Shown piece after piece: positions 1 to 64,000 of a stretch of 64,000 nt of DNA; position 1 is the stretch's first letter; every line of letters starts with the position of its first letter. The translations under genes were made by a program, and so were the position numbers. Source of the DNA: an uncultured Spirochaetaceae bacterium (GTDB lineage Bacteria > Spirochaetota > Spirochaetia > Sphaerochaetales > Sphaerochaetaceae). The stretch covers positions 62,001 to 126,000 of the forward strand of contig CALXLD010000022.1 in assembly GCA_944389105.1 (NCBI GenBank). Direction: 5' to 3'. Under the pieces are notes generated by a model that saw only the letters and a program-made list of their open reading frames with translations, was not told the origin of the DNA and did no database searches.

Positions 1-1
1 A

Positions 2-76
2 CCAACAGTACAATTTGACAAGACAATCCACGTTCTCAGCATGGTTGCTGTAAATCTATATGCGAAGGAAAGATAA
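2..76 (+). CDS. C-terminal fragment of an unidentified gene (cut by left edge)
   Basis: From base 2 an open frame reads 24 codons, ending in ...VAVNLYAKER and a TAA at 74-76. The frame is open to the window edge and is followed at once by a hairpin able to act as a terminator, so I read it as the 3' end of a rightward gene converging on the leftward gene at 154-2550. The piece is too short to assign a family. A chance open frame of this length is quite possible. Confidence 0.4.
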   Translation, partial: PTVQFDKTIHVLSMVAVNLYAKER

Positions 77-102
77 TGGCCTTTCAAACATATTCTAAAA
101 GA

Positions 103-138
103 AAGAGAGCGGGCCTTCCATTTCTAGCCTGCTCTCTT
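103..138. terminator. Hairpin terminator between convergent genes
   Basis: A 12-bp stem (103-114 with 127-138, one G:T pair) encloses a 12-nt loop. Read leftward it is followed by a T-rich run (TCTTTCTTTT), suiting the end of the leftward sugar operon; read rightward it follows the partial gene ending at 76. Confidence 0.65.
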
Positions 139-153
139 AAATACTATGATTTT

Positions 154-2550
154 TCACTCAAGATACTGCGTCCAGTCATCTACCGCTTCGAATCTGACAT
201 GTATTCTGCCATCAACTCTGAGCTCCAGATTATCCTGAGAGAATTCGATATCAAGGTTCTTCATCCTCTCCATGAATGATTCAAAAGTCTCATTACTCTT
301 CCTTCCTGCCTTAACAAGATAAGCAGAAGATCTGGAATATAACCTGAATTCGGAAGAGGCAAACATGTCGCTGTATGGAACAAGCTTGCCGCTTACCCAT
401 ATAGCAAGATAGCCATCCCCTTCGGCAAGGAATATCCAGCTTCCATCAAAAATGGTTTTCTCAAAGCGATGCTGCGGAAGATAAAGATGCGTGAACGGAA
501 CCGGATGATTCTCCGGAATCGAATAAACGGCAGCAATCTCTCCCTTTTCTGTTCTTATCGCAGGCATTATGCCATTTCCGTTCCAGTATCCAGGTCTTAG
601 CTCTGCATCTTCCGAAGTTGTTCCAGGATGATTTGCAAAGACTATGGCAGAAGAGGAAAGAGCCGCCGACCACATATGCTGCTGGTATCCATATACTCCG
701 GGCTGGAAGCATGATGTACCATGGAAACATTCATTGAGTGATTTTACAAACTGATTGTCCTCTGCATCTGTATTCTCATCCCGGATTGTATTTCTCCATC
801 TTTCAAATCCACTGTCGCAACGAGGAGATTCAGCTGCGGTAAGGATATAGCTATCATTTTTCTCAATTGATACCAAAGCATTCCCAGTTGAATACTTCTT
901 TGTCAGACTGCCGTCCATCAGCTCCTTAAGCCCTTCCGGGAATCTATATGAACTTGAAGCAAGGAACGCAAGCCACCCCTCACCATAGGCTGCAGGGGCA
1001 CTATCATCGATAGCATTTATCCATGCTGCAACAGCCTCTCTGAATGGATAGATTACACCTCTGTAGACTCTTCCCATCGGAGCAATAACAGCCCCTTTGA
1101 AAGTACTTTCTGAGAGCATCATGAATATCATGTCTGCAGCTTTACGTGCCTTTGATGATAACTCAGGCTTAGCATAATCGATTACATTGAGAAGGACTGC
1201 AAGTGTCACGCACATGTAAGTAGAGCTCAGGAATTCTTCATATCCATGGGAAAGAACATCACAGAGCCATTCCTCAACTCTTCTTTCGCCATACGCATGC
1301 AGCTCTTTACCTGTCATTCCCGTTCTAGGGAAGAATTCATCAGGATAGAGAAGACCTGCATCAAGGGCGGAAAACCAGAACATCAGCGAATGGTTCTCAG
1401 ACCAGAAGCACATTCCATCCGCCCCCTTCATGGTCATCCAGTAACGGTAATCAAGTATCGCGTCTTTAGCTTTTTCTTCCACATCCGCAGGAAGGCCATA
1501 CTCATGTATATATCTCAGCAGGCCGCACATAAGGAAATCTGAGCAGTCAACACGTTCCTTTATCAGGGCAATATCATTCAGCAGAAGCTCTCTCTCATTT
1601 CCAGTCTCGATTCCAAGATACTTCCTTGCAAGAAGCGTGAAGATCGCGAATCCATGATCTCCCCTATCGAGCATTTCGGTACCAGCGATTTCCTTCATTA
1701 TGTCTGAAAAATGCTCTTTCCAGGATGAGCGCTTCGGAAGGAATGCGGGTTTGATTCTCTCTTCAAACTCAAAATGCCTTGTCATGCCGTTTCCGAGAAT
1801 CACGGAACACTTCTCAATTCCTTCAGGAACCTCTGCTTTTTCAGAGCCTTCTATCAGAATGCTTTTAGAAAGTATTTCTTTTTTCGTGTAATCAATATTT
1901 TCAGGAGAAAAAGAAAGCACAGAACCTGCAGGAGCGGGAGACGGGAATGAAAGACAGCCATGTCCTATTGTTATCTCATCGAGAAAAGCAGAAGAACTGC
2001 TGTACTCTTCTTCAGCCTCCAGATCAGGAATCGTAGTCGTAATATGTTCCTGACCTGTCAGGATCTGGAATGCAAACATATTTCTCGTATCCCTTACGCC
2101 AAGGTTATCGGAGATGAAAGTAATATCATTGCGGCCTTTCCGGAGAGACAGAGAGAACTTTCTGCTTTCAATAGGCTTATAAACAGGATGCTCTGTTTCC
2201 GCAACAAGCGAACCATCAAGATAAACACCGGTAGCCATGTATGTCCAGAGCATAGCCTCAACACATATATCCTTGTCAGAAACAAGTGTCGTAGCAGCTA
2301 CCATCCTTATTCTCCTGAGAGTTGAATAAAAAGATGATCTGTCTACAAAGATATTTCCATGTGAATAATATGGACTCAGCTTCGGGCATTCAATTTCGGA
2401 TAGCACAGAAGGTTTCTTTTCGGAAACACTTTTCCTAAGCATAGCCTCAAGTTTCAGCTGGTTCCTGTCAGAAAGAGCAGAACTGTAATCCTTCTCAGTG
2501 ATTGCTGCCAGATAGCTCAATACGAAGCCATCATGATTCAGAGAGCGCAT
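154..2550 (-). CDS. Uncharacterised 798-aa carbohydrate-locus enzyme, paralogue of 27889-30414
   Basis: I cannot name the family. The protein has no signal peptide, so it is probably cytoplasmic. The N-terminal third looks beta-rich (jelly-roll-like). The middle is helix-rich and holds CSDF, RYW and FWSENHSLMF motifs, the kind of arrangement seen in (alpha/alpha)6-toroid glycosidases and lyases. The C-terminal third is beta-rich again, with HPG and RPGYWNGNG. The same motifs in the same order occur in the 841-aa protein at 27889-30414. It is the last gene of an ABC-sugar operon, 55 bp after a permease gene and behind a GC hairpin, with a GAGG Shine-Dalgarno 4 nt before the ATG. It probably acts on the imported oligosaccharide; the reaction is unknown. 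Confidence 0.75.
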   Translation of the reverse strand: MRSLNHDGFVLSYLAAITEKDYSSALSDRNQLKLEAMLRKSVSEKKPSVLSEIECPKLSPYYSHGNIFVDRSSFYSTLRRIRMVAATTLVSDKDICVEAMLWTYMATGVYLDGSLVAETEHPVYKPIESRKFSLSLRKGRNDITFISDNLGVRDTRNMFAFQILTGQEHITTTIPDLEAEEEYSSSSAFLDEITIGHGCLSFPSPAPAGSVLSFSPENIDYTKKEILSKSILIEGSEKAEVPEGIEKCSVILGNGMTRHFEFEERIKPAFLPKRSSWKEHFSDIMKEIAGTEMLDRGDHGFAIFTLLARKYLGIETGNERELLLNDIALIKERVDCSDFLMCGLLRYIHEYGLPADVEEKAKDAILDYRYWMTMKGADGMCFWSENHSLMFWFSALDAGLLYPDEFFPRTGMTGKELHAYGERRVEEWLCDVLSHGYEEFLSSTYMCVTLAVLLNVIDYAKPELSSKARKAADMIFMMLSESTFKGAVIAPMGRVYRGVIYPFREAVAAWINAIDDSAPAAYGEGWLAFLASSSYRFPEGLKELMDGSLTKKYSTGNALVSIEKNDSYILTAAESPRCDSGFERWRNTIRDENTDAEDNQFVKSLNECFHGTSCFQPGVYGYQQHMWSAALSSSAIVFANHPGTTSEDAELRPGYWNGNGIMPAIRTEKGEIAAVYSIPENHPVPFTHLYLPQHRFEKTIFDGSWIFLAEGDGYLAIWVSGKLVPYSDMFASSEFRLYSRSSAYLVKAGRKSNETFESFMERMKNLDIEFSQDNLELRVDGRIHVRFEAVDDWTQYLE

Positions 2551-2567
2551 AAAACCTCAAAATATAT

Positions 2568-2584
2568 GGGGGCCCAAAGCCCCC
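2568..2584. terminator. Intercistronic GC hairpin
   Basis: GGGGGC-ccaaa-GCCCCC, a perfect 6-bp all-GC stem, lies between the permease stop and the start of the 798-aa gene. On the leftward transcript it is followed by ATATATTTTG. It is a weak terminator or mRNA-stability element that would lower expression of the last gene relative to the transporter. Confidence 0.5.
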
Positions 2585-2605
2585 TTGTTGAAACGAATCC
2601 TCTTC

Positions 2606-3472
2606 TCAGCCCTTAACAGCACCTGCTGTAGAACCGCTCATAAAGCTCTTGTTGAAGATGATATAGATAATCAGCATAGGTACGACAGCAATTGAAGCAC
2701 CTGCGAGCATGACATTGCATGCAGCAGCTCCGCCGCCAGTAGCCTTAAGCATATTTACACCTACTGTGAGAGGTCTCAGGTTGTCTCTTGCCATTGTGAA
2801 AACAAGAGGCATGATGTACTCGTTCCATCCCTGTCTGAATGAAAGGAGCGCGATTGTTCCCATAACAGGCTTAAGCACCGGAAGGATGATCCTGATGAAT
2901 GTCTGGAAGAAAGTACATCCATCAATCTTCGCAGCTTCATCAAGCTCCTTCGGTACAGAATCCACGAATCCTCTGGAAAGGAAGATATATGTAGCCTGCC
3001 CTGTTCCTACGGAAATGAGGATGATAGGAAGGAGGCTCTCATTCAGATGCAGCACTGTAGCAAGCTCATAAAGAGGTCTGATAGATACAGAACCTACGTT
3101 GATGAACATGAATGCGACAAAGATTCCATAAATCAGGTTCTTTCCAGGGAAATGGCTACGGGAGAATACATATCCTGCCATAGTGGAAATGAAAAGCGAG
3201 ATAAGCATAACCCCAAGGGAGATTATGACGCTGTTCCAGGTATATGTAGCGAATTTTGCACCGGTCCATGCCTGGACATAATTCTCGAAATGCCACTCGG
3301 TCGGGAATATGTTTGAACCTCCGACAAGAAGCTCTACATTGCTCTTGAACGAGCCAAGGACGATGTAAACTACAGGGAAAATAGTGATTATGGCAAGAAT
3401 AAGCATCAGAAGCCAGATTACTGACATGATTGCTTTCTGCTTTCCAGACATTACAGCTCTAGATTTTTCCAT
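2606..3472 (-). CDS. Carbohydrate ABC transporter permease, MalG/CUT1 type
   Basis: The 288-aa inner-membrane protein has six predicted membrane segments. It contains the binding-protein-dependent transport loop (EAAKIDGCTFFQTF, about residues 180-195) that docks the ATPase, typical of the second permease of CUT1 importers. A strong Shine-Dalgarno (AAGGGGG) precedes the ATG. It lies 11 bp after the partner permease. No ATPase gene is in the operon, as is common for CUT1 systems that share an MsmK-type ATPase encoded elsewhere. The substrate is unknown; the adjacent enzyme suggests an oligosaccharide. Confidence 0.93.
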   Translation of the reverse strand: MEKSRAVMSGKQKAIMSVIWLLMLILAIITIFPVVYIVLGSFKSNVELLVGGSNIFPTEWHFENYVQAWTGAKFATYTWNSVIISLGVMLISLFISTMAGYVFSRSHFPGKNLIYGIFVAFMFINVGSVSIRPLYELATVLHLNESLLPIILISVGTGQATYIFLSRGFVDSVPKELDEAAKIDGCTFFQTFIRIILPVLKPVMGTIALLSFRQGWNEYIMPLVFTMARDNLRPLTVGVNMLKATGGGAAACNVMLAGASIAVVPMLIIYIIFNKSFMSGSTAGAVKG

Positions 3473-3483
3473 CTCATTCCCCC

Positions 3484-4407
3484 TTACATCACATCATCAA
3501 GCTTTCGGGCTATGCGCTGATAAGCAATTGTGACTATACCGACAATGATAGCTGCGACAACGGAAAGAAGCGCGCCGTATCCGATCTGAGGCTGTGTCAT
3601 ATTCGTCAGACCTGAACCGAATATCATATTGTAGATATAGAGGAACATGACCATTGACCTGTTTCCAGGACCGCCCTGTGTAAGGACCATGATAGCTTCA
3701 TAATCCTTGAATGCACCTGTGATGGCAAGCATGAGAACAACTTTAAGAATCGGGCTAAGCATCGGAAGTGTAATCTTGAAGAAGGTCTGAACGCCATTTG
3801 CGCCATCAATCTTTGCAGCTTCATAAACATCTTCGGAAATAACATTCATTCCTGTAATGAAATAAAGCATGTAATTACCGAAACCACCCCAGACTGCAAG
3901 TACTGTTACGGCACTCATTACATGATCAGGGCTGGTAAGCCATTGTACCGGGGCATCCATACCAAGCGCCATCAGGATTCCATTTAGAATTCCATTCTGC
4001 GTCGCAAAGATAAATGTGAAGATCATACCGGAAATTGATGAACTTATAACGGTCGGCATGAAGTAGACAACACGGAAAACCGAGGTGCCCTTAATCTTCT
4101 GATTAAGAAGAACTGCACATATAAGCGCGAGAGGAATTATAAATACAAGCTTGTAAAGCGCGTACTCGAATGTATGACCTACGCTGGACCAGAATGTGGT
4201 ATCAGCAATCATTCTGGTGAAATTCCTTGTGCCTGTGAAGGTGGCATTGAAGCCATTGTAATCATAGCAGACATAACGGAACATCCAGATAAACGGATAT
4301 ATTGAACAGACAAGCAGGAGAAGCACGACAGGAGATAGCATCAGGATTGCCGCGATTCTATCTTTCTTATCCTCCTTCTTGACAATTTTTGCAGCTTTGC
4401 TTGACAT
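3484..4407 (-). CDS. Carbohydrate ABC transporter permease, MalF/UgpA/LplB type
   Basis: The 307-aa inner-membrane permease has a charged cytoplasmic N terminus (KKEDKKDR), a first membrane segment at about residues 18-40 and the EAA loop EAAKIDGANGVQTF at about residue 195. It pairs with the permease at 2606-3472. AGGAGG lies 6 nt before the ATG. The upstream neighbour is the binding-protein gene, separated by a hairpin. Confidence 0.93.
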   Translation of the reverse strand: MSSKAAKIVKKEDKKDRIAAILMLSPVVLLLLVCSIYPFIWMFRYVCYDYNGFNATFTGTRNFTRMIADTTFWSSVGHTFEYALYKLVFIIPLALICAVLLNQKIKGTSVFRVVYFMPTVISSSISGMIFTFIFATQNGILNGILMALGMDAPVQWLTSPDHVMSAVTVLAVWGGFGNYMLYFITGMNVISEDVYEAAKIDGANGVQTFFKITLPMLSPILKVVLMLAITGAFKDYEAIMVLTQGGPGNRSMVMFLYIYNMIFGSGLTNMTQPQIGYGALLSVVAAIIVGIVTIAYQRIARKLDDVM

Positions 4408-4430
4408 CTGTCCTCCTTTCTATCGAAAGA

Positions 4431-4449
4431 GGGGAGCATGAAGCTCCCC
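4431..4449. terminator. Hairpin between binding-protein and permease genes
   Basis: GGGGAGC-atgaa-GCTCCCC is a perfect 7-bp stem in the gap between the solute-binding-protein stop and the permease Shine-Dalgarno. By analogy with sugar ABC operons such as malE-malF, it probably protects the upstream message and partly terminates, giving excess binding protein. It has no strong T-run. Confidence 0.55.
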
Positions 4450-4471
4450 TTCATGGTTTAGCAGCCAGAGA

Positions 4472-5839
4472 CTATTCTGTAAGATACTCTGGTGTTCCCT
4501 GATCTGGGTGAAGCGGATCGTAATCCTTGATTACAAGCCTTGTAGCAGAACCAGAAGCTACATCAGCATCAAGAGCCTCGTTATAACGGGTATTGAGATC
4601 TGCAATAGCCTCATCGATTCCGACATAACCCATTACTGCATTCCAGAATACAGTGCGGTAATCATCACCGGAAAGGTTGACTGCTGGCGGTTTTGGATAG
4701 ACTGTCTCGTATGGCTTAAGAGCAAAGTCTGCAAGACGTCCTGTCTTAGAACTATCGATAACAGAAGCCATATAATCTGTTGATGGGAGGCAGTAACCAG
4801 CTTCAAGATAACCCTTGAGGAAGTCCTCGGACTGGAAGAACTCAATTACCTTCCATGCCTCTTCAGGATGATCGGTGGAAGAGATGATTCCCCATCCCTT
4901 TGAAGGTGTTGTCTCAAGCGCACCTGTTACCTCACCTGTAAGTGTAGGAAGCTCTGCAACGCCCCACTCGAATCCCTGAACAGGAATCTGCTCTGTGAAT
5001 ACAGCTGCCTCCTGGGAAGCATTTGACCAGAGAGCGAACATTCCGACAGAGAAGAGAGCACGCATGTTATCAACACCCTGCTGATCTGGATATGCGATAT
5101 TCTCTGTGAAGAATCTTCTGCCAAGCTCAAGAACCGGCTTATATCCAGAGAAGTCAAATCTTCCATTTACATAATCGTAGTAATAGATACCTGACATCTC
5201 GGAGACCATCTCAAGAAGTCTCTCGAATGGGGAAGCATTTGTAAAACCGATTCCATAGAATCTGCTGTTTCCCTGTGCTGTGATATCCTTTGCCATATCA
5301 ATGTAGCCTTCGAGAGTCTTTGGGATCTCTGTATAGCCACACTGCTCAAGAAGATCCTTGTTGTAGATTACACGAACACCGGATCTCATTCCTGTAGGAA
5401 TCCAGTAGATATTGCCGTTCTTTGAGTTTGTTCCCTCATAAATCTGGTTATAAGGATCATTTACCTTCTGGTACTCAGGTGAGTCTGCAATGAAATCATT
5501 GAGAGGCATAGCTATACCTGTATCAGCAATCATATTGATAGGAATAGCATTGATACCTGCAACATCCGGAGCCGTTCCGCCACTGTATGCCATCTGAAGC
5601 ATGTTGCGGAAGTTATCAGATATAATTGTAAGATTTATCTGAATATTATCTGTATTGGTCTGATTGTACTCAGCAACCTTGGACTCAACATATTCCATGT
5701 CGTGTCTGTCTTCAGACCAGACTTCTATAACAACCTTTCCGTCGGAAGATGATGATTCACTGGAACCACCAGCGATTACCGGGACAAGGAAAAGCGACAG
5801 GATTATTCCTGCGAGGAGAAGTACTCTTGCTCTTCTCAT
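4472..5839 (-). CDS. Extracellular sugar-binding protein (ABC transporter)
   Basis: The 455-aa family 1 solute-binding protein captures a sugar outside the inner membrane for the two permeases downstream. The N terminus is a signal peptide (MRRAR, then a hydrophobic core) ending VIAGGSSESSSS. There is no lipobox cysteine, so signal peptidase I cleavage is likelier than lipid anchoring. Motifs GTAPDVAGINAIP and WGIISSTDHPEEAWKVIEF are typical of the family. AAGGAGG precedes the ATG. It is first in a four-gene operon, divergent from the yesN-type regulator, with direct repeats between them. Confidence 0.93.
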   Translation of the reverse strand: MRRARVLLLAGIILSLFLVPVIAGGSSESSSSDGKVVIEVWSEDRHDMEYVESKVAEYNQTNTDNIQINLTIISDNFRNMLQMAYSGGTAPDVAGINAIPINMIADTGIAMPLNDFIADSPEYQKVNDPYNQIYEGTNSKNGNIYWIPTGMRSGVRVIYNKDLLEQCGYTEIPKTLEGYIDMAKDITAQGNSRFYGIGFTNASPFERLLEMVSEMSGIYYYDYVNGRFDFSGYKPVLELGRRFFTENIAYPDQQGVDNMRALFSVGMFALWSNASQEAAVFTEQIPVQGFEWGVAELPTLTGEVTGALETTPSKGWGIISSTDHPEEAWKVIEFFQSEDFLKGYLEAGYCLPSTDYMASVIDSSKTGRLADFALKPYETVYPKPPAVNLSGDDYRTVFWNAVMGYVGIDEAIADLNTRYNEALDADVASGSATRLVIKDYDPLHPDQGTPEYLTE

Positions 5840-5895
5840 ATTTCCTCCTTATTTTCTGAAACAAATTAATGGTAAATGCTCTTTTTCCATCGCCA

Positions 5896-5928
5896 TAGGA
5901 CATTTTCCTATTTCTTTAGGACATTTTC
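5896..5928. promoter_or_regulatory. Direct-repeat operator between sugar ABC operon and YesN
   Basis: TAGGACATTTTC occurs at 5896-5907 and again at 5917-5928, exactly 21 bp apart (two helical turns), with a weaker GGACAAAT copy at 5942-5949. This head-to-tail, 21-bp spacing is what AraC-type two-HTH activators use. The first copy also lies in a small palindrome (ATAGGA-N5-TCCTAT). The repeats sit just upstream of the probable promoter of the leftward binding-protein gene, so they are likely YesN binding sites. Confidence 0.6.
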
Positions 5929-5973
5929 TGCAGATCTTCTCGGACAAATAGCCAAAACACGTCCGTTTTGGTT

Positions 5974-5979
5974 TATAAT
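5974..5979 (+). promoter_or_regulatory. -10 element placed for a leaderless yesN-type mRNA
   Basis: A perfect TATAAT ends 6 nt before the ATG at 5986, which puts the predicted +1 on the A of the ATG. No Shine-Dalgarno precedes that ATG. No good -35 is present at 17 bp (GCCAAA), so the promoter may depend on an activator, possibly the regulator itself through the nearby repeats. Confidence 0.5.
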
Positions 5980-5985
5980 TGCAAT

Positions 5986-7524
5986 ATGAGCGACCGGTAT
6001 CTTACAGCAATTCTTGCAGATGATGAACCAGCCATCACAGAAGGTCTATCCTCTCTCAGCGTGTGGAATGAACTTGGAATCAAGGTAATAGCCACGGCCT
6101 CCACAGGCCCTGAAGCTATAGAGGCAATCCTGAAATACAAACCGGATTTCGCGGTAATGGACATAATGATGCCAGGCATGACCGGACTGGAGGTTCTGGA
6201 GAAGCTGGAGGAAGCCTCTTCCGAAACCGATGTTATCATACTAAGTGGATACGGACGCTTCGACTATGCAAGAAAAGCACTCCGCTTTCAGGCAAAAGCA
6301 TACCTGCTGAAACCTGTGGATGCAGCAGAACTGAGAGGCACACTGCTCTCTCTGATGAAAAAGAAATCAAAAATAAACAACGAGGACTTCCAGCTGAGCC
6401 GATCAGCGCTCAATGATCTTGCAGATGGAAAGCTGATGGACTCGCTTGCGGTCTCAATGCTCACATCCGGCTCAAAAGGCATTTCCGATGGGCCATGTTT
6501 TGCCATAATATTCTCATTCCAGTCACAGATGAAGGAAGGAACAGTCAGCACAATAGAGAATGCAACGAAGGGGATCAAGAGAATTGTCTGGACAAAAGAC
6601 CAGAAAACGGCCAGAGCCATCTTCTGCATATCCGAGAGGATGCCATTTGAAATAGCCGAGGTCTGTCTGAAAGCTCTTGAAAATGAGAAGATAAGCATTC
6701 CACGCATCGCAGTAGGAAATGTAGTTGAAAAACCCTCGATGATTGCCACATCCTTCAGCAGGGCAGCAATTGCCCTCTCCTATCAGCTTTATGATGAGAA
6801 TGCCAGGATATTCACCGCGGATATCATTGCCCCCACAGCTCCGGAATACAAACCAGATGACAAGGACACGGAGATCCTCTCTGAATATATAGTAAAGGAC
6901 GATGAGAACGGGATACTGAAATTCACCGATGATTTCATAAAACGTCTCATCGGGAAAACCCTCCCGCCTCCCAATTACGTCTACAGCATCACGCACTGGC
7001 TTGCAAGTGAGATCAGAAAACGCCTTGCATCCCTTATATCAGGAACATCGCTGTTTTCCGACTCACCTGATATCACCAAGTTCAGGACAATACCGCAGCT
7101 CAGGGAAGGTCTGTCATCCCTCTTTGTCTCAATAGCGCGTTACATAAATGCTGTTTACGGTGAAGAGGAAGCGGTAAAAAGGATTGAAGGGATGGAAGAA
7201 GACGACCAGATCATAAAAAGGATGAGCGAGTATATTGATACCCATTCCGAAGAGCAGATCAGGCTTGAGGATATAGCCTACATGGTAAACCTCAGTCCTT
7301 CCTATGCGGCAATCTATTTCAGGAAAAAGACAGGCATAACCGTCAGGGATTATATACTGCAGAAAAAAATGGAGACAGCCAGAAAGAAGCTTCTTGAAAA
7401 AGATGTCTCTGTCACAGACATTGCCTATGCACTCGGATACCACGATTACAGATCCTTCTCGAGAGCCTTTAAGAACATCACTGGCATGACTCCATCGGAA
7501 TTCCAGGAAGAGAACTGCAGATGA
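5986..7524 (+). CDS. YesN-type response regulator (receiver plus AraC DNA-binding domain)
   Basis: The 512-aa two-component regulator has a receiver domain at residues 1-120 with acid pocket D12/D13, phosphoacceptor D59 (VMDIMMPG) and K109. A middle region of about 270 residues is poorly conserved. A C-terminal pair of AraC helix-turn-helix motifs (residues about 410-510) ends ALGYHDYRSFSRAFKNITG. I chose the ATG at 5986 over an upstream TTG at 5968 because the receiver fold starts there. It overlaps its kinase gene by 4 bp and diverges from the ABC operon it probably controls. Confidence 0.92.
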   Translation: MSDRYLTAILADDEPAITEGLSSLSVWNELGIKVIATASTGPEAIEAILKYKPDFAVMDIMMPGMTGLEVLEKLEEASSETDVIILSGYGRFDYARKALRFQAKAYLLKPVDAAELRGTLLSLMKKKSKINNEDFQLSRSALNDLADGKLMDSLAVSMLTSGSKGISDGPCFAIIFSFQSQMKEGTVSTIENATKGIKRIVWTKDQKTARAIFCISERMPFEIAEVCLKALENEKISIPRIAVGNVVEKPSMIATSFSRAAIALSYQLYDENARIFTADIIAPTAPEYKPDDKDTEILSEYIVKDDENGILKFTDDFIKRLIGKTLPPPNYVYSITHWLASEIRKRLASLISGTSLFSDSPDITKFRTIPQLREGLSSLFVSIARYINAVYGEEEAVKRIEGMEEDDQIIKRMSEYIDTHSEEQIRLEDIAYMVNLSPSYAAIYFRKKTGITVRDYILQKKMETARKKLLEKDVSVTDIAYALGYHDYRSFSRAFKNITGMTPSEFQEENCR

Positions 7525-9212
7525 AGCCATTCAGAGATCATCCGATAATAATGAAGACAAGGCTGATGACTGCCGCAATAATAATGGCTTTCATCCTTGC
7601 TCTTATAATCTCATTCGGTACGTACTGGGTGCTCGGCACAAGGAAATCAATGGAGGAGCGTACCGAAAGAAACACGATAATGGCTGCAAATACCCTTGAT
7701 TCAGATCTCCGGGCCATAACAGAAAGCTTTGTTTCAATATTCGGAACGGATGAATTCGCATTGGAGCTCATAGATATGCTCAGCGGGAATTCCGATACAA
7801 CGAGAAACAGGATAATGATCCAGGATGAGCTCATGAACCTTGCTTCGGCCTCTCCTCTTATTTCATCGGCTCTGATCCTTGATGTTGAAAATGATGAGGT
7901 ATACTCACTTTTCAGAGACGTAATAATACCCTCAAGAGCCAAGGTGATCTGGAATTCAGAAATGGATCACCTCAGCGGAGTATCAATACTGCCATCCAGG
8001 CCAAGCCCGATACGTGGACAGAACGAAAATATACCGATGGTATTCCCTATAGCTTTCAATTACGGAGGTGCAGTGATAACAGCAGATACACCGGATTTTA
8101 TCGTGATAGCACTGCTCTCAGAGAATCAGATTATCCAGATGCTCCCCTCCGGCAGTTCTTTATCAGGAAAGAACGGCATAATCATTGAAGGTGACCATAT
8201 ACAAAGCATCCAGGATGGAGGGCATACGGAAAAAGGTATATTCAGCTACACCGCATCACTTCCATTCTCAGGACTGCGTCTCTCATCATCCGTGAATCTG
8301 AACAGCGCTCTTCTGGATATCATCGGAACAGCAGCAATCTCAATCATTGCCGCAATCATAGCGCTTCTTCTTCTCGTAGCTCTTTTTTCCGTACTGCTCA
8401 GGCACTATGTGACAGGACCGATAGGAAAGCTCAAGGCATCGGTTATGGAGATTGAAAGAGGAAATTATTCCGTGAAAGCAGATTTCCAGGGCAATGATGA
8501 ACTCGGAGAGCTTCGCGATGCAATAAGCCGGATGGCACTCACGATTGAAAACCAGATCCAGGCCATCAAGGAAGAAGAGGAAAAGCAGACAAAAACGGAA
8601 ATGAGGCTGCTGACAGAGCAGCTTACCCCGCATTTCCTGTACAATACGCTTGAATGCATACAGCAGGAAATCCGGAACGGAAACCAGAAAGCCTCTGCCG
8701 AGATGACAAGAGCACTCTCAATGTATCTGAGGACCGTGCTTTCATATGGGAGCGAAACCATTTCCGTAAAAGACGAAATACAGCATGAAATGTCATATAT
8801 AAGGATAATGAACGGAAGATTCAGGAAGGATATAGCATATCACTATACAGCTTCTCCGGAGATACAGAACGAAGTGCTTCTGAAAATGGTGCTGCAGCCT
8901 TTCATTGAGAACTCGATAAAACATGGATTTGGAATCGGGGATGGGAATATCTGGGTCCAGCAGCCTGAAATATCGACAGCTTTCACTGTACTTGATGGAA
9001 GGCTTCGAATGGAGATAACAGACAACGGCAAAGGCTTTGATGAGGACAGATTCCTGTCAATCATGCATGGGGAAGAAGGAGATGGGCACATAGGAATAAG
9101 AAACACCTATCTCCGGCTGACAAAATTCTATGGGAATGAGAACGTGGCAATTGCCGTATCCTCAATCCCATATTATCAGTCAACGATAACCATCGAAGTT
9201 CCCATTATCTGA
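7521..9212 (+). CDS. YesM-type sensor histidine kinase
   Basis: The 563-aa membrane kinase probably senses an extracellular sugar or sugar-binding protein. It has a first membrane segment at about residues 15-38, an extracytoplasmic sensor region to about 265, a second segment to about 295 and a HAMP linker. The His_kinase domain has H371 in LTPHFLYNTLE, and a C-terminal ATPase has DNGKGFD and GHIGIRN. The start ATG overlaps the regulator stop (ATGA), indicating translational coupling. Its 3' end overlaps the convergent GH2 gene by 8 bp. The pair with YesN is typical of polysaccharide loci. Confidence 0.93.
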   Translation: MKPFRDHPIIMKTRLMTAAIIMAFILALIISFGTYWVLGTRKSMEERTERNTIMAANTLDSDLRAITESFVSIFGTDEFALELIDMLSGNSDTTRNRIMIQDELMNLASASPLISSALILDVENDEVYSLFRDVIIPSRAKVIWNSEMDHLSGVSILPSRPSPIRGQNENIPMVFPIAFNYGGAVITADTPDFIVIALLSENQIIQMLPSGSSLSGKNGIIIEGDHIQSIQDGGHTEKGIFSYTASLPFSGLRLSSSVNLNSALLDIIGTAAISIIAAIIALLLLVALFSVLLRHYVTGPIGKLKASVMEIERGNYSVKADFQGNDELGELRDAISRMALTIENQIQAIKEEEEKQTKTEMRLLTEQLTPHFLYNTLECIQQEIRNGNQKASAEMTRALSMYLRTVLSYGSETISVKDEIQHEMSYIRIMNGRFRKDIAYHYTASPEIQNEVLLKMVLQPFIENSIKHGFGIGDGNIWVQQPEISTAFTVLDGRLRMEITDNGKGFDEDRFLSIMHGEEGDGHIGIRNTYLRLTKFYGNENVAIAVSSIPYYQSTITIEVPII

Positions 9213-12153
9213 ACGAGAAGACTATCTCCCAGTCTATGTACTTCTCATTCAGCTGGTATTTCGGCATAAGCTCCGGTCCGCAGGAACCGGAACCGACGCC
9301 GCTCTGCTTGTAATCAAGATTGACTTCAAGTGCTCCAGACTTCCTAAGCTCATAGTTATGCTTTGCTCTGTCCAGTTCTTCTGCACTGTAATAAGAGGCA
9401 TTGAAAGAGAACGGCTTTGACGCACGGGCCTCAAAAGGACCTACTGAAAGCTCAGTGACCCCCCAATGGCTCCCATTCTCCTGAGGAACGATATAATCCT
9501 CATGCATTTCATTCACAGAGCATTCAAAATAGTCAATTCTGGAAGCATGATGCTTATCAGCATAGCTTTCATGAGGACCGTAGCCATAATATGAGCAATT
9601 ATCGGAACCTGAGGTAATAAAATGGAAAAGGGCCCCGAATCTCGGGAAGAACGGGAATACCATATCACGTTCAGTATGGAGCGACATCTCCACTTCTCCC
9701 TTTCCGTTTATCTTCAGCTCTACGCTTCCCTTCATGAAAGGCTGCAAGGAAACTGAAGCAAGGTGGAAATCAAAGACTGCTGCAGCAATGCTCCCATCAC
9801 ATGTGACTGAAGAACATACAGCACGCGGCATCGCCTTGTCGAAATTAGCCTCCCTCCACTTCGGAGCAAGCTTCCTGTCATTATCGGTAGGAGCACGCCA
9901 CAGTGTCCATTCCATAGGAGAAGAAAGCCTTTCCTCGCCTTTCACTACCACAGAATCGAAGACCGCTCTTCTTCTATCTATTCTGTACTCAAAACCATCT
10001 CCAGATACTGTGAAGTACTTCTCGCTCTCCTTTACAGTCACTCCAGCTTCAGGAAGGAAGGCTGTATCCGGTTCATAATCCTGCAGCTTAAGCTGGTCAA
10101 AGCCAAGTATGACAGAGGAGGAAACCAGCGGCTGGTCGGATGCATAGCTGTAATAGATATTAAGGTATGCATCTTTGTTTCCGATCTCCGGCAGCGTAAT
10201 TTCCTTTCTCTCATCCTCTCCAGCAAGAGCGGAGAAGCAGAGTTTCCCGCTGGCAAGAAGCCTGCCATGTTCCTTCACTTCATATGAACCTGAAATAGCA
10301 GAGAGCGAAAGGAAAGAGAGGTAGTTGTGGAAAGAAACAACGGCTTTTCCGTTCCCGGCAGATTCAAGCTTTGCCCTCACAGGACGAAGAACGTTACCGT
10401 ATTCAAGCAACCCTGTATGTGGCCGTCTATCCGGATATACAAGTCCATCAAGACAGAAATTCCCGAAATTAGGATACTCCCCTGCATCCCCGCCATAATG
10501 AAAGACAGGTCCATGGACAGGATCCTCGCCTTCATATGTAGCATGATCGCACCACTCCCATGCACAGCCTCCCATTATCTCTGGATGCTTTCTTATTACT
10601 TCTATGTAATCTTCCGTATCTCCAGGTCCATTGCCCATTGCGTGGATGAACTCACACAGGAATGCCGGCTTTGTGTGTCTTGCATCCGGGAAATAGCTGT
10701 CCATGAACGATACCTCGCTATACATGAAGCTATCAACATCGAGAGCCCTGGCATCTTTTTCAACGCCTCTGAGGACTGAATGATTATATCCCTCATAATG
10801 GACAAGTCTTGTGCTGTCTTTCTTCTTCACCCACTCAGCTGTCCTGATGAAGCATTCACCATACCCAGATTCATTGCCAAGGGACCACATGAAGATGCAG
10901 GCTTCATTCTTAAGTACTTCCACATTCATCTCGTTCCTGTCGAGAATCATCGGGAGGAAAGCTTCATCGCGTGCTATTGTATCGAAGTTCCATTGATGGG
11001 AGCCTCCCATCAGATGAGAAACGCCATGACATTCAACATCAGCTTCAGCGACAACATAGAAGCCGTATTCAGAACACATGTCATAGAACCATGGATAATC
11101 AGGATAATGGCTGGTCCTGATGGTGTTGAAATTATAGGCTTTCATCATCCTCAGATCCTGCAGAGTATCTTCCCGGCTTACCACGGCCCCTGTCCAGGGA
11201 TTGCTTTCATGTCTGTTCACACCGAGGAACTTGACGGCTTTACCATTGAAAAGGACGACCCCTTTATCAATCCAGACAGAGCGGCATCCGACTTTCTGGA
11301 TGATTGTCTCACCAGGTACGGAGAGCTTCAGAGTATACAGATACGGATCTTCTGCGCTCCAGAGATGAGGATTCTCGATTGAGAACGAAACAACACTGCT
11401 CTCTGCCACAGCATGACCTATTGCATTTCCTTCAGCATCCGACAGCTCCACTTTCACTTCAGGATTTCCGCGCATTGCATCCAGAGAAAGCTTCACAAGC
11501 CCTGTCATATCTGCAGTAACCGTGTAGTCAACAATATGCTCTTCCGGCCTATCAAGCAGATGAACGTCCCGGAATATGCCAGACCACCTGAATTTGTCCT
11601 GATCTTCAAGATATGAACCATCAGAGTATTTCAGGACAAGGACAGCAAGCCTGTTCCTTCCATCTGCAAGCTTGTCCGTTACATCGAACTCACTGGGACT
11701 ATGAGGAACCTCGCTATACCCGATAAAGCATCCATTGAGATAGACGTAATAAGCTGAATCAGCACCTTCAAAATAAAGGTAATACCGCCGCCCTTTCTCC
11801 TTTTTCTTATCAAAATCCTTGATATAGGCACCTGTAGGATTGTCTACAGGTGTGTAAGGAGGATCATATGGCATCGGATAGTCCACATTCGTATACATCT
11901 TCTGGACATATCCAAGCATTTCCAATGTTGATGGGACCGTGATCATATCATACTGGTTCTTATCAAAATCAGATGAGATGAAAGCTTCATCCACGTCCTC
12001 TGGAGAAGGATAGACATGAACTCTCCAGTCATCATCGGAGAGAAGAATGGAGGTTGGTCTGCCATTGCTATCAAGAGGCATATAATATGCCCGGCTCTTC
12101 TCAGTACCTACATGCTGTACCGATAAATCCTCATAGTATTTCTCAAGCTTCAT
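9205..12153 (-). CDS. Beta-galactosidase, GH2 (LacZ-like)
   Basis: The 982-aa enzyme hydrolyses beta-galactosides in the cytoplasm (no signal peptide from the chosen start). It has the N-terminal sugar-binding domain (YTNVDYP, DNPTG), the catalytic TIM barrel with acid/base E428 in GNESGYGE and nucleophile E501 in CEFIHAMGNG, and a C-terminal small-chain domain with YYGYGPHESYADK. An in-frame extension to 12336 adds 61 residues that do not fit the family. The ATG at 12153 fits the LacZ N terminus and carries a leaderless-type promoter. It is a single-gene unit, divergent from the NFU gene. Confidence 0.93.
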   Translation of the reverse strand: MKLEKYYEDLSVQHVGTEKSRAYYMPLDSNGRPTSILLSDDDWRVHVYPSPEDVDEAFISSDFDKNQYDMITVPSTLEMLGYVQKMYTNVDYPMPYDPPYTPVDNPTGAYIKDFDKKKEKGRRYYLYFEGADSAYYVYLNGCFIGYSEVPHSPSEFDVTDKLADGRNRLAVLVLKYSDGSYLEDQDKFRWSGIFRDVHLLDRPEEHIVDYTVTADMTGLVKLSLDAMRGNPEVKVELSDAEGNAIGHAVAESSVVSFSIENPHLWSAEDPYLYTLKLSVPGETIIQKVGCRSVWIDKGVVLFNGKAVKFLGVNRHESNPWTGAVVSREDTLQDLRMMKAYNFNTIRTSHYPDYPWFYDMCSEYGFYVVAEADVECHGVSHLMGGSHQWNFDTIARDEAFLPMILDRNEMNVEVLKNEACIFMWSLGNESGYGECFIRTAEWVKKKDSTRLVHYEGYNHSVLRGVEKDARALDVDSFMYSEVSFMDSYFPDARHTKPAFLCEFIHAMGNGPGDTEDYIEVIRKHPEIMGGCAWEWCDHATYEGEDPVHGPVFHYGGDAGEYPNFGNFCLDGLVYPDRRPHTGLLEYGNVLRPVRAKLESAGNGKAVVSFHNYLSFLSLSAISGSYEVKEHGRLLASGKLCFSALAGEDERKEITLPEIGNKDAYLNIYYSYASDQPLVSSSVILGFDQLKLQDYEPDTAFLPEAGVTVKESEKYFTVSGDGFEYRIDRRRAVFDSVVVKGEERLSSPMEWTLWRAPTDNDRKLAPKWREANFDKAMPRAVCSSVTCDGSIAAAVFDFHLASVSLQPFMKGSVELKINGKGEVEMSLHTERDMVFPFFPRFGALFHFITSGSDNCSYYGYGPHESYADKHHASRIDYFECSVNEMHEDYIVPQENGSHWGVTELSVGPFEARASKPFSFNASYYSAEELDRAKHNYELRKSGALEVNLDYKQSGVGSGSCGPELMPKYQLNEKYIDWEIVFSFR

Positions 12154-12159
12154 ATCTGA

Positions 12160-12188
12160 ATGATAAGAAAACTGATAACAGCTTTCAA
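12160..12188 (-). promoter_or_regulatory. Promoter of GH2 gene, leaderless geometry
   Basis: On the minus strand TTGAAA (12188-12183), 17 bp, TATCAT (12165-12160), 6 nt, then ATG at 12153. Both boxes match the sigma70 consensus at five of six positions, and +1 falls on the A of the ATG. The start has no Shine-Dalgarno. The rest of the 12154-12362 gap (about 170 bp) holds nothing else I recognise. Confidence 0.65.
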
Positions 12189-12362
12189 TCCAGAAAGGAC
12201 ATGTACAGAAAATTCTAATAATTCCCGCCCAGAAAGATACATTCCTTTTCTCAGGAGCGTGGCACTTCACCCAATGACACAAAGCAAGGATTGCTAAGAA
12301 AATGCCACCTATGGAGCAGAATCTGCCCTGTAGCATCCTCTGCTTTGGGGTAAGATATCATT

Positions 12363-12599
12363 ATGGAAGAATATATCGTCAACACACTTGCGCCAAAGCT
12401 CAGAGGCGATGGTGGCTGGGTAGAATTTGTATCCTATGAAAACGGAAACCTCAGGCTGATATTCAGAGGAGAATGCTCCAAATGCCTGATCCTCAACAGA
12501 TGCACAGACTGGATGGAAAAGGAAATCCTCAGGGACCTGGGAGAGACTGTCCACATCGAAGCTGTACGTAAGAAACCCTATTTCTGGGACATGGCATAG
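12363..12599 (+). CDS. NifU C-terminal (NFU) domain protein
   Basis: The 78-aa protein is a stand-alone NFU domain. It starts LAPKLRGDGGWVEFVSYENG and contains GECSKC (two cysteines spaced CxxC, about residues 38-41), the [4Fe-4S]-binding site of Nfu-type iron-sulfur carriers. A further cysteine follows at about residue 47. Normal members are of similar size. The start has no good Shine-Dalgarno; TAAGAT lies 6 nt before the ATG, so the mRNA may be leaderless. It is followed after 9 bp by a GH38 gene, an unusual partner. Confidence 0.85.
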   Translation: MEEYIVNTLAPKLRGDGGWVEFVSYENGNLRLIFRGECSKCLILNRCTDWMEKEILRDLGETVHIEAVRKKPYFWDMA

Positions 12600-12608
12600 G
12601 AGGGGAAA

Positions 12609-15563
12609 ATGGCATTTGTAGAAGTAATCAGAAGAAGCATGAGACCTGAAGAATGGACTGATCTGAGGTACTCATGGCTCAAGAGAGGCTTCATCAAGGA
12701 TAGTGTTGAAATAACAGACCTGAGAATCAGGGATGCAAGACAGATAAGCGAAAATGAATTCGAATATTATCCCGAAGGATGGAGACCGCTTGTAAATGGC
12801 GATATGTATTTCACTCCCGATGGAACAGCTTTCATCGAGGGGAAAATCACGATTCCTGAAGAACTAAGAGATAAGGAACTCTGGCTATATCACCACACAG
12901 CAGCAGAAATGATCGTCAAGGTGAATGGCAAGTATGCAGGTGGCATAGATCCGAACAGAGACAGGATGCTCATCTCCCCTTTCATCGGCAAGGATGGAAA
13001 GGCAAAGATCGAAATCGAAGGCTACAACAGATCGAAGCCGGATGATGAGAGAAACCCTGAATCAATGGCCTCCAGAGGCTGCCGCCAGATATTCACCGGC
13101 ATGTATATTGTCACGATAAGACATGATGTACTTGATCTCTACTATGACCTTACAATGCTTATCGATGTCACAAAATCCAGGCATTTCGATGAAGATGCAA
13201 GAGCATATATAGCAAAAGAGCTCAATGCAGCTCTCAACTATGTGAACTTTGACACCTTCGAGGGTGCTGACAAAGCAAGAGAGCACATAGAGAAGAGAAT
13301 CTTCCAGAATACAGATTTCAGGTCATCTGGAAACGTAGCTCTCATCGGGCACTCCCATCTTGATATAGCCTACTACTGGAGACGTATCCATGTCGTTGAG
13401 AAGAATGCAAGAACAATTCTTATCCAGATGAGGCTGATGGATCAGTATCCGGACTTCCACTACACACATACACAGCCATATGTCTATGAAACTCTCGAGA
13501 AATACCATCCTGAGCTTTTTGCAGAACTCAAGGAGAAGGTAAAGAGCGGACAATTCGAACCTGTCGGCGCCATGTACGTTGAACCGGACTGCAATATTCC
13601 ATCAGCAGAAAGTCTTATAAGACAGTGTCTCTATGGGCAGCACTATTACAGGAAGGCTTTTGGGATCACTGTGGATACAGCATGGCTTCCAGATGTATTC
13701 GGCAACAGCTGGATTCTTCCGCAGATCCTGAAGAAATCCGGAGTTGATTATTTTATATCAAACAAGATGTCCACATGGAACGATACAAATCGTTTCCCGC
13801 ACAACAACTTCCTCTGGAAAGGTCTTGATGGAACACTCATATATGCATGCGTGCCTCCTACCCACTTCATCACATGGAACATGCCAAGCCAGATAATGGA
13901 AAACTGGGATGCCTATCAGGACAAGGAAAGAGGCGGGGCCACTCTCTCAATGTTCGGCTATGGTGATGGTGGAAGCGGCGTAACGGAAGAGATGATTGAG
14001 ATGATGCATCGCTTCGACAAGCTTTCACTGATGCCTAAGACAAAGCACATGAGAGCTGATGAATTCCTTCACTCCAATTTTGATGGGAACACGGAGCTTT
14101 CGGTCTGGGACGGGGAACTTTATCTTGAGATGCACAGAGGAACCTTCACGACAAAGGCAAACCTCAAAGCATACAACAGGATGCTCGAATCCAAGCTCAG
14201 ATCAGCAGAAATCGTATCTCTCCTGAGGGCAAAGGATGGAAAGGAATATCCTGCGGACAGAATAAGGGATGCTTACAAGAAATTCCTTCTCAACCAGTTC
14301 CATGACATCCTCCCTGGCAGCCATATAAATCCGGTCTACGAAGATGCCATGAATGATTACCGTGCAGTTGATGCTGAGCTCGATGATATTCTTGCCGAAA
14401 GCGGAGATATGTACTTCAACTCACTCAACTGGAGAAGAAGCGGTGTGCATTTTATAGAATCAGAGAACGGAAGCAGCATCAGGCATGGGAAGAAAGGCTA
14501 CTTCTCCTACCCTGCTATCGACTCTCTTTCAACAGGAAAGGCGGAGAACAGCACAAGAGAAGATTCTTCATGGCTCAGATGCAATGGCCTCGAGGCAGAA
14601 ACCCCTTACTACAGGATTTCCTTCAATGAGGATGGTTCCTTCAGAAGCCTGGAAGATGCCAAGACAGGAAGAGAATGGGTGAAGGGAGGATTCAACAAGC
14701 TTCATCTCTATCAGGATACACCTGGCATGTACGATGCCTGGGACATCCTGCCAAATTATGATGAGGTTGAATATGAGCTTTCAATCGAGAAGCCTCTCTC
14801 CCTCGATAAAGCAGACAGCACTTCAGCCGAATTCTCCGCAGTAATGAAGACACCAGGCGGGAAAAGCACCTGGAAGATGGTCATAAGGGTATTCTCCAGC
14901 TCTCCTGAGATCGAGACCGAGCATATCGTTGACTGGGATGAGAAACACAGACTCATGAAAGCTGAATTCTCATGCAATGTCCTCTCCAGGGCTCTTATCA
15001 CAGATACAAGTGCTGGATATGCCTCGAGGGAAACACACAGGAACACGACATGGCAGCAGGCAAGATTCGAGGTCCCCACACATCTCTGGACAGATTTCTC
15101 AGAAGCCGATGGCGGCGTCGCGGTAATCAATGAAGGAAAATACGGACTGGGAATCCAGGAAGACGGATTCTCTGTCAGCCTTCTCAGATCCAATATACGT
15201 CCTGACATCATGTCTGACATCGGGCACCATGACTTCTGCCTCACGATAATTCCTCATGAAGGAAGTGCAGTTGAGGCCGGAATAAACAGAAGGGCCATCG
15301 AATACAACACCCCGCTTATCAGGACAGACAAAGAACTTTCTGCAGCATGGGATTTCGGACCGCTTTATCTGGAGGCTGCAAAACTTTCGGAAGATGGAAA
15401 GAAGATCATCTATCGTCTTTCCGAACAGGATGGAAAGAGAGGCAGGCTGAACCTTGGAAGAAAGGTAGAAACCCTTAACATGCTTGAAGACCATGAAGGC
15501 TGGACTGATTGTATCGAATACAAACCGTTCGAAATCATCACAATAGCTGAGGAACTTAATTAA
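12609..15563 (+). CDS. Alpha-mannosidase, GH38
   Basis: The 984-aa cytoplasmic glycosidase is predicted to release terminal alpha-mannose. The GH38 catalytic domain has the zinc motif in GHSHLDIAYYW (about residue 246) and the nucleophile aspartate in WLPDVFGNS (about residue 362). The three-helix bundle with NQFHDILPGSHI and the C-terminal beta-sandwich domains follow. AGGAGGGG stands before the ATG. The order NFU-GH38-phosphoglucomutase suggests mannose or glucose phosphate processing. A second GH38, clearly different in sequence, is at 34922-37936. Confidence 0.92.
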   Translation: MAFVEVIRRSMRPEEWTDLRYSWLKRGFIKDSVEITDLRIRDARQISENEFEYYPEGWRPLVNGDMYFTPDGTAFIEGKITIPEELRDKELWLYHHTAAEMIVKVNGKYAGGIDPNRDRMLISPFIGKDGKAKIEIEGYNRSKPDDERNPESMASRGCRQIFTGMYIVTIRHDVLDLYYDLTMLIDVTKSRHFDEDARAYIAKELNAALNYVNFDTFEGADKAREHIEKRIFQNTDFRSSGNVALIGHSHLDIAYYWRRIHVVEKNARTILIQMRLMDQYPDFHYTHTQPYVYETLEKYHPELFAELKEKVKSGQFEPVGAMYVEPDCNIPSAESLIRQCLYGQHYYRKAFGITVDTAWLPDVFGNSWILPQILKKSGVDYFISNKMSTWNDTNRFPHNNFLWKGLDGTLIYACVPPTHFITWNMPSQIMENWDAYQDKERGGATLSMFGYGDGGSGVTEEMIEMMHRFDKLSLMPKTKHMRADEFLHSNFDGNTELSVWDGELYLEMHRGTFTTKANLKAYNRMLESKLRSAEIVSLLRAKDGKEYPADRIRDAYKKFLLNQFHDILPGSHINPVYEDAMNDYRAVDAELDDILAESGDMYFNSLNWRRSGVHFIESENGSSIRHGKKGYFSYPAIDSLSTGKAENSTREDSSWLRCNGLEAETPYYRISFNEDGSFRSLEDAKTGREWVKGGFNKLHLYQDTPGMYDAWDILPNYDEVEYELSIEKPLSLDKADSTSAEFSAVMKTPGGKSTWKMVIRVFSSSPEIETEHIVDWDEKHRLMKAEFSCNVLSRALITDTSAGYASRETHRNTTWQQARFEVPTHLWTDFSEADGGVAVINEGKYGLGIQEDGFSVSLLRSNIRPDIMSDIGHHDFCLTIIPHEGSAVEAGINRRAIEYNTPLIRTDKELSAAWDFGPLYLEAAKLSEDGKKIIYRLSEQDGKRGRLNLGRKVETLNMLEDHEGWTDCIEYKPFEIITIAEELN

Positions 15564-15580
15564 AAAGGGGGAATAGGAAA

Positions 15581-17302
15581 ATGGAAAAGGAAGCAGAAAA
15601 GAGATATGCCGACTGGCTTGAACATGAGCTCTATGATCAGGATCTCAAAGCAGAACTTGAAGCAATCAGGGGCAATGAGGACAAGATAAACGATGCATTC
15701 TACCGCAATCTTGAGTTCGGAACAGGTGGCCTGAGAGGAGTAATCGGAGCAGGAACCAACAGGATGAATGTAATGACTGTCGCAAAGGCCAGCCAGGGTT
15801 ACTCAGACTACCTCAACGCAGAGTCTGAAAACCCATCGGTTGCCATAGCACATGACAGCAGAATCAAATCGGATCTCTTCTCGCAGACGGCAGCTTCCGT
15901 TTTTGCCGCCAATGGCATAAAGGTATATATGTACCCGGCTCTGATGCCGACTCCATCACTGTCATTTGCAGTGCGCCACCTTGGCTGTGATGGCGGTGTT
16001 GTAGTTACAGCAAGCCACAATCCGGCAAAATATAATGGCTACAAGGTATATGGTCCGGATGGCTGCCAGATTACCACAAAAGCTGCAGAGGCTATCCAGA
16101 AGGCAATTAACGATATCGATATTTTTACAGGAATCAGACGTATCGGATTCGATGAAGGAATACAAAGCGGAAAGATCGAGTGGATCGGAGAGGAGACTGT
16201 AAACGCATTCATCGATGCAGTCTCCAATGAATCACTCCTGAAAGACAATGACGGAGATAAGAACCTCTCAATTGTCTACACCCCGCTCAATGGAGCCGGA
16301 CTGAGATGCGTAACCACCTGTCTTAAAAAGAATGGATATACGAATATCCATGTCGTAAAAGAGCAGGAGAATCCTGATGGGAACTTCCCGACATGCCCCT
16401 ACCCTAATCCAGAAATCAGGGAAGCACTTGAGCTTGGCCTGAGAGATGCAGAGGCTACAGGCAGTGATATCCTCATCGCAACGGATCCTGACTCAGACAG
16501 AGTCGGCATTGCAGTCAGAAACACAGAAGGCAGCTATACCCTTCTTACAGGAAATGAAACAGGTGTTCTTCTTCTGGACTGGATTGCAAAGCGCCGCATT
16601 GAACTTGGGAAAATGCCGGAAAAACCTGTTGTCGTCAAGACAATAGTAACAACCGACATGGCAACCCGCATCGCTGCACACTATGGAATCGAGATAAGGG
16701 AAGTGCTTACAGGTTTCAAGTACATCGGCGAGCAGATAGGACTGCTTGAGAAAGATGGTGAGGCCGACAGATACATCCTGGGCTTCGAGGAAAGCTATGG
16801 TTACCTGACTGGAAGCTATGTACGTGACAAAGATGCTGTTGATGGTGCAATGATGATTGCAGACATGACTGCATACTACAGGAAGAGAGGAAAGAGCCTT
16901 CTGGATGTGCTTTCAGAGCTCTATAAAACCTACGGATATTTCTACAACACGCTCCATAGCTATGAGTTTGAGGGAGAATCAGGCTTTGAGAAGATGAAAG
17001 CAATGACGGCAAAGCTCAGGACTGAGCCTCCTGTAAGCTTTGCGGGAAGTCCTGTAGCTGTCAGGAATGATTACCTGAACTCAGTTTCAGCAGACAAGGA
17101 TGGAAAAGAGACGAAAATCGATCTTCCAGTATCCGATGTAATGAAATTCATCACTGAAAGCGGAATATCCGTCGTAGTAAGACCATCTGGAACAGAACCA
17201 AAGCTCAAGATTTATTTCTCCATAAGGTCGGATGACAAGGATAAAGCAGCAGTGACTGAAAAAGAACTCAGAGCTGAAGTAGAAAAGTTCCTTGGAATAT
17301 GA
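15581..17302 (+). CDS. Phosphoglucomutase/phosphomannomutase
   Basis: The 573-aa alpha-D-phosphohexomutase interconverts sugar 1- and 6-phosphates. The active-site serine is S145 in TASHNP, the metal loop is DPDSDR, the sugar loop is GFEESYGYL and the phosphate loop is RPSGTEPKLK near the C terminus. The N-terminal motif EFGTGGLRG marks the PgcA/Pgm2 subgroup. It is 17 bp after the mannosidase gene and is closed by a strong terminator, ending the NFU-GH38-PGM operon. Confidence 0.94.
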   Translation: MEKEAEKRYADWLEHELYDQDLKAELEAIRGNEDKINDAFYRNLEFGTGGLRGVIGAGTNRMNVMTVAKASQGYSDYLNAESENPSVAIAHDSRIKSDLFSQTAASVFAANGIKVYMYPALMPTPSLSFAVRHLGCDGGVVVTASHNPAKYNGYKVYGPDGCQITTKAAEAIQKAINDIDIFTGIRRIGFDEGIQSGKIEWIGEETVNAFIDAVSNESLLKDNDGDKNLSIVYTPLNGAGLRCVTTCLKKNGYTNIHVVKEQENPDGNFPTCPYPNPEIREALELGLRDAEATGSDILIATDPDSDRVGIAVRNTEGSYTLLTGNETGVLLLDWIAKRRIELGKMPEKPVVVKTIVTTDMATRIAAHYGIEIREVLTGFKYIGEQIGLLEKDGEADRYILGFEESYGYLTGSYVRDKDAVDGAMMIADMTAYYRKRGKSLLDVLSELYKTYGYFYNTLHSYEFEGESGFEKMKAMTAKLRTEPPVSFAGSPVAVRNDYLNSVSADKDGKETKIDLPVSDVMKFITESGISVVVRPSGTEPKLKIYFSIRSDDKDKAAVTEKELRAEVEKFLGI

Positions 17303-17309
17303 TATTTCC

Positions 17310-17343
17310 GGGTAGGCTGAAAAAACGGCCTACCCTATTTTTT
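17310..17343 (+). terminator. Rho-independent terminator
   Basis: GGGTAGGC, a 10-nt A-rich loop, GCCTACCC, then TATTTTTT, directly after the phosphoglucomutase stop. This is the clearest intrinsic terminator in the window and also argues against starting the next gene at 17299. Confidence 0.9.
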
Positions 17344-17373
17344 CCAGAAATACAGATAAGGACAATGGCACTA

Positions 17374-18351
17374 ATGAAGAAAAGATTAATACAGTTCATC
17401 TCCATTCTACTGATTTCAGCCGTAATCATCTCATGCCAGTCAATAAAGGAATATCCAGATTATTCAGATCCGCAGAACTGGGCTTATTACGCTGAAGGAA
17501 AAGATAAGGAAGCAGATGTATTCCTGATCTGCCCCACTGTAGATATGGGAGAGGACGGGAACCTCAACATGGCAATGGACGATGAGGAAACAAAGGAAAG
17601 CTTCGTTGGTGCTCTTAATATGGAAAGAGGCATTTATGATGATTCTGCAGAACTATATGCACCTTTCTACAGGCAGATGACATTCCCCGTCTATGCAGAG
17701 AGGAAAGCAGAAGAAGGTTTCTATCTCGATATAGCTTATTCAGATGTAAAGAAGGCATTTCTCTATTACATGGAGAATCTGAATAACGGAAGGCCATTCA
17801 TCATCGCAGGCTTCTCCCAAGGTGCCCAGCTGGCTCTGATGCTTCTAGAGGATCTTTTTGATGATGAGAGGCTGCAGAGTTCGCTTATCGCGGCCTACTG
17901 CATAGGATGGAAGATAACAGAAGAAGATATAGCAGACTTCCCGCATCTGAAGATGGCTGAAGGAGAAAAGGATACCGGCGTGATCATCTCATTCAACACA
18001 GAATCAGAAGCTGTGATGGATTCGATTATCGTACCGGAGGGAACCAGAACGCTTGCAATCAATCCGCTGAACTGGAAAACAGACAGCTCAGCTGCAGACA
18101 GAAGCCTGAACCTTGGAGCCTGCTTCACCGATTATTCCGGGAATATAACACAAGAGATCCCCTTTCTTACCGGAGCGTATCTTGCCCCATCAAGAGGAAC
18201 ACTGAAAGCTATCGATATCGAAGCAGATGATTATGCTAATGCCCTCTTCCCTGATGGAGTCTATCATCTGTATGATTACCAGTTCTTCTTCAGGAATCTG
18301 GAGGAGAATGTAAAAACAAGGATAGAGCAATACCTGGAAAAAAATGAATAG
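17374..18351 (+). CDS. DUF3089-type lipoprotein (alpha/beta-hydrolase-like)
   Basis: The 325-aa protein has a lipoprotein signal peptide: MKKRL, hydrophobic core, IISC with cysteine at about residue 21. The mature part has the alpha/beta-hydrolase elbow GFSQGAQLALML with a candidate nucleophile serine. ADVFLICPTVDM near the N terminus fits DUF3089. The reaction is unknown; an envelope esterase is plausible. The ATG at 17374 gives the cleanest signal peptide; 17365 (three residues longer) is possible. An open frame to 17299 would run through the terminator. It has its own transcription unit and stops 5 bp before the convergent MATE gene ends. Confidence 0.82.
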   Translation: MKKRLIQFISILLISAVIISCQSIKEYPDYSDPQNWAYYAEGKDKEADVFLICPTVDMGEDGNLNMAMDDEETKESFVGALNMERGIYDDSAELYAPFYRQMTFPVYAERKAEEGFYLDIAYSDVKKAFLYYMENLNNGRPFIIAGFSQGAQLALMLLEDLFDDERLQSSLIAAYCIGWKITEEDIADFPHLKMAEGEKDTGVIISFNTESEAVMDSIIVPEGTRTLAINPLNWKTDSSAADRSLNLGACFTDYSGNITQEIPFLTGAYLAPSRGTLKAIDIEADDYANALFPDGVYHLYDYQFFFRNLEENVKTRIEQYLEKNE

Positions 18352-18356
18352 CAATA

Positions 18357-19730
18357 TCAGGATTCATTTTCCTTTTCCGGCATCGCCCTTAGCTCTGGCA
18401 TAACCATATGCCGCATTGAAATATAGGCAGCAAGTCCCCCAACGACATTGCTGATTGGCTCTGCAAGCATGACACCATCAATGCCAAAGAAATAAGGCAA
18501 TATGATTGTCAGCGGGACAACTATTATCACTTTCCGGAAAAGGGAGAAGAAAACCGCCTGCTTTGCCTTCCCGAGCGCAACAAATGTCTGCTGCCCTGCT
18601 GTCTGGAACGCCATGAAGAAAAAGCCGAAGAAATAGATTCTCATAGCACCCGCAGAGGCATCTATCATTGCCTGATCCTGCGTAAAGAGCATTGCCATAG
18701 CATGCGGGAACAGTATTATCACAAGCCATGCAGCCATTGCATAAGTAAAAGTACATACAAGCGTGAAATTGCTTGCCTTTATAGTTCTCCTGCCATTTCT
18801 TGCCCCATAGTTGAAGGACATGACAGGACTTGCTCCGCTGCCTATCCCATTCATTACGGTATTATAGACTTCTCTTACTGAGTTAAGGATTGTCATAACA
18901 CCTACATACAGATCCCCTCCCCATATGAACGCACACTTATTGCAGACGAGCTGAACTACGGAATTGGTAGCCCCCATCGTAAAGCCGCTCATTCCCAGAG
19001 AGATGATCTTCCAGCACCTTCCTGCTCCCAGTTTCATATCAGCAAAGCGCAGACGGAGCTCAACGCTCTTCCCGCAGAGGAAGCTCACTGCGAAAACACA
19101 GGAAATCGTCTGGCTGCATACTGTAGCAATGGCGGCCCCTTTTACGCCAAGGTCCAGAAGGAAAATCAGGACAGGATCAAGAATGATGTTTATGACAGCG
19201 CCTATAAGAACAGTGATCATCCCGATCATCGCGAATCCCTGGCTATTGATAAAAGCATTCATGCTGAGAGTAAGCAATACAGGAATCGTACCCAGAGAAT
19301 AGATCATCAGATAATCCCTGGCATATGGATAAGTTGAATCACTTGCTCCGAATGCATATAGAATCGGACGATTGAAGATGAGGACTATAAGCATCAGGAC
19401 AAAACCGGTAAGGACCGAAAGCGTAAAGGAATTCCCCATGACAAGAGAAGCTTCTTTATAGTCCCCCTTTCCCCTTGCCATTGCACAAAGAGGAGCACCG
19501 CCATTAGGACCGAACAGCTTCGCAAACGCACTTATCAGGGAAATTACAGGAAAACACAATCCCAGTCCGGTAAGGGCAAGTGAACCATTCTCTGCAAGGT
19601 GCCCGATGTAGATTCTGTCCACCATGTTGTAAAGAAGATTCACAAGTTCAGCCACAATCAGAGGAAAAGAGACCCTGAGAATAAGAGATGAAACTTTTCC
19701 TTTGGAGAAATCTGCCTGATGAATCTTCAT
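18357..19730 (-). CDS. MATE family efflux transporter
   Basis: The 457-aa inner-membrane protein has about twelve membrane segments in two homologous halves, each starting with the FPLIVAELVNLLYNMVDRIYIG-like pattern. It is predicted to export drugs or metabolites by cation antiport. I chose the ATG at 19730 (KIHQADFSKGKV follows) over 19781 because the upstream 17 residues are not conserved-looking and a promoter lies between. Confidence 0.92.
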   Translation of the reverse strand: MKIHQADFSKGKVSSLILRVSFPLIVAELVNLLYNMVDRIYIGHLAENGSLALTGLGLCFPVISLISAFAKLFGPNGGAPLCAMARGKGDYKEASLVMGNSFTLSVLTGFVLMLIVLIFNRPILYAFGASDSTYPYARDYLMIYSLGTIPVLLTLSMNAFINSQGFAMIGMITVLIGAVINIILDPVLIFLLDLGVKGAAIATVCSQTISCVFAVSFLCGKSVELRLRFADMKLGAGRCWKIISLGMSGFTMGATNSVVQLVCNKCAFIWGGDLYVGVMTILNSVREVYNTVMNGIGSGASPVMSFNYGARNGRRTIKASNFTLVCTFTYAMAAWLVIILFPHAMAMLFTQDQAMIDASAGAMRIYFFGFFFMAFQTAGQQTFVALGKAKQAVFFSLFRKVIIVVPLTIILPYFFGIDGVMLAEPISNVVGGLAAYISMRHMVMPELRAMPEKENES

Positions 19731-19752
19731 AGAACCCAGCCTTTTTCCGAAA

Positions 19753-19781
19753 AGTATAGACTTATTCGCTGACAGCAACAA
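19753..19781 (-). promoter_or_regulatory. Promoter of MATE gene
   Basis: Minus strand TTGTTG (19781-19776), 17 bp, TATACT (19758-19753); predicted transcript start about 16 nt before the ATG at 19730. It overlaps the longer possible start, supporting the shorter one. Confidence 0.5.
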
Positions 19782-19833
19782 CAGACTGACAGAAACATAT
19801 TTCCTGTATCTCCAGCCCGGTCAGGACAACTCG

Positions 19834-19842
19834 TGCTATACT
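19834..19842 (+). promoter_or_regulatory. Extended -10 promoter of beta-barrel gene
   Basis: TGCTATACT, an extended -10, lies 17 nt before the ATG at 19860, with AAGGAG in between. No convincing -35 is seen. The TGn extension recurs before several genes here (39431, 44706, 55540, 62277). Confidence 0.5.
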
Positions 19843-19859
19843 CTTTGGAAGGAGAAACC

Positions 19860-20438
19860 ATGAAGAAGATTTTCATTGTCCTGCTTTTTCTGCTATGCAT
19901 TGCCGCCCCAGCCTTCTCAGGCGACATGGGGAGCTTCGGAATTACCGGAGGATATACTTCAAAAGACAATACCGCATTAATGGGTTTCAACGGTACTTAT
20001 CAATATACAGCACCCGTTTCCGACCATATCGGAATAGGATTCGGATCCCATGCTGATTTCGCCTTCGGCCTCAATCATGAAAATGAACTCACACTGTTCT
20101 TCGGTTCAATGATCGGTCTTGGCATGGGAGCTGATATAACGGACAGGTTCTCCCTAAACGTGTCTCTCGGTCCTGCCATTACTGCGGAAACCGGTATTAT
20201 CACATCCTCTGTCGGCATAGGACTCGGCATCGATACCTCAGTATCATATTTCTTCGATGAATATAAATCCGTAGCCTTCAATGCCGGTGTTACCGCATAT
20301 CCCCAGTTTCTTGTACTTGATGATGGAAGAAACAGCAATTTCAGCTTTGCCATACTCGGGTATATCGGCCTATCATTCCGCTACCCATCTCCTGTAACGG
20401 CAATAGCATTGCCTGTCATTGATTATATTCTTTTTTAA
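19860..20438 (+). CDS. Small outer-membrane beta-barrel-like protein
   Basis: The 192-aa protein has a Sec signal peptide (MKKIFIVLLF..., cleavage near PAFSGD). The mature part is alternating, glycine- and aromatic-rich strands (GFGSHADFAFGL, FGSMIGLGMGADI, SVGIGLGIDTSVSYFF) and ends in phenylalanine, as outer-membrane barrels do. No family is recognised. The ATG at 19860 follows AAGGAG; an in-frame GTG at 19833 is upstream of the signal peptide and was rejected. It is 9 bp before the dehydrogenase gene. Confidence 0.75.
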   Translation: MKKIFIVLLFLLCIAAPAFSGDMGSFGITGGYTSKDNTALMGFNGTYQYTAPVSDHIGIGFGSHADFAFGLNHENELTLFFGSMIGLGMGADITDRFSLNVSLGPAITAETGIITSSVGIGLGIDTSVSYFFDEYKSVAFNAGVTAYPQFLVLDDGRNSNFSFAILGYIGLSFRYPSPVTAIALPVIDYILF

Positions 20439-20447
20439 GGAGGCGGC

Positions 20448-21578
20448 ATGACAGAAGAAAAATTCCTTGAAACATATAAGAACTCGGCTTTTGTTCCGTT
20501 TGATAAGCTGGAGCGCTTCATGTTCAGGACCCTTGAGGGAGTCGGTGTGCCAAAAGAAGATGCCGCAGTCATAACGGATGTGCTCATCGAATCCGACAAG
20601 AGGGGAATAGACAGCCATGGAATAGGCAGGCTTAAACCAATTTACATCGACAGGATAGATCTGGGGATCCTGAATCCGGTTACGAAGATAACCATTGTCA
20701 ATGACAATAAGACAGCTGCAGTCCTTGATGGCAATGACGGGATGGGCCATGTTGCCGGATACAGGGCAATGCAGATGGCATTGGCAAAAGCTGAAGAATA
20801 TGGAATGGGAATGGTTGCTGTAAGAAACAGCAGTCATTATGGAATTGCTGGATACTACGCGACGATGGCCACCAGATGCGGCATGATAGGAATAACGGGC
20901 ACAAACGCCCGCCCCTCAATTGCCCCGACATTCGGAACTGAGAATATGCTGGGGACAAATCCGCTGACAATCGGAATACCTACAGATGAAGAGTTCCCTT
21001 TCGTACTCGATGCCGCAACCTCCGTATCACAGAGAGGCAAAATCGAGGTATACGGAAGAGCCGGAAAAGATATCCCTCCCGGGTGGGTCATAGGAGAAGA
21101 CGGGAAAACAAGAACGGACACGGAAGGCATACTCAGAGACCTGACGCTTGGGAAGGCTGCGCTTCTTCCGTTAGGCGGAATCGGAACAGACGGCGCAGGC
21201 TATAAGGGATATGGATATGCAACTGTTGTTGAAATACTCTCAGCAGCGCTCCAGGAAGGATCTTTCATGCACGACCTGACAGGAAAAGATGAAGATGGCA
21301 GTAACCGGCCATACCATCTTGGGCATTTCTTCATAGCTATCAATCCTGACTTCTTCCTCGGGAAGGAAAGCTTCAGGAGAATTGCAGGAACAATACTCCG
21401 GGAACTGAGAGCATCAAGGAAAGCTCCTGGAGAGGAGAAAATCTATACAGCGGGAGAACCTGAGCATGAAGCAAGGATCTACAGGACGAAATATGGCTGT
21501 CCTGTTCCACCTTCCCTTCAGAGCGTCATCAATGAATTATCAGAAAGATTCTCGATTCAGGAAAGCTGGCCCTGGTAA
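20448..21578 (+). CDS. Ldh_2 family NAD(P)-dependent dehydrogenase (malate/L-lactate/ureidoglycolate type)
   Basis: The 376-aa cytoplasmic oxidoreductase of the malate/L-lactate dehydrogenase-2 family has family motifs SDKRGIDSHGIGRLKP (about residue 55), NSSHYGIAGYYA (about 130) and DAATSVSQRGKIE. Members use 2-hydroxyacids such as malate, sulfolactate, ureidoglycolate or dehydrogulonate; the exact substrate cannot be told. AGGAGG precedes the ATG. The 3' end overlaps the convergent gene at 21557 by 22 bp. Confidence 0.88.
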   Translation: MTEEKFLETYKNSAFVPFDKLERFMFRTLEGVGVPKEDAAVITDVLIESDKRGIDSHGIGRLKPIYIDRIDLGILNPVTKITIVNDNKTAAVLDGNDGMGHVAGYRAMQMALAKAEEYGMGMVAVRNSSHYGIAGYYATMATRCGMIGITGTNARPSIAPTFGTENMLGTNPLTIGIPTDEEFPFVLDAATSVSQRGKIEVYGRAGKDIPPGWVIGEDGKTRTDTEGILRDLTLGKAALLPLGGIGTDGAGYKGYGYATVVEILSAALQEGSFMHDLTGKDEDGSNRPYHLGHFFIAINPDFFLGKESFRRIAGTILRELRASRKAPGEEKIYTAGEPEHEARIYRTKYGCPVPPSLQSVINELSERFSIQESWPW

Positions 21579-22744
21579 TCGGAATCTGAAGAAAGCTTTA
21601 CTGCAAGAGCCTTGATAGCCCGGAATTCATAATCTGCAGAGAGCATTGCCCAGCTCTTCGTACGCTTGAATACAAAGCCTTCTTCCGTCAGCTCGACTGA
21701 ATAGAAGCCTAGCCCAAGCCTCGGGTTATCATAGCTTATGAATCCATTGCCTATCAGTATCATTTTGGTCTCGCCAGGCTCAAGGGAAAGATTCCTTGTC
21801 CCCTTTGGTCCTGTATTGAAGCCAAGGGTTACTGCCCTTATCTCTGGGGTAGCTCCATCAAAAAGCGCCCATGGAGCATCCATACGGCCAAGATAATTCT
21901 CCGTGATGTCCACATTGGGGAATGAGAAAGCATCCTCATCGGAATGCGGAGTGAACATAAAATACAGAAGCTGGCATTTAGGATTGTTCACAGCGGCCCA
22001 GCCAAGAGGGACTTTGTCGGGAATCTTTCCGATAAGATAATCATAAGTCCCGGTCGGAGGCGGGACAAATCCTGCATCTGCACTGCCTCCCCTGACAAGC
22101 GGAGCATGCCTTAATTCATCGAAAATCATCCCAGGAAGGAATCTGTTCACGCCGGATTCTCTCTTGGAAAGCGCGTATGCGGTCCAGTATTTCGCATTAG
22201 ATGAAACAAGTGAACCAGTCTCAAGCAGAGGAGCAGAAACCATGCTATGCCAGGAAGCGGAACCCATGAGGGTATCGGAACCGGTATTGGTGATTCTTAT
22301 CGCAGTATATAGTACAGGATGACCTGGAAGGAGCATATCAATTTTCTCGAGCCTGTAACGGTTCCCCTCCTCCCTGCTCTTCATCTCAGAAAGTCTCCAC
22401 ACACCGCCATGTTCTTCTTCTGTACCATAGCGGCGCAGCGTCCAGTATGTGTTCACGGAATTTATATGCTCACCTGATGAGGATGGAAAGGTGAAATACC
22501 CCCCTCCTGCCTGGTAAAGAGCGGCACTATTCTGCCACCACTCTCCATTATCATCGGAGATGACCCCAGCACCTGTCCCTCTGAAATATGGCAGTGCAAG
22601 CGCATTTATCCTCGCTCCTGAGAGAGTTCTGGAAGTCAGCTCAAGAAGCACCTCTCCCTGATCCTCTATAAGAGATGAGAATATGTCATTGGACATATAT
22701 GTTGCATACCGGCCTTCCCAGAGAGGAAGTCTCCTTATATCCAT
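21557..22744 (-). CDS. Uncharacterised protein, possibly sugar-binding (mutarotase-like)
   Basis: The 395-aa protein has no signal peptide and is beta-rich throughout. Segments such as TLRRYGTEEEHGGVWRLSE, LPGHPVLYTAIRITNTGSDTL and NTGPKGTRNLSLEPGETKMILIG resemble the galactose-mutarotase-like or beta-sandwich fold of aldose epimerases and glycosidase accessory domains. I do not recognise the exact family. It starts after AGGAGG, is divergent from the alpha-galactosidase gene, and so probably belongs to the same sugar programme. Confidence 0.65.
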   Translation of the reverse strand: MDIRRLPLWEGRYATYMSNDIFSSLIEDQGEVLLELTSRTLSGARINALALPYFRGTGAGVISDDNGEWWQNSAALYQAGGGYFTFPSSSGEHINSVNTYWTLRRYGTEEEHGGVWRLSEMKSREEGNRYRLEKIDMLLPGHPVLYTAIRITNTGSDTLMGSASWHSMVSAPLLETGSLVSSNAKYWTAYALSKRESGVNRFLPGMIFDELRHAPLVRGGSADAGFVPPPTGTYDYLIGKIPDKVPLGWAAVNNPKCQLLYFMFTPHSDEDAFSFPNVDITENYLGRMDAPWALFDGATPEIRAVTLGFNTGPKGTRNLSLEPGETKMILIGNGFISYDNPRLGLGFYSVELTEEGFVFKRTKSWAMLSADYEFRAIKALAVKLSSDSDYQGQLS

Positions 22745-22817
22745 CAGTCCTCCTGAATGACGACAAATCAGCTAATCTGATATATTATCATTCTAAAGCA
22801 TATTTCAGAGGTTATCC

Positions 22818-25082
22818 ATGATTGAAGCATTATCAAAAAGCATATTCCACCTTTCAACAGCCAGTACCAGCTATATAATCCGCATACTTGAAACAGGACA
22901 TGCGGAACATGTCTATTATGGAAGGAAGCTGAGGGATGCTGCGGCGGCAGTCTCCGGGCTGAGTGAGAAACGATATGCCAGAGCGGGAATGGGAACATAT
23001 ACGGACCGCAATTTCACCACGCTCGTGCTCGATGATGCCAAACTTGAATTCTCTGCAGAGGGACGCGGAGATTACCGTACTCCGCTGATTGCTGTTTCAT
23101 TGGGACGGGACGGAGAAAGAACGCTTGATCTTAAATATGCTGGAAACCGGATAGAAAAAGGCTGCGTTAAGACAAATGGCCTGCCAATGCCACAGGCTGC
23201 TGACCCCTACAATGAAGCTGAAACACTCTCCCTGATCTTCATTGATAGCCTCAGACACATCGAACTAAGACTTTTTTATACGGTTTTTCCTTCAACAGAC
23301 ACAATTATCAGGCGAAGCGAAGTAGCAAACCTTTCGGATGAACGCCTTGTCATCAGAGCTCTTTCCTCTGCTCAGCTTGATTTCAGGGAAACCGGAATGA
23401 AAGCAATTACGCTTACCGGTGCATGGGGAAGAGAATTCGAGAAGAGAACAACTGAGCTTAAAAGCGGTACATTTATCTCAGAAAGCCGCCGTCTTGGTTC
23501 TTCGGCGGAGGCAAACCCCGCTTTCATGCTTCTGAGAAAAGACGGAAGCTGCTATGCTCTCAACCTGATCTATTCAGGACCCCATAGAATGAGTGCCTCT
23601 GTGACAGAACATGGAATGACACATGTCGTATGGGGAATAAATCCGGACATGTTCTCATGGGTGCTTGAAAGCAATGAAACATTCTCCTCTCCAGAGGCCG
23701 TCATGACATTCAGCGAGAATGGCAAAGAGGCAGCAGGAGACAGGATGAAGATGTTCATCAGCACCTCAATACTCCGCTCATCGTGGAAAGACCGGATGAA
23801 GCCTCTTATGCTGGACACCTGGGAAACACTCAGATTCAATGCCAGGGAAAACAGGCTTGAGGAACTTGCTAAAGGCGCCCTTGAAATGGGCTGTGAAGGA
23901 ATAATAATCAATGATGGATGGTTCGGAACAAGAAACAACGACAGGACAAGCCTCGGGGACTGGCATGTCAATACACAGAAGCTTCCTTCAGGACTCACAG
24001 AACTGGCAGACTCAATCCACAGAAAAGGTCTTCTCTTCGGCCTATGGTTTGAACCGGAGGCAATAAGCGTCAAATCAACGCTATATAAAGCACATCCTGA
24101 ATGGATAATAGGCAGAGACGGGGAGACGAACGCAGAGGGCCGGCATGAGGAACTGCTGGATATAACACGCTACGATGTGCAGGACTGGATAATAACCACG
24201 ATAACAAGGCTTGCCGAACTTGTAAGGCTCGATTACCTGAGATGGGATATGAACAGGCATTATTCCGACCTATATACCCTGTCTGGGATAAGGGATTACG
24301 GAATGTATGCACACGAATATGCTTCAGCTCTGTACAGAATACTCTCGGAAATAGGAAGCAGGTTCCCCGATCTTTATATCGAGACCTCTGCAGGAGGCGG
24401 AGCAAGATTCGACCTGGGAATGCTGAGCGTATCTGCCTCAATATCCCCAAGCTGCCTTTCCGATCCGATTGAAAGAGCAAGGATGATCGAGAATGCATCT
24501 CTTTTTTACCCGCAGTCCGTTATAGGAACAGTCGTCTCACCTTCCCCCAACTCAGCTACAAGAAGGATTGTCGACAGGGAGACAAGATTCAATATCGCAG
24601 CTTTCGGCATTCTATCATATTCAGTAGATCCTTCTTCTTTCTCAAGAAGCGAGATGAAAGCCTATAAAGAACAGATAGAGTTCTACAAAACATTCAGACT
24701 CATGCTGGAGACCGGAAGGTTCAGAACGGTAGAAGACGGAAACAGGGTGATATGGACTGTATCGAACGAAGACCGTTCAACAATACTCGCACTCTATCTG
24801 CAGAAAGCTATAAAACCAAATACAACAGCGGAAAGGCTTGTCATACCAGATGCCAATGAAAGCTATGATTACAGGGTATTCTCCAGAAGCCACATGATTC
24901 CAGAGCGCGAAATCTATGCCTATCCTGAAGAATCCGAATGTTATGATATACCAGGGGACGCCCTTAAATGGGAAGGAATATCAATGGTGGAGCAGCTTTC
25001 CGGAATCGGGCATCACGAAGGGATGAGAATGCTTGGTGACTACTCTTCCAGGCTCTACATCATCAGGAGGATCGATAAATGA
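22818..25082 (+). CDS. Alpha-galactosidase, GH36
   Basis: The 754-aa cytoplasmic enzyme releases terminal alpha-galactose from raffinose-type sugars. An N-terminal beta-supersandwich is followed by a TIM barrel containing FGLWFEPEAIS, nucleophile D477 in YLRWDMNR, and acid/base D549 in SDPIERAR. SAGGGARFDLGML replaces the usual CSSGGGR loop. An AGAGGT Shine-Dalgarno lies 8 nt before the ATG and a TATATT at 22780 may be its -10. It overlaps gpsA by 4 bp. Confidence 0.92.
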   Translation: MIEALSKSIFHLSTASTSYIIRILETGHAEHVYYGRKLRDAAAAVSGLSEKRYARAGMGTYTDRNFTTLVLDDAKLEFSAEGRGDYRTPLIAVSLGRDGERTLDLKYAGNRIEKGCVKTNGLPMPQAADPYNEAETLSLIFIDSLRHIELRLFYTVFPSTDTIIRRSEVANLSDERLVIRALSSAQLDFRETGMKAITLTGAWGREFEKRTTELKSGTFISESRRLGSSAEANPAFMLLRKDGSCYALNLIYSGPHRMSASVTEHGMTHVVWGINPDMFSWVLESNETFSSPEAVMTFSENGKEAAGDRMKMFISTSILRSSWKDRMKPLMLDTWETLRFNARENRLEELAKGALEMGCEGIIINDGWFGTRNNDRTSLGDWHVNTQKLPSGLTELADSIHRKGLLFGLWFEPEAISVKSTLYKAHPEWIIGRDGETNAEGRHEELLDITRYDVQDWIITTITRLAELVRLDYLRWDMNRHYSDLYTLSGIRDYGMYAHEYASALYRILSEIGSRFPDLYIETSAGGGARFDLGMLSVSASISPSCLSDPIERARMIENASLFYPQSVIGTVVSPSPNSATRRIVDRETRFNIAAFGILSYSVDPSSFSRSEMKAYKEQIEFYKTFRLMLETGRFRTVEDGNRVIWTVSNEDRSTILALYLQKAIKPNTTAERLVIPDANESYDYRVFSRSHMIPEREIYAYPEESECYDIPGDALKWEGISMVEQLSGIGHHEGMRMLGDYSSRLYIIRRIDK

Positions 25083-26038
25083 ACAATATAGTCATCGCAG
25101 GAGCAGGAACATTCGGAACAGCTGTAGCTGAACGTCTTGCATGGAATATAAACAACAGAGTAACAATCCATACAATCGAAAAAGATGTTGAAAAGGAAAT
25201 AAATGAGAAGCACACAAACAGGAAATACTTCCCGACCCGCTTTCTCAACAGATACCTCTCAGCCACATCTGACTTCTCGATATTCAGGGAAGCCGATGTA
25301 ATCATGCTTGTCATTCCATCAAAGGCAATAGTACCGTTCTCCGAAGAAATACGTGAAAACACTTCAGGCGAGCCCCTCATCATAAATCTTGCAAAGGGAA
25401 TGAGCGATGACGGAGCTTTCATAACGGAGAATATTCCATTCAAGCGTACTGCAAGCATGAAAGGGCCCTCATTCGCAATTGAAACCATCAACGGCTTCCC
25501 TACCTCATTTACTTTCGGAGGAAAGAAGGAAGACTATGACTATTTCAGGAAAGAAGTTCTTCCTGATACGCAGTTCTCCCTGGATTATTCCAGCGATGTA
25601 AGAGCCGTAGAGCTGATGAGTATCCTGAAGAATATGTATGCTATCGCCATAGGCATCGTCTCGGGGAAATTCAACAGCCCTAACGTAGACTTCCTTGTCT
25701 ATACGAAAGCTGTAAACGAGATGCGTTCCCTTCTCAGGATATTCTCATGCAGCGAGGACACAATATTCAGGTACTGCGGAATAGGAGACCTGGGGCTCAC
25801 GGCTCTCAATGATCTTTCCAGAAACAGGACCCTTGGCATGCTTATAGGAAAAGGATTCGGATATGATCCTGATTCAAAGTCATCAACAGTTGTTGAAGGA
25901 CTCAGGACAGTTAAGCTCATCGGGGAGATAACAAGGAACAAGGGAGTTGCAGAGGATTTTCCGCTTGTACAGGCACTGTACAGGCTGCTCTACGAAGGAG
26001 ACAGCCTTAACAGCTACACTCTTGCTGTTCTCGGCTAA
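25079..26038 (+). CDS. gpsA: Glycerol-3-phosphate dehydrogenase (NAD(P)+)
   Basis: The 319-aa enzyme reduces dihydroxyacetone phosphate to sn-glycerol 3-phosphate for phospholipid synthesis. The Rossmann motif GAGTFGTAVAERLA is at the N terminus. The conserved lysine regions MKGPSFA and LKNMYAIAIGI follow, then GIGDLGLTALNDLSRNRTLG. The start overlaps the alpha-galactosidase stop (ATGA) with AGGAGG upstream, so a housekeeping gene is coupled to a sugar gene. Its end overlaps the AraC-type gene by 4 bp. Confidence 0.92.
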   Translation: MNNIVIAGAGTFGTAVAERLAWNINNRVTIHTIEKDVEKEINEKHTNRKYFPTRFLNRYLSATSDFSIFREADVIMLVIPSKAIVPFSEEIRENTSGEPLIINLAKGMSDDGAFITENIPFKRTASMKGPSFAIETINGFPTSFTFGGKKEDYDYFRKEVLPDTQFSLDYSSDVRAVELMSILKNMYAIAIGIVSGKFNSPNVDFLVYTKAVNEMRSLLRIFSCSEDTIFRYCGIGDLGLTALNDLSRNRTLGMLIGKGFGYDPDSKSSTVVEGLRTVKLIGEITRNKGVAEDFPLVQALYRLLYEGDSLNSYTLAVLG

Positions 26039-27786
26039 ATAAAGACTCTCTTTATATAAAGAAGATCATCAGCAACCGAAGCGGATTCCGCACTCGCCCT
26101 TATCAGCGGGAGGCTTGAGGTAAGAAGAGATGCGATACGGGGATAGGTCTTAGCCATTATGCCCTTCCCTATATTAACAGGCCGTCCTTCTAGCCTGTCC
26201 CTGAGAAGGAGAGCTACGATCCTTTTTCCCAGTATTGAGAAAACCTCTTCAAAGAACGAGAAAGTATTCTCCCTATCATCATGAAGAAGCGAGAGTGGAT
26301 CAAGGACGATCATTATGGAGCCATCATCTGAAATAAGGCGCGATGCCCCTTCAAGCCCATCTACTGCAGTTTCGGGCATCGGGGCCACTGCTATAGTGAC
26401 TCCATTTTCCATAGCCTTTTCCGAAAGCTTCTTCAATGACGACAGGAAAACCTGGTAATTCCCATTCTCCGGCATGACGCACAGTACCGGGGAGCGGAGA
26501 GAAACTGCCGCATCAAGAGCTGCAAGGCATTCTCTTTCAGCTTCTTCCCTCTTCTCTGCAATATCAGACCCCAGATTATGGCCTGAAACCGCCAATACAG
26601 AGATATCCAGATTCTGGGAAGCAATCTCCGACAGCTTTTTATCGGAAAGCTCGCTATAAGAAGAAACCGAAGGAAAGCATCTAGGGATATCAAGCAGGAC
26701 AGTTTCTGCTCCCAGCAAAGACAATCTTGACTTGAGCTCCGCAGGATCCGACGGAGAAAGAACCGAGGCAGAGATTCCTATCTTCATCCCTGTCAGCCCT
26801 GGATGCTTTTTCTGAATGGTCCTGTATCTTGGAGGGAATGCAGAAGGAACCACTTCTGACTTTTCCGGATCCAGAGAACTTATGATGATATCCCTATCTG
26901 CAACGCCAAGCTTTCTGAAGTCTGAGGGGCTCATGCCGCAGAATGCGGAAAAAGTCCTGTTGAACTGCGAAGAGGAGGTAAACCCGCATTCCGCGATGAT
27001 GTCATGTATTCTGGCACCCGTATAGGAAAGCATCTGCAGCGCATATCGTATCCTCACCTTCTGTACATATGTGACGAAGGACATTCCCATTACTTTTGTG
27101 AACTGATGTGACAGATAGAACGGGGATATAGCGAATTTCTCCGCAATCTCGCGCAGGGAAAGCGGCTCCATGTAATGGATATCTATATATTCCGTAATGG
27201 CATACATCTTCAGATCAGGCAATCCAGGAAGATTTTTCTCACTGTATATATTATGCTTTTCCATTCTTGCCGCTTCCAGCATGAAAAGCGTGAAGAGCGA
27301 AAGCATCTCAAGCTGCCATCCGGATTTCCTTGCCTTGCCGGCAGTGAATATCGAATTAATGTGCTTAACAAGCTTTGCAAGGTATTCAGGAGGCAGCCGC
27401 AGGACAGGTGCATCATGATCAAACAGAGCTTTGATCTTTCCTATCTGATAATCAAGCCCCAGAGAAGGAACGGGAAAATTGAAATTTATGACCAGCCGTT
27501 TCTGGATAGTATTCCGCTTTGGATAGATCGACATGTGCAGCACCTGCGGACGTAGGAATATCAGATCCCCTTTATGAAGCTGGAGATACCGGCCATTTAC
27601 AAGATGCGCAGCCTCATCCTCAAGCGTCATGAAGATTTCATAGAAATCATGGTAATGCTGATTAGCCATGTTCATCGGATAGCTTCTCGACGAATAATCA
27701 ACAAGAAGAAAAAGCGGATCGGTGTCACTATTCAGTCTGATTGAGAAACCTTCTTCAAAGTAAAGAGAATCCATCAAATCTGCCAT
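26035..27786 (-). CDS. AraC regulator fused to a xylose-isomerase-like TIM barrel
   Basis: The 583-aa protein has an N-terminal cupin sensor (residues about 15-130, HYHDFYEIFMTLE and HLVNGRYLQLHKGDLIFLRP), then an AraC double helix-turn-helix (about 190-295, ending FNRTFSAFCGMSPSDFRKLG). An extra 270-residue C-terminal domain resembles the AP-endonuclease-2/sugar isomerase TIM barrel (VLLDIPR, LCVMPENGNY, MIVLDPLSLL). Ordinary AraC regulators stop after the second domain. It is divergent from the uronide-type locus at 27889 and is its probable regulator. The barrel may act as an added ligand sensor or enzyme. Confidence 0.85.
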   Translation of the reverse strand: MADLMDSLYFEEGFSIRLNSDTDPLFLLVDYSSRSYPMNMANQHYHDFYEIFMTLEDEAAHLVNGRYLQLHKGDLIFLRPQVLHMSIYPKRNTIQKRLVINFNFPVPSLGLDYQIGKIKALFDHDAPVLRLPPEYLAKLVKHINSIFTAGKARKSGWQLEMLSLFTLFMLEAARMEKHNIYSEKNLPGLPDLKMYAITEYIDIHYMEPLSLREIAEKFAISPFYLSHQFTKVMGMSFVTYVQKVRIRYALQMLSYTGARIHDIIAECGFTSSSQFNRTFSAFCGMSPSDFRKLGVADRDIIISSLDPEKSEVVPSAFPPRYRTIQKKHPGLTGMKIGISASVLSPSDPAELKSRLSLLGAETVLLDIPRCFPSVSSYSELSDKKLSEIASQNLDISVLAVSGHNLGSDIAEKREEAERECLAALDAAVSLRSPVLCVMPENGNYQVFLSSLKKLSEKAMENGVTIAVAPMPETAVDGLEGASRLISDDGSIMIVLDPLSLLHDDRENTFSFFEEVFSILGKRIVALLLRDRLEGRPVNIGKGIMAKTYPRIASLLTSSLPLIRASAESASVADDLLYIKRVFI

Positions 27787-27792
27787 GTCCCA

Positions 27793-27821
27793 ATTTTAAG
27801 CAAATTCCTATGCAGAGTGAA
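27793..27821 (-). promoter_or_regulatory. Promoter of AraC-TIM gene, leaderless geometry
   Basis: Minus strand TTCACT (27821-27816), 17 bp, TAAAAT (27798-27793), 6 nt, ATG at 27786. The predicted +1 is the A of the ATG and no Shine-Dalgarno is properly spaced. Confidence 0.55.
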
Positions 27822-27864
27822 GGTAAGATGGCAATAACCGTGCATAAAATCCATATTTCTCAGA

Positions 27865-27870
27865 TATACT
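27865..27870 (+). promoter_or_regulatory. Probable -10 of the uronide locus
   Basis: TATACT 18 nt before the ATG at 27889, with GGAGG between. The -35 is poor, consistent with activation by the divergent AraC protein. Confidence 0.4.
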
Positions 27871-27888
27871 GTTGTTCTGGAGGAAAGA

Positions 27889-30414
27889 ATGAACTGGCAT
27901 ATCTCCGAGCTGGAGCATGGTTATATCACTAGGTATCTTATCACCGATCTCCGTATTGAGGACGTCAAAGGCAAACCGGTGGCAATTAAAGAGGAATCAA
28001 ATGTCTGGATTGGTTCAACAGCGGCTTCCACACATGAAAATCCTGTAAGGGTAGCATTCCTTTCAGAACTGTTATCACATGGAATAAGTGCACCAGTCTT
28101 TACTGACCCGGAACCTGAGGGAAAGGCTTTCCTGATAGACAGGGAGACAGAAGTGCGTTACAGAGCTCCTTTCGGGGATCCTGTTATCGGAGCTTCAATA
28201 TTCTACCCTACCCCTGGCTGGATTTCCCTGGCTGCATATATCGTGCTGAATGCTTCTTCTGACGGAGATTATACATTCAGGCTATCAGTCGAGGGAGGCA
28301 TGTCCATTTTCAGCGAGGGAAAGGAAGTCTTCACATTCCGTCCTTACAGAAGGAATGAGACACGCGAGACCGACTGCACTCTCCACCTTATGAAGGGTGA
28401 CAACATCTTCGTTGTGGAAGCTGATGAATTTGCAGAAAGAGATACGGAACTTGCTGTCTCCTTCCAGCTTGTGTCAGGGCCAGGAAAGCTTCTGCAGAAA
28501 GTTCCTATGGGGGATAGGAATACAGAGCTTATAATGCAGACCGAGAAAGCCATGGAAACACTGGCTTTTGACAGAAGCACATTCACATCAGGCAATGTGA
28601 CTGCCTATATAGAGAACCCCTTCAGCGACAGGGATATCGTCATACATATGAAGGGAGCTACTGAGGAGAATGCAGCCCTTGGCTTATTCAAAGAAGCTGA
28701 TGCTGTATTCAAAGCAGGATCAGATCATGCAGACCTCGGTCCTGTTGAGAGCTTTCCAGTAGGTTTCCTGAGAATGAACGTCTCAACTGAGATCGAAGGA
28801 CTCACGATACGAACGATAAGAACATTTGAGAACTTCCCTTTCTCATTTCTCGGCAAAACCAGTGAGAATATAGAGGACAGGAGGAAGGAAGCATGGAGGT
28901 TCCTGTCAATCCACGGAGAAGGAAATGCGAACATGGCTATGGCCCTTCTCTACACAGACGGGGATAAGGACAAGATTGAGAGAATACTCAGGGCACAGCT
29001 TGATTTCATAAACAGGAGAAGCGACTGCTCTGATTTCTACATCTCATACTTTCCTTTCATGATCAGGCACTTCGGGAATTCAGGTCTTATAAGAAAGGAA
29101 ACCCTTGAAGATATGGAGAAATGCCTCCTCTCCTTCCGTTACTGGCATGATGAGCCAGGGGACGATGCGATGTGGTTCTGGAGCGAGAACCATGCTCTCA
29201 TGTTCCACGTTTCAGAGCTGATTGCAGGAGAAATGTATCCTGACAGAATCTTCTCAAACAGCGGAATGACAGGAAGGGAGAAGCAGGAAAAGGCAATCTC
29301 AATGCTCCGTCCATGGTTTAAGACATTATTCAGGGAAGGCTTTACAGAGTGGAACAGCCCCCCATATCTTCCGATAGACATCCTTGGTTTCGCATCCCTT
29401 TATGCGCAGACGGAAAATGCGGAAATGAAGGAAAATGCAAGGAAAGCGATGGATTATATCTTCCGGCTCCTTGCAATAACTTCCTATGAAGGAATCTTCA
29501 GCACAACAAGCGGCAGGACTTACCTGAAAGAGCTTATGGGAAATTATTCCAACTGTCCGTCTTTCATCAACTGGATAGGCTATGGCATAGGAAATGAATC
29601 CCACGCCGGAAAGGGTTCTGTGCCAGTTCTCATGAGCGGTTATACTCCTGATCCGGAGAACCTGAAGTATCACAGGATGAAACAGGGAGAAGCTCTCTCA
29701 TGGAAATCCACACATGGATACAAGGGCTATGCAGATATTACTGTCTACAAGACTTCGGGATATCTCCTTTCGGCGGCGAATGACTTCAATCCGGGAAGAA
29801 GAGGCTTCCAGGAAGATATCATACACGCGGTCCTTGGTGCAGAAGCCCATATCTGGATTACCCATCCTGGAGAATTCGCGCTTTATGGGCAGGCCCGTCC
29901 ATCCTACTGGGCTGGATCAGGAACCCTTGCAAGGGCAAACCAATACAAAGGCTTTGCCTCAGCCATCTGGAATGTAAGCAAGGAGCATCCTGTGGATTTT
30001 ACCCATGCATACTTCCCCGTCTTCGCATTCAGAAGAACAGAAATAAAAGGCAGCTGGGCTTTTGCAGAAAGCTATAATGGCGGCCTCGTTGCCATAATGG
30101 CAGCAAATGGCCTCACACTTACTGAGCATGGACCAAACAGGGAAAGAGAGCTTATCAGCCAGGGAAAGAAGAATATCTGGATTCTGAGATGTTCCGATCT
30201 CTGGAAAGAGAACAGCCTTGAAGCATTCATGGACAGAATACTCTCCTCCAGCATCGCAATGGACACAGATACTCTTTCCTATAGCTTCATGGATCCGGAT
30301 TACGGCCTTATGGAAGGAAGCTGGGAGAGAACACTCTCCGTAAATGGCAGGAAAGAGAATTACAAAGGCTATACTCCGTATGGAGAAGTCACCATAGAGA
30401 GCATAAGCAAATAA
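27889..30414 (+). CDS. Uncharacterised 841-aa enzyme, paralogue of 154-2550
   Basis: The cytoplasmic protein has the same plan as the 798-aa protein at 154-2550: beta-rich N terminus, helical centre with CSDF, FRYW, MWFWSENHALMF (about residue 425) and SGMTGRE, and beta-rich C terminus with THPG and RPSYWAGSG. Conserved Trp, Glu, Asn and His suggest a catalytic site for a glycoside or uronide, but the family is not one I can name. It is first in an operon with GH105 and an MFS transporter. A SD (GGAGG) is 7 nt before the ATG. A lyase or hydrolase feeding GH105 is the best guess. Confidence 0.75.
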   Translation: MNWHISELEHGYITRYLITDLRIEDVKGKPVAIKEESNVWIGSTAASTHENPVRVAFLSELLSHGISAPVFTDPEPEGKAFLIDRETEVRYRAPFGDPVIGASIFYPTPGWISLAAYIVLNASSDGDYTFRLSVEGGMSIFSEGKEVFTFRPYRRNETRETDCTLHLMKGDNIFVVEADEFAERDTELAVSFQLVSGPGKLLQKVPMGDRNTELIMQTEKAMETLAFDRSTFTSGNVTAYIENPFSDRDIVIHMKGATEENAALGLFKEADAVFKAGSDHADLGPVESFPVGFLRMNVSTEIEGLTIRTIRTFENFPFSFLGKTSENIEDRRKEAWRFLSIHGEGNANMAMALLYTDGDKDKIERILRAQLDFINRRSDCSDFYISYFPFMIRHFGNSGLIRKETLEDMEKCLLSFRYWHDEPGDDAMWFWSENHALMFHVSELIAGEMYPDRIFSNSGMTGREKQEKAISMLRPWFKTLFREGFTEWNSPPYLPIDILGFASLYAQTENAEMKENARKAMDYIFRLLAITSYEGIFSTTSGRTYLKELMGNYSNCPSFINWIGYGIGNESHAGKGSVPVLMSGYTPDPENLKYHRMKQGEALSWKSTHGYKGYADITVYKTSGYLLSAANDFNPGRRGFQEDIIHAVLGAEAHIWITHPGEFALYGQARPSYWAGSGTLARANQYKGFASAIWNVSKEHPVDFTHAYFPVFAFRRTEIKGSWAFAESYNGGLVAIMAANGLTLTEHGPNRERELISQGKKNIWILRCSDLWKENSLEAFMDRILSSSIAMDTDTLSYSFMDPDYGLMEGSWERTLSVNGRKENYKGYTPYGEVTIESISK

Positions 30415-30418
30415 TAGC

Positions 30419-30469
30419 GGCTTTTATCCTTCTTTCAGCAAATTAACCGTTGAAAGAGGGATTCAAGCC
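30419..30469. terminator. Two-part intercistronic hairpin
   Basis: Outer arms GGCTT/AAGCC enclose an inner 10-bp stem (30428-30437 with 30451-30460, one G:T pair) with a 13-nt loop, between the 841-aa gene and the GH105 gene. No T-run follows, so it is more likely a processing or stability element than a full terminator. Confidence 0.4.
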
Positions 30470-30507
30470 AAAGAGAATCAGAAATATAGGGAACAAAAGG
30501 GAAGATT

Positions 30508-31596
30508 ATGAACAACGCTATCAAGGAAAAACTTGAAACATTGATCAAAGGATTCATTCCTGTGCTTTATCAGGAAGATGACCCGGACTACGTCTCAGGC
30601 AAGTTCGGACAGGGTGTCGACGATAGGGAAAAATACAGGTACTGGGAATGGACTCAGGGGGTCGGGCTTTTCGGGCTCTGGAAGCTTTTTGAGAGGACAA
30701 AGGATGAAAAATATCTGAAAATGCTCACGTCCTACTATGATGAGAGGATAAAGTTCGGTCTTCCGGGAAAGAATGTGAATACCATGGCTCCGATTCTTAC
30801 TCTGGAGTATCTCGGAGAATATCTGAACAATAAAGCCTATCTTGATATAGCAAGGGAATGGACAGCATGGCTTTTCAATGGCGGACTGCCAAGAACAGAA
30901 GAAGGAGGCTTCCAGCACAGAACTACCGATGATGTAAATGAAGGGGAACTCTGGGACGATACGCTTATGATGAGTGTACTCCCCCTTGCAAACATGGGAA
31001 GGATCGATGACCGTGATGATTATATCGAAGAATCAGAATACCAGCTTCTCCTTCACATAGATGAGCTTGCAGATCCGGTGACAGGACTCTGGTATCACGG
31101 CTACACATATAAAGGAAGGCACCACTTCGCAGGAGCATTCTGGGGGAGAGGAAACAGCTGGGCAACCATAGCGCTTCCGCTTTTCGATGAGATCATAAAG
31201 CTTAAGCCAAGCCTTAAGAGGTTTGTGTCGACAATCCTCACAAGACAGGTTGAGGCTATCGAGAAGCTGCAGGACAGATCAGGATTCTGGCATACGCTTG
31301 TTGATCACGAGGATTCATATCTTGAGTCAAGCTGCACTGCAGGTTTCGGATATGGGATCCTTCTTGGAATAAAGCTTGGAATGCTCGACAGCAAATACAG
31401 AAGCGTTGCAGAAAAAGCCCTTCCCGCGATACTTGAAGCTATCGATGATAACGGAGTTCTGACGATGTGCTCCTATGGCACACCTATGGGAAGGGAGAAC
31501 CTCGACTGGTACAGGGAAATACCGATTCACCCGATGCCATATGGACAGGCAATGGCAATGCTCTTTCTTATCGAGGCTTTGGACGCAGGATTATGA
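30508..31596 (+). CDS. GH105 unsaturated rhamnogalacturonyl hydrolase
   Basis: The 362-aa (alpha/alpha)6-barrel enzyme removes the 4,5-unsaturated uronic acid left by polysaccharide lyases, as YteR/YesR do. Motifs are YWEWTQGVGLFGLWKLFE (about residue 47), WDDTLMM with candidate catalytic D150/D151, FWGRGNSWA (about 212) and SYLESSCTAGFGYG. AAGGGAAG precedes the ATG. It lies in an operon with the 841-aa protein upstream and an MFS transporter overlapping downstream, a complete small import-and-cleave unit. Confidence 0.9.
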   Translation: MNNAIKEKLETLIKGFIPVLYQEDDPDYVSGKFGQGVDDREKYRYWEWTQGVGLFGLWKLFERTKDEKYLKMLTSYYDERIKFGLPGKNVNTMAPILTLEYLGEYLNNKAYLDIAREWTAWLFNGGLPRTEEGGFQHRTTDDVNEGELWDDTLMMSVLPLANMGRIDDRDDYIEESEYQLLLHIDELADPVTGLWYHGYTYKGRHHFAGAFWGRGNSWATIALPLFDEIIKLKPSLKRFVSTILTRQVEAIEKLQDRSGFWHTLVDHEDSYLESSCTAGFGYGILLGIKLGMLDSKYRSVAEKALPAILEAIDDNGVLTMCSYGTPMGRENLDWYREIPIHPMPYGQAMAMLFLIEALDAGL

Positions 31597-32738
31597 GAAA
31601 CAAAGGATTATATGCAGTTTCAGCTCTTCTGATGGTGATACTGGGCGTAAGCGATGCTTTGCGAGGCATCTTTACGCCTCTTTTCACTTCTGTTTTCGGG
31701 TTTTCGATGTCCCAGGTCGGATTCATCGTATCCGCAAGTTATCTCGGGAACCTGATCTGCCTGCTCTTCGGAGGAATGATCCTTGACAGGATCGGAAGGA
31801 AAAAGGCAATGTCTCTTTTTATTATAGCCCTTGCCCTATCTGAAATACTCCTCCTCTTCGGAAGCAATTATGGGATTCTTGTCATCGGATTCTTCCTTTC
31901 TCTTGGAATATCCACATTGCTTAATACAACGCTGAATCTGCTTTCGGATTCATTTTCCGCTACAAAGAGCCTGATGCTTCTCAATGCGCTCTTCTTCCTG
32001 CAGGGAATAGGGACTTCCGGTTCCCAGCTGGTGCTTTCAAGGTTCTCATCAAGCCAGAGTGTATGGAATGGCACATTGATTGCTATGGCCGTCCTTCTTA
32101 TTCCTCTTTCAGTGATTGTCATGAGGCTTAAGGATGAGGGAAAAGCCTCCTCGTCTGCAGACAAGGAAACAGCCGGTACTCAGAAAACGGAGACCGGAAT
32201 GATTATCCTCATCGCTCTTACCCTTGGCCTGTACCTCATAGCTGAGCATGGAATAACAAACTATATAATCATGTACGGTACCGAATATGTGAAGATAAGC
32301 GCAGCGGAAGCCGGTCTTGCGCTCTCCCTTTACAGTGCAGGAATAATGATAGGACGACTGGTGCTCGGGACGATTGTCGACAGAATCGGAGCAGAGAAGA
32401 TGCTTTTCATATCATTGGTAGCGGCAACCGTAATCGCCTCAGCGGCGTTTGCGCTATCGATACTTCCGCTTCTGTTCCTCGTAGGACTTTCGATATCCAT
32501 TGTCTATCCGACAACTGTATCGCTTGTCAGGAAGCATGCACCGGCTTCTCTGGGAGCAAGGGCTACAACGATAGCCGTCAGTGCTGCAAGTATCCTTGAT
32601 GTCATCTTCAACGCAGTATTCGGAAGAGCCATAGATTCATTTGGCTACGGCTCTTCAATGCCAGTGCTGTGCATAGCATTAGGGATTTCTGCGATTCTGA
32701 TGATCCTCATCATTCCGAAAGGGAAAAGACAGCACTGA
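31593..32738 (+). CDS. MFS transporter
   Basis: The 381-aa inner-membrane carrier has about twelve membrane segments. The cytoplasmic MFS signature is GGMILDRIGRKKA after segment 2, with its repeat GTIVDRIGAEK in the second half. The ATG overlaps the GH105 stop codon (ATGA), so I chose it over longer in-frame starts inside that gene. It probably takes up the uronide or oligosaccharide used by the operon. Its end overlaps the convergent SIMPL gene by 29 bp. Confidence 0.9.
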   Translation: MRNKGLYAVSALLMVILGVSDALRGIFTPLFTSVFGFSMSQVGFIVSASYLGNLICLLFGGMILDRIGRKKAMSLFIIALALSEILLLFGSNYGILVIGFFLSLGISTLLNTTLNLLSDSFSATKSLMLLNALFFLQGIGTSGSQLVLSRFSSSQSVWNGTLIAMAVLLIPLSVIVMRLKDEGKASSSADKETAGTQKTETGMIILIALTLGLYLIAEHGITNYIIMYGTEYVKISAAEAGLALSLYSAGIMIGRLVLGTIVDRIGAEKMLFISLVAATVIASAAFALSILPLLFLVGLSISIVYPTTVSLVRKHAPASLGARATTIAVSAASILDVIFNAVFGRAIDSFGYGSSMPVLCIALGISAILMILIIPKGKRQH

Positions 32739-33384
32739 CATCATCCCTGACCTCAATCGTGCCAGGATAGTATGAAGTGCCAGACTCAGGGGCCATTGAA
32801 TATACCCTGGCTTCTTCCAGCCCATAGCTCTCGGCGCTGGATATAGAAATAAGATCACCGAGCATATAGCCTGCGGCTGTTGCATAAACAGTCGCCCTGC
32901 TATATGCATCCTGGACAGCAAGCTCTCTTGCCTTTATACGCTCCAGGCTCTTATCTGTCTTATCCAGCCTGATACCGGAAATCTCGATTCCATCCATTGA
33001 AGAGAGGGCTTCAAGCACATCTCCAAGGCACTCCGTATCGTGAAGCGTTACGCTGACGCTTTCGACTGCACTCTGCCCAACGAGCATCCTTGTGCCATCC
33101 GAATACTCATAGTATGGCGAAATGGAGAAATAAGCCGTTCTCACATCATCGGATGCAACACCGTAGCTTTCAAGAAGCGTAAGCGAATGTCCTATAAGAC
33201 CAGAAGCTACGGACCGTGCCTCATCTGCCGTATCCCCGACATAGGAAGCTGTAAGATCAAAGAAAACCGTATCCGGAACAGCCTCTACAACGGCACTTCC
33301 TGTAACCGTGACAGTCGGGGAAGTAACGCTCTGACAGGATATGAGCATGAAGGATGCAAGGAGAACAGCTAGATATCTCATCAT
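32710..33384 (-). CDS. SIMPL (DUF541) domain lipoprotein
   Basis: The 224-aa protein has a lipoprotein signal (MMRYLAVLLASFMLISC, cysteine at 17). The mature region is the SIMPL/DUF541 fold: VTGSAVVEAVPDTVFFDLTA and the repeated YFSISPYYEYSDG/SVTLHDTECLG pattern. Members are periplasmic or surface proteins of poorly known role. It is the last gene of the mrp-NUDIX-SIMPL operon, its ATG overlapping the NUDIX stop, with AAGGAGG upstream. Confidence 0.85.
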   Translation of the reverse strand: MMRYLAVLLASFMLISCQSVTSPTVTVTGSAVVEAVPDTVFFDLTASYVGDTADEARSVASGLIGHSLTLLESYGVASDDVRTAYFSISPYYEYSDGTRMLVGQSAVESVSVTLHDTECLGDVLEALSSMDGIEISGIRLDKTDKSLERIKARELAVQDAYSRATVYATAAGYMLGDLISISSAESYGLEEARVYSMAPESGTSYYPGTIEVRDDVSAVFSLSE

Positions 33385-33953
33385 TTCCTCCTTAATTCAG
33401 GATGAGCCTCAGCATAACGGAGGAAGAAGCCGATAGCCATCATCATTATTCCATTATCATAGAGGCCGGTTCCCATATCGCGGATAACCTCCTCTACCGG
33501 GACTTCTATTACATCAATAGTCTCATTAGGATCCAGTGACTGTCCCGCTTTCTTCTCAAGGTCAGTCACAAGGAAGAAAGACTGCCTGTTTGACATAAAA
33601 GCATTGTTCGGACAGACATTGCCAAGCTCTACGAATCTGCCGACAATCCCTGTTTCCTCAAGCATCTCCCTCTTTGCCGCCTCCAATGCAGCCTCACCCT
33701 TTTCGACAAGACCTGCCGGAAACTCCCTTGTCACGGATTCGGATCCATGCCTGAACTGCTCCTCCATGATGAAATAAGGAACACCATCCTTCAGAAACCA
33801 TGGGATTGCAACAATCCAGTCCGGGGACTCAATCTCGACGAATTCACCCTTTCTTCCATCAGGGGCTTCCCTTTCCGCAGTAAGCACATTGAAGATATGA
33901 CAATCAAGCAGCTTTTTCTTGGAATTTGTTTTCCATATCAGATTCTCTTTCAT
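33381..33953 (-). CDS. NUDIX hydrolase (ADP-ribose pyrophosphatase type)
   Basis: The 190-aa cytoplasmic enzyme probably cleaves ADP-ribose or nucleoside-diphosphate sugars. The Nudix box is GLVEKGEAALEAAKREMLEE and TGI (about residues 88-110), preceded by the EQFRHGSESVTREFPAG strand typical of ADPRase. Start at 33953 because AAGGA lies 7 nt upstream; an in-frame ATG at 33995 is 14 codons earlier inside mrp. It overlaps both neighbours by 4 bp. Confidence 0.9.
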   Translation of the reverse strand: MKENLIWKTNSKKKLLDCHIFNVLTAEREAPDGRKGEFVEIESPDWIVAIPWFLKDGVPYFIMEEQFRHGSESVTREFPAGLVEKGEAALEAAKREMLEETGIVGRFVELGNVCPNNAFMSNRQSFFLVTDLEKKAGQSLDPNETIDVIEVPVEEVIRDMGTGLYDNGIMMMAIGFFLRYAEAHPELRRK

Positions 33954-34873
33954 TGCTTTTTCCTTGAAGGGCAGTCCGATGTACATGAAGCGCATGCTGA
34001 AGGCTTACATGAAGGGGTACCGAGGAAAGAAGTATCACGGCTCGTCGAACAGGCTGTTCCGCTGTTTATCTCATTGGCAATTGCCTTCAGAGCCTCTGCA
34101 GACGGGTGCACTCCTGGTTCAGCAATCCATTCCTTTCCTGCATCTTCTGCATCCGGAAGCCCGGCTTCCATAGGAATAGCACCAAGGAAAGGAACATGCA
34201 TCTCCTGGCACATCTTCCTTCCTCCGCCTTTTCCGAAAATAGGTATCTCGGTACCGCAGTTCGGACAGATCAGACCTGACATATTCTCAACAACACCGAT
34301 AATCGCCACACCAAGCTTCCTCGAGAAATTCACAGACCTTCTGGCATCAAGGACCGCAACTTCCTGCGGAGTGGTTACTATGATCGAACCTGTCAGCTCC
34401 GGTATTGACTGGCAGATAGTAAGCTGCTCATCACCAGTTCCAGGAGGGGTGTCTATCAGAAGATAGTCCAGCTCGCCCCAGTCCACATCCGATAAAAACT
34501 GCCTTATTGCGCTGTTTTTAAGGCTGCCTCTCCAGATTACAGGTGCATCTGGATCCTCTAAGGCAAATGCAAGGGACATAACCTTGAGATTCTCCCTGGG
34601 CTGGACCGGAATGAAAGTCTTCCCATCCTCGCTTGTAAGCTCTGCATCAGGGCAGCCGAACATCACCGCTACATTCGGTCCATGAAGATCTGTATCAAGG
34701 ACCCCGACCTTGCAGCCCATATCAGCAAGAGCATTGGCAAGATTTACCGTGACCGTTGTCTTTCCAACTCCGCCCTTGCCGCTCATTATCATGATCTTAC
34801 GCCCGATTCTGTCCATTCTCTCGCGAATGCGCAGATTCTGGGCCTCATATTCATCCATCTGATTATCAGCCAT
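33950..34873 (-). CDS. mrp: Mrp/ApbC-type P-loop ATPase (Fe-S carrier)
   Basis: The 307-aa cytosolic ATPase has deviant Walker A SGKGGVGKTT (about residue 31) and DTPPGTGDEQL. A CxxC (CPNCG) at about 215, plus a cysteine-rich tail (CKPSACASCTSDC), fits [4Fe-4S] binding. It probably loads iron-sulfur clusters. Family members often carry an N-terminal MIP18 domain; it is absent here. The start at 34873 follows AGGAGGAG; a longer in-frame ATG at 34900 is unlikely. First gene of a three-gene operon. Confidence 0.9.
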   Translation of the reverse strand: MADNQMDEYEAQNLRIRERMDRIGRKIMIMSGKGGVGKTTVTVNLANALADMGCKVGVLDTDLHGPNVAVMFGCPDAELTSEDGKTFIPVQPRENLKVMSLAFALEDPDAPVIWRGSLKNSAIRQFLSDVDWGELDYLLIDTPPGTGDEQLTICQSIPELTGSIIVTTPQEVAVLDARRSVNFSRKLGVAIIGVVENMSGLICPNCGTEIPIFGKGGGRKMCQEMHVPFLGAIPMEAGLPDAEDAGKEWIAEPGVHPSAEALKAIANEINSGTACSTSRDTSFLGTPSCKPSACASCTSDCPSRKKQ

Positions 34874-34921
34874 ATTTCTCTCCTCCTGTGAATATAGCAC
34901 AGGATGGAGAAAAAGGCTTCA

Positions 34922-37900
34922 TCATAATCTCTCAAGATAGAAAGTAACTATCTCGTATGGCTTGAAAACTCTTGTAACTGAATATCCTTCACCTGCATTC
35001 TTCCCATTCCTCTCAAGAAGGTCAGTTTCAAGGAACCTATGTTTTTCGTGGAATGACAGAGTGGCTTCGGTTCTTGTTCCATAGGCTTCGTAAGCCCTTA
35101 TTACAATACCCTTGCCATCCTCAGAATGCTTTATCGTGTCGATAATTACATTGTCCTTATTGCTTTCTGCAAAGGAGAACTCATAATCTTCATCTGCAAA
35201 ACCGCAGTACAGAGGCTTATTGATTTCCTCTGCCTCAAGAACTGTTCCTCCTTCCCTCCAGTCACCTTTATGAGGGAAAAGCGAGTATGTAAACTCGTGG
35301 TGGCCTCTGTCTGCATTTTCTGCAGGAGATGTTCCGGATTTAAGGAGAGATACTGTCATTACACCATCGCGCACGCTATAGCCGTATTTGCTGTCGGTAA
35401 GCAAAGACACGCCATATCCCGGCTCCGATATATCGCTCCAGCGGAGAGCAGGAACCTCGAATGCAGCTCTATCCCAATCAGTGTTTGTCATTGCACTGCG
35501 GGTGATCACACCGAACTGTATCTCATAATCTGCGGTATAAGAATGGACATCGACAGGAAACTCAGCCTTAACAAGCAGGTGGTCACCATCCCAGTCGAGG
35601 GATGAGATGAAATCTATCCTTGGGGTATGACGATAAAAAGCAATATGCTGTACCAGCTCAGATGACAGGGACCTGAACTTAACCTCAACAACGCCACGCA
35701 GGCTGCTGTTCTCTACGATCTCAGGGGCCCCGGACAATTCCCATTGATACCCTTTCTCCCTGTAATACTCCTCGGTATTCCAGTTATCAAAGCGAAGAGG
35801 TCTGTCCTCATAGGAAATTATCCTATTGCCGCTGTTTCCAGAAATGATGACCTCTCTGTTGCTGTTTTTGTCAAAAATGGAAGAGAAAGTACCATTCCCG
35901 TCAATTTCTATTCTGTAATATGGTGTTTCGAATGAATACGGCTGCCCTTTTATCACAGCACTGCGGGCATCGCTTGCTGCAGAAACTGTCCCGATACCAT
36001 ATGATGGCACATCCTTGGCAAGAAGAAGGTACTTACCATCATAAGAAAGCTCTGCATCAGGATATTCCTCATCAAGTGTTATCAGGGCCGTTCTTCTGTG
36101 TGAAGACGTATTCACAGCAACAGGTTTCCGGCCTCCTTTAAGAAGGGAGCCAATGGAAGAAGAAATAACATCATTACAAGCCTCTGAAGCTTCTGCATAT
36201 TCCCTGAATGCCGTCTCATAAACCTCATCAATAGCAGAACCTGGAAGAATATCGTGAAACTGATTAAGAAGAATGGTCTTCCAGACAGATCCAAGGACCT
36301 TTTCCTCATGTAATCCGGCCATTACGGAAACTGCCTCAGCATCATGGACAAGTCCCTCAATCCGCCTGTTCCACTTCTTCTCCTCCGAGATGCTTGTCAT
36401 CACGCCGCGATGATACTCAAAATACAGTTCCCCGGTCCATCTTGGAAGCTTTTTCCTGAGGTTCATTTCGAGATGGCTGAAAAAGCTTCTGGCACTTGCC
36501 ATGACAGTTCTTGGGCATCGTGCAACTGAATGGGAGAATCGTTCGGTACTCTCTATCATCTCGGCAGTTGGTCCGCCTCCTCCATCACCATAGCCGAAAC
36601 ATGTGAGGACATCCTCGGTAATATCCTTATCCTGGAAACGCTTCCATGTTCCCATTATCTGAGAAGCATTCTGCTCTCCGTTATATGTCGTATGGTAATC
36701 AGGATGCCTTCCATCGCTGCCATAATCACGAGTGGAAATGAAGTACGAAAGGATCTCGCTTCCATCTATTCCCCTCCAGGAAAAGACATCATATGGGAAG
36801 ATATGGGTATCGCTCCAGCTTATCTTTGTAGTCATGAAATACTTTATTCCGGCTTTTTTCATGATCTGGGGAAGATTGCCATTGAAGCCGAATGCATCAG
36901 GAAGCCAGAGTATTTCTGATTCAGGTGCACCGAGTACTTCGGAAAAGTATCTTTTGCCGTAAAGAAGCTGCCTCACCAGGGATTCCCCGGATGCGAGATT
37001 GCAGTCGCTTTCGAGCCACATTCCTCCTTCCGCTTCCCAGCGCCCTTCCCTTATCCTCTTCTTTATCTCAGCAAAAAGATCCGGGCGGCTTTCCCTCACG
37101 AACTCATAGAGCTGGGGCTGCGTGAGAAGGAAATGATAATCAGGATATTTCTCCATAAGACGCAATGCAGTAAGAACGCTTCTTACGGCCTTTTCCCTTG
37201 TCTGCCTTACCGGCCACTTCCATGCAACATCAATATGAGTGCTTCCGACAGACCAGAGTGTCACATCGCTCTTCGTACGCCTGGACATATACTCCCTTAT
37301 AACTTCTCTTGCTTTTTCAGAAGAAGCATAAAGAAGAGCCGGAGTCCTTGTATCAAGAATATCTATCGCATCCTCAAGTGCCCTGAAAGCCTTCACTCTC
37401 TCAAGATCATCATGCTCAAGGAGATCAGCGGCTTCAAAAACACATTTCATGTCGACATAGAGGTCCAGAACCTGTGGAACGGGAACAGCTGATGAAAGAT
37501 GGAAGAAATTTGTCATTCCACTGCTGTTTGAGTAGGCATAGAACCCTAGTCCGATGTCCGCTTTGCTTCTTTCCTTTTCACTTATCTTCAGCACATTGTG
37601 ATTCACATCCATCGTGCCATAGAGCCTGCCATCGAGATAAACAAGGATCTGAGGATTATCAGTGCTCCAGCGAACCTTCGAGTCCGTTTCAAGGATGATG
37701 GAAATCTCTTCTTCTCCTCTGCATTTCACAGAGGAGCGGAATAGAAAGTGCTTATCGCTTCCACCCCATGTGCTGTCATAGCCAAAATCCTGCCATTCAA
37801 TACCGGAAGAAGGGAATTCATCAGGTATGCCGTAATCGCAGGAAGCTATCTCTACCTTCTCCCTCCTTCTGTCTTTTTCGAGCATCGTCTGAAGATAATT

Positions 37901-37936
37901 GATGATTGAGAGAATCCGCTCGCGCCTGTCTATCAT
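34922..37936 (-). CDS. Alpha-mannosidase, GH38 (second copy)
   Basis: The 1004-aa cytoplasmic enzyme has the GH38 zinc motif in STHIDVAWKW (about residue 233) and nucleophile in WLPDAFGFNG (about 345). The bundle motif LLNQFHDILPGSAI and the C-terminal beta domains ending EIVTFYLERL follow. Its start shares one base with the GH28 stop (TGATG), so the two are translated in tandem. It is not a recent copy of the GH38 at 12609: only core motifs agree. Confidence 0.92.
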   Translation of the reverse strand: MIDRRERILSIINYLQTMLEKDRRREKVEIASCDYGIPDEFPSSGIEWQDFGYDSTWGGSDKHFLFRSSVKCRGEEEISIILETDSKVRWSTDNPQILVYLDGRLYGTMDVNHNVLKISEKERSKADIGLGFYAYSNSSGMTNFFHLSSAVPVPQVLDLYVDMKCVFEAADLLEHDDLERVKAFRALEDAIDILDTRTPALLYASSEKAREVIREYMSRRTKSDVTLWSVGSTHIDVAWKWPVRQTREKAVRSVLTALRLMEKYPDYHFLLTQPQLYEFVRESRPDLFAEIKKRIREGRWEAEGGMWLESDCNLASGESLVRQLLYGKRYFSEVLGAPESEILWLPDAFGFNGNLPQIMKKAGIKYFMTTKISWSDTHIFPYDVFSWRGIDGSEILSYFISTRDYGSDGRHPDYHTTYNGEQNASQIMGTWKRFQDKDITEDVLTCFGYGDGGGGPTAEMIESTERFSHSVARCPRTVMASARSFFSHLEMNLRKKLPRWTGELYFEYHRGVMTSISEEKKWNRRIEGLVHDAEAVSVMAGLHEEKVLGSVWKTILLNQFHDILPGSAIDEVYETAFREYAEASEACNDVISSSIGSLLKGGRKPVAVNTSSHRRTALITLDEEYPDAELSYDGKYLLLAKDVPSYGIGTVSAASDARSAVIKGQPYSFETPYYRIEIDGNGTFSSIFDKNSNREVIISGNSGNRIISYEDRPLRFDNWNTEEYYREKGYQWELSGAPEIVENSSLRGVVEVKFRSLSSELVQHIAFYRHTPRIDFISSLDWDGDHLLVKAEFPVDVHSYTADYEIQFGVITRSAMTNTDWDRAAFEVPALRWSDISEPGYGVSLLTDSKYGYSVRDGVMTVSLLKSGTSPAENADRGHHEFTYSLFPHKGDWREGGTVLEAEEINKPLYCGFADEDYEFSFAESNKDNVIIDTIKHSEDGKGIVIRAYEAYGTRTEATLSFHEKHRFLETDLLERNGKNAGEGYSVTRVFKPYEIVTFYLERL

Positions 37937-39258
37937 CAGATTCCCTCCGAACGGAAATTCCTGTTCTCAGCATAGACGGAATCCGCGATATCAAGATCGG
38001 ATGCGAATGCACCGTCGGCATTGTCCTTGAAGACAGCTGAACAGTCCTCCATCAGAAGGCCATCAACACCTCGGATAAAAAATGCGCTAGCACCTCTTTT
38101 TACAACTTCCGTTCCCTCTCCTGGACGGTAGTCATAGAGCCCTTTCTCCCATTTTGATGTGCTCTTCATTTCAATCCTTACATTCCGCATCCTCACGTTC
38201 TTCACCTTATGCTGGCCATGGATAAAGACACCGTTCTCCCCAGAGGCAAGGATATTCTCAAAGACAATGTTCTCAATCGTACCTGACTCCTTGCCTTCAA
38301 CACGATTAATGGATGTTATGGCAATCGGTTCTGCTGTTCCCCACCAGCATGGAGCAAAGCGGCGAGTCTCAATGGTGATATCGGAGAAAATGGCATTCTT
38401 CACAGAGCCTTTATCCCTTATCTGTATCGAGATACCCCTGTTTGTTCCAGATATCGTGACGCCGTGGACAGTTATATTCCTGAAGTCCCCGGTTCCCTCT
38501 GTTCCTATCTTCAGGGCAGCGGATGTCGATTTCAGCGTACAGTCTGCAATAACTATGTTCTCTGTCGGACCATATTCCATGTTTCCTGCAGAACTCTTGA
38601 GACAGATACAGTCATCTGCTGCCTCAACATGACAGCCGAGTATCCTGACATTTGACGAATGATCAGGATCTATTCCATCCGAGTTCGCAACATCAAGTGG
38701 ATTAAGTATTCTTATATTCTGGATCAGCACATCATCGCAACCTGCTGGATGCAGTGTCCAGAATGGAGCATTTCTCAGGGTTATATCACGTACCGTCACA
38801 TGATCTGAATGCTCGATATAAATCATTGTCGGACGAGGATAGAAATCACCGGTGACGTAGTATTGCGAAACCCTTCTGACAAAAGCATAGCAGTTCCCAT
38901 CAATCTCACCGTCACCGCTTATAGAGATGTTATCGGCATCAAGGGCATAGATAAATGCGTATGATGGTTTAAGAGTGACAGGCGTTCCCGCAATCGACAC
39001 TCCCTCATCCTTCTTTCCTGCATTCGGATGAATATAGTTTTCAAGAACAGGCGTAGCAAGAAGCCTGGAGCCACGCACAACATGAAGATCAACTCCCCTT
39101 TTCAGAACCAGAGAGGATGAAAGGTAAACCCTGTTGCCGTCCAGAACGACACGTCCGCCACCCTGCGCGGAAGCTTCATCTATAGCTTTCTGTATATAAA
39201 TGGCATCATCCTGTTTTCCGTCTCCGGCAGCACCATAAGAAATCACATCAAAGTCCAT
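37936..39258 (-). CDS. GH28-type polygalacturonase-like beta-helix protein
   Basis: The 440-aa right-handed beta-helix protein has no signal peptide. GH28 features are FDVISYGAAGDGKQDD at the N terminus, NSDGID and ADDCICLKSS carrying the catalytic aspartates. The usual G-H-G histidine segment reads KIGTEGTGDFRN here, so that histidine is not visible; a variant GH28 subgroup is likely. I chose ATG 39258, with AAGGA 8 nt upstream, over 39333. It is coupled to a GH38 gene. Confidence 0.85.
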   Translation of the reverse strand: MDFDVISYGAAGDGKQDDAIYIQKAIDEASAQGGGRVVLDGNRVYLSSSLVLKRGVDLHVVRGSRLLATPVLENYIHPNAGKKDEGVSIAGTPVTLKPSYAFIYALDADNISISGDGEIDGNCYAFVRRVSQYYVTGDFYPRPTMIYIEHSDHVTVRDITLRNAPFWTLHPAGCDDVLIQNIRILNPLDVANSDGIDPDHSSNVRILGCHVEAADDCICLKSSAGNMEYGPTENIVIADCTLKSTSAALKIGTEGTGDFRNITVHGVTISGTNRGISIQIRDKGSVKNAIFSDITIETRRFAPCWWGTAEPIAITSINRVEGKESGTIENIVFENILASGENGVFIHGQHKVKNVRMRNVRIEMKSTSKWEKGLYDYRPGEGTEVVKRGASAFFIRGVDGLLMEDCSAVFKDNADGAFASDLDIADSVYAENRNFRSEGI

Positions 39259-39409
39259 ATAATCCATCCTTATTATTAATCTATTGATTCCTAACCGTGA
39301 TTTCATATTTCCCGCTAGCATGTTTTTTGGCAAGTAAAGCAGGGCCTGAAAGACAACAAAAGCTTCTACAATATGAAATTCTTAATTCTCAGCACATGAA
39401 ATCTATAGG

Positions 39410-39439
39410 TTGAAGCGGATTACCCATCTCTGATATATT
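39410..39439 (+). promoter_or_regulatory. Promoter of the oad operon
   Basis: TTGAAG (39410-39415), 18 bp, TATATT (39434-39439) with TGA extension; predicted start near 39446 and a 31-nt leader with CAGGAG before the ATG at 39477. The remaining 39259-39409 gap shows no other feature I can support. Confidence 0.6.
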
Positions 39440-39476
39440 CTGAAATTGAAACCTAACATAGGTGCAGGAGTTTAAT

Positions 39477-39779
39477 ATGTTGACATTGTTGACAAATATG
39501 CCAAGAGATGTGCTCGTCGCACAGATTTATGATGGCCTAGTGCTCCTGGTGCTCGGAATGGGCACGGTTTTCATCTTCCTTGTCATCCTGATCTTCGCCT
39601 CCAAACTGATGAGCAAGATCATCATGAATATGGAGGGAAACCGCCAGGAGAAGAAACCTGCAGCTGCTCCGGTTCAGGCAGCAGTACAGGTACAGCAGAA
39701 AGCTGCTCCAGCTCCGCAGGGAGATGATGCAGCAGTCGCCGCAGCAATAGCAGCTGCATACGACAGATCGAAAAACTAA
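39477..39779 (+). CDS. oadG: Oxaloacetate decarboxylase gamma subunit
   Basis: The 100-aa single-pass membrane protein (segment at about residues 20-45, LVLLVLGMGTVFIFLVILIF) assembles the alpha and beta subunits of the sodium-pumping decarboxylase. The tail is Pro/Ala-rich like the alpha-subunit linkers. GMGTVF is the family hallmark. ATG 39477 has CAGGAG 6 nt upstream. First gene of oadGAB. Confidence 0.88.
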   Translation: MLTLLTNMPRDVLVAQIYDGLVLLVLGMGTVFIFLVILIFASKLMSKIIMNMEGNRQEKKPAAAPVQAAVQVQQKAAPAPQGDDAAVAAAIAAAYDRSKN

Positions 39780-39795
39780 AAGGGGTTCAGAGAAA

Positions 39796-42291
39796 ATGAG
39801 CAAGAAGAAAGTTGACTTCATGTGCACAGCATTCCGCGATGGCTTCCAGTCTGTATACGGTGCCCGTGTATTCACAAAGGACTTCATGCCTGCGGTTGCT
39901 GCTGCAAGAGAAGCAGGAATCACACACTTTGAAGCAGGTGGCGGAGCTAGATTCCAGTCCCTCTACTTCTATACAAACGAAGATGCATTCGCAATGATGG
40001 ATGAGTTCAGACGCGTTGCAGGACCGGATGCAAACCTCCAGACCCTTGCCCGCGGCGTAAATGTCGTAGGTCTCGACTCACAGCCAAGGGATATCATCAA
40101 GCTTCACGCACAGCTTTTTAAGAAGCATGGAATGACTACAATCAGGAACTTTGATGCTCTTAACGATGTAAACAACCTCATCGACAGCGGAAAGGCAATC
40201 CACGAAGCTGGCCTCAAGCATGAGGTAACAGTAACCATGATGAGCCTCCCTGAAGGTGTTACAGGAGCACATACACCGGAGTTCTATGAGAGAATTCTCC
40301 GCGAGATCCTGGATGCAAGCATTCCTTTCGATTCAGTATGTTTCAAGGATGCTTCAGGTACATCCACACCTCATAATGTATATGAGACTATCAAGAGAGC
40401 AAGAAAGCTCCTTGGACCAAATGTGAAGATCGTATTCCATTCACATGAGACAGCAGGTGTTTCAATCCAGCAGTATATGTCTGCACTCGATGCAGGTGCA
40501 GATGGAATCGACCTTTCCATGACACCATGCTCAGGAGGAACATGCCAGCCTGATATCCTCACTATGTGGCATGCTCTCAGAGGCACTGATTACACTCTCG
40601 ACATCGACGTAAACAAAGTCCGCGATGCTGAAAAGGTATTTGAAGAATGCATGTCTGACTACTTCCTCCCGCCAGAGGCTACAGCAGTCAACCCTGAAAT
40701 CCCATTCTTCCCTCTTCCAGGCGGAGCTCTTACAGCAAATACACAGATGCTCAGAGACAACGGTCTCATGGATAAATATCCGCAGATTGTAGAAGCTATG
40801 GGAGAAACAGTTGCAAAAGGTGGCTTCGGCACATCAGTAACTCCTGTTTCCCAGTTCTACTTCCAGCAGGCATTCAACAACGTTATGTTCGGACCTTGGA
40901 AGAAGTTCGCAGAAGGCTATGGAAAAATGGTACTTGGCTACTTCGGAAAAACTCCATGCCCACCTGATCCAGAAGTTGTAAAGCTTGCTTCCGAGCAGCT
41001 TCACCTTGAGCCGACAAAGGAGAAGTGTGTCGACATCAACGACAGAGATCCTAAGAAGGGAACAGCTGCTGCAAAGAAGATGCTCGAAGATGCAGGTCTT
41101 CCTATCACAGATGAGAATATCTTCATCGCTGCTGCATGTAAGGAAAAGGGAATCCTTTACCTCACAGGAAAGGCAAAGGTAAATGGAGTAAGACTCAAGA
41201 GCGAGCTTAAGAAAGAGGAAGAAGCAAAGAAAGCCGCTGCCGCACCGAAGAAGGAAAGCGGAAACGGAAGCTACACAGTCTCTGTCAACGGCCGCACATA
41301 TGGCGTACAGCTTCAGAATGGAACTGCTACAGTCAATGGCGTTGCATATCCATATACAATCAGTGACGGAATCGCAGCACCTGCACAGCAGAGTGCACCA
41401 GTACAGGCAGCTCCTGTCCAGCAGACAGTCGTTACAGGTTCTGAGGAAGTAAAGGCTCCAATGCCGGGTCTTGTTCTCCGCGTTAACGTAAAAGTCGGCG
41501 ATGCTGTAAAGAAGGATCAGGTCATCATGGTCATGGAAGCTATGAAGATGGAAAATGAAATCTATGCTCCATGCGATGGCGTCATCTCCTCAATCCCTGT
41601 TTCCCAGGGCCAGCAGCTCCAGTCAGGCGATACTCTCTGCACAATCGGCGGCGTAGTATCAGCAGCACCAGTGCAGGCAGCTCCTGTCCAGAGTGCACCG
41701 GCTCCGCAGGCAGCTCCAGTACAGGCTGCTCCTGTCCAGCAGGCAGTCGTTACAGGTTCTGAGGAAGTAAAGGCTCCAATGCCGGGTCTTGTTCTCCGCG
41801 TTAACGTAAAGGTAGGAGACGCTGTAAAGAAGGATCAGGTCATCATGGTCATGGAAGCTATGAAGATGGAAAATGAAATCTATGCTCCATGCGATGGCGT
41901 TATCTCCTCAATCCCTGTTTCCCAGGGCCAGCAGCTCCAGTCAGGCGAAACACTCTGCACTATCGGTGGTGTAGTATCAGCAGCTCCAGCTCCACAGCCA
42001 GCACCAGTACAGGCAGCTCCTGTTCAGAGTGCACCGGCTCCGCAGCCAGCTCCGGTACAGGCAGCACCAAGCGCAGGAAGCACAGAAATCAATGCTCCAA
42101 TGCCAGGTCTCGTACTCCGCTTCAACGTAAAAGTCGGCGATGTGGTAAAGAAGGATCCGGTTCTCATGGTCATGGAGGCTATGAAGATGGAGAATGAAAT
42201 CTACTCACCTTGCGACGGCACTGTGCAGCAGATTCTCGTCAACCAGGGTGATCAGCTCCAGTCAGGAGCAACGCTGATGATTATCGGCTAA
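39796..42291 (+). CDS. oadA: Oxaloacetate decarboxylase alpha subunit with three biotinyl domains
   Basis: The 831-aa cytoplasmic carboxyltransferase moves CO2 from oxaloacetate to biotin. Residues 1-460 are the TIM barrel and PYC_OADA region (CTAFRDGFQSVYGARV, VCFKDASG, FHSHETAG). After a Pro/Ala linker come three biotinyl domains, each with EAMKMEN; the biotin-accepting lysines are K584, K690 and K797. Domains 1 and 2 are nearly identical, domain 3 diverged. Usual OadA (about 600 aa) has one. Between gamma and beta genes, so function is secure; the triple carrier is the oddity. Confidence 0.93.
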   Translation: MSKKKVDFMCTAFRDGFQSVYGARVFTKDFMPAVAAAREAGITHFEAGGGARFQSLYFYTNEDAFAMMDEFRRVAGPDANLQTLARGVNVVGLDSQPRDIIKLHAQLFKKHGMTTIRNFDALNDVNNLIDSGKAIHEAGLKHEVTVTMMSLPEGVTGAHTPEFYERILREILDASIPFDSVCFKDASGTSTPHNVYETIKRARKLLGPNVKIVFHSHETAGVSIQQYMSALDAGADGIDLSMTPCSGGTCQPDILTMWHALRGTDYTLDIDVNKVRDAEKVFEECMSDYFLPPEATAVNPEIPFFPLPGGALTANTQMLRDNGLMDKYPQIVEAMGETVAKGGFGTSVTPVSQFYFQQAFNNVMFGPWKKFAEGYGKMVLGYFGKTPCPPDPEVVKLASEQLHLEPTKEKCVDINDRDPKKGTAAAKKMLEDAGLPITDENIFIAAACKEKGILYLTGKAKVNGVRLKSELKKEEEAKKAAAAPKKESGNGSYTVSVNGRTYGVQLQNGTATVNGVAYPYTISDGIAAPAQQSAPVQAAPVQQTVVTGSEEVKAPMPGLVLRVNVKVGDAVKKDQVIMVMEAMKMENEIYAPCDGVISSIPVSQGQQLQSGDTLCTIGGVVSAAPVQAAPVQSAPAPQAAPVQAAPVQQAVVTGSEEVKAPMPGLVLRVNVKVGDAVKKDQVIMVMEAMKMENEIYAPCDGVISSIPVSQGQQLQSGETLCTIGGVVSAAPAPQPAPVQAAPVQSAPAPQPAPVQAAPSAGSTEINAPMPGLVLRFNVKVGDVVKKDPVLMVMEAMKMENEIYSPCDGTVQQILVNQGDQLQSGATLMIIG
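41411..42291 (+). repeat. Tandem biotinyl-domain repeat inside oadA
   Basis: Three units of 318-321 bp begin near 41411, 41729 and 42050. Units 1 and 2 (about 257 bp of each compared) differ at only about a dozen positions, mostly silent, implying recent duplication or gene conversion. Unit 3 is clearly older. Pro/Ala/Gln linkers separate them. Confidence 0.9.
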
Positions 42292-42304
42292 GAGGTAAAG
42301 TTCT

Positions 42305-43498
42305 ATGGATGCAATTATAAATGGCTTCCAGCAGCTGATGCTTACTACAGGAATCTACGGTTTTCTCCAGCCAGGCGGCTGGGGAAACGCCCTGATGATC
42401 CTTGTAGGATTCGTGCTGCTGTATCTTGGAATCAAGAAGGAGTTTGAACCTCTCCTGCTTGTTCCTATCGCAATGGGATGTATTCTTTCGAACATTCCGT
42501 TTGCATATATCGCTTCGGTTGACCCGACATCTGGCGATGCAGGATTTATCAGGGTTCTTTTTGAAGCAGGTATCGATTCAGGTCTGTTCCCTGTACTCAT
42601 TTTCATGGGTGTAGGAGCAATGACAGATTTCGGACCGCTCATCGCAAACCCGAAGACACTTCTGATGGGAGCTGCAGCACAGCTCGGTATCTTCACCGCA
42701 CTCATCGGAGCTCTTCTCCTGTCTTTCATCCCAGGAATCAACTTCGATCTCAATGTTGCGGCCTCCATCGGTATCATCGGTGGTGCGGATGGACCTACAT
42801 CAATCTACGTAACAAGCCGCCTTGCTCCTGAGTATCTTGGATCTATCGCAGTTGCAGCATACTCATACATGGCGCTTGTTCCTATCATCCAGCCGCCTAT
42901 CATGAGAGCGCTTACAACAAAGAAGGAAAGACTCATCAGGATGGAACAGCTCAGACCGGTTTCCAAGACGGAGAAGATCGTATTCCCGATCATGGTAATC
43001 ACAGTATGTGCAATCCTTCTTCCTTCTGCATGTTCGCTCATCGGAGCTCTCATGTTCGGAAACCTTGCAACAGAATGCGGCGTCATGAAGAGACTTTCTG
43101 ACACAATGCAGAATGCTCTTATGAACATCGTAACGATCTTCCTTGGGCTCTCTGTTGGTTCAAAGATGGCTGCAGATGTATTCCTCAACCTTGAGACACT
43201 TGGAATCCTTGTCCTTGGAATGGTTGCTTTCGGATTCGGAACAGCTGGCGGTGTCATCATCGCTAAGATCATGAACAAGATTGATCCTAAGCACCCTGTA
43301 AATCCTCTCATCGGATCAGCAGGTGTATCAGCAGTTCCTATGGCTGCCCGTGTTTCCAGCAAGGAAGGACAGAAGGAAGACACACAGAACTTCCTCCTCA
43401 TGCATGCTATGGGACCAAACGTATCCGGTGTTATCGGATCAGCAGTCGCAGCAGGTGTACTCATCGCAGTAGTACCTACAATGATGGCTGCATTCTAA
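42305..43498 (+). CDS. oadB: Oxaloacetate decarboxylase beta subunit (sodium pump)
   Basis: The 397-aa inner-membrane protein decarboxylates carboxybiotin and exports Na+. It has about nine or more membrane segments, with conserved [21 protein letters not shown] (including the essential aspartate), [13 protein letters not shown] and the C-terminal [10 protein letters not shown] and [23 protein letters not shown]. It is 13 bp after oadA. Together with oadGA it would couple oxaloacetate breakdown to a sodium gradient. Confidence 0.94.
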
Positions 43499-43520
43499 TA
43501 GCATAATTTGCTTACAAAAA

Positions 43521-43561
43521 TAGGCTATCTTCTCCCTAAAATAACTGGAGGAAGGTAGCCT
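43521..43561 (+). terminator. Hairpin after oadB
   Basis: AGGCTATCTTCTCC pairs imperfectly with GGAGGAAGGTAGCCT (one bulge) over a 10-11 nt loop, 22 bp after the oadB stop. The T-run is weak. The rest of the 43562-43766 gap is AT-rich and holds no gene or known element I recognise. Confidence 0.5.
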
Positions 43562-43772
43562 GATTTCATCTGTCTCCATTTCTTGTTTGCCCGAGCTCCT
43601 CTTTCAAAAACAGAGATAAATAGATTCTCTAGTTAAGCAATAAGAGTATACATCATACCTCAAGGATCCCGATTTAATTCCTTTTGCAAAGCTTTCTATG
43701 TCTACGCAAATTTTTTGTCCAGAGTGAAGAGTTCTCTGCAGAATAGCCCTTTTTAATTGCATCAGTTAAAAT

Positions 43773-44681
43773 ATGCTCATGCTGATTCTTCTTATCATTC
43801 TGCTGCTTATAATCCTTTACCTCTGGTCATCATGCCTCATCTTCTACCATGAGAAGCCTGAGAAGCTTGTTCCCGATGAATCAAAATGCTTTCATGAAGA
43901 CTGCAGGTCAATCATAATAAAGCAGAATTCACGGAAAGCTGTAATGATGATCCATGGATTCCCGACAACGCCTGCAATGTATAAATACACAGCAGAGAAG
44001 TTCAAGGAAGAGGGCTATGATGTATATGTACCTCTCATCCCGTCATTCGGTACAGACTGGAAGGATTTTGAGAAAACCAGCTTCTCTTCGTGGTATCTAT
44101 TTCTCGATGATTACTACTCAGAACTTGAAAAGGAATATGACAGGGTATACCTTATCGGGACATCAATGGGAGGTGCAATGACACTGAAGCTTGCGGAGAA
44201 CCACCACCCTGCAGCAATTTCAGTCATAGCAGCGCCAGTTGTTTACAATTCATTCTTCAGGGACCATATCGTGACATCATGGTCTGGGTACATCGGAAGG
44301 ATCGTAGCTCTGTTCTGCAAAGCGATAAAACCTGGAATTGTCACATCAAAGCCACAATCAAATGATGGGAATGAGAACTGGAAAGGATATTCAGGGACAT
44401 TCCCAAGGCAAGGTGTATCTCTGATGTACGCTCTGAAATCAATAAGAAAGGATCTTGGGAAGATAACCTCCCCAATGCTTTCCATGCACGATAAAGGAGA
44501 CAGGACCGTTCCTTTCGGTAATCAGGGAATACTCCGGAATGAAGTGAAAGCGGAAAGCGAGTATATAGTCACTGAAATGGGAGATGAGTACCACCATACA
44601 CATCATGCCCTTCTCATGTATGAATCCGTGCAGGAAGAGCTTACAAGAAGAATAATCATATTCTTCGCCGACCACAGATAG
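43773..44681 (+). CDS. Alpha/beta-hydrolase, carboxylesterase Est30-like
   Basis: The 302-aa protein has an N-terminal membrane anchor (residues 1-22, leucine/isoleucine-rich). The hydrolase domain follows: MMIHGFPTTP oxyanion strand (about residue 55), GTSMGGAM nucleophile elbow (about 130) and a late histidine in HHTHHALLM. It is probably a membrane-tethered esterase or lipase. TAAAAT lies directly before this ATG and 6 nt before a second ATG at 43779, so the real start may be 43779 on a leaderless mRNA; only two residues differ. Confidence 0.85.
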   Translation: MLMLILLIILLLIILYLWSSCLIFYHEKPEKLVPDESKCFHEDCRSIIIKQNSRKAVMMIHGFPTTPAMYKYTAEKFKEEGYDVYVPLIPSFGTDWKDFEKTSFSSWYLFLDDYYSELEKEYDRVYLIGTSMGGAMTLKLAENHHPAAISVIAAPVVYNSFFRDHIVTSWSGYIGRIVALFCKAIKPGIVTSKPQSNDGNENWKGYSGTFPRQGVSLMYALKSIRKDLGKITSPMLSMHDKGDRTVPFGNQGILRNEVKAESEYIVTEMGDEYHHTHHALLMYESVQEELTRRIIIFFADHR

Positions 44682-44705
44682 GACCGTGCATTTAGGCATC
44701 TCCCA

Positions 44706-44714
44706 TGATATAAT
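44706..44714 (+). promoter_or_regulatory. Extended -10 promoter of dCMP deaminase gene
   Basis: TGATATAAT, perfect -10 with TG extension, 21 nt before the ATG at 44736, with TAGGAG as Shine-Dalgarno in between. Confidence 0.55.
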
Positions 44715-44735
44715 CCTGAATGCGTAGGAGAGCTT

Positions 44736-45230
44736 ATGTCAGGAAAAAGAGAAGACCATATATCATGGGATGAGTATTTCATGGGAATCGCGGTGCTGTC
44801 ATCAATGAGGTCGAAGGACCCTAACACCCAGGTTGGCGCATGCATCGTATCCCCGGATAAGAAAATTGTCGGAGTTGGCTACAATGGCTTTCCAACAGGA
44901 TGCTCTGATGACGATCTCCCATGGGAAAGAGAGGGAGAGTGGCTGGAGACGAAATATCCATATGTCTGCCATGCAGAGCTCAATGCGATTCTCAATTCCA
45001 CAATTGCGAACCTAAAAGGCGCTACTCTCTATGTGGCACTTTTCCCTTGCAACGAATGCGCAAAGGCAATAATCCAGTCCGGGATCAGGAAAGTAATCTA
45101 TCTTTCGGACAAATATGAAACCTCGGACTCTACAATGGCAAGCAAGAAAATGCTGCGTGAAGCAGGTGTCGAGTATGAGAGACTGTCGACAAAGAGACAG
45201 GAAATCGTGCTGTCGCTGAAAGCAGAATAA
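44736..45230 (+). CDS. Deoxycytidylate (dCMP) deaminase, ComEB-like
   Basis: The 164-aa zinc enzyme converts dCMP to dUMP for thymidylate synthesis. The zinc site is CHAELNAI (about residue 74) and PCNECAK (about 102). SMRSKDPNTQVGA at the N terminus is typical of the family. Its own promoter and TAGGAG Shine-Dalgarno precede it. Confidence 0.92.
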   Translation: MSGKREDHISWDEYFMGIAVLSSMRSKDPNTQVGACIVSPDKKIVGVGYNGFPTGCSDDDLPWEREGEWLETKYPYVCHAELNAILNSTIANLKGATLYVALFPCNECAKAIIQSGIRKVIYLSDKYETSDSTMASKKMLREAGVEYERLSTKRQEIVLSLKAE

Positions 45231-45332
45231 GTCTTCTTGACGGATAGCGCATTGCTAAATGAGAATAATAGGAGGATTGGTATCACAGCCAGTGGCTCAG
45301 CGGCCAAGCCCAGATAAAAAGCTGGAGACATA

Positions 45333-47891
45333 ATGACCATAAAAATAAATAACAGGACGTACACTATCGACAGGGATACCACCCTCCTTGATTATCTGAG
45401 AAACACCCTATCCCTTACTGGAACAAAAGATGGCTGCTCGGAAGGTGCCTGCGGAGCTTGTTCTGTCATAATAAATGGAAAGCTGAGGAAAGCCTGCACA
45501 CAGAAGCTTTCAAAACTTGATGGGGCTGAAGTAATAACAATCGAAGGGCTTTCAGACCGGGAAAAGGCAATATACTCATATGCATTTACAGAAGCGGGAG
45601 CTGTACAGTGCGGGTTCTGTACACCGGGAATGATCATGGCAGCAAAAGCGCTGCTTGATACAAACCCCGCCCCGTCGCAGGAGGAAATAAGGAAAGCAAT
45701 AAGAGGAAATATCTGCAGGTGCACAGGGTATGTGAAAATCGAAAAGGCAGTACTCATAGCTGCAGAGCTTCTCTCATCTGAGGCAGCAGTTCCTGAAGAA
45801 GATAACGATCCTCGGCTCTCAGGGGACATGGCAAGAATAGATGCACATGAAAAAGCCCTGGGAACTGGGAAATATACCGATGATATAAGAATCGAGGGAA
45901 TGATCTACGTATCTGCGCTCCGCTCCCCTCTCCCGAGAATCAGACTGAAAGGAATCGATACAGCAGAAGCAGAAAAAGAAGAAGGCTTCATAGCAGTTAT
46001 CAGGGCAGAGGATGTTCCAAACAACATACATGGGCATCTTGTAGCTGACTGGCCCGTGCTTATCAGCAAAGGAGCAACAACAGCATATATAGGAGATGCG
46101 CTGTGCCTTGTTGCTGCCAGCAGTGAGGAAGCACTGAAACGGATTAAAGCAAAAATCCATATCGACTACGAAGAACTGGAAGGAGTATTTTCCCCTGAAG
46201 AGGCCCTTCTTGAGAAAATCAGGGTGCATGAAAACAGTTCCAATATAATGGATCATGAGCATATTTCCAGGGGAAATGCGGACAAGGCTCTTGCTGAATC
46301 GGACTTTGTTGTCGATGAAATCTATACGACTCCATTTACCGAACACGCATTCATGGAACCTGAATGTGCAGTAGCCATGCCATATGACGATGGTGTTTTT
46401 ATATGGGCTTCTGACCAGTCAGTATATGATGACCAGAGAGAGATAGCGAGGATGCTCGCGCTTCCAAAGGATAAAGTCCACGTAAGAGCAACTCTTGTCG
46501 GAGGTGGTTTCGGAGGAAAGGAAGACATGTCCGTACAGCACCATGCTGCACTTGCCGCATATCTTCTGAAACGTCCCGTAAAGGTAAAGCTGACAAGACA
46601 GGAAAGCCTTGAGGTACATCCAAAGCGGCATCCGATGAAAATCCATATAATGCTTGGTGCAGATAAATCCGGGCGGATAAAGGGAATGAAAGCAGAGATT
46701 CTTGCAGATACAGGAGCATATGCCTCTCTTGGCGGCCCAGTACTGCAGCGGGCATGCACACATGCTTCCGGTCCCTACAATTTCCAGAATTTCGAAGTTG
46801 ATGGAAAAGCACTGTATACAAATAATGTGCCAGCTGGAGCCTTCAGAGGATTTGGAGTTACCCAGTCATGCTTCGCAATGGAATCAGCAATGGATGAGCT
46901 GGCAGAACTTGTCAGCCTCGATCCTTTCCAGATAAGGGAAATGAATGCTCTGAAGCCTGGAGATATAATGCCTAATGGGCAGATTGCAGGGCCGGACACG
47001 GCTATAAGGGAATGTCTGGAAGCCGTTAAAGCCGAGTATTATTCATCAAAAAGAACAGGAATAGCCCTGGCAATGAAAAACAGCGGAGTCGGTGTAGGTG
47101 TTCCAGATGCCGGACGATGCATTCTTTCAGTAGAGGAAGGCAGGATACATATAAGGTCTTCTGCCGCATGCATGGGACAGGGCATCGGAACTGTGATGGT
47201 TCAGATAGCCGCTGAAACCATGAGACTTCCAAAAGAAGTATTCATAGTGGAACCTCCTGATACTGAAAGAACTCCAGACAGCGGAACATCCACTGCATCA
47301 AGACAGACAGCATTCACAGGGGAAGCTGTAAGGATTGCGGCAGCCAGACTACAGGAGAAACTGGGCAAGAAGTCACTTGAGGAGGCCAATGGAACCGAAG
47401 TATATGCAGAATTCGATTTCCCAACAGATCCGATAACCAGCTCAAAGCCTCACCCGGTATCCCATCTTGCGTACTCCTACTCTGCCCAGGTTGCAAAGCT
47501 TGATGAGGACGGAAGGATCGAGAAAATCACCGCAGCCTGCGATGCGGGGACTGTGATCAATATGAAAGCAATCGAAGGTCAGATCGAAGGTGGAGTTCTG
47601 ATGGGTATGGGCTACGCCCTTACAGAGGATTTCATAACCGAAAACGGGCATGTTAAGTCACGATATGGCACGCTTGGGCTTCTGCGTTCAACTGACAGAC
47701 CTGAAATCGAAACAATACTGGTTCAAGGCGAAGGAAAGCTTCAGTCATCCTACGGCGCAAAGGGAATCGGCGAGCTGTGTACAATCCCGACAGCCCCGGC
47801 AATAGCCAATGCATACAGGCATGCTGATGGAAAGAAAAGGACATCGCTTCCTCTTGCGGATACACCATATAGCAGGAAAAGCAGAATATAG
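45333..47891 (+). CDS. Molybdenum hydroxylase, fused 2Fe-2S plus Mo domains (xanthine dehydrogenase/aldehyde oxidoreductase type)
   Basis: The 852-aa protein has a plant-type [2Fe-2S] domain (CSEGACGACSV, about residue 35), a second cluster domain (QCGFCTPGM and GNICRCTGY), then the molybdopterin domain from about 160: GGGFGGKED, PAGAFRGFG, GQGIGTVMVQ and catalytic GAKGIGE. There is no FAD domain, as in Desulfovibrio Mop and in the selenium-dependent xanthine dehydrogenase family, whose length it matches. No Mo or selenium accessory genes are nearby. A 24-codon frame at 45259 ends on TAATG overlapping this start. Confidence 0.88.
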   Translation: MTIKINNRTYTIDRDTTLLDYLRNTLSLTGTKDGCSEGACGACSVIINGKLRKACTQKLSKLDGAEVITIEGLSDREKAIYSYAFTEAGAVQCGFCTPGMIMAAKALLDTNPAPSQEEIRKAIRGNICRCTGYVKIEKAVLIAAELLSSEAAVPEEDNDPRLSGDMARIDAHEKALGTGKYTDDIRIEGMIYVSALRSPLPRIRLKGIDTAEAEKEEGFIAVIRAEDVPNNIHGHLVADWPVLISKGATTAYIGDALCLVAASSEEALKRIKAKIHIDYEELEGVFSPEEALLEKIRVHENSSNIMDHEHISRGNADKALAESDFVVDEIYTTPFTEHAFMEPECAVAMPYDDGVFIWASDQSVYDDQREIARMLALPKDKVHVRATLVGGGFGGKEDMSVQHHAALAAYLLKRPVKVKLTRQESLEVHPKRHPMKIHIMLGADKSGRIKGMKAEILADTGAYASLGGPVLQRACTHASGPYNFQNFEVDGKALYTNNVPAGAFRGFGVTQSCFAMESAMDELAELVSLDPFQIREMNALKPGDIMPNGQIAGPDTAIRECLEAVKAEYYSSKRTGIALAMKNSGVGVGVPDAGRCILSVEEGRIHIRSSAACMGQGIGTVMVQIAAETMRLPKEVFIVEPPDTERTPDSGTSTASRQTAFTGEAVRIAAARLQEKLGKKSLEEANGTEVYAEFDFPTDPITSSKPHPVSHLAYSYSAQVAKLDEDGRIEKITAACDAGTVINMKAIEGQIEGGVLMGMGYALTEDFITENGHVKSRYGTLGLLRSTDRPEIETILVQGEGKLQSSYGAKGIGELCTIPTAPAIANAYRHADGKKRTSLPLADTPYSRKSRI

Positions 47892-47924
47892 ATTAATAGG
47901 AAAAATATGACTATTATCTGAGGC

Positions 47925-48977
47925 ATGAACGTCTTTGATCATTTCAGGAATCTTGTCTCAATACCATCTCCATCATGGAAAGAAGATGGAGTAAGTTCCT
48001 ACATCATCGGCAAGATGGAGGAATATGGATATATATTCAAAGATGATGAGCACGGCAATCTTCTCTTCTGGAACAATCCTGAAGGAAAGAAGATCATGAT
48101 AGTCTGCCACATGGATACCGTTGAAAGAGCTCTGGAACCTCATATGCTTGAGGACGAAGAGTACTTCTATACAGATGGACGTACTGCACTTGGAGCTGAT
48201 GACAAAGCCGGGATATCAGCAGTTCTTGCTGTCGCAGCAAAAAAGCCAGATGCCCTCTTTCTTTTCACAAGAGCGGAAGAACTTGGCCTGCAGGGATCTG
48301 CAAAGCTTGAGAAAAGCTTTTTCTCCCAGTTCTCAATCACTGCTGCATACATTCTCGATGCTGCAGGAAGTGTCGGAACTGCTATTATATCAGCACCGGG
48401 AAAGGACAGGATCGAACTTACCTTCTCCGGAAGAACCGCTCATGCAGGATTCTCTCCGGAAAAAGGAATCAATGCGATAAAAGCTGCTGCGAGAGCTGTA
48501 GATCTGAATCCATCAGGGAGAATCGACGAGGAAACCACATGCAATGTCGGGTCCTTCATCGCTGCAGGATCTACCAACATCGTCCCTGACAAAGCTACAG
48601 TAACCTATGAAGTGAGATCCCTTTCTGATGAAAAGAGGAAGAGAATCTCCGACGAAATAATATCAAATGCTGCAAAAGCCGCAGAAGACTTCAATGCCCA
48701 GTGCAGGACAGAACTGACTGATCTCTACTCTCCATATGTCATAAGCGAAAGCGATAAGGCTCTTATCAGAGCTCTGGATGCAGCAGAAGCAATAGGCAGG
48801 GATGGAGCAACAAAAGCCACTTCAGGAGGAAGCGACACAAATAATATAAGGAATCTCGGCATCGATGCGATAACGCTCTGCATTGGTTATGAAAATGCAC
48901 ATAGTGTAAATGAACGCATCGCTAAAAGCGAAATGACTGCCCTCGTAGCCCTTATCTCAGCCCTTCTGTCTCTCTGA
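47925..48977 (+). CDS. M20 family peptidase, PepT-like
   Basis: The 350-aa cytoplasmic di-zinc aminopeptidase-type enzyme has metal ligands in CHMDTV (about residue 66), GADDKAG (about 92) and RAEELGLQG (about 120). The dimerisation domain starts GKDRIELTFSGRTAHAG. It is closest to the tripeptidase T-like group. There is no usable Shine-Dalgarno; TATTAT lies 7 nt before the ATG, another leaderless candidate. Its 3' end overlaps the RNase D gene by 21 bp. Confidence 0.88.
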   Translation: MNVFDHFRNLVSIPSPSWKEDGVSSYIIGKMEEYGYIFKDDEHGNLLFWNNPEGKKIMIVCHMDTVERALEPHMLEDEEYFYTDGRTALGADDKAGISAVLAVAAKKPDALFLFTRAEELGLQGSAKLEKSFFSQFSITAAYILDAAGSVGTAIISAPGKDRIELTFSGRTAHAGFSPEKGINAIKAAARAVDLNPSGRIDEETTCNVGSFIAAGSTNIVPDKATVTYEVRSLSDEKRKRISDEIISNAAKAAEDFNAQCRTELTDLYSPYVISESDKALIRALDAAEAIGRDGATKATSGGSDTNNIRNLGIDAITLCIGYENAHSVNERIAKSEMTALVALISALLSL

Positions 48978-49838
48978 CCTCAGTTCTTCCGCAGAAGAAA
49001 GAATAGCGTTCCAGACAGCAGGTATCAGAATGGAGCGGAATCTTTCGCTCTCATTCTGAAGAATTGATGCAAGCTTTGCTTCTGACGAAGGTCTAGCTTT
49101 TGCCAGTGCTGAGATCTGATGTTTATCCATTACCCTGGACGCCGGAACATTGAAACGGCGTGCAATTCTGTCCCGTGCGATGAAAATCTGCCTTGCATAG
49201 ACCTTTTCCTCTTTTGAGAGCCGTTTCCATCCACCTATTCTTGTCCACCCTGGCAATGGCTTCTTTGCATCAGTTGCCTTCTTCATTGCTGCGGCAATCT
49301 GCTTCTCGAGATTCTTCTCTTCAGCTATCGGAGAAAGGACATCCTCAAGTTCAGGAAGATGGGCGACATCTTCAAGGGCATACTCAATCTGCTCTTCAGG
49401 AATCGGTCTTTTCAGCCAATTGGCCTGCTGATTCTTTTTCTTATTCAGATCATTTCTTATACCAAGATACGTTTCTTCCAGCGACTTTAAATTACCATGG
49501 AATCCAAGAGCTTCTGCCACGACGCGGATATCAAAGATATTGTTTATTCTGAGGCCATATGCTTTATAGACAAGAGAAGCATCCGACTGGCAGTCAAACC
49601 AAAGCTTCCTGACAGATGATGAAAAGAAGACTTCCAGACCTTTTGGAGTAACACCTGCAGCTCTTGGATCTATTATGAAGAAGGACTCACCATCGAACAC
49701 CTGAATAAGACAGAGATGCTCACCGTAGACATGAAGATTGAATTCCCCCTCGAAATCTACGGCAATCCTCTCCTTCTCTTCAAAATGCGGGACTGCCTCA
49801 ATTATCTTCTCATCAGTGTCTATATAAGTATAAGTCAT
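48957..49838 (-). CDS. rnd: Ribonuclease D
   Basis: The 293-aa 3'-5' exoribonuclease trims tRNA and other small RNAs. DEDDy exonuclease motifs are VDFEGEF (about residue 29), FDCQSDASLVYKAYG and YALEDVAHL. An HRDC domain follows (about 205-290). There is no Shine-Dalgarno. TATGAT 11 nt before the ATG predicts a leader of only about 4 nt. Confidence 0.9.
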   Translation of the reverse strand: MTYTYIDTDEKIIEAVPHFEEKERIAVDFEGEFNLHVYGEHLCLIQVFDGESFFIIDPRAAGVTPKGLEVFFSSSVRKLWFDCQSDASLVYKAYGLRINNIFDIRVVAEALGFHGNLKSLEETYLGIRNDLNKKKNQQANWLKRPIPEEQIEYALEDVAHLPELEDVLSPIAEEKNLEKQIAAAMKKATDAKKPLPGWTRIGGWKRLSKEEKVYARQIFIARDRIARRFNVPASRVMDKHQISALAKARPSSEAKLASILQNESERFRSILIPAVWNAILSSAEELRSERQKG

Positions 49839-49910
49839 GGGAACAATGTATCATATCCATATTAGCAAATTGAAGAAGCTATAATATACTTATCAATTAT
49901 GGAGGTTAGT

Positions 49911-51888
49911 ATGTTTGGTCCAAAGAAAAATAATACTGACAGTAATATATTTGCATGGGGGGGGGTATAAGTTATTACTCATAGCTATCACACTCCTCCT
50001 GATAGCTGTATCATGCCAGCAATATGACTGGGGAATGATAATCCCGCCGTTTTCCCGGCCGGGAGAAATAGGATCTGAAAGCAATCCATATACAATTTCC
50101 TCACAGGAAGATCTGGAATCTTTAAGGTCCATGAATACCGAAGGAATATATTTTGAACTCTCAGCAGATATTATTCTTAACGATTCATTTGATCCAATTC
50201 CCGTATTCAAAGGAACCCTAATAGGAAACGGCCATACTGTAAGCGGGCTGGAAACAAAGGAATATGCCTCATTTGACGAATATGTAGCTGCGGGTGGTTA
50301 TGTTATGGATGAGACAAGAACATTCAGTGCTTTCATCCAGGTTCTTGATGGTGGGAAGATAAGCGATATAAAATTCGAGAATTTCAATATCAAAGCACCT
50401 CCTGCATCGACCAATAATAATCATCGTTATATGGCAGTGGCTGTCGGAGCAGTTTCAAATGGAGCTACCGTAGAAAAAATCGTCATAGGATCGGGAACAC
50501 TCACTTCCCCTGTAAGAGCTGGTGGAGTTGCTGCTTATGTAAAGAATACAGATGGCTCAAACACCGTTAATACTATTGCAGAATGTATAAATAACGCAGA
50601 TATAACAACGGAGATTATGACAGACACATATGGAACTGCAGGAGGAGTAGTTTCAACAACAGCAGATGGTCCTGTCCTTATCGAGGCTTGCGAGAATACA
50701 GGAACAATAACCGGATATGTAGCTGGAGGCATTATTGGAGATATCCAGAACAACCTTGGAACCGGCCGGACAAGCGATGGCACAACGATAAATGGTATTC
50801 TTCTTAATAACTGTTCAAATAGCGGCAACATATGCGGTGTTGAATATGCCGGTGGAATTGCCGGTAATTTCTGGTATGGAGCTGGAGATATAAATTCAGC
50901 TTCCAATTCCGGAAAAATTGAATGCTATATTCCCGACGGGGTAACAGCACCAGCGAAAACAAAGCTGGGAGGAATAATCGGAGCTTCGCTGGTATCAGAT
51001 AACAAAAGAACTACCCATTACATAATAAATAGCAGAAATACTGGTGATATCGCTAACGAAGAGAACAGCGTAACAGCTTACATTGGCGGAATTATAGGAA
51101 CAGCTACGTTAGGACATATAACAATCGAAAACTGTTATATGGAAAGAGGAACACTTAAAACCGTAGAAGGCCCGGATCAGGCATATTCATCTACAAAAGA
51201 TCCCGTGGAAGAAGTCTCTGTTGGCGGAATAATCGGGAAAACCGAAGGCAACCAGATTACAATACGCAATTCATATGCCTTTGATGATGTCATTTATAAT
51301 ATACCTGCAGGATATAGATATGGAGAGATTGCAGGATATTTCGGCAGTGCAACATTCGATGTTTCCCCTGGATACAAATTCGACGATGGAACAACTGCAG
51401 ACTGGACTGATGAAGCCGATATCGAAAGGATGATGAATCAGGTACTATTCGATGAACCTACCGAAATAAAACAGCCGTTCGGTGTCTTCACGGCTTTGCA
51501 ATATTCCAGAGCACTAAGAGCTGAAAATATCACAGCTGAAAAATTCTACATTGGCGGAGCAAGCCGATATGTTACTGATGAAATTACACAGAGCTGGGTA
51601 ACAGGGAAAACAATCTATGATCTGACAGGTTGCAAAATCAAAGAACTGCATAGGGATCTGGACTTTGGTTCAAGAGGAGGCGGTGGCAGACAGACTTCCG
51701 TGCTCAAAGGTGTTGATATAGAGGAACTTATAATTGATGTCGATACAGGCGAAGAACCCGACTATGCACCGATAGGCATATACTTTGAAATAGATGATTC
51801 CTTCAGCTTCACAAACAATGCAACCGTTCATTTCTACTTGAATATAAACAACACCCAATATAAAAGTGCAAGCGGGAATATAACTTGA
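49911..51888 (+). CDS. Surface lipoprotein with GGxxG repeats, poly-G phase-variable start
   Basis: From the Shine-Dalgarno-spaced ATG at 49911 (GGAGG, 5 nt gap) translation meets a stop at 49968 just past a run of nine G. The long frame (to 51888) is one base off: with eight G it would give 658 aa beginning MFGPKKNN. A TTG at 49915, 9 nt from the same Shine-Dalgarno, reads it now, perhaps weakly. The protein has a lipoprotein core ending LLLIAVSC, then about eight GLUG-like GG[IV][IV]G repeats with NSG/NTG turns, a beta-helix pattern. It is AT-rich compared with its neighbours and ends before a perfect hairpin. Confidence 0.8.
49957..49965 (+). repeat. Poly-G tract (G9) near lipoprotein start
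   Basis: Nine consecutive G, the longest G/C homopolymer I found here, 46 nt inside the coding start. Loss of one G joins the Shine-Dalgarno-spaced ATG to the lipoprotein frame. It could equally be a sequencing length error. Confidence 0.9.
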
Positions 51889-51920
51889 TATCAACTGAAT
51901 TGATACAAGCTATGTGATGC

Positions 51921-51950
51921 ATGATGCCCAGTATCAAAACTGGGCATCAT
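51921..51950. terminator. Perfect 12-bp hairpin between convergent genes
   Basis: ATGATGCCCAGT, loop atcaaa, ACTGGGCATCAT. It lies between the lipoprotein stop and the end of the mgtC-type gene, fitting a bidirectional terminator although neither side has a long T-run. Confidence 0.7.
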
Positions 51951-51963
51951 CGCTGAAACTAGA

Positions 51964-52647
51964 TTAAACCATGTAGACAGTCATTGTCTCGACATAAGAA
52001 GCTTCTTTCATCCACTCCATCACGTTATCTGCAGCAGGCGCACTGAAGCTGATATGAGCAGAAAGCCTAAGCTCTCCATCCTTTCCTTTTATGATAGTAA
52101 AAGTACGAAGCTGGACTCCTATTTCCTTAAGCTTCTCTCTGAGCAAGTCCACAGTCAGCCCTGATGATGAAAGATTGATTATCACCTCGCCTGAGACTTC
52201 CTTCATTATCTTAAGCCACCTTATATGGAGGATGAACTGGATAAGAAGCATCATAACCGTCGCTGCGAATCCGACAGAATACATCCCAGCTCCAATAGCT
52301 ATACCTACACCAACAGTTGCCCAAAGACCAGCAGCAGTTGTAAGCCCTAGAGCTGCACTATCACCTCTGAGTATAATAACACCTGCCCCAAGAAAACCTA
52401 TAGCTGATACAACTCCTGCTGTTATACGAGATGGATCAAGTGAAATACTTTCATGAGCTAGGACATCAAAGAAGCCATATTTCGATACAATTGTCATCAA
52501 TGCAGATGCCAATGCAACAATCACATGCGTTCTTATACCTGCATTCTTAAATCGTTTCTCTCTTTCAAGTCCAATGAGAGCGCCGCAGAAAATTGCAGCA
52601 ACAAGTCTGATAAGACTTTCAGCAAGTGGATACCAATGCATGTTCAC
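51964..52647 (-). CDS. MgtC/SapB family membrane protein
   Basis: The 227-aa inner-membrane protein has four or five membrane segments. The MgtC motif GALIGLEREKRFKNAGIRTHVIVALASAL is near the N terminus and an ACT-like cytoplasmic C-terminal domain (about residues 145-227) follows. Its ATG overlaps the znuB stop (ATGA), so it is co-translated with the zinc transporter. MgtC proteins are tied to Mg2+ limitation and F-ATPase control elsewhere; here the context suggests metal stress. Confidence 0.9.
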   Translation of the reverse strand: MNMHWYPLAESLIRLVAAIFCGALIGLEREKRFKNAGIRTHVIVALASALMTIVSKYGFFDVLAHESISLDPSRITAGVVSAIGFLGAGVIILRGDSAALGLTTAAGLWATVGVGIAIGAGMYSVGFAATVMMLLIQFILHIRWLKIMKEVSGEVIINLSSSGLTVDLLREKLKEIGVQLRTFTIIKGKDGELRLSAHISFSAPAADNVMEWMKEASYVETMTVYMV

Positions 52648-53459
52648 TCTCCTACCAGCGCGATTCTCGCCTCTCTTATGATGATTGATGCTACATAGAA
52701 TAGCATATGAACAGCGACAATGCTTGCACCAGTTGGAAGAGAAAAAAGATATGAAGCAAAAAAACCTAAAATGAACGCTATGACAGCCTCAGCTGCGGCC
52801 AATATCGATACCGAAAGATAGGTTTTCTGTGTTTTCATTGCAATAGACGCAGGAAAGATTATCAGGCTGGAAATAAGCAGAGAGCCAAGTATCCTCATGC
52901 CAACAACAATAACCAGAGCTGTCAGCAATGAAAGCAATGCAGTATATCTGCCAGTATTTATTCCTGTAGCTTTTGCGAATGTACTATCAAAGGTAGTTGC
53001 GTAGATCTGATGATAAAAGAACAAATACGAGAACAACGTAACAGCAGAGACCGCTGCTGCTATGTACCCATCGCTTCTGGAGACAGAAAGGATGGACCCG
53101 AAAAGGAATGCATTGAGATCGGTATTTATTCCCGCTACAGATACTGCAATAACACCGATAGCCAGCGCAGAAGAAGAGAGAAGCGCTATGGAGCTATCGC
53201 CGCTTTTCTTTTTCTCCGAAAAATGAAGAAGAATAAATGCAGAAGCGACGACAACGGGAATAGTCACCACCATCGGCTGAAGCGACAGTAGCGCAGAAAC
53301 TCCCAAAGCTCCGAATCCTACATGTGAAAGCCCGTCTCCGATCATGGAGAATCTTCTCAGGACAAGACTGACACCAAGGAGAGAGGCAGACACAGAAACA
53401 AAAAGCCCAATCAGCATTGCCCGCACAAGGAACGGATAGGAAAAAATCTCAGTTATCAT
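52644..53459 (-). CDS. znuB: Zinc ABC transporter permease
   Basis: The 271-aa ABC-3 family inner-membrane permease has about eight segments. The conserved GDGLSHVGFGALGVSAL region is near residue 37 and MRILGSLLISSLIIFPAS near 187. It overlaps the ATPase gene by 11 bp. Zinc rather than manganese is inferred from the His-rich binding protein and the Zur-type regulator in the operon. Confidence 0.92.
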   Translation of the reverse strand: MITEIFSYPFLVRAMLIGLFVSVSASLLGVSLVLRRFSMIGDGLSHVGFGALGVSALLSLQPMVVTIPVVVASAFILLHFSEKKKSGDSSIALLSSSALAIGVIAVSVAGINTDLNAFLFGSILSVSRSDGYIAAAVSAVTLFSYLFFYHQIYATTFDSTFAKATGINTGRYTALLSLLTALVIVVGMRILGSLLISSLIIFPASIAMKTQKTYLSVSILAAAEAVIAFILGFFASYLFSLPTGASIVAVHMLFYVASIIIREARIALVGE

Positions 53460-54156
53460 GTCCTGCCTCCTTCATGAATTCCTTTCCAGGCTCTGAATTG
53501 AAATACTCTTCTTTGGTGCCAAAGAAGTATCCAGAATGCGAGAAATGGAGGATTGTACGCGCATCATTCAATGCAGGATGGATATCATGAGTGACCATCA
53601 TGAGCGTTATTCCTGCACCATTGAGTTCCCTGAGCATCTCATAAAGCTCGCTTGTTGTCTTAGGATCAAGTCCCGATACCGGTTCATCAAGAAACAGAAG
53701 CTTCTCCGTAGCCATCAGTGCCCTAGCAAGGAGCACCCTCTGATGCTGTCCGCCGGAGAGTTCCTGGAATGAAGAGGAAATCCTGTCCTCCATACCAAGT
53801 CTCACAAGCTGCTCTCTGGCCTTTCTTTTTTCACCTGCTGTATAAAAAAAGCCCCTGTGCCTATTAAGACAGCCAGAAAGTACAACTTCCATGACAGAGG
53901 AAGGGAAATCCCTCTGTATACCTGAAATCTGAGGAAGATAGCCTATTTCATTCTTTTTGAGGCCGCCACAGTACTCAATTTTACCTTTTATCGGTTCTAC
54001 AAGGCCCAGGACTGTTTTTATGAACGTGCTTTTTCCTGATCCGTTTTCTCCTACGATGCAGAGATAATCACCATCGTTCACCGAAAAAGAAAGCCCGGAA
54101 AGAATCCCCTGCCCCTCATAACCGAGTGTTATGTCCGATCCTTTTATCAGCGTCAA
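53449..54156 (-). CDS. znuC: Zinc ABC transporter ATPase
   Basis: The 235-aa cytoplasmic ATPase has Walker A GENGSGKST (about residue 37), signature LSGGQHQR (about 133), Walker B LLFLDEP and the H-loop VTHD. It overlaps znuA by 4 bp and znuB by 11 bp. Confidence 0.93.
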   Translation of the reverse strand: MTLIKGSDITLGYEGQGILSGLSFSVNDGDYLCIVGENGSGKSTFIKTVLGLVEPIKGKIEYCGGLKKNEIGYLPQISGIQRDFPSSVMEVVLSGCLNRHRGFFYTAGEKRKAREQLVRLGMEDRISSSFQELSGGQHQRVLLARALMATEKLLFLDEPVSGLDPKTTSELYEMLRELNGAGITLMMVTHDIHPALNDARTILHFSHSGYFFGTKEEYFNSEPGKEFMKEAGHDN

Positions 54157-55076
54157 TTCAAAGCCTCCCTCAAAACCCCTACATTCTCCCCCATTAAATC
54201 AACATAGTTCTTACCGCTATAGAAATCAGAAGCCGTGACATTATGAAGAGTATTGAAAACCATGACATCACACCCCGCTTCCTCTGCTATTACATCAGCA
54301 ATCATCTGCGAAGAAAGTTCAATATTGAGAATGCAAGGCACTTCAAGTTCCCGTGCTTTATCAATAAGAAAAGCAACTGTCCTGGCACTTGGCTCGCTCT
54401 CTTCTGCACATCCGGGAAATGCTGCGTAATACTCAAGTCCATATTCCCTGACAAAATACAGAAGAGGAAATCTGGAAGCAAAAATAAGAGTATGCCTCTT
54501 TCCTGTCTGGACAATGCTGCGGAAAGCCGTATCCATCTCTTCTATCTTGCTGATATATGATAAAGCATTGCTTCTATAATCATCAGCCATTGCCAGATTC
54601 AGGCCAGCCATCAGCTCAGAGAGATTTCTGATTATCACAATCTCGTTTCTGGGGCTTGTCCAGACGTGCTCATCAATTTCATGGACATTATGATCATGCT
54701 CTTCCTCTTCCATGCCTTCAGCATGCTCCTCAGTCAGAAGCTCTACCTGATCCGTCAGAGCGAAAGAAGCAGGAGGAGTATCAAGAGAAGAGATTATTGT
54801 CCTTACCCATTCATCGGAAGGACCACCTGTATAGACCACAAGGTCGCATTCGGCAATACGTATCATATCACGCGGAGTCGGATCATAACTGTGGCTTTCT
54901 GTCCCCGGCGGCAAAAGCATCACGATTTCAGCATCATTTCCTGCAATCGCTCTTGCTGCATCATACGATGGGAAATCAGAGGCAACAATCCTGAATCCGG
55001 AATCATCATTATCCTCACCCGTACAGGAAGCAAAAAGCAGTATGAGAGCAAGAAGCAGAACGGACAGCTTATTCAT
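54153..55076 (-). CDS. znuA: Zinc-binding lipoprotein of ABC transporter
   Basis: The 307-aa metal-binding protein has a lipoprotein signal (MNKLSVLLLA, LLFASC, cysteine at 18). The ligand histidine is in GTESHSYDPTPRD, and a mobile acidic His-rich loop (HAEGMEEEEHDHNVHEIDEH) is typical of zinc chaperone-type ZnuA. The ATG at 55076 has AGGAGG upstream; a longer in-frame ATG at 55181 lies deep in zur. Its start overlaps the zur 3' end by 8 bp. Confidence 0.92.
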   Translation of the reverse strand: MNKLSVLLLALILLFASCTGEDNDDSGFRIVASDFPSYDAARAIAGNDAEIVMLLPPGTESHSYDPTPRDMIRIAECDLVVYTGGPSDEWVRTIISSLDTPPASFALTDQVELLTEEHAEGMEEEEHDHNVHEIDEHVWTSPRNEIVIIRNLSELMAGLNLAMADDYRSNALSYISKIEEMDTAFRSIVQTGKRHTLIFASRFPLLYFVREYGLEYYAAFPGCAEESEPSARTVAFLIDKARELEVPCILNIELSSQMIADVIAEEAGCDVMVFNTLHNVTASDFYSGKNYVDLMGENVGVLREALN

Positions 55077-55455
55077 ATTTCCTCCTGCATTCACTGCAAA
55101 GCCCTTCAAAAACCGTGGAATCAAGTGCGACAAAACCTGATGTTTCCTCGACAAGGCTCTCAATCCTCTCCGTAGCTTCACAGCTGAGATGCTCCGTACG
55201 GCCGCACATACGGCATCTTATATGCATATGGCTTGCACAGCTATCTCCCTGATACTGGAAGATACTCTTCCTCCCATCTGTTCCCGTCTTCCTCAGGAAT
55301 TCTTCCTCGGAAAGCTGTGTCATTATCCTGTAGACAGTTGACTTAGGTACATAGGCAAGTGATGAGGCAACCTCATCGGGTGTAAAACCTCTCTCCTGAT
55401 TATCCAGGAAGAACTTCTCAATTGCATCCCTCTGCCTTGTATGGTATGAACTCAT
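55069..55455 (-). CDS. Fur family regulator, probable Zur
   Basis: The 128-aa repressor has a winged helix at residues 1-75 (FLDNQERGFTPDEVASSLAYVPKSTVYRIM) and a C-terminal dimer/metal domain with HMHIRC, CRMCGRTEHLSC and CSECRRK cysteines for structural zinc. The first gene of the znu operon, it is preceded by its own operator and promoter. The ATG has no Shine-Dalgarno. The operon context indicates zinc (Zur) rather than iron or peroxide. Confidence 0.9.
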   Translation of the reverse strand: MSSYHTRQRDAIEKFFLDNQERGFTPDEVASSLAYVPKSTVYRIMTQLSEEEFLRKTGTDGRKSIFQYQGDSCASHMHIRCRMCGRTEHLSCEATERIESLVEETSGFVALDSTVFEGLCSECRRKYE

Positions 55456-55461
55456 GGAAAC

Positions 55462-55476
55462 TGAGAATAATTCTCA
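55462..55476. promoter_or_regulatory. Fur/Zur-type operator (7-1-7 inverted repeat)
   Basis: TGAGAATAATTCTCA, a perfect 7-1-7 palindrome of the Fur-family type (compare TGATAATNATTATCA), covers the -10 of the zur promoter, so binding would block RNA polymerase. It gives direct autoregulation of the whole zinc operon. Confidence 0.8.
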
Positions 55477-55492
55477 ATTTCATTAACGTCAA
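55464..55492 (-). promoter_or_regulatory. Promoter of zur-znu operon, near-leaderless
   Basis: Minus strand TTGACG (55492-55487), 17 bp, TATTCT (55469-55464), then 8 nt to the ATG at 55455. Predicted leader is 0-2 nt. Confidence 0.6.
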
Positions 55493-55539
55493 GCACTCTG
55501 CTAGAAGATGCAGATTTAAGTTACTACCAGCAATTCCTA

Positions 55540-55548
55540 TGCTAAAAT
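55540..55548 (+). promoter_or_regulatory. Extended -10 of the poly-C lipoprotein gene
   Basis: TGCTAAAAT, extended -10, 22 nt before the ATG at 55571, with GGAGG as Shine-Dalgarno between. The same nonamer recurs at 62277. The -35 is weak. Confidence 0.5.
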
Positions 55549-55570
55549 CAAATCAGCAAATGGAGGATTT

Positions 55571-56777
55571 ATGAAAAACAAAATACCCCCCCATCACAAA
55601 ATATCTTATTTTCTTAGCTCTGATTCCTATACTGCTCATCGCATGTAACAACGGAAACTCACTTAATCCGATAATCTGGGCAGAATACTTCAACTCGAAT
55701 CGTGCAATATCCATTACAGGGCCGGAAGTTATCGATGTAAAAGCCGGAGAAACACCCACGGATACATATACGATAACCTATCGAAACGGAAACTCTGCTG
55801 AACTTTCCGCAGAAGAGGTCTTTGCAGACCTTGATACAAACAAATCCGGAGTTCAGAACATAAAGATAAGCCGAGATGGAGCTTCACTGGATGTCACTGT
55901 ATTTGTTTATGATTTCGGGCAGAAAGAAATAACTACAGAAATGGCCAAGCGCATTACTGAGGAGCTAACAAGCGGCAATCCAGATCCTACAGCTCTGAAA
56001 TTCGTGCAGGGATACAACATTCTCATCGAACAGGAAGGATTGAATGAAGGACCGGTGTATATACAGGATGAACAAACTGTAAATATTCCCGGAAATGGTC
56101 CAGTTACCTTCACTCCTGTATGGGGCAACAATCTCTTCCGGGGTCCTGCAGATTTCAGATTACTGAAACTTGCAGGGGAAGAAGGCAATCCGGTAGATTC
56201 AATATTTGCTATTGAAGCCAATAACATCATTGTTGAATACATCAACGGAGAGCTCTCAGGACTGAATAGTTCTGTTTCAAACAATGTCATCAACGGTATA
56301 AAGATAACAGGAACTGATGTTATCCTGCGTGATGCTGAACTGTATTTATCCTCATCTATCACGCCGCCTGAAAACAGGACACTTGTTGCACTGAATATTG
56401 ATGCAGAAGGCGTACTGATTGAGGACGTTGGGCTTCATGGCTTTGAAACTGGTGTCCTCATTTCTGAAAACGCCTCCGGTACCATAAAGAATGTGGATTT
56501 CAGCGGCCCGTGTATCATCAACACAGAGAATAAACTGCCAGAAATCAATCTTACCGGATGTACAGCCACAATGTATGATGGAGCAACTGCCGATGTAGTC
56601 ATCAGATGCCCAGAAGGTTTGAAAACAGATGCTGAGAACTGGATCTCTTCTCAGCAGGTAGCAAATCCCGGTCTTATATTCGGAATTGAAATACTGCAGG
56701 ACGTCGATATCGGAGGTGCTGAAATAGAGGATTGGGAAGAAGTCATTATCGATGGAGGCGAAGTCACAATGGACTGA
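55571..56777 (+). CDS. Beta-helix lipoprotein, out of frame by one base at a poly-C tract
   Basis: ATG 55571 follows GGAGG at ideal distance but after a run of seven C reads out of frame and stops at 55646 (25 aa). With six C (or nine) it becomes a 401-aa lipoprotein: MKNKIPPITK, core ending ILLIAC, then NNGNS. I translated the shifted frame codon by codon to 55941 and found no stop; it then runs to 56777. The mature part is asparagine-rich and beta-rich, with repeats like VLIEDVGLHGFETGVLIS that suggest a right-handed beta-helix. It is read here as phase-OFF rather than decayed. Without the shift only an N-truncated 278-aa piece from 55941 could be made. Confidence 0.75.
55586..55592 (+). 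repeat. Poly-C tract (C7) near lipoprotein start
   Basis: Seven consecutive C, 15 nt after the ATG, exactly where the frame breaks. Loss of one C restores a complete lipoprotein gene. Confidence 0.9.
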
Positions 56778-56790
56778 AAACCAGCAGAAG

Positions 56791-56820
56791 AACCCATCAC
56801 TTCTTCCAAGGTGGTGGGTT
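56791..56820. terminator. Hairpin after the poly-C lipoprotein
   Basis: AACCCATCAC, 10-nt loop, GTGGTGGGTT (one G:T pair) between the convergent lipoprotein and GDPD genes. No T-run follows. Confidence 0.55.
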
Positions 56821-56843
56821 CATCCAGTTATCTTCTATAGTTT

Positions 56844-57572
56844 TCAGGCATTTCTGCCAAGAACGGATTTAGCTTTCTCCACCTCATTGGTTATCAGGCC
56901 ATCGATACCCCATTCGATGCATTTCCTCATTTCCGTTTCTTCGTTTACAGTCCATACATTAATGCGCCGTGCATTGCCCTGGAGCTCCTTGACTGCGCTA
57001 TCATCAAGAATACGATACGATGGATGATAGCACTCAATCCCCATATCCTTCATTTCATAACCGATGTTATAAAGCTTCATTCCATCAAAAAGAAGCGCTA
57101 TCGGGAACTGAGGGGCTATCGATCTGATCTTAAGGACGGAAAGCCAGTTGAATGAGGAAAAGAGGATTCTATCCTCACATCCGAAGCGTCTTATAAGCTC
57201 CAGTGTCTTCTCCTCTATTCCTGGGTAATAGACAGGTGCTGTCTTAAGCTCAATGTTCGTATAGAGCCCCGTGTCTTTTATCATTGAAAGGTACTCTTCT
57301 AACGAAGGAATCGGAGTGAAGCCGAAACTATCATCTTTTGTCTTTCCAGCATTTATCTGCTCCAGCTCTGAACGGGTGTAATCGGATACAAGCCCTTCTT
57401 TTCCTGTTGTTCGGCCAAGAGCCTCATCATGGATGATCATCACCTCGCCATCCTTTGAAAGGTGAACATCGAGTTCAATCGCATCGGCACCAGACTCAAC
57501 AGCCTTTCTGAAGCTGAGCATCGTATTTTCAGGGAATTTCCCGCTATATCCTCTATGTGCAATAATGTCCAT
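56844..57572 (-). CDS. Glycerophosphodiester phosphodiesterase
   Basis: The 242-aa cytoplasmic TIM-barrel enzyme releases glycerol 3-phosphate from phospholipid head groups. Catalytic motifs are AHRGYSGKFPENT (residue 5 on) and ELDVHLSKDGEVMIIHDE (about residues 38-55). There is no signal peptide. A GGAGG lies 14 nt before the ATG, rather far. Confidence 0.92.
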   Translation of the reverse strand: MDIIAHRGYSGKFPENTMLSFRKAVESGADAIELDVHLSKDGEVMIIHDEALGRTTGKEGLVSDYTRSELEQINAGKTKDDSFGFTPIPSLEEYLSMIKDTGLYTNIELKTAPVYYPGIEEKTLELIRRFGCEDRILFSSFNWLSVLKIRSIAPQFPIALLFDGMKLYNIGYEMKDMGIECYHPSYRILDDSAVKELQGNARRINVWTVNEETEMRKCIEWGIDGLITNEVEKAKSVLGRNA

Positions 57573-57675
57573 ATCTATGGAATAAACCTCCGGCCTCCGA
57601 ATTGCAAGTGATGGGGAACCGTCATATGCAACATAGGCAATGTCTGCTCTGCTGATGAAAACATCTTCTCTTCAT

Positions 57676-57704
57676 TTGACAACTTTCCATCCCCTTGCGA
57701 TATT
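57676..57704 (+). promoter_or_regulatory. Promoter of zinc-ribbon gene, leaderless geometry
   Basis: TTGACA (57676-57681), 17 bp, GATATT (57699-57704), 6 nt, ATG at 57711. The -35 is a perfect consensus, +1 is the A of the ATG, and no Shine-Dalgarno is present. Confidence 0.7.
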
Positions 57705-57710
57705 CATTTT

Positions 57711-58118
57711 ATGGGAAATGGACTTTTTTCGGGACGAAACGGTTCCGATGCGTTATCTGTATTTCTTACAGCAGCGGCACTGGTGCTTGCAGTTGCTGCC
57801 TCTGTAATAACCACGGAGATTGCAAGATACATAGTCTCCGCTGTCGCAATAGTCCTTGTTGTGATTGCCGCAGCGAGAATGCTGAGCACAAATGTCGGCA
57901 GAAGACGAGCTGAAAATGAGAAATTCCTTGCTTTTTTCAGGGCATTCAGAAAAGATCCCCAGAAAAAGGCTGAGAAGGCACGAAGGAAAGAGGACAGGAA
58001 AACCCATGCCTACTTTAAGTGTCCGGAGTGCAAGAAGGAGCTCAGAGTCCCCAGAGGCAAGGGAAAGATAAAGATAACATGTCCTCATTGCGGGCATCAG
58101 TTTATAAAGAAGACCTGA
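57711..58118 (+). CDS. Membrane protein with C-terminal zinc ribbon
   Basis: The 135-aa protein has two membrane segments (about residues 14-56), a basic linker (KKAEKARRKEDRK) and a C-terminal zinc ribbon CPEC...CPHC (about 103-128). I do not recognise a named family. The ribbon would face the cytoplasm if both segments cross. It is the first gene of a three-gene module with DUF5685-like and J-domain proteins, one base separating it from the next start. Confidence 0.8.
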   Translation: MGNGLFSGRNGSDALSVFLTAAALVLAVAASVITTEIARYIVSAVAIVLVVIAAARMLSTNVGRRRAENEKFLAFFRAFRKDPQKKAEKARRKEDRKTHAYFKCPECKKELRVPRGKGKIKITCPHCGHQFIKKT

Positions 58119-58119
58119 T

Positions 58120-58917
58120 ATGTTTGGTTATGTTCTGGCAAATGCCTCCTCGCTATCAAAAGAGGAAAAAGAAGTATACAAGGCACATTACTGCGGACTT
58201 TGCAGAGTTCTAAGGGAGCGCTATGGGCAGAAAGCAATCATGGCACTCTCCTACGATATGGTATTCCTGGAAATGGTCCTTTCAGATCTGACTGATTCAG
58301 AAGAAACGAGAGGAAAGGAAAGATGCATTCCCCATCCCGTCAAGGAACATGAATATGTGACAACAGCGTTTTCCCAATATGCTGCTGATATGCAGATGCT
58401 TCTGGGATACTACTCGCTTCTTGATAAAGTCAAGGATGAAGGAAAGGGAAAAAGCGAAGAGAAGAAAATGCGATCAATCCTCCCGGATCTTGAAAGGAAA
58501 TATCCGAGGATATCTGAAGCGATAAAAACAGGGCTTTGCGAAATCGAAGAGAATGAAAAGAAGAATTCAGATGATGCTGAAGGAATGGCACTCCTTTTTG
58601 GAACAATACTTGGAGAAGTATTTGTCTATGATGAGAAATCATTCTTCAGAGACGACCTAAGAAGCCTTGGATGTGCTCTGGGACGCTTTATATACCTCCT
58701 TGATGCCTGGTGTGACAGGAAAAAGGATGAGAAGGAAGGAGCATACAACCCGCTTCCCGCTGACATAAATGAAAGCAGCATGAAGGAGATGCTTCTGGAT
58801 GCGGCAGCAGCCGCTTCTGCAGCCTTTGAAAGACTGCCTCTTGACCAGCATATTTTCATTCTGAGGAATATCCTTTACAGTGGAATCTGGTCGAAATTCA
58901 AGGAAGAGAAGAAATGA
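58120..58917 (+). CDS. DUF5685-like protein
   Basis: The 265-aa, all-helical, cytoplasmic protein has an N terminus MFGYVLAN...KAHYCGLCRVL, with a CxxC, and a further conserved cysteine in KERCIPHP, resembling DUF5685. The fold is probably a helical bundle; DLRSLGCALGRFIYLLDAWCD resembles helices of isoprenoid-synthase-like bundles, but the Asp-rich motif is not convincing. The function is unknown. It starts 1 bp after the upstream stop without a strong Shine-Dalgarno, suggesting coupling, and overlaps the J-domain gene by 4 bp. Confidence 0.8.
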   Translation: MFGYVLANASSLSKEEKEVYKAHYCGLCRVLRERYGQKAIMALSYDMVFLEMVLSDLTDSEETRGKERCIPHPVKEHEYVTTAFSQYAADMQMLLGYYSLLDKVKDEGKGKSEEKKMRSILPDLERKYPRISEAIKTGLCEIEENEKKNSDDAEGMALLFGTILGEVFVYDEKSFFRDDLRSLGCALGRFIYLLDAWCDRKKDEKEGAYNPLPADINESSMKEMLLDAAAAASAAFERLPLDQHIFILRNILYSGIWSKFKEEKK

Positions 58918-59504
58918 GCGATCCATATAGTGTTCTGGGGCTAAGCCCTAATGCCTCCGATGAAGAGGTAAAGAAAGCATATAAGACACTTGCGAAGAAG
59001 TATCACCCGGATGTTGCTGGAAACAGTCCCGAAGCAGCAAGGAAAATGCAGGAAATCAATGCAGCTTATGACCAGATCATAAATCATAAGGAAAGCTACT
59101 CCTCCTCTTCATCATCCTCCAGCTATGGCTACGGATATGGAGGATACAGATCCGCTGAACAGGAAGAACCGATAGAGCTGAGGGCAGCGGTTGCATATAT
59201 AAATGCAAGACGATTCGTTGAAGCGCTCAATGCACTTGGAATGATTCCACAGGAAAGAAGATCCGGCAGATGGTACTATCTTTCTGCATATGCAAAAGCC
59301 CACACTGGAGACAGCGTGGGTGCGATGAGGGATATAGAAATAGCTATACAGAAGGAACCTGGAAATGTTTCGTATCTTGCTTTCAGGGACAGGCTTACCG
59401 GACGGAGATCTGCCTACGAAGACTATTCAAGGTCATTCGGAGGAATCAGTACAGGATTCTTCCCATGCTGCTTCCCCTTCTTCCCCTGCTGCTGCATCAT
59501 CTAG
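58914..59504 (+). CDS. J-domain protein with cysteine-rich hydrophobic tail
   Basis: The 196-aa protein has an N-terminal J domain with the HPD motif (KKYHPDVAG, about residue 31) that stimulates DnaK. A serine/glycine/tyrosine linker and a TPR-like helical pair (about 85-155) follow. The C terminus is FFPCCFPFFPCCCII, five cysteines among hydrophobic residues, an unusual tail that might anchor to membrane or bind metal. There is no DnaJ zinc-finger domain. The start overlaps the upstream stop and the 3' end overlaps the TetR gene by 8 bp. Confidence 0.88.
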   Translation: MSDPYSVLGLSPNASDEEVKKAYKTLAKKYHPDVAGNSPEAARKMQEINAAYDQIINHKESYSSSSSSSSYGYGYGGYRSAEQEEPIELRAAVAYINARRFVEALNALGMIPQERRSGRWYYLSAYAKAHTGDSVGAMRDIEIAIQKEPGNVSYLAFRDRLTGRRSAYEDYSRSFGGISTGFFPCCFPFFPCCCII

Positions 59505-60102
59505 CTTCTAGCAGATCGCGTACAGCTGAGCCGACCATCCTTGTGAGAAGATCCGGAAGCTCCTCGAGTGTCATAGGAAGCACCTCATTCAGGACATCAA
59601 TATAGATGTTCATGATTCCTGCTATGAGAAAATCAAACATACCGGAAATCCTGGTTCTCAGTTTTGCATCTGATGCATAGTGGTGAATCGCAGTAGATTC
59701 AAGGAGATAATCCATGATCCTGAATCTGTAATCCATTATTGAACTGCGGAAATTGTCAACGGAAAGAATGAGACGATAATACTCTCTATCTTTTGATACG
59801 AATGACGAAAGCGATTCAAAGAAAGGTCTTGGATTTGCAAGCAGCAAATCAGGGGAGAGCCCATCAAACGTCTCCTTCAGATCAGAAAATGCAAGCTCTT
59901 TCACAGAATCAAGCACTTCGCTTATATCACGGAAATGAGCATAGAAAGTACCACGGTTTATATCTGCAGTACGAACAATATCCGTAATCGTAATCTTCTC
60001 AAATGGCTTCTCACGCATCATGCTGATAAGCGCTTCTCGAATGAGGCGCTTGGATCTCAGCGAGCTCCGGTATTCAGCCTTCGTTCGTTTCTTTTCCTCC
60101 AT
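59497..60102 (-). CDS. TetR/AcrR family regulator
   Basis: The 201-aa repressor-type regulator has an N-terminal helix-turn-helix (residues about 17-60: ITITDIVRTADINRGTFYAHF) and an all-helical ligand domain with a C-terminal TetR_C-like segment. GGGGAGG lies 6 nt before the ATG. The ligand and target are unknown; the nearest divergent sequence is the HAD end, so it may act elsewhere. Confidence 0.88.
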   Translation of the reverse strand: MEEKKRTKAEYRSSLRSKRLIREALISMMREKPFEKITITDIVRTADINRGTFYAHFRDISEVLDSVKELAFSDLKETFDGLSPDLLLANPRPFFESLSSFVSKDREYYRLILSVDNFRSSIMDYRFRIMDYLLESTAIHHYASDAKLRTRISGMFDFLIAGIMNIYIDVLNEVLPMTLEELPDLLTRMVGSAVRDLLEAR

Positions 60103-60195
60103 TCTCTGCCTCCCCTATGTTTCTTTTAGTTTAGTATGGATTGTTACAGAATGAAAGAAAATTGTTCATTCGGGAGGCTGCTGGAATGAAAAAAC

Positions 60196-61005
60196 TCAGG
60201 CTTTCAGCACACTCAGAACATATTCTATGCCAGCCTTCAAGCCATCATGTTCTACTGAAGGAGCAACCCATGAGGCCACTCTTTTCAGCTCTTCGGAAGC
60301 ATTTCCCATTGCAATCCCGACCGCTGCATGCTCAACCATCTCTATATCATTGGCACCGTCTCCGAATGCCGCAGCTGTGGAGATATCCTCGCCAAGATAC
60401 TCTAGAACCCTGTCGATTCCTGTTGCTTTCGTAATACCGTTCATGACAATCTCTCCCATCATATCGGAAGGGAGCCCTACAGTATTGTCAACCACGGAAA
60501 ACCGGCCGCCAAGATCGGCTCTGACAGCATCAAGGGAATAGGAATCGGTGACATAAAGAAGCTTTGTGACTTCTGCTTCCTCCGGCACCGTATCGCTGAT
60601 GATTATCGAGGAAAGGGCAACTTCCCTGCCTGCATACTCAAGCATTTTCCCCTTCCAGAACTCAAGGGCTTCAGCAGAGACATAAGTGCCGTTTTCCGTC
60701 TGTACCAGCACTCTGAAATTCCGGCTTCTGCAATATGAAAGAAGAGAATCCCTCTCAGGCTTTGTCATCACCGCCTTATATATTCTCTTTCCATCAACCA
60801 CGACATCGGCGCCTGCAGAGAATACCCCGCCGTCAAAGCCTATCTCATAGACAGAAGCAGGAACCTCCGCAGGGCTTCTCCCTGTGGAAAGAAACGCCCT
60901 GTGCCCAAGTTTCCGGAGTTTTCTTATCGCTTCAACAGCGCTTTCCGGAGCGGGAAGCCCAAAAGGAAGAATCGTTCCATCGATATCAAAAAAGAAGCTT
61001 ATCAT
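60196..61005 (-). CDS. HAD superfamily hydrolase, Cof type
   Basis: The 269-aa cytoplasmic phosphatase has motif I FFDIDGTILPFG, motif II LSTGRSP and motif IV FGDGANDIEM; a C2 cap sits between. The substrate is probably a sugar phosphate. The ATG overlaps the ilvA stop (ATGA) and follows GGAGAAG, so the two are one operon. Confidence 0.9.
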   Translation of the reverse strand: MISFFFDIDGTILPFGLPAPESAVEAIRKLRKLGHRAFLSTGRSPAEVPASVYEIGFDGGVFSAGADVVVDGKRIYKAVMTKPERDSLLSYCRSRNFRVLVQTENGTYVSAEALEFWKGKMLEYAGREVALSSIIISDTVPEEAEVTKLLYVTDSYSLDAVRADLGGRFSVVDNTVGLPSDMMGEIVMNGITKATGIDRVLEYLGEDISTAAAFGDGANDIEMVEHAAVGIAMGNASEELKRVASWVAPSVEHDGLKAGIEYVLSVLKA

Positions 61006-62204
61006 TTATCTTCTCCGACAAACTGGAAACCAGCAGCCGAAAGATTCTTCTTTATCTCATTGATATGATCGAAATTCCTTGTCTCCATCGATACACGGAG
61101 TGTGCAGTTATTGAGATATTTCTCGTTTCCGGTCTTATCATGATGGACTCCGATGACATTTGCCCCTGAGGCCGCTATTATCGAGGAAACCTCAACAAGC
61201 TGACCCGGCTTATCTATGAGTTCTACGGTTATATCAGCAAGTCTTCCTTCCTTGATAAGTGCTCTGTTTATGACACGTGAAAGAATGGTAACGTCAATAT
61301 TTCCACCGGAAACAAGACAGACCGTCTTGCCTTTCAGAGGTACTTTATGGAAAAGGGCAGCTGCAACGGAAACAGCACCAGCACCTTCCGAAACCAGCTT
61401 CTGATGCTCCATCAGGTCCAGAATAGCAACCGCTGTCTCATCATCGGAGACCGTGACGATATCATCGACATATTTCTCACATAACGAGTATGTAAGATCC
61501 CCAGGGCATTTTACAGCAATACCATCGGAAATCGTAGATACGGAAGCAAGTGCCTCCACCTTATGGTCATGAAGTGAATCAACCATTGAAGGAGCCCCAG
61601 AGGACTGAACACCATATACCTTCACACTGGGCTTGAGCATCTTGACGGTAAACGCAACACCCGCAATAAGTCCGCCGCCACCTACTGGAACAACTATCGC
61701 ATCAACATCATCCAGCTGCTGAAGGATTTCAAGGCCGATAGTACCCTGCCCTGCAATAACATCAGGATCGTTGAATGGATGGATCATCGTCCGCCCGGTT
61801 TCCTTCATGATCTCAAGTGCACGGTTGTATGCATCGTCATAAACGCCCTTCACGAGCTCAACCTCTGCTCCATATGCACGGGTTGCTTCGACCTTCGATA
61901 TAGGGGCGCCTTCTGGAATGCAGATGACAGCATCTATTCCCTGCTTTGAAGCTGCAAGAGCAACTCCCTGGGCATGGTTTCCAGCGGAGCAGGCAATTAC
62001 ACCCTTCTTTTTCTGCTCATCCGTAAGACGGGAGATTTTATAATATGCGCCTCGGACCTTGAAGGATCCTGTGGTCTGAAGATTCTCCGTCTTCAGATAG
62101 ACTTCATCGGACGGAAACATACGGGGAGCACGGATAAGATCCGTAACTCTTGCTACTTCCTTCAATGTAAAGGAAGCCTGGTACACAGTATCTAACGTCA
62201 GCAT
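61002..62204 (-). CDS. ilvA: Threonine ammonia-lyase with ACT domain
   Basis: The 400-aa PLP enzyme turns threonine into 2-oxobutanoate plus ammonia. PLP lysine K49 is in TTGSFKVRG, the phosphate loop is VPVGGGG and the C-terminal ACT-like domain runs from about 325 to 400. The size fits the single-ACT form. It is transcribed from a leaderless promoter overlapped by a large palindrome and followed by a HAD gene in operon. Confidence 0.93.
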   Translation of the reverse strand: MLTLDTVYQASFTLKEVARVTDLIRAPRMFPSDEVYLKTENLQTTGSFKVRGAYYKISRLTDEQKKKGVIACSAGNHAQGVALAASKQGIDAVICIPEGAPISKVEATRAYGAEVELVKGVYDDAYNRALEIMKETGRTMIHPFNDPDVIAGQGTIGLEILQQLDDVDAIVVPVGGGGLIAGVAFTVKMLKPSVKVYGVQSSGAPSMVDSLHDHKVEALASVSTISDGIAVKCPGDLTYSLCEKYVDDIVTVSDDETAVAILDLMEHQKLVSEGAGAVSVAAALFHKVPLKGKTVCLVSGGNIDVTILSRVINRALIKEGRLADITVELIDKPGQLVEVSSIIAASGANVIGVHHDKTGNEKYLNNCTLRVSMETRNFDHINEIKKNLSAAGFQFVGEDK

Positions 62205-62210
62205 GAATCA

Positions 62211-62239
62211 ATAATACGTTTTCCTATCTTTTGTGTCAC
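62211..62239 (-). promoter_or_regulatory. Promoter of ilvA, leaderless geometry
   Basis: Minus strand GTGACA (62239-62234), 17 bp, TATTAT (62216-62211), 6 nt, ATG at 62204. Both hexamers match consensus at five of six positions. No Shine-Dalgarno. Confidence 0.7.
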
Positions 62240-62250
62240 GATAGGAAAAC
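62218..62250. promoter_or_regulatory. Palindromic operator between ilvA and TetR gene
   Basis: GTTTTCCTATC-N11-GATAGGAAAAC, an 11-bp perfect inverted repeat with 11-nt spacing (half-sites two helical turns apart). It covers the spacer and -35 of the ilvA promoter. The likely ligand is the adjacent TetR-type regulator; it could also form an RNA hairpin if read through. Confidence 0.65.
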
Positions 62251-62276
62251 AATTTCCCGCAAATATATAAGCCCCA

Positions 62277-62285
62277 TGCTAAAAT
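62277..62285 (+). promoter_or_regulatory. Extended -10 of the TetR gene
   Basis: TGCTAAAAT, 20 nt before the ATG at 62306, with AAGGGG between; identical to the element at 55540. Confidence 0.5.
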
Positions 62286-62305
62286 TGATAAAAAAGGGGA
62301 TTACG

Positions 62306-62896
62306 ATGAACAAGAAAGGGAGAGGAAAACTTCCTGTGGGGGAAGATTGCCGTTTCAAACGCTCAGAAAACACAAAAGAAAGACTTTCAGATACTCTTAA
62401 GAAGCTTATCAGACATATGGATTACAACGCGATCGGAGTTTCAAGAATAGCAAGGGAATCAGGGATGAGCAGGAATAGCTTCTACTACCATTTCGCAAGC
62501 AAGGAAGAGCTTGTGGACTACATTCTTGAGAGAGATCTCAGGAAAGGAACGGAGAAAGCTTATGGAAATCTCATAGGATGGGATTCACTGGTTATACTCT
62601 GCAGAACGCTATATGCTGACCATTATTTCTATAAAGCAATCTCTGCCTCCTCAGATTCAAGGAAAATCCAGGCTATCATCTCACCTCTGATTACGAAAGC
62701 GACGGGGAGCATCTTCCATATACCGGAAAAAAGCAGCTGCTCGACGCTGGCGGTGGATTCAGTCATGACAGCAATCATAAGGTGGATGGAAGCTGACAAT
62801 CCAAGGAAACCATATGATTTTCTTTACAATCTGAGAAATGAATATCTAGCACTTGCGGAAGGATTCATGATGCAGCCGGGAAGCCCGGTTTTATAG
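62306..62896 (+). CDS. TetR family regulator
   Basis: The 196-aa regulator has a helix-turn-helix at about residues 40-85 (ISRIARESGMSRNSFYYHFASKEEL) and a C-terminal helical domain resembling TetR_C_8 types. ATG 62306 follows AAGGGG; an upstream in-frame GTG at 62231 lies inside the palindrome and is rejected. It is divergent from ilvA, with the palindromic operator between them, so autoregulation and ilvA control are plausible. Confidence 0.85.
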   Translation: MNKKGRGKLPVGEDCRFKRSENTKERLSDTLKKLIRHMDYNAIGVSRIARESGMSRNSFYYHFASKEELVDYILERDLRKGTEKAYGNLIGWDSLVILCRTLYADHYFYKAISASSDSRKIQAIISPLITKATGSIFHIPEKSSCSTLAVDSVMTAIIRWMEADNPRKPYDFLYNLRNEYLALAEGFMMQPGSPVL

Positions 62897-62926
62897 ACAA
62901 CTAGCCTGAACTGACTAATTACTTTC

Positions 62927-63000
62927 CACCTGAGCATTACTATCTTTTTTCCAGGGAAAGAAAAATGAAAGGAAAAAGCATAAAGGAAAATGCTCAGGTG
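62927..63000 (+). promoter_or_regulatory. Long-range inverted repeat enclosing a start codon
   Basis: CACCTGAGCATT (62927-62938) and AATGCTCAGGTG (62989-63000) are perfect 12-bp complements around 50 nt that hold the Shine-Dalgarno and ATG of the radical SAM gene. In RNA the stem would put the ribosome site in the loop. Confidence 0.5.
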
Positions 63001-64000
63001 CTGGCAATGAAGACAGCCCTCAGCTATATCAACGGGAAAGACCCGGATGAAGCAATTGAGAAAGTCTTAAGCTGGGTTGACAAGTTCGACGAGAAAGACG
63101 GGACAGTCGCGGTACAGAGAAAATACATCCATCAGTATCTCGGCGATAAGAACGGAAACTGGTACAGATTCGTGAAAAGCTTCTGGGATGATATCGATCC
63201 GGATGTACGGATGAGGACTTTCGAGAACTTCATAATAAACGCAACGATCTTTGGCGGAAGACGCAAGAAAGAAGCAATGGAAAAGTATGGCTGCAACATA
63301 CCTTGGACAATACTCATAGATCCAACCTCAGCCTGCAATCTCCACTGCACAGGATGCTGGGCTGCAGAGTATGGGAACAAGCTTAATCTTGACTACGATA
63401 CCCTTGATTCCATAATCAGGCAGGCAAATGAACTTGGGGTAAGGATGTTCCTCTTCTCCGGCGGAGAGCCTCTTGTAAGAAAGAAGGATATACTGCAGCT
63501 CTGCGCTTCCCATCCTGACTCACAGTTCATGGCGTTCACAAACGGAACTCTCATCGATGATGAATTTGCCGATGCAATGCTTGAGGTTAAGAATTTCATC
63601 CCGGCAATCTCCGTCGAGGGTTTTGAGGAGGCTACTGATTTCCGCAGAGGAGAAGGAACCTTCAAGTCGATAGAGAAAGCAATAGGCATCCTCCGCTCCC
63701 ATAAGCTGCCATTCGGAGTTTCCTGCTGCTATACACATCAGAATGTCAATGTTATCGGATCGGAAGAATACTTTGACTGGATGATCGATAACGGGGCAAA
63801 GTTTGCCTGGTTCTTCACGTATGTCCCCGTTGGGAAAGGGGCCCCTACCAACCTTATGGCTACAGCAGAGGACAGGGCATTCATGTATAGGAAAATAAGG
63901 GAATACAGGAATACAAAGCCAATTTTCACTATGGATTTCTGGAATGATGGAGAGTATGTAAAAGGGTGTATCGCAGGTGGAAGATACTACTTCCATATTA
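62965..64000 (+). CDS. Radical SAM protein (cut by right edge)
   Basis: 345 codons are visible without a stop. An N-terminal helical region (residues 1-100) precedes the radical SAM core. The cluster motif is C124-x3-C128-x2-C131 (CNLHCTGC), with FLFSGGEPL as the SAM-binding glycine motif and a final visible YVKGCIAGGRYYFHI that may begin a SPASM-like or auxiliary-cluster region. Product unknown. GGGAAAG precedes the ATG, inside the inverted repeat. Confidence 0.85.
   Translation, partial: MKGKSIKENAQVLAMKTALSYINGKDPDEAIEKVLSWVDKFDEKDGTVAVQRKYIHQYLGDKNGNWYRFVKSFWDDIDPDVRMRTFENFIINATIFGGRRKKEAMEKYGCNIPWTILIDPTSACNLHCTGCWAAEYGNKLNLDYDTLDSIIRQANELGVRMFLFSGGEPLVRKKDILQLCASHPDSQFMAFTNGTLIDDEFADAMLEVKNFIPAISVEGFEEATDFRRGEGTFKSIEKAIGILRSHKLPFGVSCCYTHQNVNVIGSEEYFDWMIDNGAKFAWFFTYVPVGKGAPTNLMATAEDRAFMYRKIREYRNTKPIFTMDFWNDGEYVKGCIAGGRYYFHI

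Follow-up and report, generated by a model that had tools for sequence, protein, structure and literature searches.

A G9 tract as a probable translational phase switch of a lipoprotein gene in an uncultured spirochaete, and the genus-wide association of poly-G tracts with lipoprotein genes

A tract of nine G near the 5' end of a lipoprotein gene in an uncultured spirochaete is very probably a translational phase switch (a contingency locus), and judging from its sequence the gene should be OFF in the assembled state. The locus is part of a 64-kb stretch of DNA that was analysed as a whole (the window). An earlier interpretation of this DNA, made without database searches (the sequence-only reading), had proposed a phase-variable lipoprotein, and the comparison across the genus lends strong support to this proposal.

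All features of the locus are on the plus strand. The Shine-Dalgarno (SD) sequence GGAGG (49901..49905), read from the sequence and also recovered by pattern match, is located 5 nt before an ATG (49911-49913). The frame starting there (49911..49970) comprises 19 codons and terminates at a TAA (49968-49970) just past the G9 tract (49957..49965), which is read from the sequence, is followed by TATAAG and is the proposed site of slippage. One register apart from this short frame is the lipoprotein frame of 657 aa (49915..51888), which according to its translation contains several GG[IV][IV/A]G motifs and which gave weak GLUG matches in a profile search. The sequence-only reading had described both the GGAGG-5 nt-ATG frame closing right after nine G and its one-base offset from a lipoprotein frame with GG[IV][IV]G repeats; the directly read coordinates and the translation agree with it. 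It had also noted a TTG downstream of the ATG that enters the long frame, and indeed TTG 49915..49917, a possible weak start 9 nt from the SD, opens the 657-aa frame. The lipobox LLLIAVS-C was recognized by motif in this frame; its cysteine codon lies at 50014..50016, and Cys34 is invariant among six aligned homologues (alignment A1).

The slippage-prone tract separates ATG 49911 from the lipobox at 50014, as is characteristic of a contingency locus, and since the repeat unit is a mononucleotide and not a multiple of three, a change in length shifts the frame. The other known arrangement, a tract in the promoter spacer as in tp0126 or porA, was not found here: there is no TTGACA 5' of the G9 and no SD-linked start 3' of it. 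The neighbouring genes are ordinary and encode an M20-type peptidase, a 3'-5' exonuclease with HRDC, MgtC, and the ABC-3, ABC_tran and ZnuA proteins of zinc uptake. The window harbours a second lipoprotein locus on the plus strand (55571..56777), with GGAGG at 55562-55566, ATG at 55571 and a C7 run at 55586-55592; its lipoprotein frame is one register off ATG 55571, and no start was found for the long frame upstream.

We propose that slipped-strand mispairing in replication alters the number of G residues. Tract lengths which leave a remainder of 2 on division by 3 (8, 11) would bring the signal peptide and the lipobox into the frame of the SD-linked ATG, and the surface lipoprotein would be made; with other lengths translation would end a few codons from the tract. 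The assembled G9 would correspond to a state in which the ATG is out of frame and the gene mostly OFF. Poly-G switches would control a whole set of lipoprotein genes across the genus, this gene included; they are placed either in the 5' coding sequence and act translationally or in the -35/-10 spacer and act transcriptionally. In living cells slippage would set the level of a protein that is probably located at the surface and may function in adhesion or in evasion of host or phage.

A G9 tract alone is weak evidence, because 0.17 such tracts are expected in the window and 12 of 100 shuffled versions contain at least one. The case for a switch rests on context, since a single G9 is not rare by chance. 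The placement after a strong start and before a signal peptide, together with the many equivalents elsewhere, is not a chance effect. The own genome (2.13 Mb, 47 contigs) contains 25 separate runs of at least eight G, with lengths of 8 (six runs), 9 (15), 10 (three) and 12 (one). Chance predicts a falling series in which 8 is the commonest length, yet the peak is at 9. The search box of 18 of the 25 tracts contains a lipobox with 100 or more open codons after it, as compared to 27 of 1000 places drawn at random from the window. L040 (tract at 3001) and L049, which are lipoprotein loci by eye, are absent from the 18 because the lipobox pattern did not match them. At L049 the G9 (3001-3009) itself encodes the lipobox (VGGG-C) and is in frame as assembled.

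Two arrangements occur among the tracts of the own genome. The window locus and L031, L039, L040 and L049 carry the tract within the 5' coding sequence. In the other arrangement it is located between TTGACA and a -10 box that mostly starts with TA, 23-63 nt before the start codon. A lipobox protein follows 11 of the 12 tracts with an upstream TTGA[CT], and for one no start was found; this set includes L037, a TTGAT match without a start that we do not regard as a promoter case.

The promoter form, searched as TTGACA-N7-13-G8-N0-3-TA, was detected in 34 of the 48 genomes of the genus; none of these 48 contained the pattern in reverse. In a sample of the phylum the same pattern was present in 75 of 392 genomes and 26 of 166 genera, against three single matches (counted by eye) for the reversed control. 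The promoter-type tracts of the genus, which were taken from genus loci at about one locus per genome and include one (L096) from the window's own genome, precede a lipobox protein in 24 of 31 cases; for six no start was found, and one has a start but no lipobox. In the promoter-type and the coding-type sets alike, tracts with equal flanks of 25+25 nt were merged and the first was kept, so that copies with the same flanks but different lengths count once. For the coding form the reversed SD-ATG-G8 pattern was left out of the evidence: it is not a clean control, because in reversed form it matches promoter tracts located upstream of an SD.

Several further observations were made in this survey. 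Across the 48 genomes, 376 of 494 runs of at least nine G are followed by TA, while this applies to about 6% of the runs of 3-5 G in the own genome. Such a TA is expected for promoter tracts, yet 16 of 26 coding-type tracts (counted by eye) show it too. In G012, G013, G016, G017, G035, G040 and G044, many tracts are no more than about 150 nt away from the start of a contig, which suggests that repeated 5' ends break the assemblies. In G393, a spirochaete genome from the same class, 12 promoter matches were obtained, of which those listed are on one contig and have longer G tracts, of about 12-17. The highest number among 17 genomes, 21 poly-G promoter matches in 0.8 Mb, was found in G064 (L128, L148; Alphaproteobacteria bacterium Emb289P3bin18).

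If tract length drifts, the registers of different loci should be mixed, and this is what we observed. The coding-type tracts with an SD-linked start (n=31) are distributed over registers 0, +1 and +2 as 13/12/6. Without L238, L240, L244 and two tracts of L247, which by eye do not belong to lipoproteins, 26 coding-type lipoprotein loci remain with a distribution of 9/12/5, close to the equal thirds that a drifting length would give. The evidence for length differences between near-identical copies comes from relatives. L087 (G9) and L088 (G10), which originate from different species, are equal at 48/48 upstream and 90/90 downstream bases (138/138), although the assemblies are of metagenome type and both copies are located near contig ends, which calls for caution. 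Within one genome, L079 (G10) and L087 (G9) are equal at 90/90 downstream bases and at 44/60 upstream bases (ungapped). The G9/G10 tracts at L240 (1580) and L247 (319 and 1580) are in frame near the protein starts, and their proteins presumably resemble phage tail-collar proteins.

Matches to the family of the 657-aa lipoprotein with E <= 0.001 were obtained in nine of the 48 genus genomes, the own genome included. At the 5' end of the stronger relatives L053-L057, and also of L060, there is a tract of eight or nine G; in L058 runs of G9 occur at other positions of the locus, and at L059 no G8 or G9 run was found in the locus. In L053, which is 64% identical, the G9 is positioned between TTGACA and TAGGCT with an ATG 26 nt further on, i.e. 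in a -35/-10 spacer, unlike in its homologue in the window. In L054 (55-56% identical), L056 and L057 it is the coding sequence that contains the tract, with a frame offset of one register. Thus, the family retains the switch but not its position.

These data also bear on explanations without phase variation. Since the assembled sequence already contains an open frame of 657 aa with a plausible signal peptide, TTG 49915 could be the fixed start and the tract an ordinary Gly-Gly-Gly stretch, and some expression with the present G9 could be sustained from this TTG, which counts against a switch. However, a 5' G8 or G9 recurs in homologues which have no start in the long frame (L054, L056, L057), the homologue L053 has its tract in the promoter, and a fixed start would leave the genus-wide link between tracts and lipoproteins unexplained, so that we consider this very improbable. 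Slightly less credible still is an assembly or sequencing indel in the homopolymer of a normal gene. Homopolymers are error-prone and the assembly is fragmented, but a miscount explains neither the preferred length of 9 nor the lipoprotein association nor the tracts in promoter spacers, and the proportions of in-frame and out-of-frame loci are near those expected by chance.

Programmed transcriptional or ribosomal slippage on the G9, by which a fixed out-of-frame gene would still yield its product, could be suspected from the +1 register shared by several relatives (L038, L040, L054, L056, L057). The distribution of 9/12/5 over the 26 loci reveals no fixed register, which argues against a fixed programmed frameshift, and such a mechanism cannot operate at tracts in promoter spacers. 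Its fixed form was therefore rejected, and to programmed slippage in general we assign a probability as minimal as that of an indel. A change in tract length at replication is the reading we prefer. Loss of MutS as an accelerator of slippage was also considered and rejected, since MutS_V matches were found in 48 of the 48 genus genomes.

The sequence-only reading had further proposed that tract length toggles between strong ATG and weak TTG initiation, resulting in a graded switch. At the window locus this is possible, because the TTG belongs to the long frame and its distance to the SD is 9 nt. As a general property it did not hold: in 14 of the 17 out-of-frame coding-type lipoprotein loci no ATG, GTG or TTG in the long frame was found upstream of the tract. 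The three exceptions are the window locus, L083 and L249, and only in the window locus is the long-frame start within 12 nt of the SD-linked ATG. Most out-of-frame loci look like true OFF states, as far as their start codons tell. Initiation at the TTG could make the window locus leaky or three-level, but it is not the way in which the set works.

In a three-level switch, the ATG would drive high expression in one register and TTG 49915 low expression with the present G9, while the third register would give none. In line with this, the third register, as read from the sequence, meets a TAA soon after the start in the upstream frame, and a precedent with multiple starts exists in lic1A, where three initiation codons in two frames are described together with colonies of high and low phosphocholine (excerpts of PMC4019658). 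On the other hand, no alternative start is present in L054, the nearest out-of-frame relative, and an alternative start near an SD can be due to chance. Together with the rarity of such starts in the set, this makes three levels a tentative and rather unlikely extension of the phase switch.

The protein itself gives few clues to its function. Its GLUG match (PF07581) scored 13.9 bits, below the gathering cut-off of 20.5; weak GLUG matches were obtained in four of six homologues (best E 0.005), and one homologue gave a match to the N-terminal region of M26 peptidases (E 4.7e-05). A search of solved structures revealed no solved relative but chance-level matches only (E 0.63 and worse), and the single-sequence structure prediction of the mature protein (mean pLDDT 40) was too poor for structure searching. 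A scan of ten other switched proteins gave Listeria-Bacteroides repeats in one and sub-threshold GLUG matches in three; the remaining six had no match. For the switched lipoproteins as a group we infer surface display and a role in the interaction with host or phage.

The mechanism is already known from Treponema, Neisseria and Helicobacter, and 5' homopolymers were described generally as inactivation switches (PMC2831843, in part). According to the excerpted text of PMC7864442, promoter poly-G tracts of T. pallidum vary in length and expression changes with them. The tprL tract varies from 7 to 11 within isolates and mostly has 9 G, and in a tprL reporter 8 G gave a stronger signal than 10; in tp0126 the tract is between -35 and -10. 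The loci described here resemble tprE/G/J/L and tp0126, which have tracts of 7-11 and mostly 9 G, in that they are spirochaetal and carry poly-G tracts at genes for proteins that are probably located at the surface, but in T. pallidum, as far as the excerpts go, these are mainly promoter tracts of outer-membrane proteins, while here a 5' coding tract and a lipoprotein set are concerned.

The phasome of Helicobacter canadensis, an unrelated organism, likewise combines poly-G tracts in promoters (5) and in 5' coding regions (16 candidates); there the length variation was observed in reads (excerpts of PMC2823697), here between assembled copies in relatives. In porA and opc of Neisseria meningitidis a promoter homopolymer sets the expression level (PMC7864442 and PMC3639595, in part); this control is transcriptional and graded, unlike the translational one proposed for the G9 locus. 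Haemophilus influenzae lic1A and lic2A are similar in having a 5' coding repeat with several start codons and graded phases (PMC4019658, in part), but their repeat is a tetranucleotide in LOS genes, and the multiple starts studied there are inferred here. In a limited literature search no report of phase variation in Sphaerochaeta was found, and for poly-G lipoproteins of spirochaetes in the gut and metagenome literature, the matches listed (titles and abstract starts) included no report on this uncultured group. Within this limited search, the dedication to lipoproteins and the swapped position of the switch look new. The window locus appears to be a genuine poly-G phase switch; its kind is known, its setting looks new and extends further than the sequence-only reading had recognized.

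As a speculation that we consider doubtful, poly-G with its TA edge could be an exchangeable switch module which spreads between lipoprotein genes by recombination at repeated 5' ends. One family would then be switched transcriptionally in one species and translationally in another, and the surface lipoprotein coat would be set combinatorially by 10-20 independent tracts of G8-G12, with some loci, such as the G9 locus, working at three levels. Natural pairs are provided by members of one protein family from different species, of which one carries the switch in its promoter and the other in its coding sequence. The signature is computationally simple, TTGACA-N-G8+-TA or SD-ATG-N-G8+-lipobox, and can be applied to existing metagenome reads. 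Altogether, our observations suggest that uncultured gut-type spirochaetes, outside the well-studied pathogens, have a large system of poly-G phase variation dedicated to lipoproteins.

Follow-up and report, generated by a model that had tools for sequence, protein, structure and literature searches.

How is a gene to be read whose start codon and coding frame disagree, and does the disagreement, which arises at a short run of cytosines, reflect a lesion, an error of assembly or a switch? The gene concerned occupies positions 55571–56777 of the 64-kb stretch of DNA analysed here (the window). Its parts and its two neighbours are as follows:

55562–55566, forward strand: Shine-Dalgarno sequence GGAGG, 4 nt 5' of the ATG, read from the sequence
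55571–55573, forward strand: ATG start codon, followed as assembled by a frame of 25 codons and then a stop
55586–55592, forward strand: C7 tract in the first codons, at which the ATG frame and the lipoprotein frame are mismatched; homologues have C8 and C10 there
55593–56777, forward strand: lipoprotein frame 3' of the C7, 394 codons plus stop, uninterrupted
55635–55646, forward strand: lipobox L-I-A-C, preceded by a hydrophobic signal peptide
55069–55455, reverse strand: Fur-family regulator, left neighbour, which in many relatives directly abuts the GDPD gene
56844–57572, reverse strand: GDPD gene, right neighbour, flanking the lipoprotein gene insertion

Frame and anatomy of the C7 gene

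The Shine-Dalgarno sequence, the ATG, the tract starting 15 nt after the A of the ATG and the stop after 25 codons, all of which had been reported in a preliminary description of this locus, were exact on direct reading. The same description had examined the lipoprotein frame for stops as far as 55941; the frame (phase of 55590) is in fact open from 55575 to a TGA at 56775–56777, with its upstream stop at 55572, and the signal peptide and lipobox, whose Cys codon lies at 55644, are likewise present. No ATG, GTG or TTG was found in the frame's own phase between 55572 and 55941. Joined to the ATG, the frame would encode a predicted product of 401 residues, which carries the signal peptide and lipobox and is predicted to be lipidated. 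In this protein Pfam gave only sub-threshold Ig-like matches (weak Big_3, below cut-off) and a fold predicted from its single sequence was of unusable quality (mean pLDDT 46), though the protein is likely beta-rich.

The gene had been described as switched off by one extra C, and this wording stands only in part: C7 does break the frame, but the loss of one C is just one of two equal readings, the ATG and lipoprotein frames agreeing whenever the tract length is divisible by three. The locus has the long homopolymer in the 5' coding region that characterises contingency loci, with C7 at the short end, and by frame arithmetic a change in its length shifts the reading frame. The tract is coding and does not lie between a −35 and a −10 element, as it would in a promoter switch of the tp0126 type.

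Taken alone, the C7 is not significant and stands at chance level, 0.66 runs of C7 or longer being expected per 64 kb under a Markov model of the window; its position is significant because homologues have C tracts there. On the basis of the sequence comparisons given below, the C7 gene is very probably a simple-sequence contingency locus, that is, one undergoing slipped-strand phase variation within a lipoprotein repertoire. Slipped-strand mispairing in the C tract at replication would lengthen or shorten it by one base or a few; at lengths divisible by three the ATG would be in frame with the signal peptide and lipoprotein (ON), and other lengths would lead to a stop after about 17–25 codons (OFF), the assembled C7 allele being an OFF form. 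We infer that slippage is the cause, that the switching is reversible, that the product is exposed at the surface and that it has a role in interaction with the host or with phages. The C7 allele, being shorter than the typical 9, may switch slowly and may be nearly stable.

Homologues and alternative explanations

Homologues of the C7 gene were sought by alignment in 138 genomes of the host's family and were confined to the host's genus, protein identity between species being 26–31%; scanning the proteins of named genomes with the C7-gene lipoprotein gave no relative, although the whole-genome searches did find relatives. Because the fur and GDPD genes abut in many relatives, the lipoprotein gene is taken to be a single-gene insertion. 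The interval between the two neighbours corresponds to window positions 55456–56843.

Both the comparison of the tract in relatives and the search for intact homologues, suggested in the preliminary description, gave results, which are described here for homologues with a complete 5' end. Five of these carry C8–C10: in G057 (C8) and G016 (C10) the tract lies at the same place as the C7, 13–16 nt after the ATG, and the gene is OFF; in G007 (C9), G047 (C8) and G063 (C8) its distance from the ATG is 75 nt, which puts it immediately beyond the lipobox, and the gene is ON. The rest of the frame is whole in every one of the five. In all three early-tract genes (the C7 gene and those of G057 and G016) the frames agree at lengths divisible by three, and a distant homologue in G019 has a C9 tract 5' of its start codon.

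These comparisons bear on the possibility that the gene is a fixed OFF allele or a young pseudogene, in which a once-longer, switchable tract has shrunk to C7 and left the gene locked off or decaying. That C7 is the shortest tract in its gene family would suit such a history, as would the presence among the other C7 runs of the genome of ordinary ones, in tRNA-like and coding sequences. A decayed gene should, however, bear other lesions, as had already been argued, and no further disabling mutation was found in the 394 codons after the C7; many OFF relatives and paralogues have equally intact frames, and runs of exactly 7 recur at three other loci (L062, L063 and L065), in lipoprotein promoters or signal peptides. 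We therefore regard a fixed OFF state as unlikely.

It is quite unlikely, too, that the C7 is an error of consensus or assembly which hides an in-frame tract and a gene that was simply ON in the cells sampled. The source genome is a fragmented draft of 2.13 Mb in 47 contigs and homopolymers are error-prone in some technologies, but a C7 is short, independent assemblies repeatedly show tracts of differing length at the same site, and the tract and the switch anatomy stand even if the assembled length is wrong.

A further possibility, that the full protein is made constitutively through programmed frameshifting or through slippage of transcription at the C run, appears very improbable. CCC-C is a shift-prone proline sequence and the C7 gene needs a +1 shift, yet the C8 homologue needs the opposite one and tract lengths are not conserved. 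The shift required in the three early-tract genes is 1, 2 and 1, so that no conserved slip site with a single direction of shift is found, and this difference speaks against programmed frameshifting; moreover, such tracts are also found within promoter spacers and, in frame, downstream of the lipobox.

G/C tracts in the window, the genome and the genus

The window contains only two G/C runs of at least 7, the C7 at 55586 and a G9 at 49957, and both lie at the 5' ends of lipoprotein genes. The second of these, also a candidate switch gene, has the following parts:

49901–49913, forward strand: Shine-Dalgarno GGAGG (49901–49905) and ATG (49911–49913)
49957–49965, forward strand: G9 tract, 46 nt downstream of the ATG, whose frame stops just past the tract
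49966–51888, forward strand: second lipoprotein frame, 640 codons, with lipobox A-V-S-C (Cys codon at 50014)

With the G9 out of frame with the Shine-Dalgarno-backed ATG, this gene is OFF as assembled. Its homologues L181, L183 and L184 have G8 or G9 in coding position, and the closest homologue, L180 (65% identity), has a G9 in the promoter spacer instead.

The genome, which a housekeeping protein groups with Candidatus Ornithospirochaeta and Spirochaetales MAGs, many of them from gut samples, contains 25 G/C runs of at least 8 (6 of 8, 15 of 9, 3 of 10 and 1 of 12), about 4 being expected under the Markov model of the window, and only 7 runs of exactly 7. The counts thus peak at a length of 9, where chance would have them fall steeply with length. 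A lipoprotein signal, defined by a strict lipobox rule, adjoins 17 of the 25 runs, against a background of 2.4% of window positions (binomial p ~2e-22), and at least three extra lipoprotein-linked runs (L050:4001, L053:2273 and L058) were recognised by eye. Judged from its sequence, the genome looks like one in which about twenty lipoprotein genes are controlled by G/C tracts, and which would thus possess a sizeable array of randomly acting switches for its envelope proteins. The proposal that the C7 gene is a candidate phase-variable lipoprotein locus is supported by these many tracts, in the genome and in the genus, as well as by those of its homologues. Pfam matches in some of the other tract genes are to GLUG or Listeria-Bacteroides repeats. 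The mismatch repair gene mutS is present, here and throughout the genus, and loss of mismatch repair was rejected as a booster of slippage for this reason.

A few of the runs differ in kind. A compound A9G9 run (L050:6795-6812) lies early in the coding sequence of a lipoprotein gene; a G9 (L043:4001-4009, gene strand) stands 5' of a non-lipoprotein tract gene encoding a secreted PapD_N chaperone-domain protein; and a C8 at L057:476-483 is situated right beside the stop codon of a guaA-like gene, where a switch role is not evident. Past the lipobox of the lipoprotein gene at L053:4085 lies an in-frame G8, but the start, further upstream and close to an A6 run, is out of frame; a tract of a second type may be involved here.

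Tracts in this genome occupy two positions, either the early coding region or the spacer between the −35 and −10 elements, where poly-G is found at about ten other loci. The promoter class is laid out as TTGACA, 8–11 bases, G8–G12 and then TAGGCT, TATATT or similar, in short form TTGACA-N10-G9-TAGNNT, and has spacings of 17–23; a change in length alters the −35 to −10 distance, which at such loci would be set by the tract. In the genus-wide form of the pattern N9–N10 plus G8–G10 lie directly 5' of TANNNT. It is present in 39 of 48 genus genomes, a reversed-pattern control giving about zero, and across the order in 44 of 139 genomes and 3 of 22 genera. Beyond this it is scattered through other families of the class, and the view that promoter tracts are confined to the host's family was dropped on that account. 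In G250, G296 and G301, three genomes of another such family, TTGACA-N-polyG promoters number up to about ten per genome. Counts for a pattern of Shine-Dalgarno, ATG and tract did not exceed those of its reversed control, which is a poor control because tract-GTA-GGAGG catches promoter-class tracts lying before a Shine-Dalgarno; the loci from this pattern were used only for inspection of frames.

Differences in tract length between copies with otherwise the same flanks were found among paralogues and among homologues in relatives. Two contigs of G019 (C6 and C48) agree over about 60 nt on the upstream side of the tract and 118 nt on the downstream side but have tracts of G10 and G9 respectively; copies of a near-identical 5' module in G047 have G8 or G9; and the leader MEKIRRSILM (MEKIRRSILMG) in G059 is followed by G9, G10 or G11, some in frame and others not. 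Being differences between paralogues or species, they also fit slow divergence. Coding tracts before the lipobox are in frame (ON) in 5 of 24 cases, counting the genome's own loci and those of the genus, a proportion compatible with the one-third expected under length drift, given some ascertainment. Tracts at or after the lipobox were ON in all five instances (L042, L058, L266, L268 and L269), earlier tracts being mostly OFF; this excess may be one of ascertainment, the detection rule favouring ON at that position. Repetition of the 5' modules is the presumed reason why several contigs break off about 100 nt from a tract.

We consider it rather likely that the host's genus maintains a genome-wide, two-mode lipoprotein phasome. 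In such a phasome homologous genes would have a G/C tract of one kind at any of three sites (the promoter spacer, ahead of the signal peptide, or past the lipobox), and paralogues whose bodies differ would have in common a 5' module of promoter or leader, tract and signal peptide.

Comparison with known systems

The mechanism is already known; no description of such a repertoire in the host's family was found among the open-licence papers searched. Homopolymer switching of both kinds is described in Neisseria, transcriptional at the promoters of fetA and porA and translational in the reading frames of hmbR-type genes (PMC5320596; PMC3786947), and the coding class described here matches the translational switches (PMC5320596). 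There is no sequence relation between the two systems; here one protein class dominates, and homologues carry the tract in either position. The phasomes of Campylobacter and Helicobacter comprise around 20–30 G/C tracts per genome, as here, and 29 loci with G/C tracts of seven or more are given for C. jejuni NCTC11168 (PMC4965091); many of the targets in these bacteria are enzymes modifying surface sugars, whereas here they are mostly lipoproteins.

Most work on poly-G phase variation in spirochaetes has concerned the agent of syphilis. One survey found a commensal treponeme to have the fewest homopolymer tracts (PMC8049484), and the large set in these gut organisms is therefore noteworthy; the 20-odd candidate lipoprotein switches suggest that repertoires of this sort are also of use in a commensal life in the gut, as immune, phage or niche bet-hedging. 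Treponema pallidum, likewise a spirochaete, has poly-G tracts of 7–11 at the 5' ends of envelope-protein genes, that of tprL being mostly 9, and in tp0126 the poly-G lies between −35 and −10, with a spacing of 17 nt optimal (PMC7864442). The anatomy of tp0126 is that of the promoter class described here, and tprE/G/J and tprL provide further spirochaetal parallels. T. pallidum nevertheless belongs to another spirochaete family, while the present gut organisms are known here only as MAGs; its switched products are Tpr porins or OmpW, as against predicted lipoproteins; and, unlike its switches, many of the loci described here appear to act on translation, their tract lying within the signal peptide or ahead of it.
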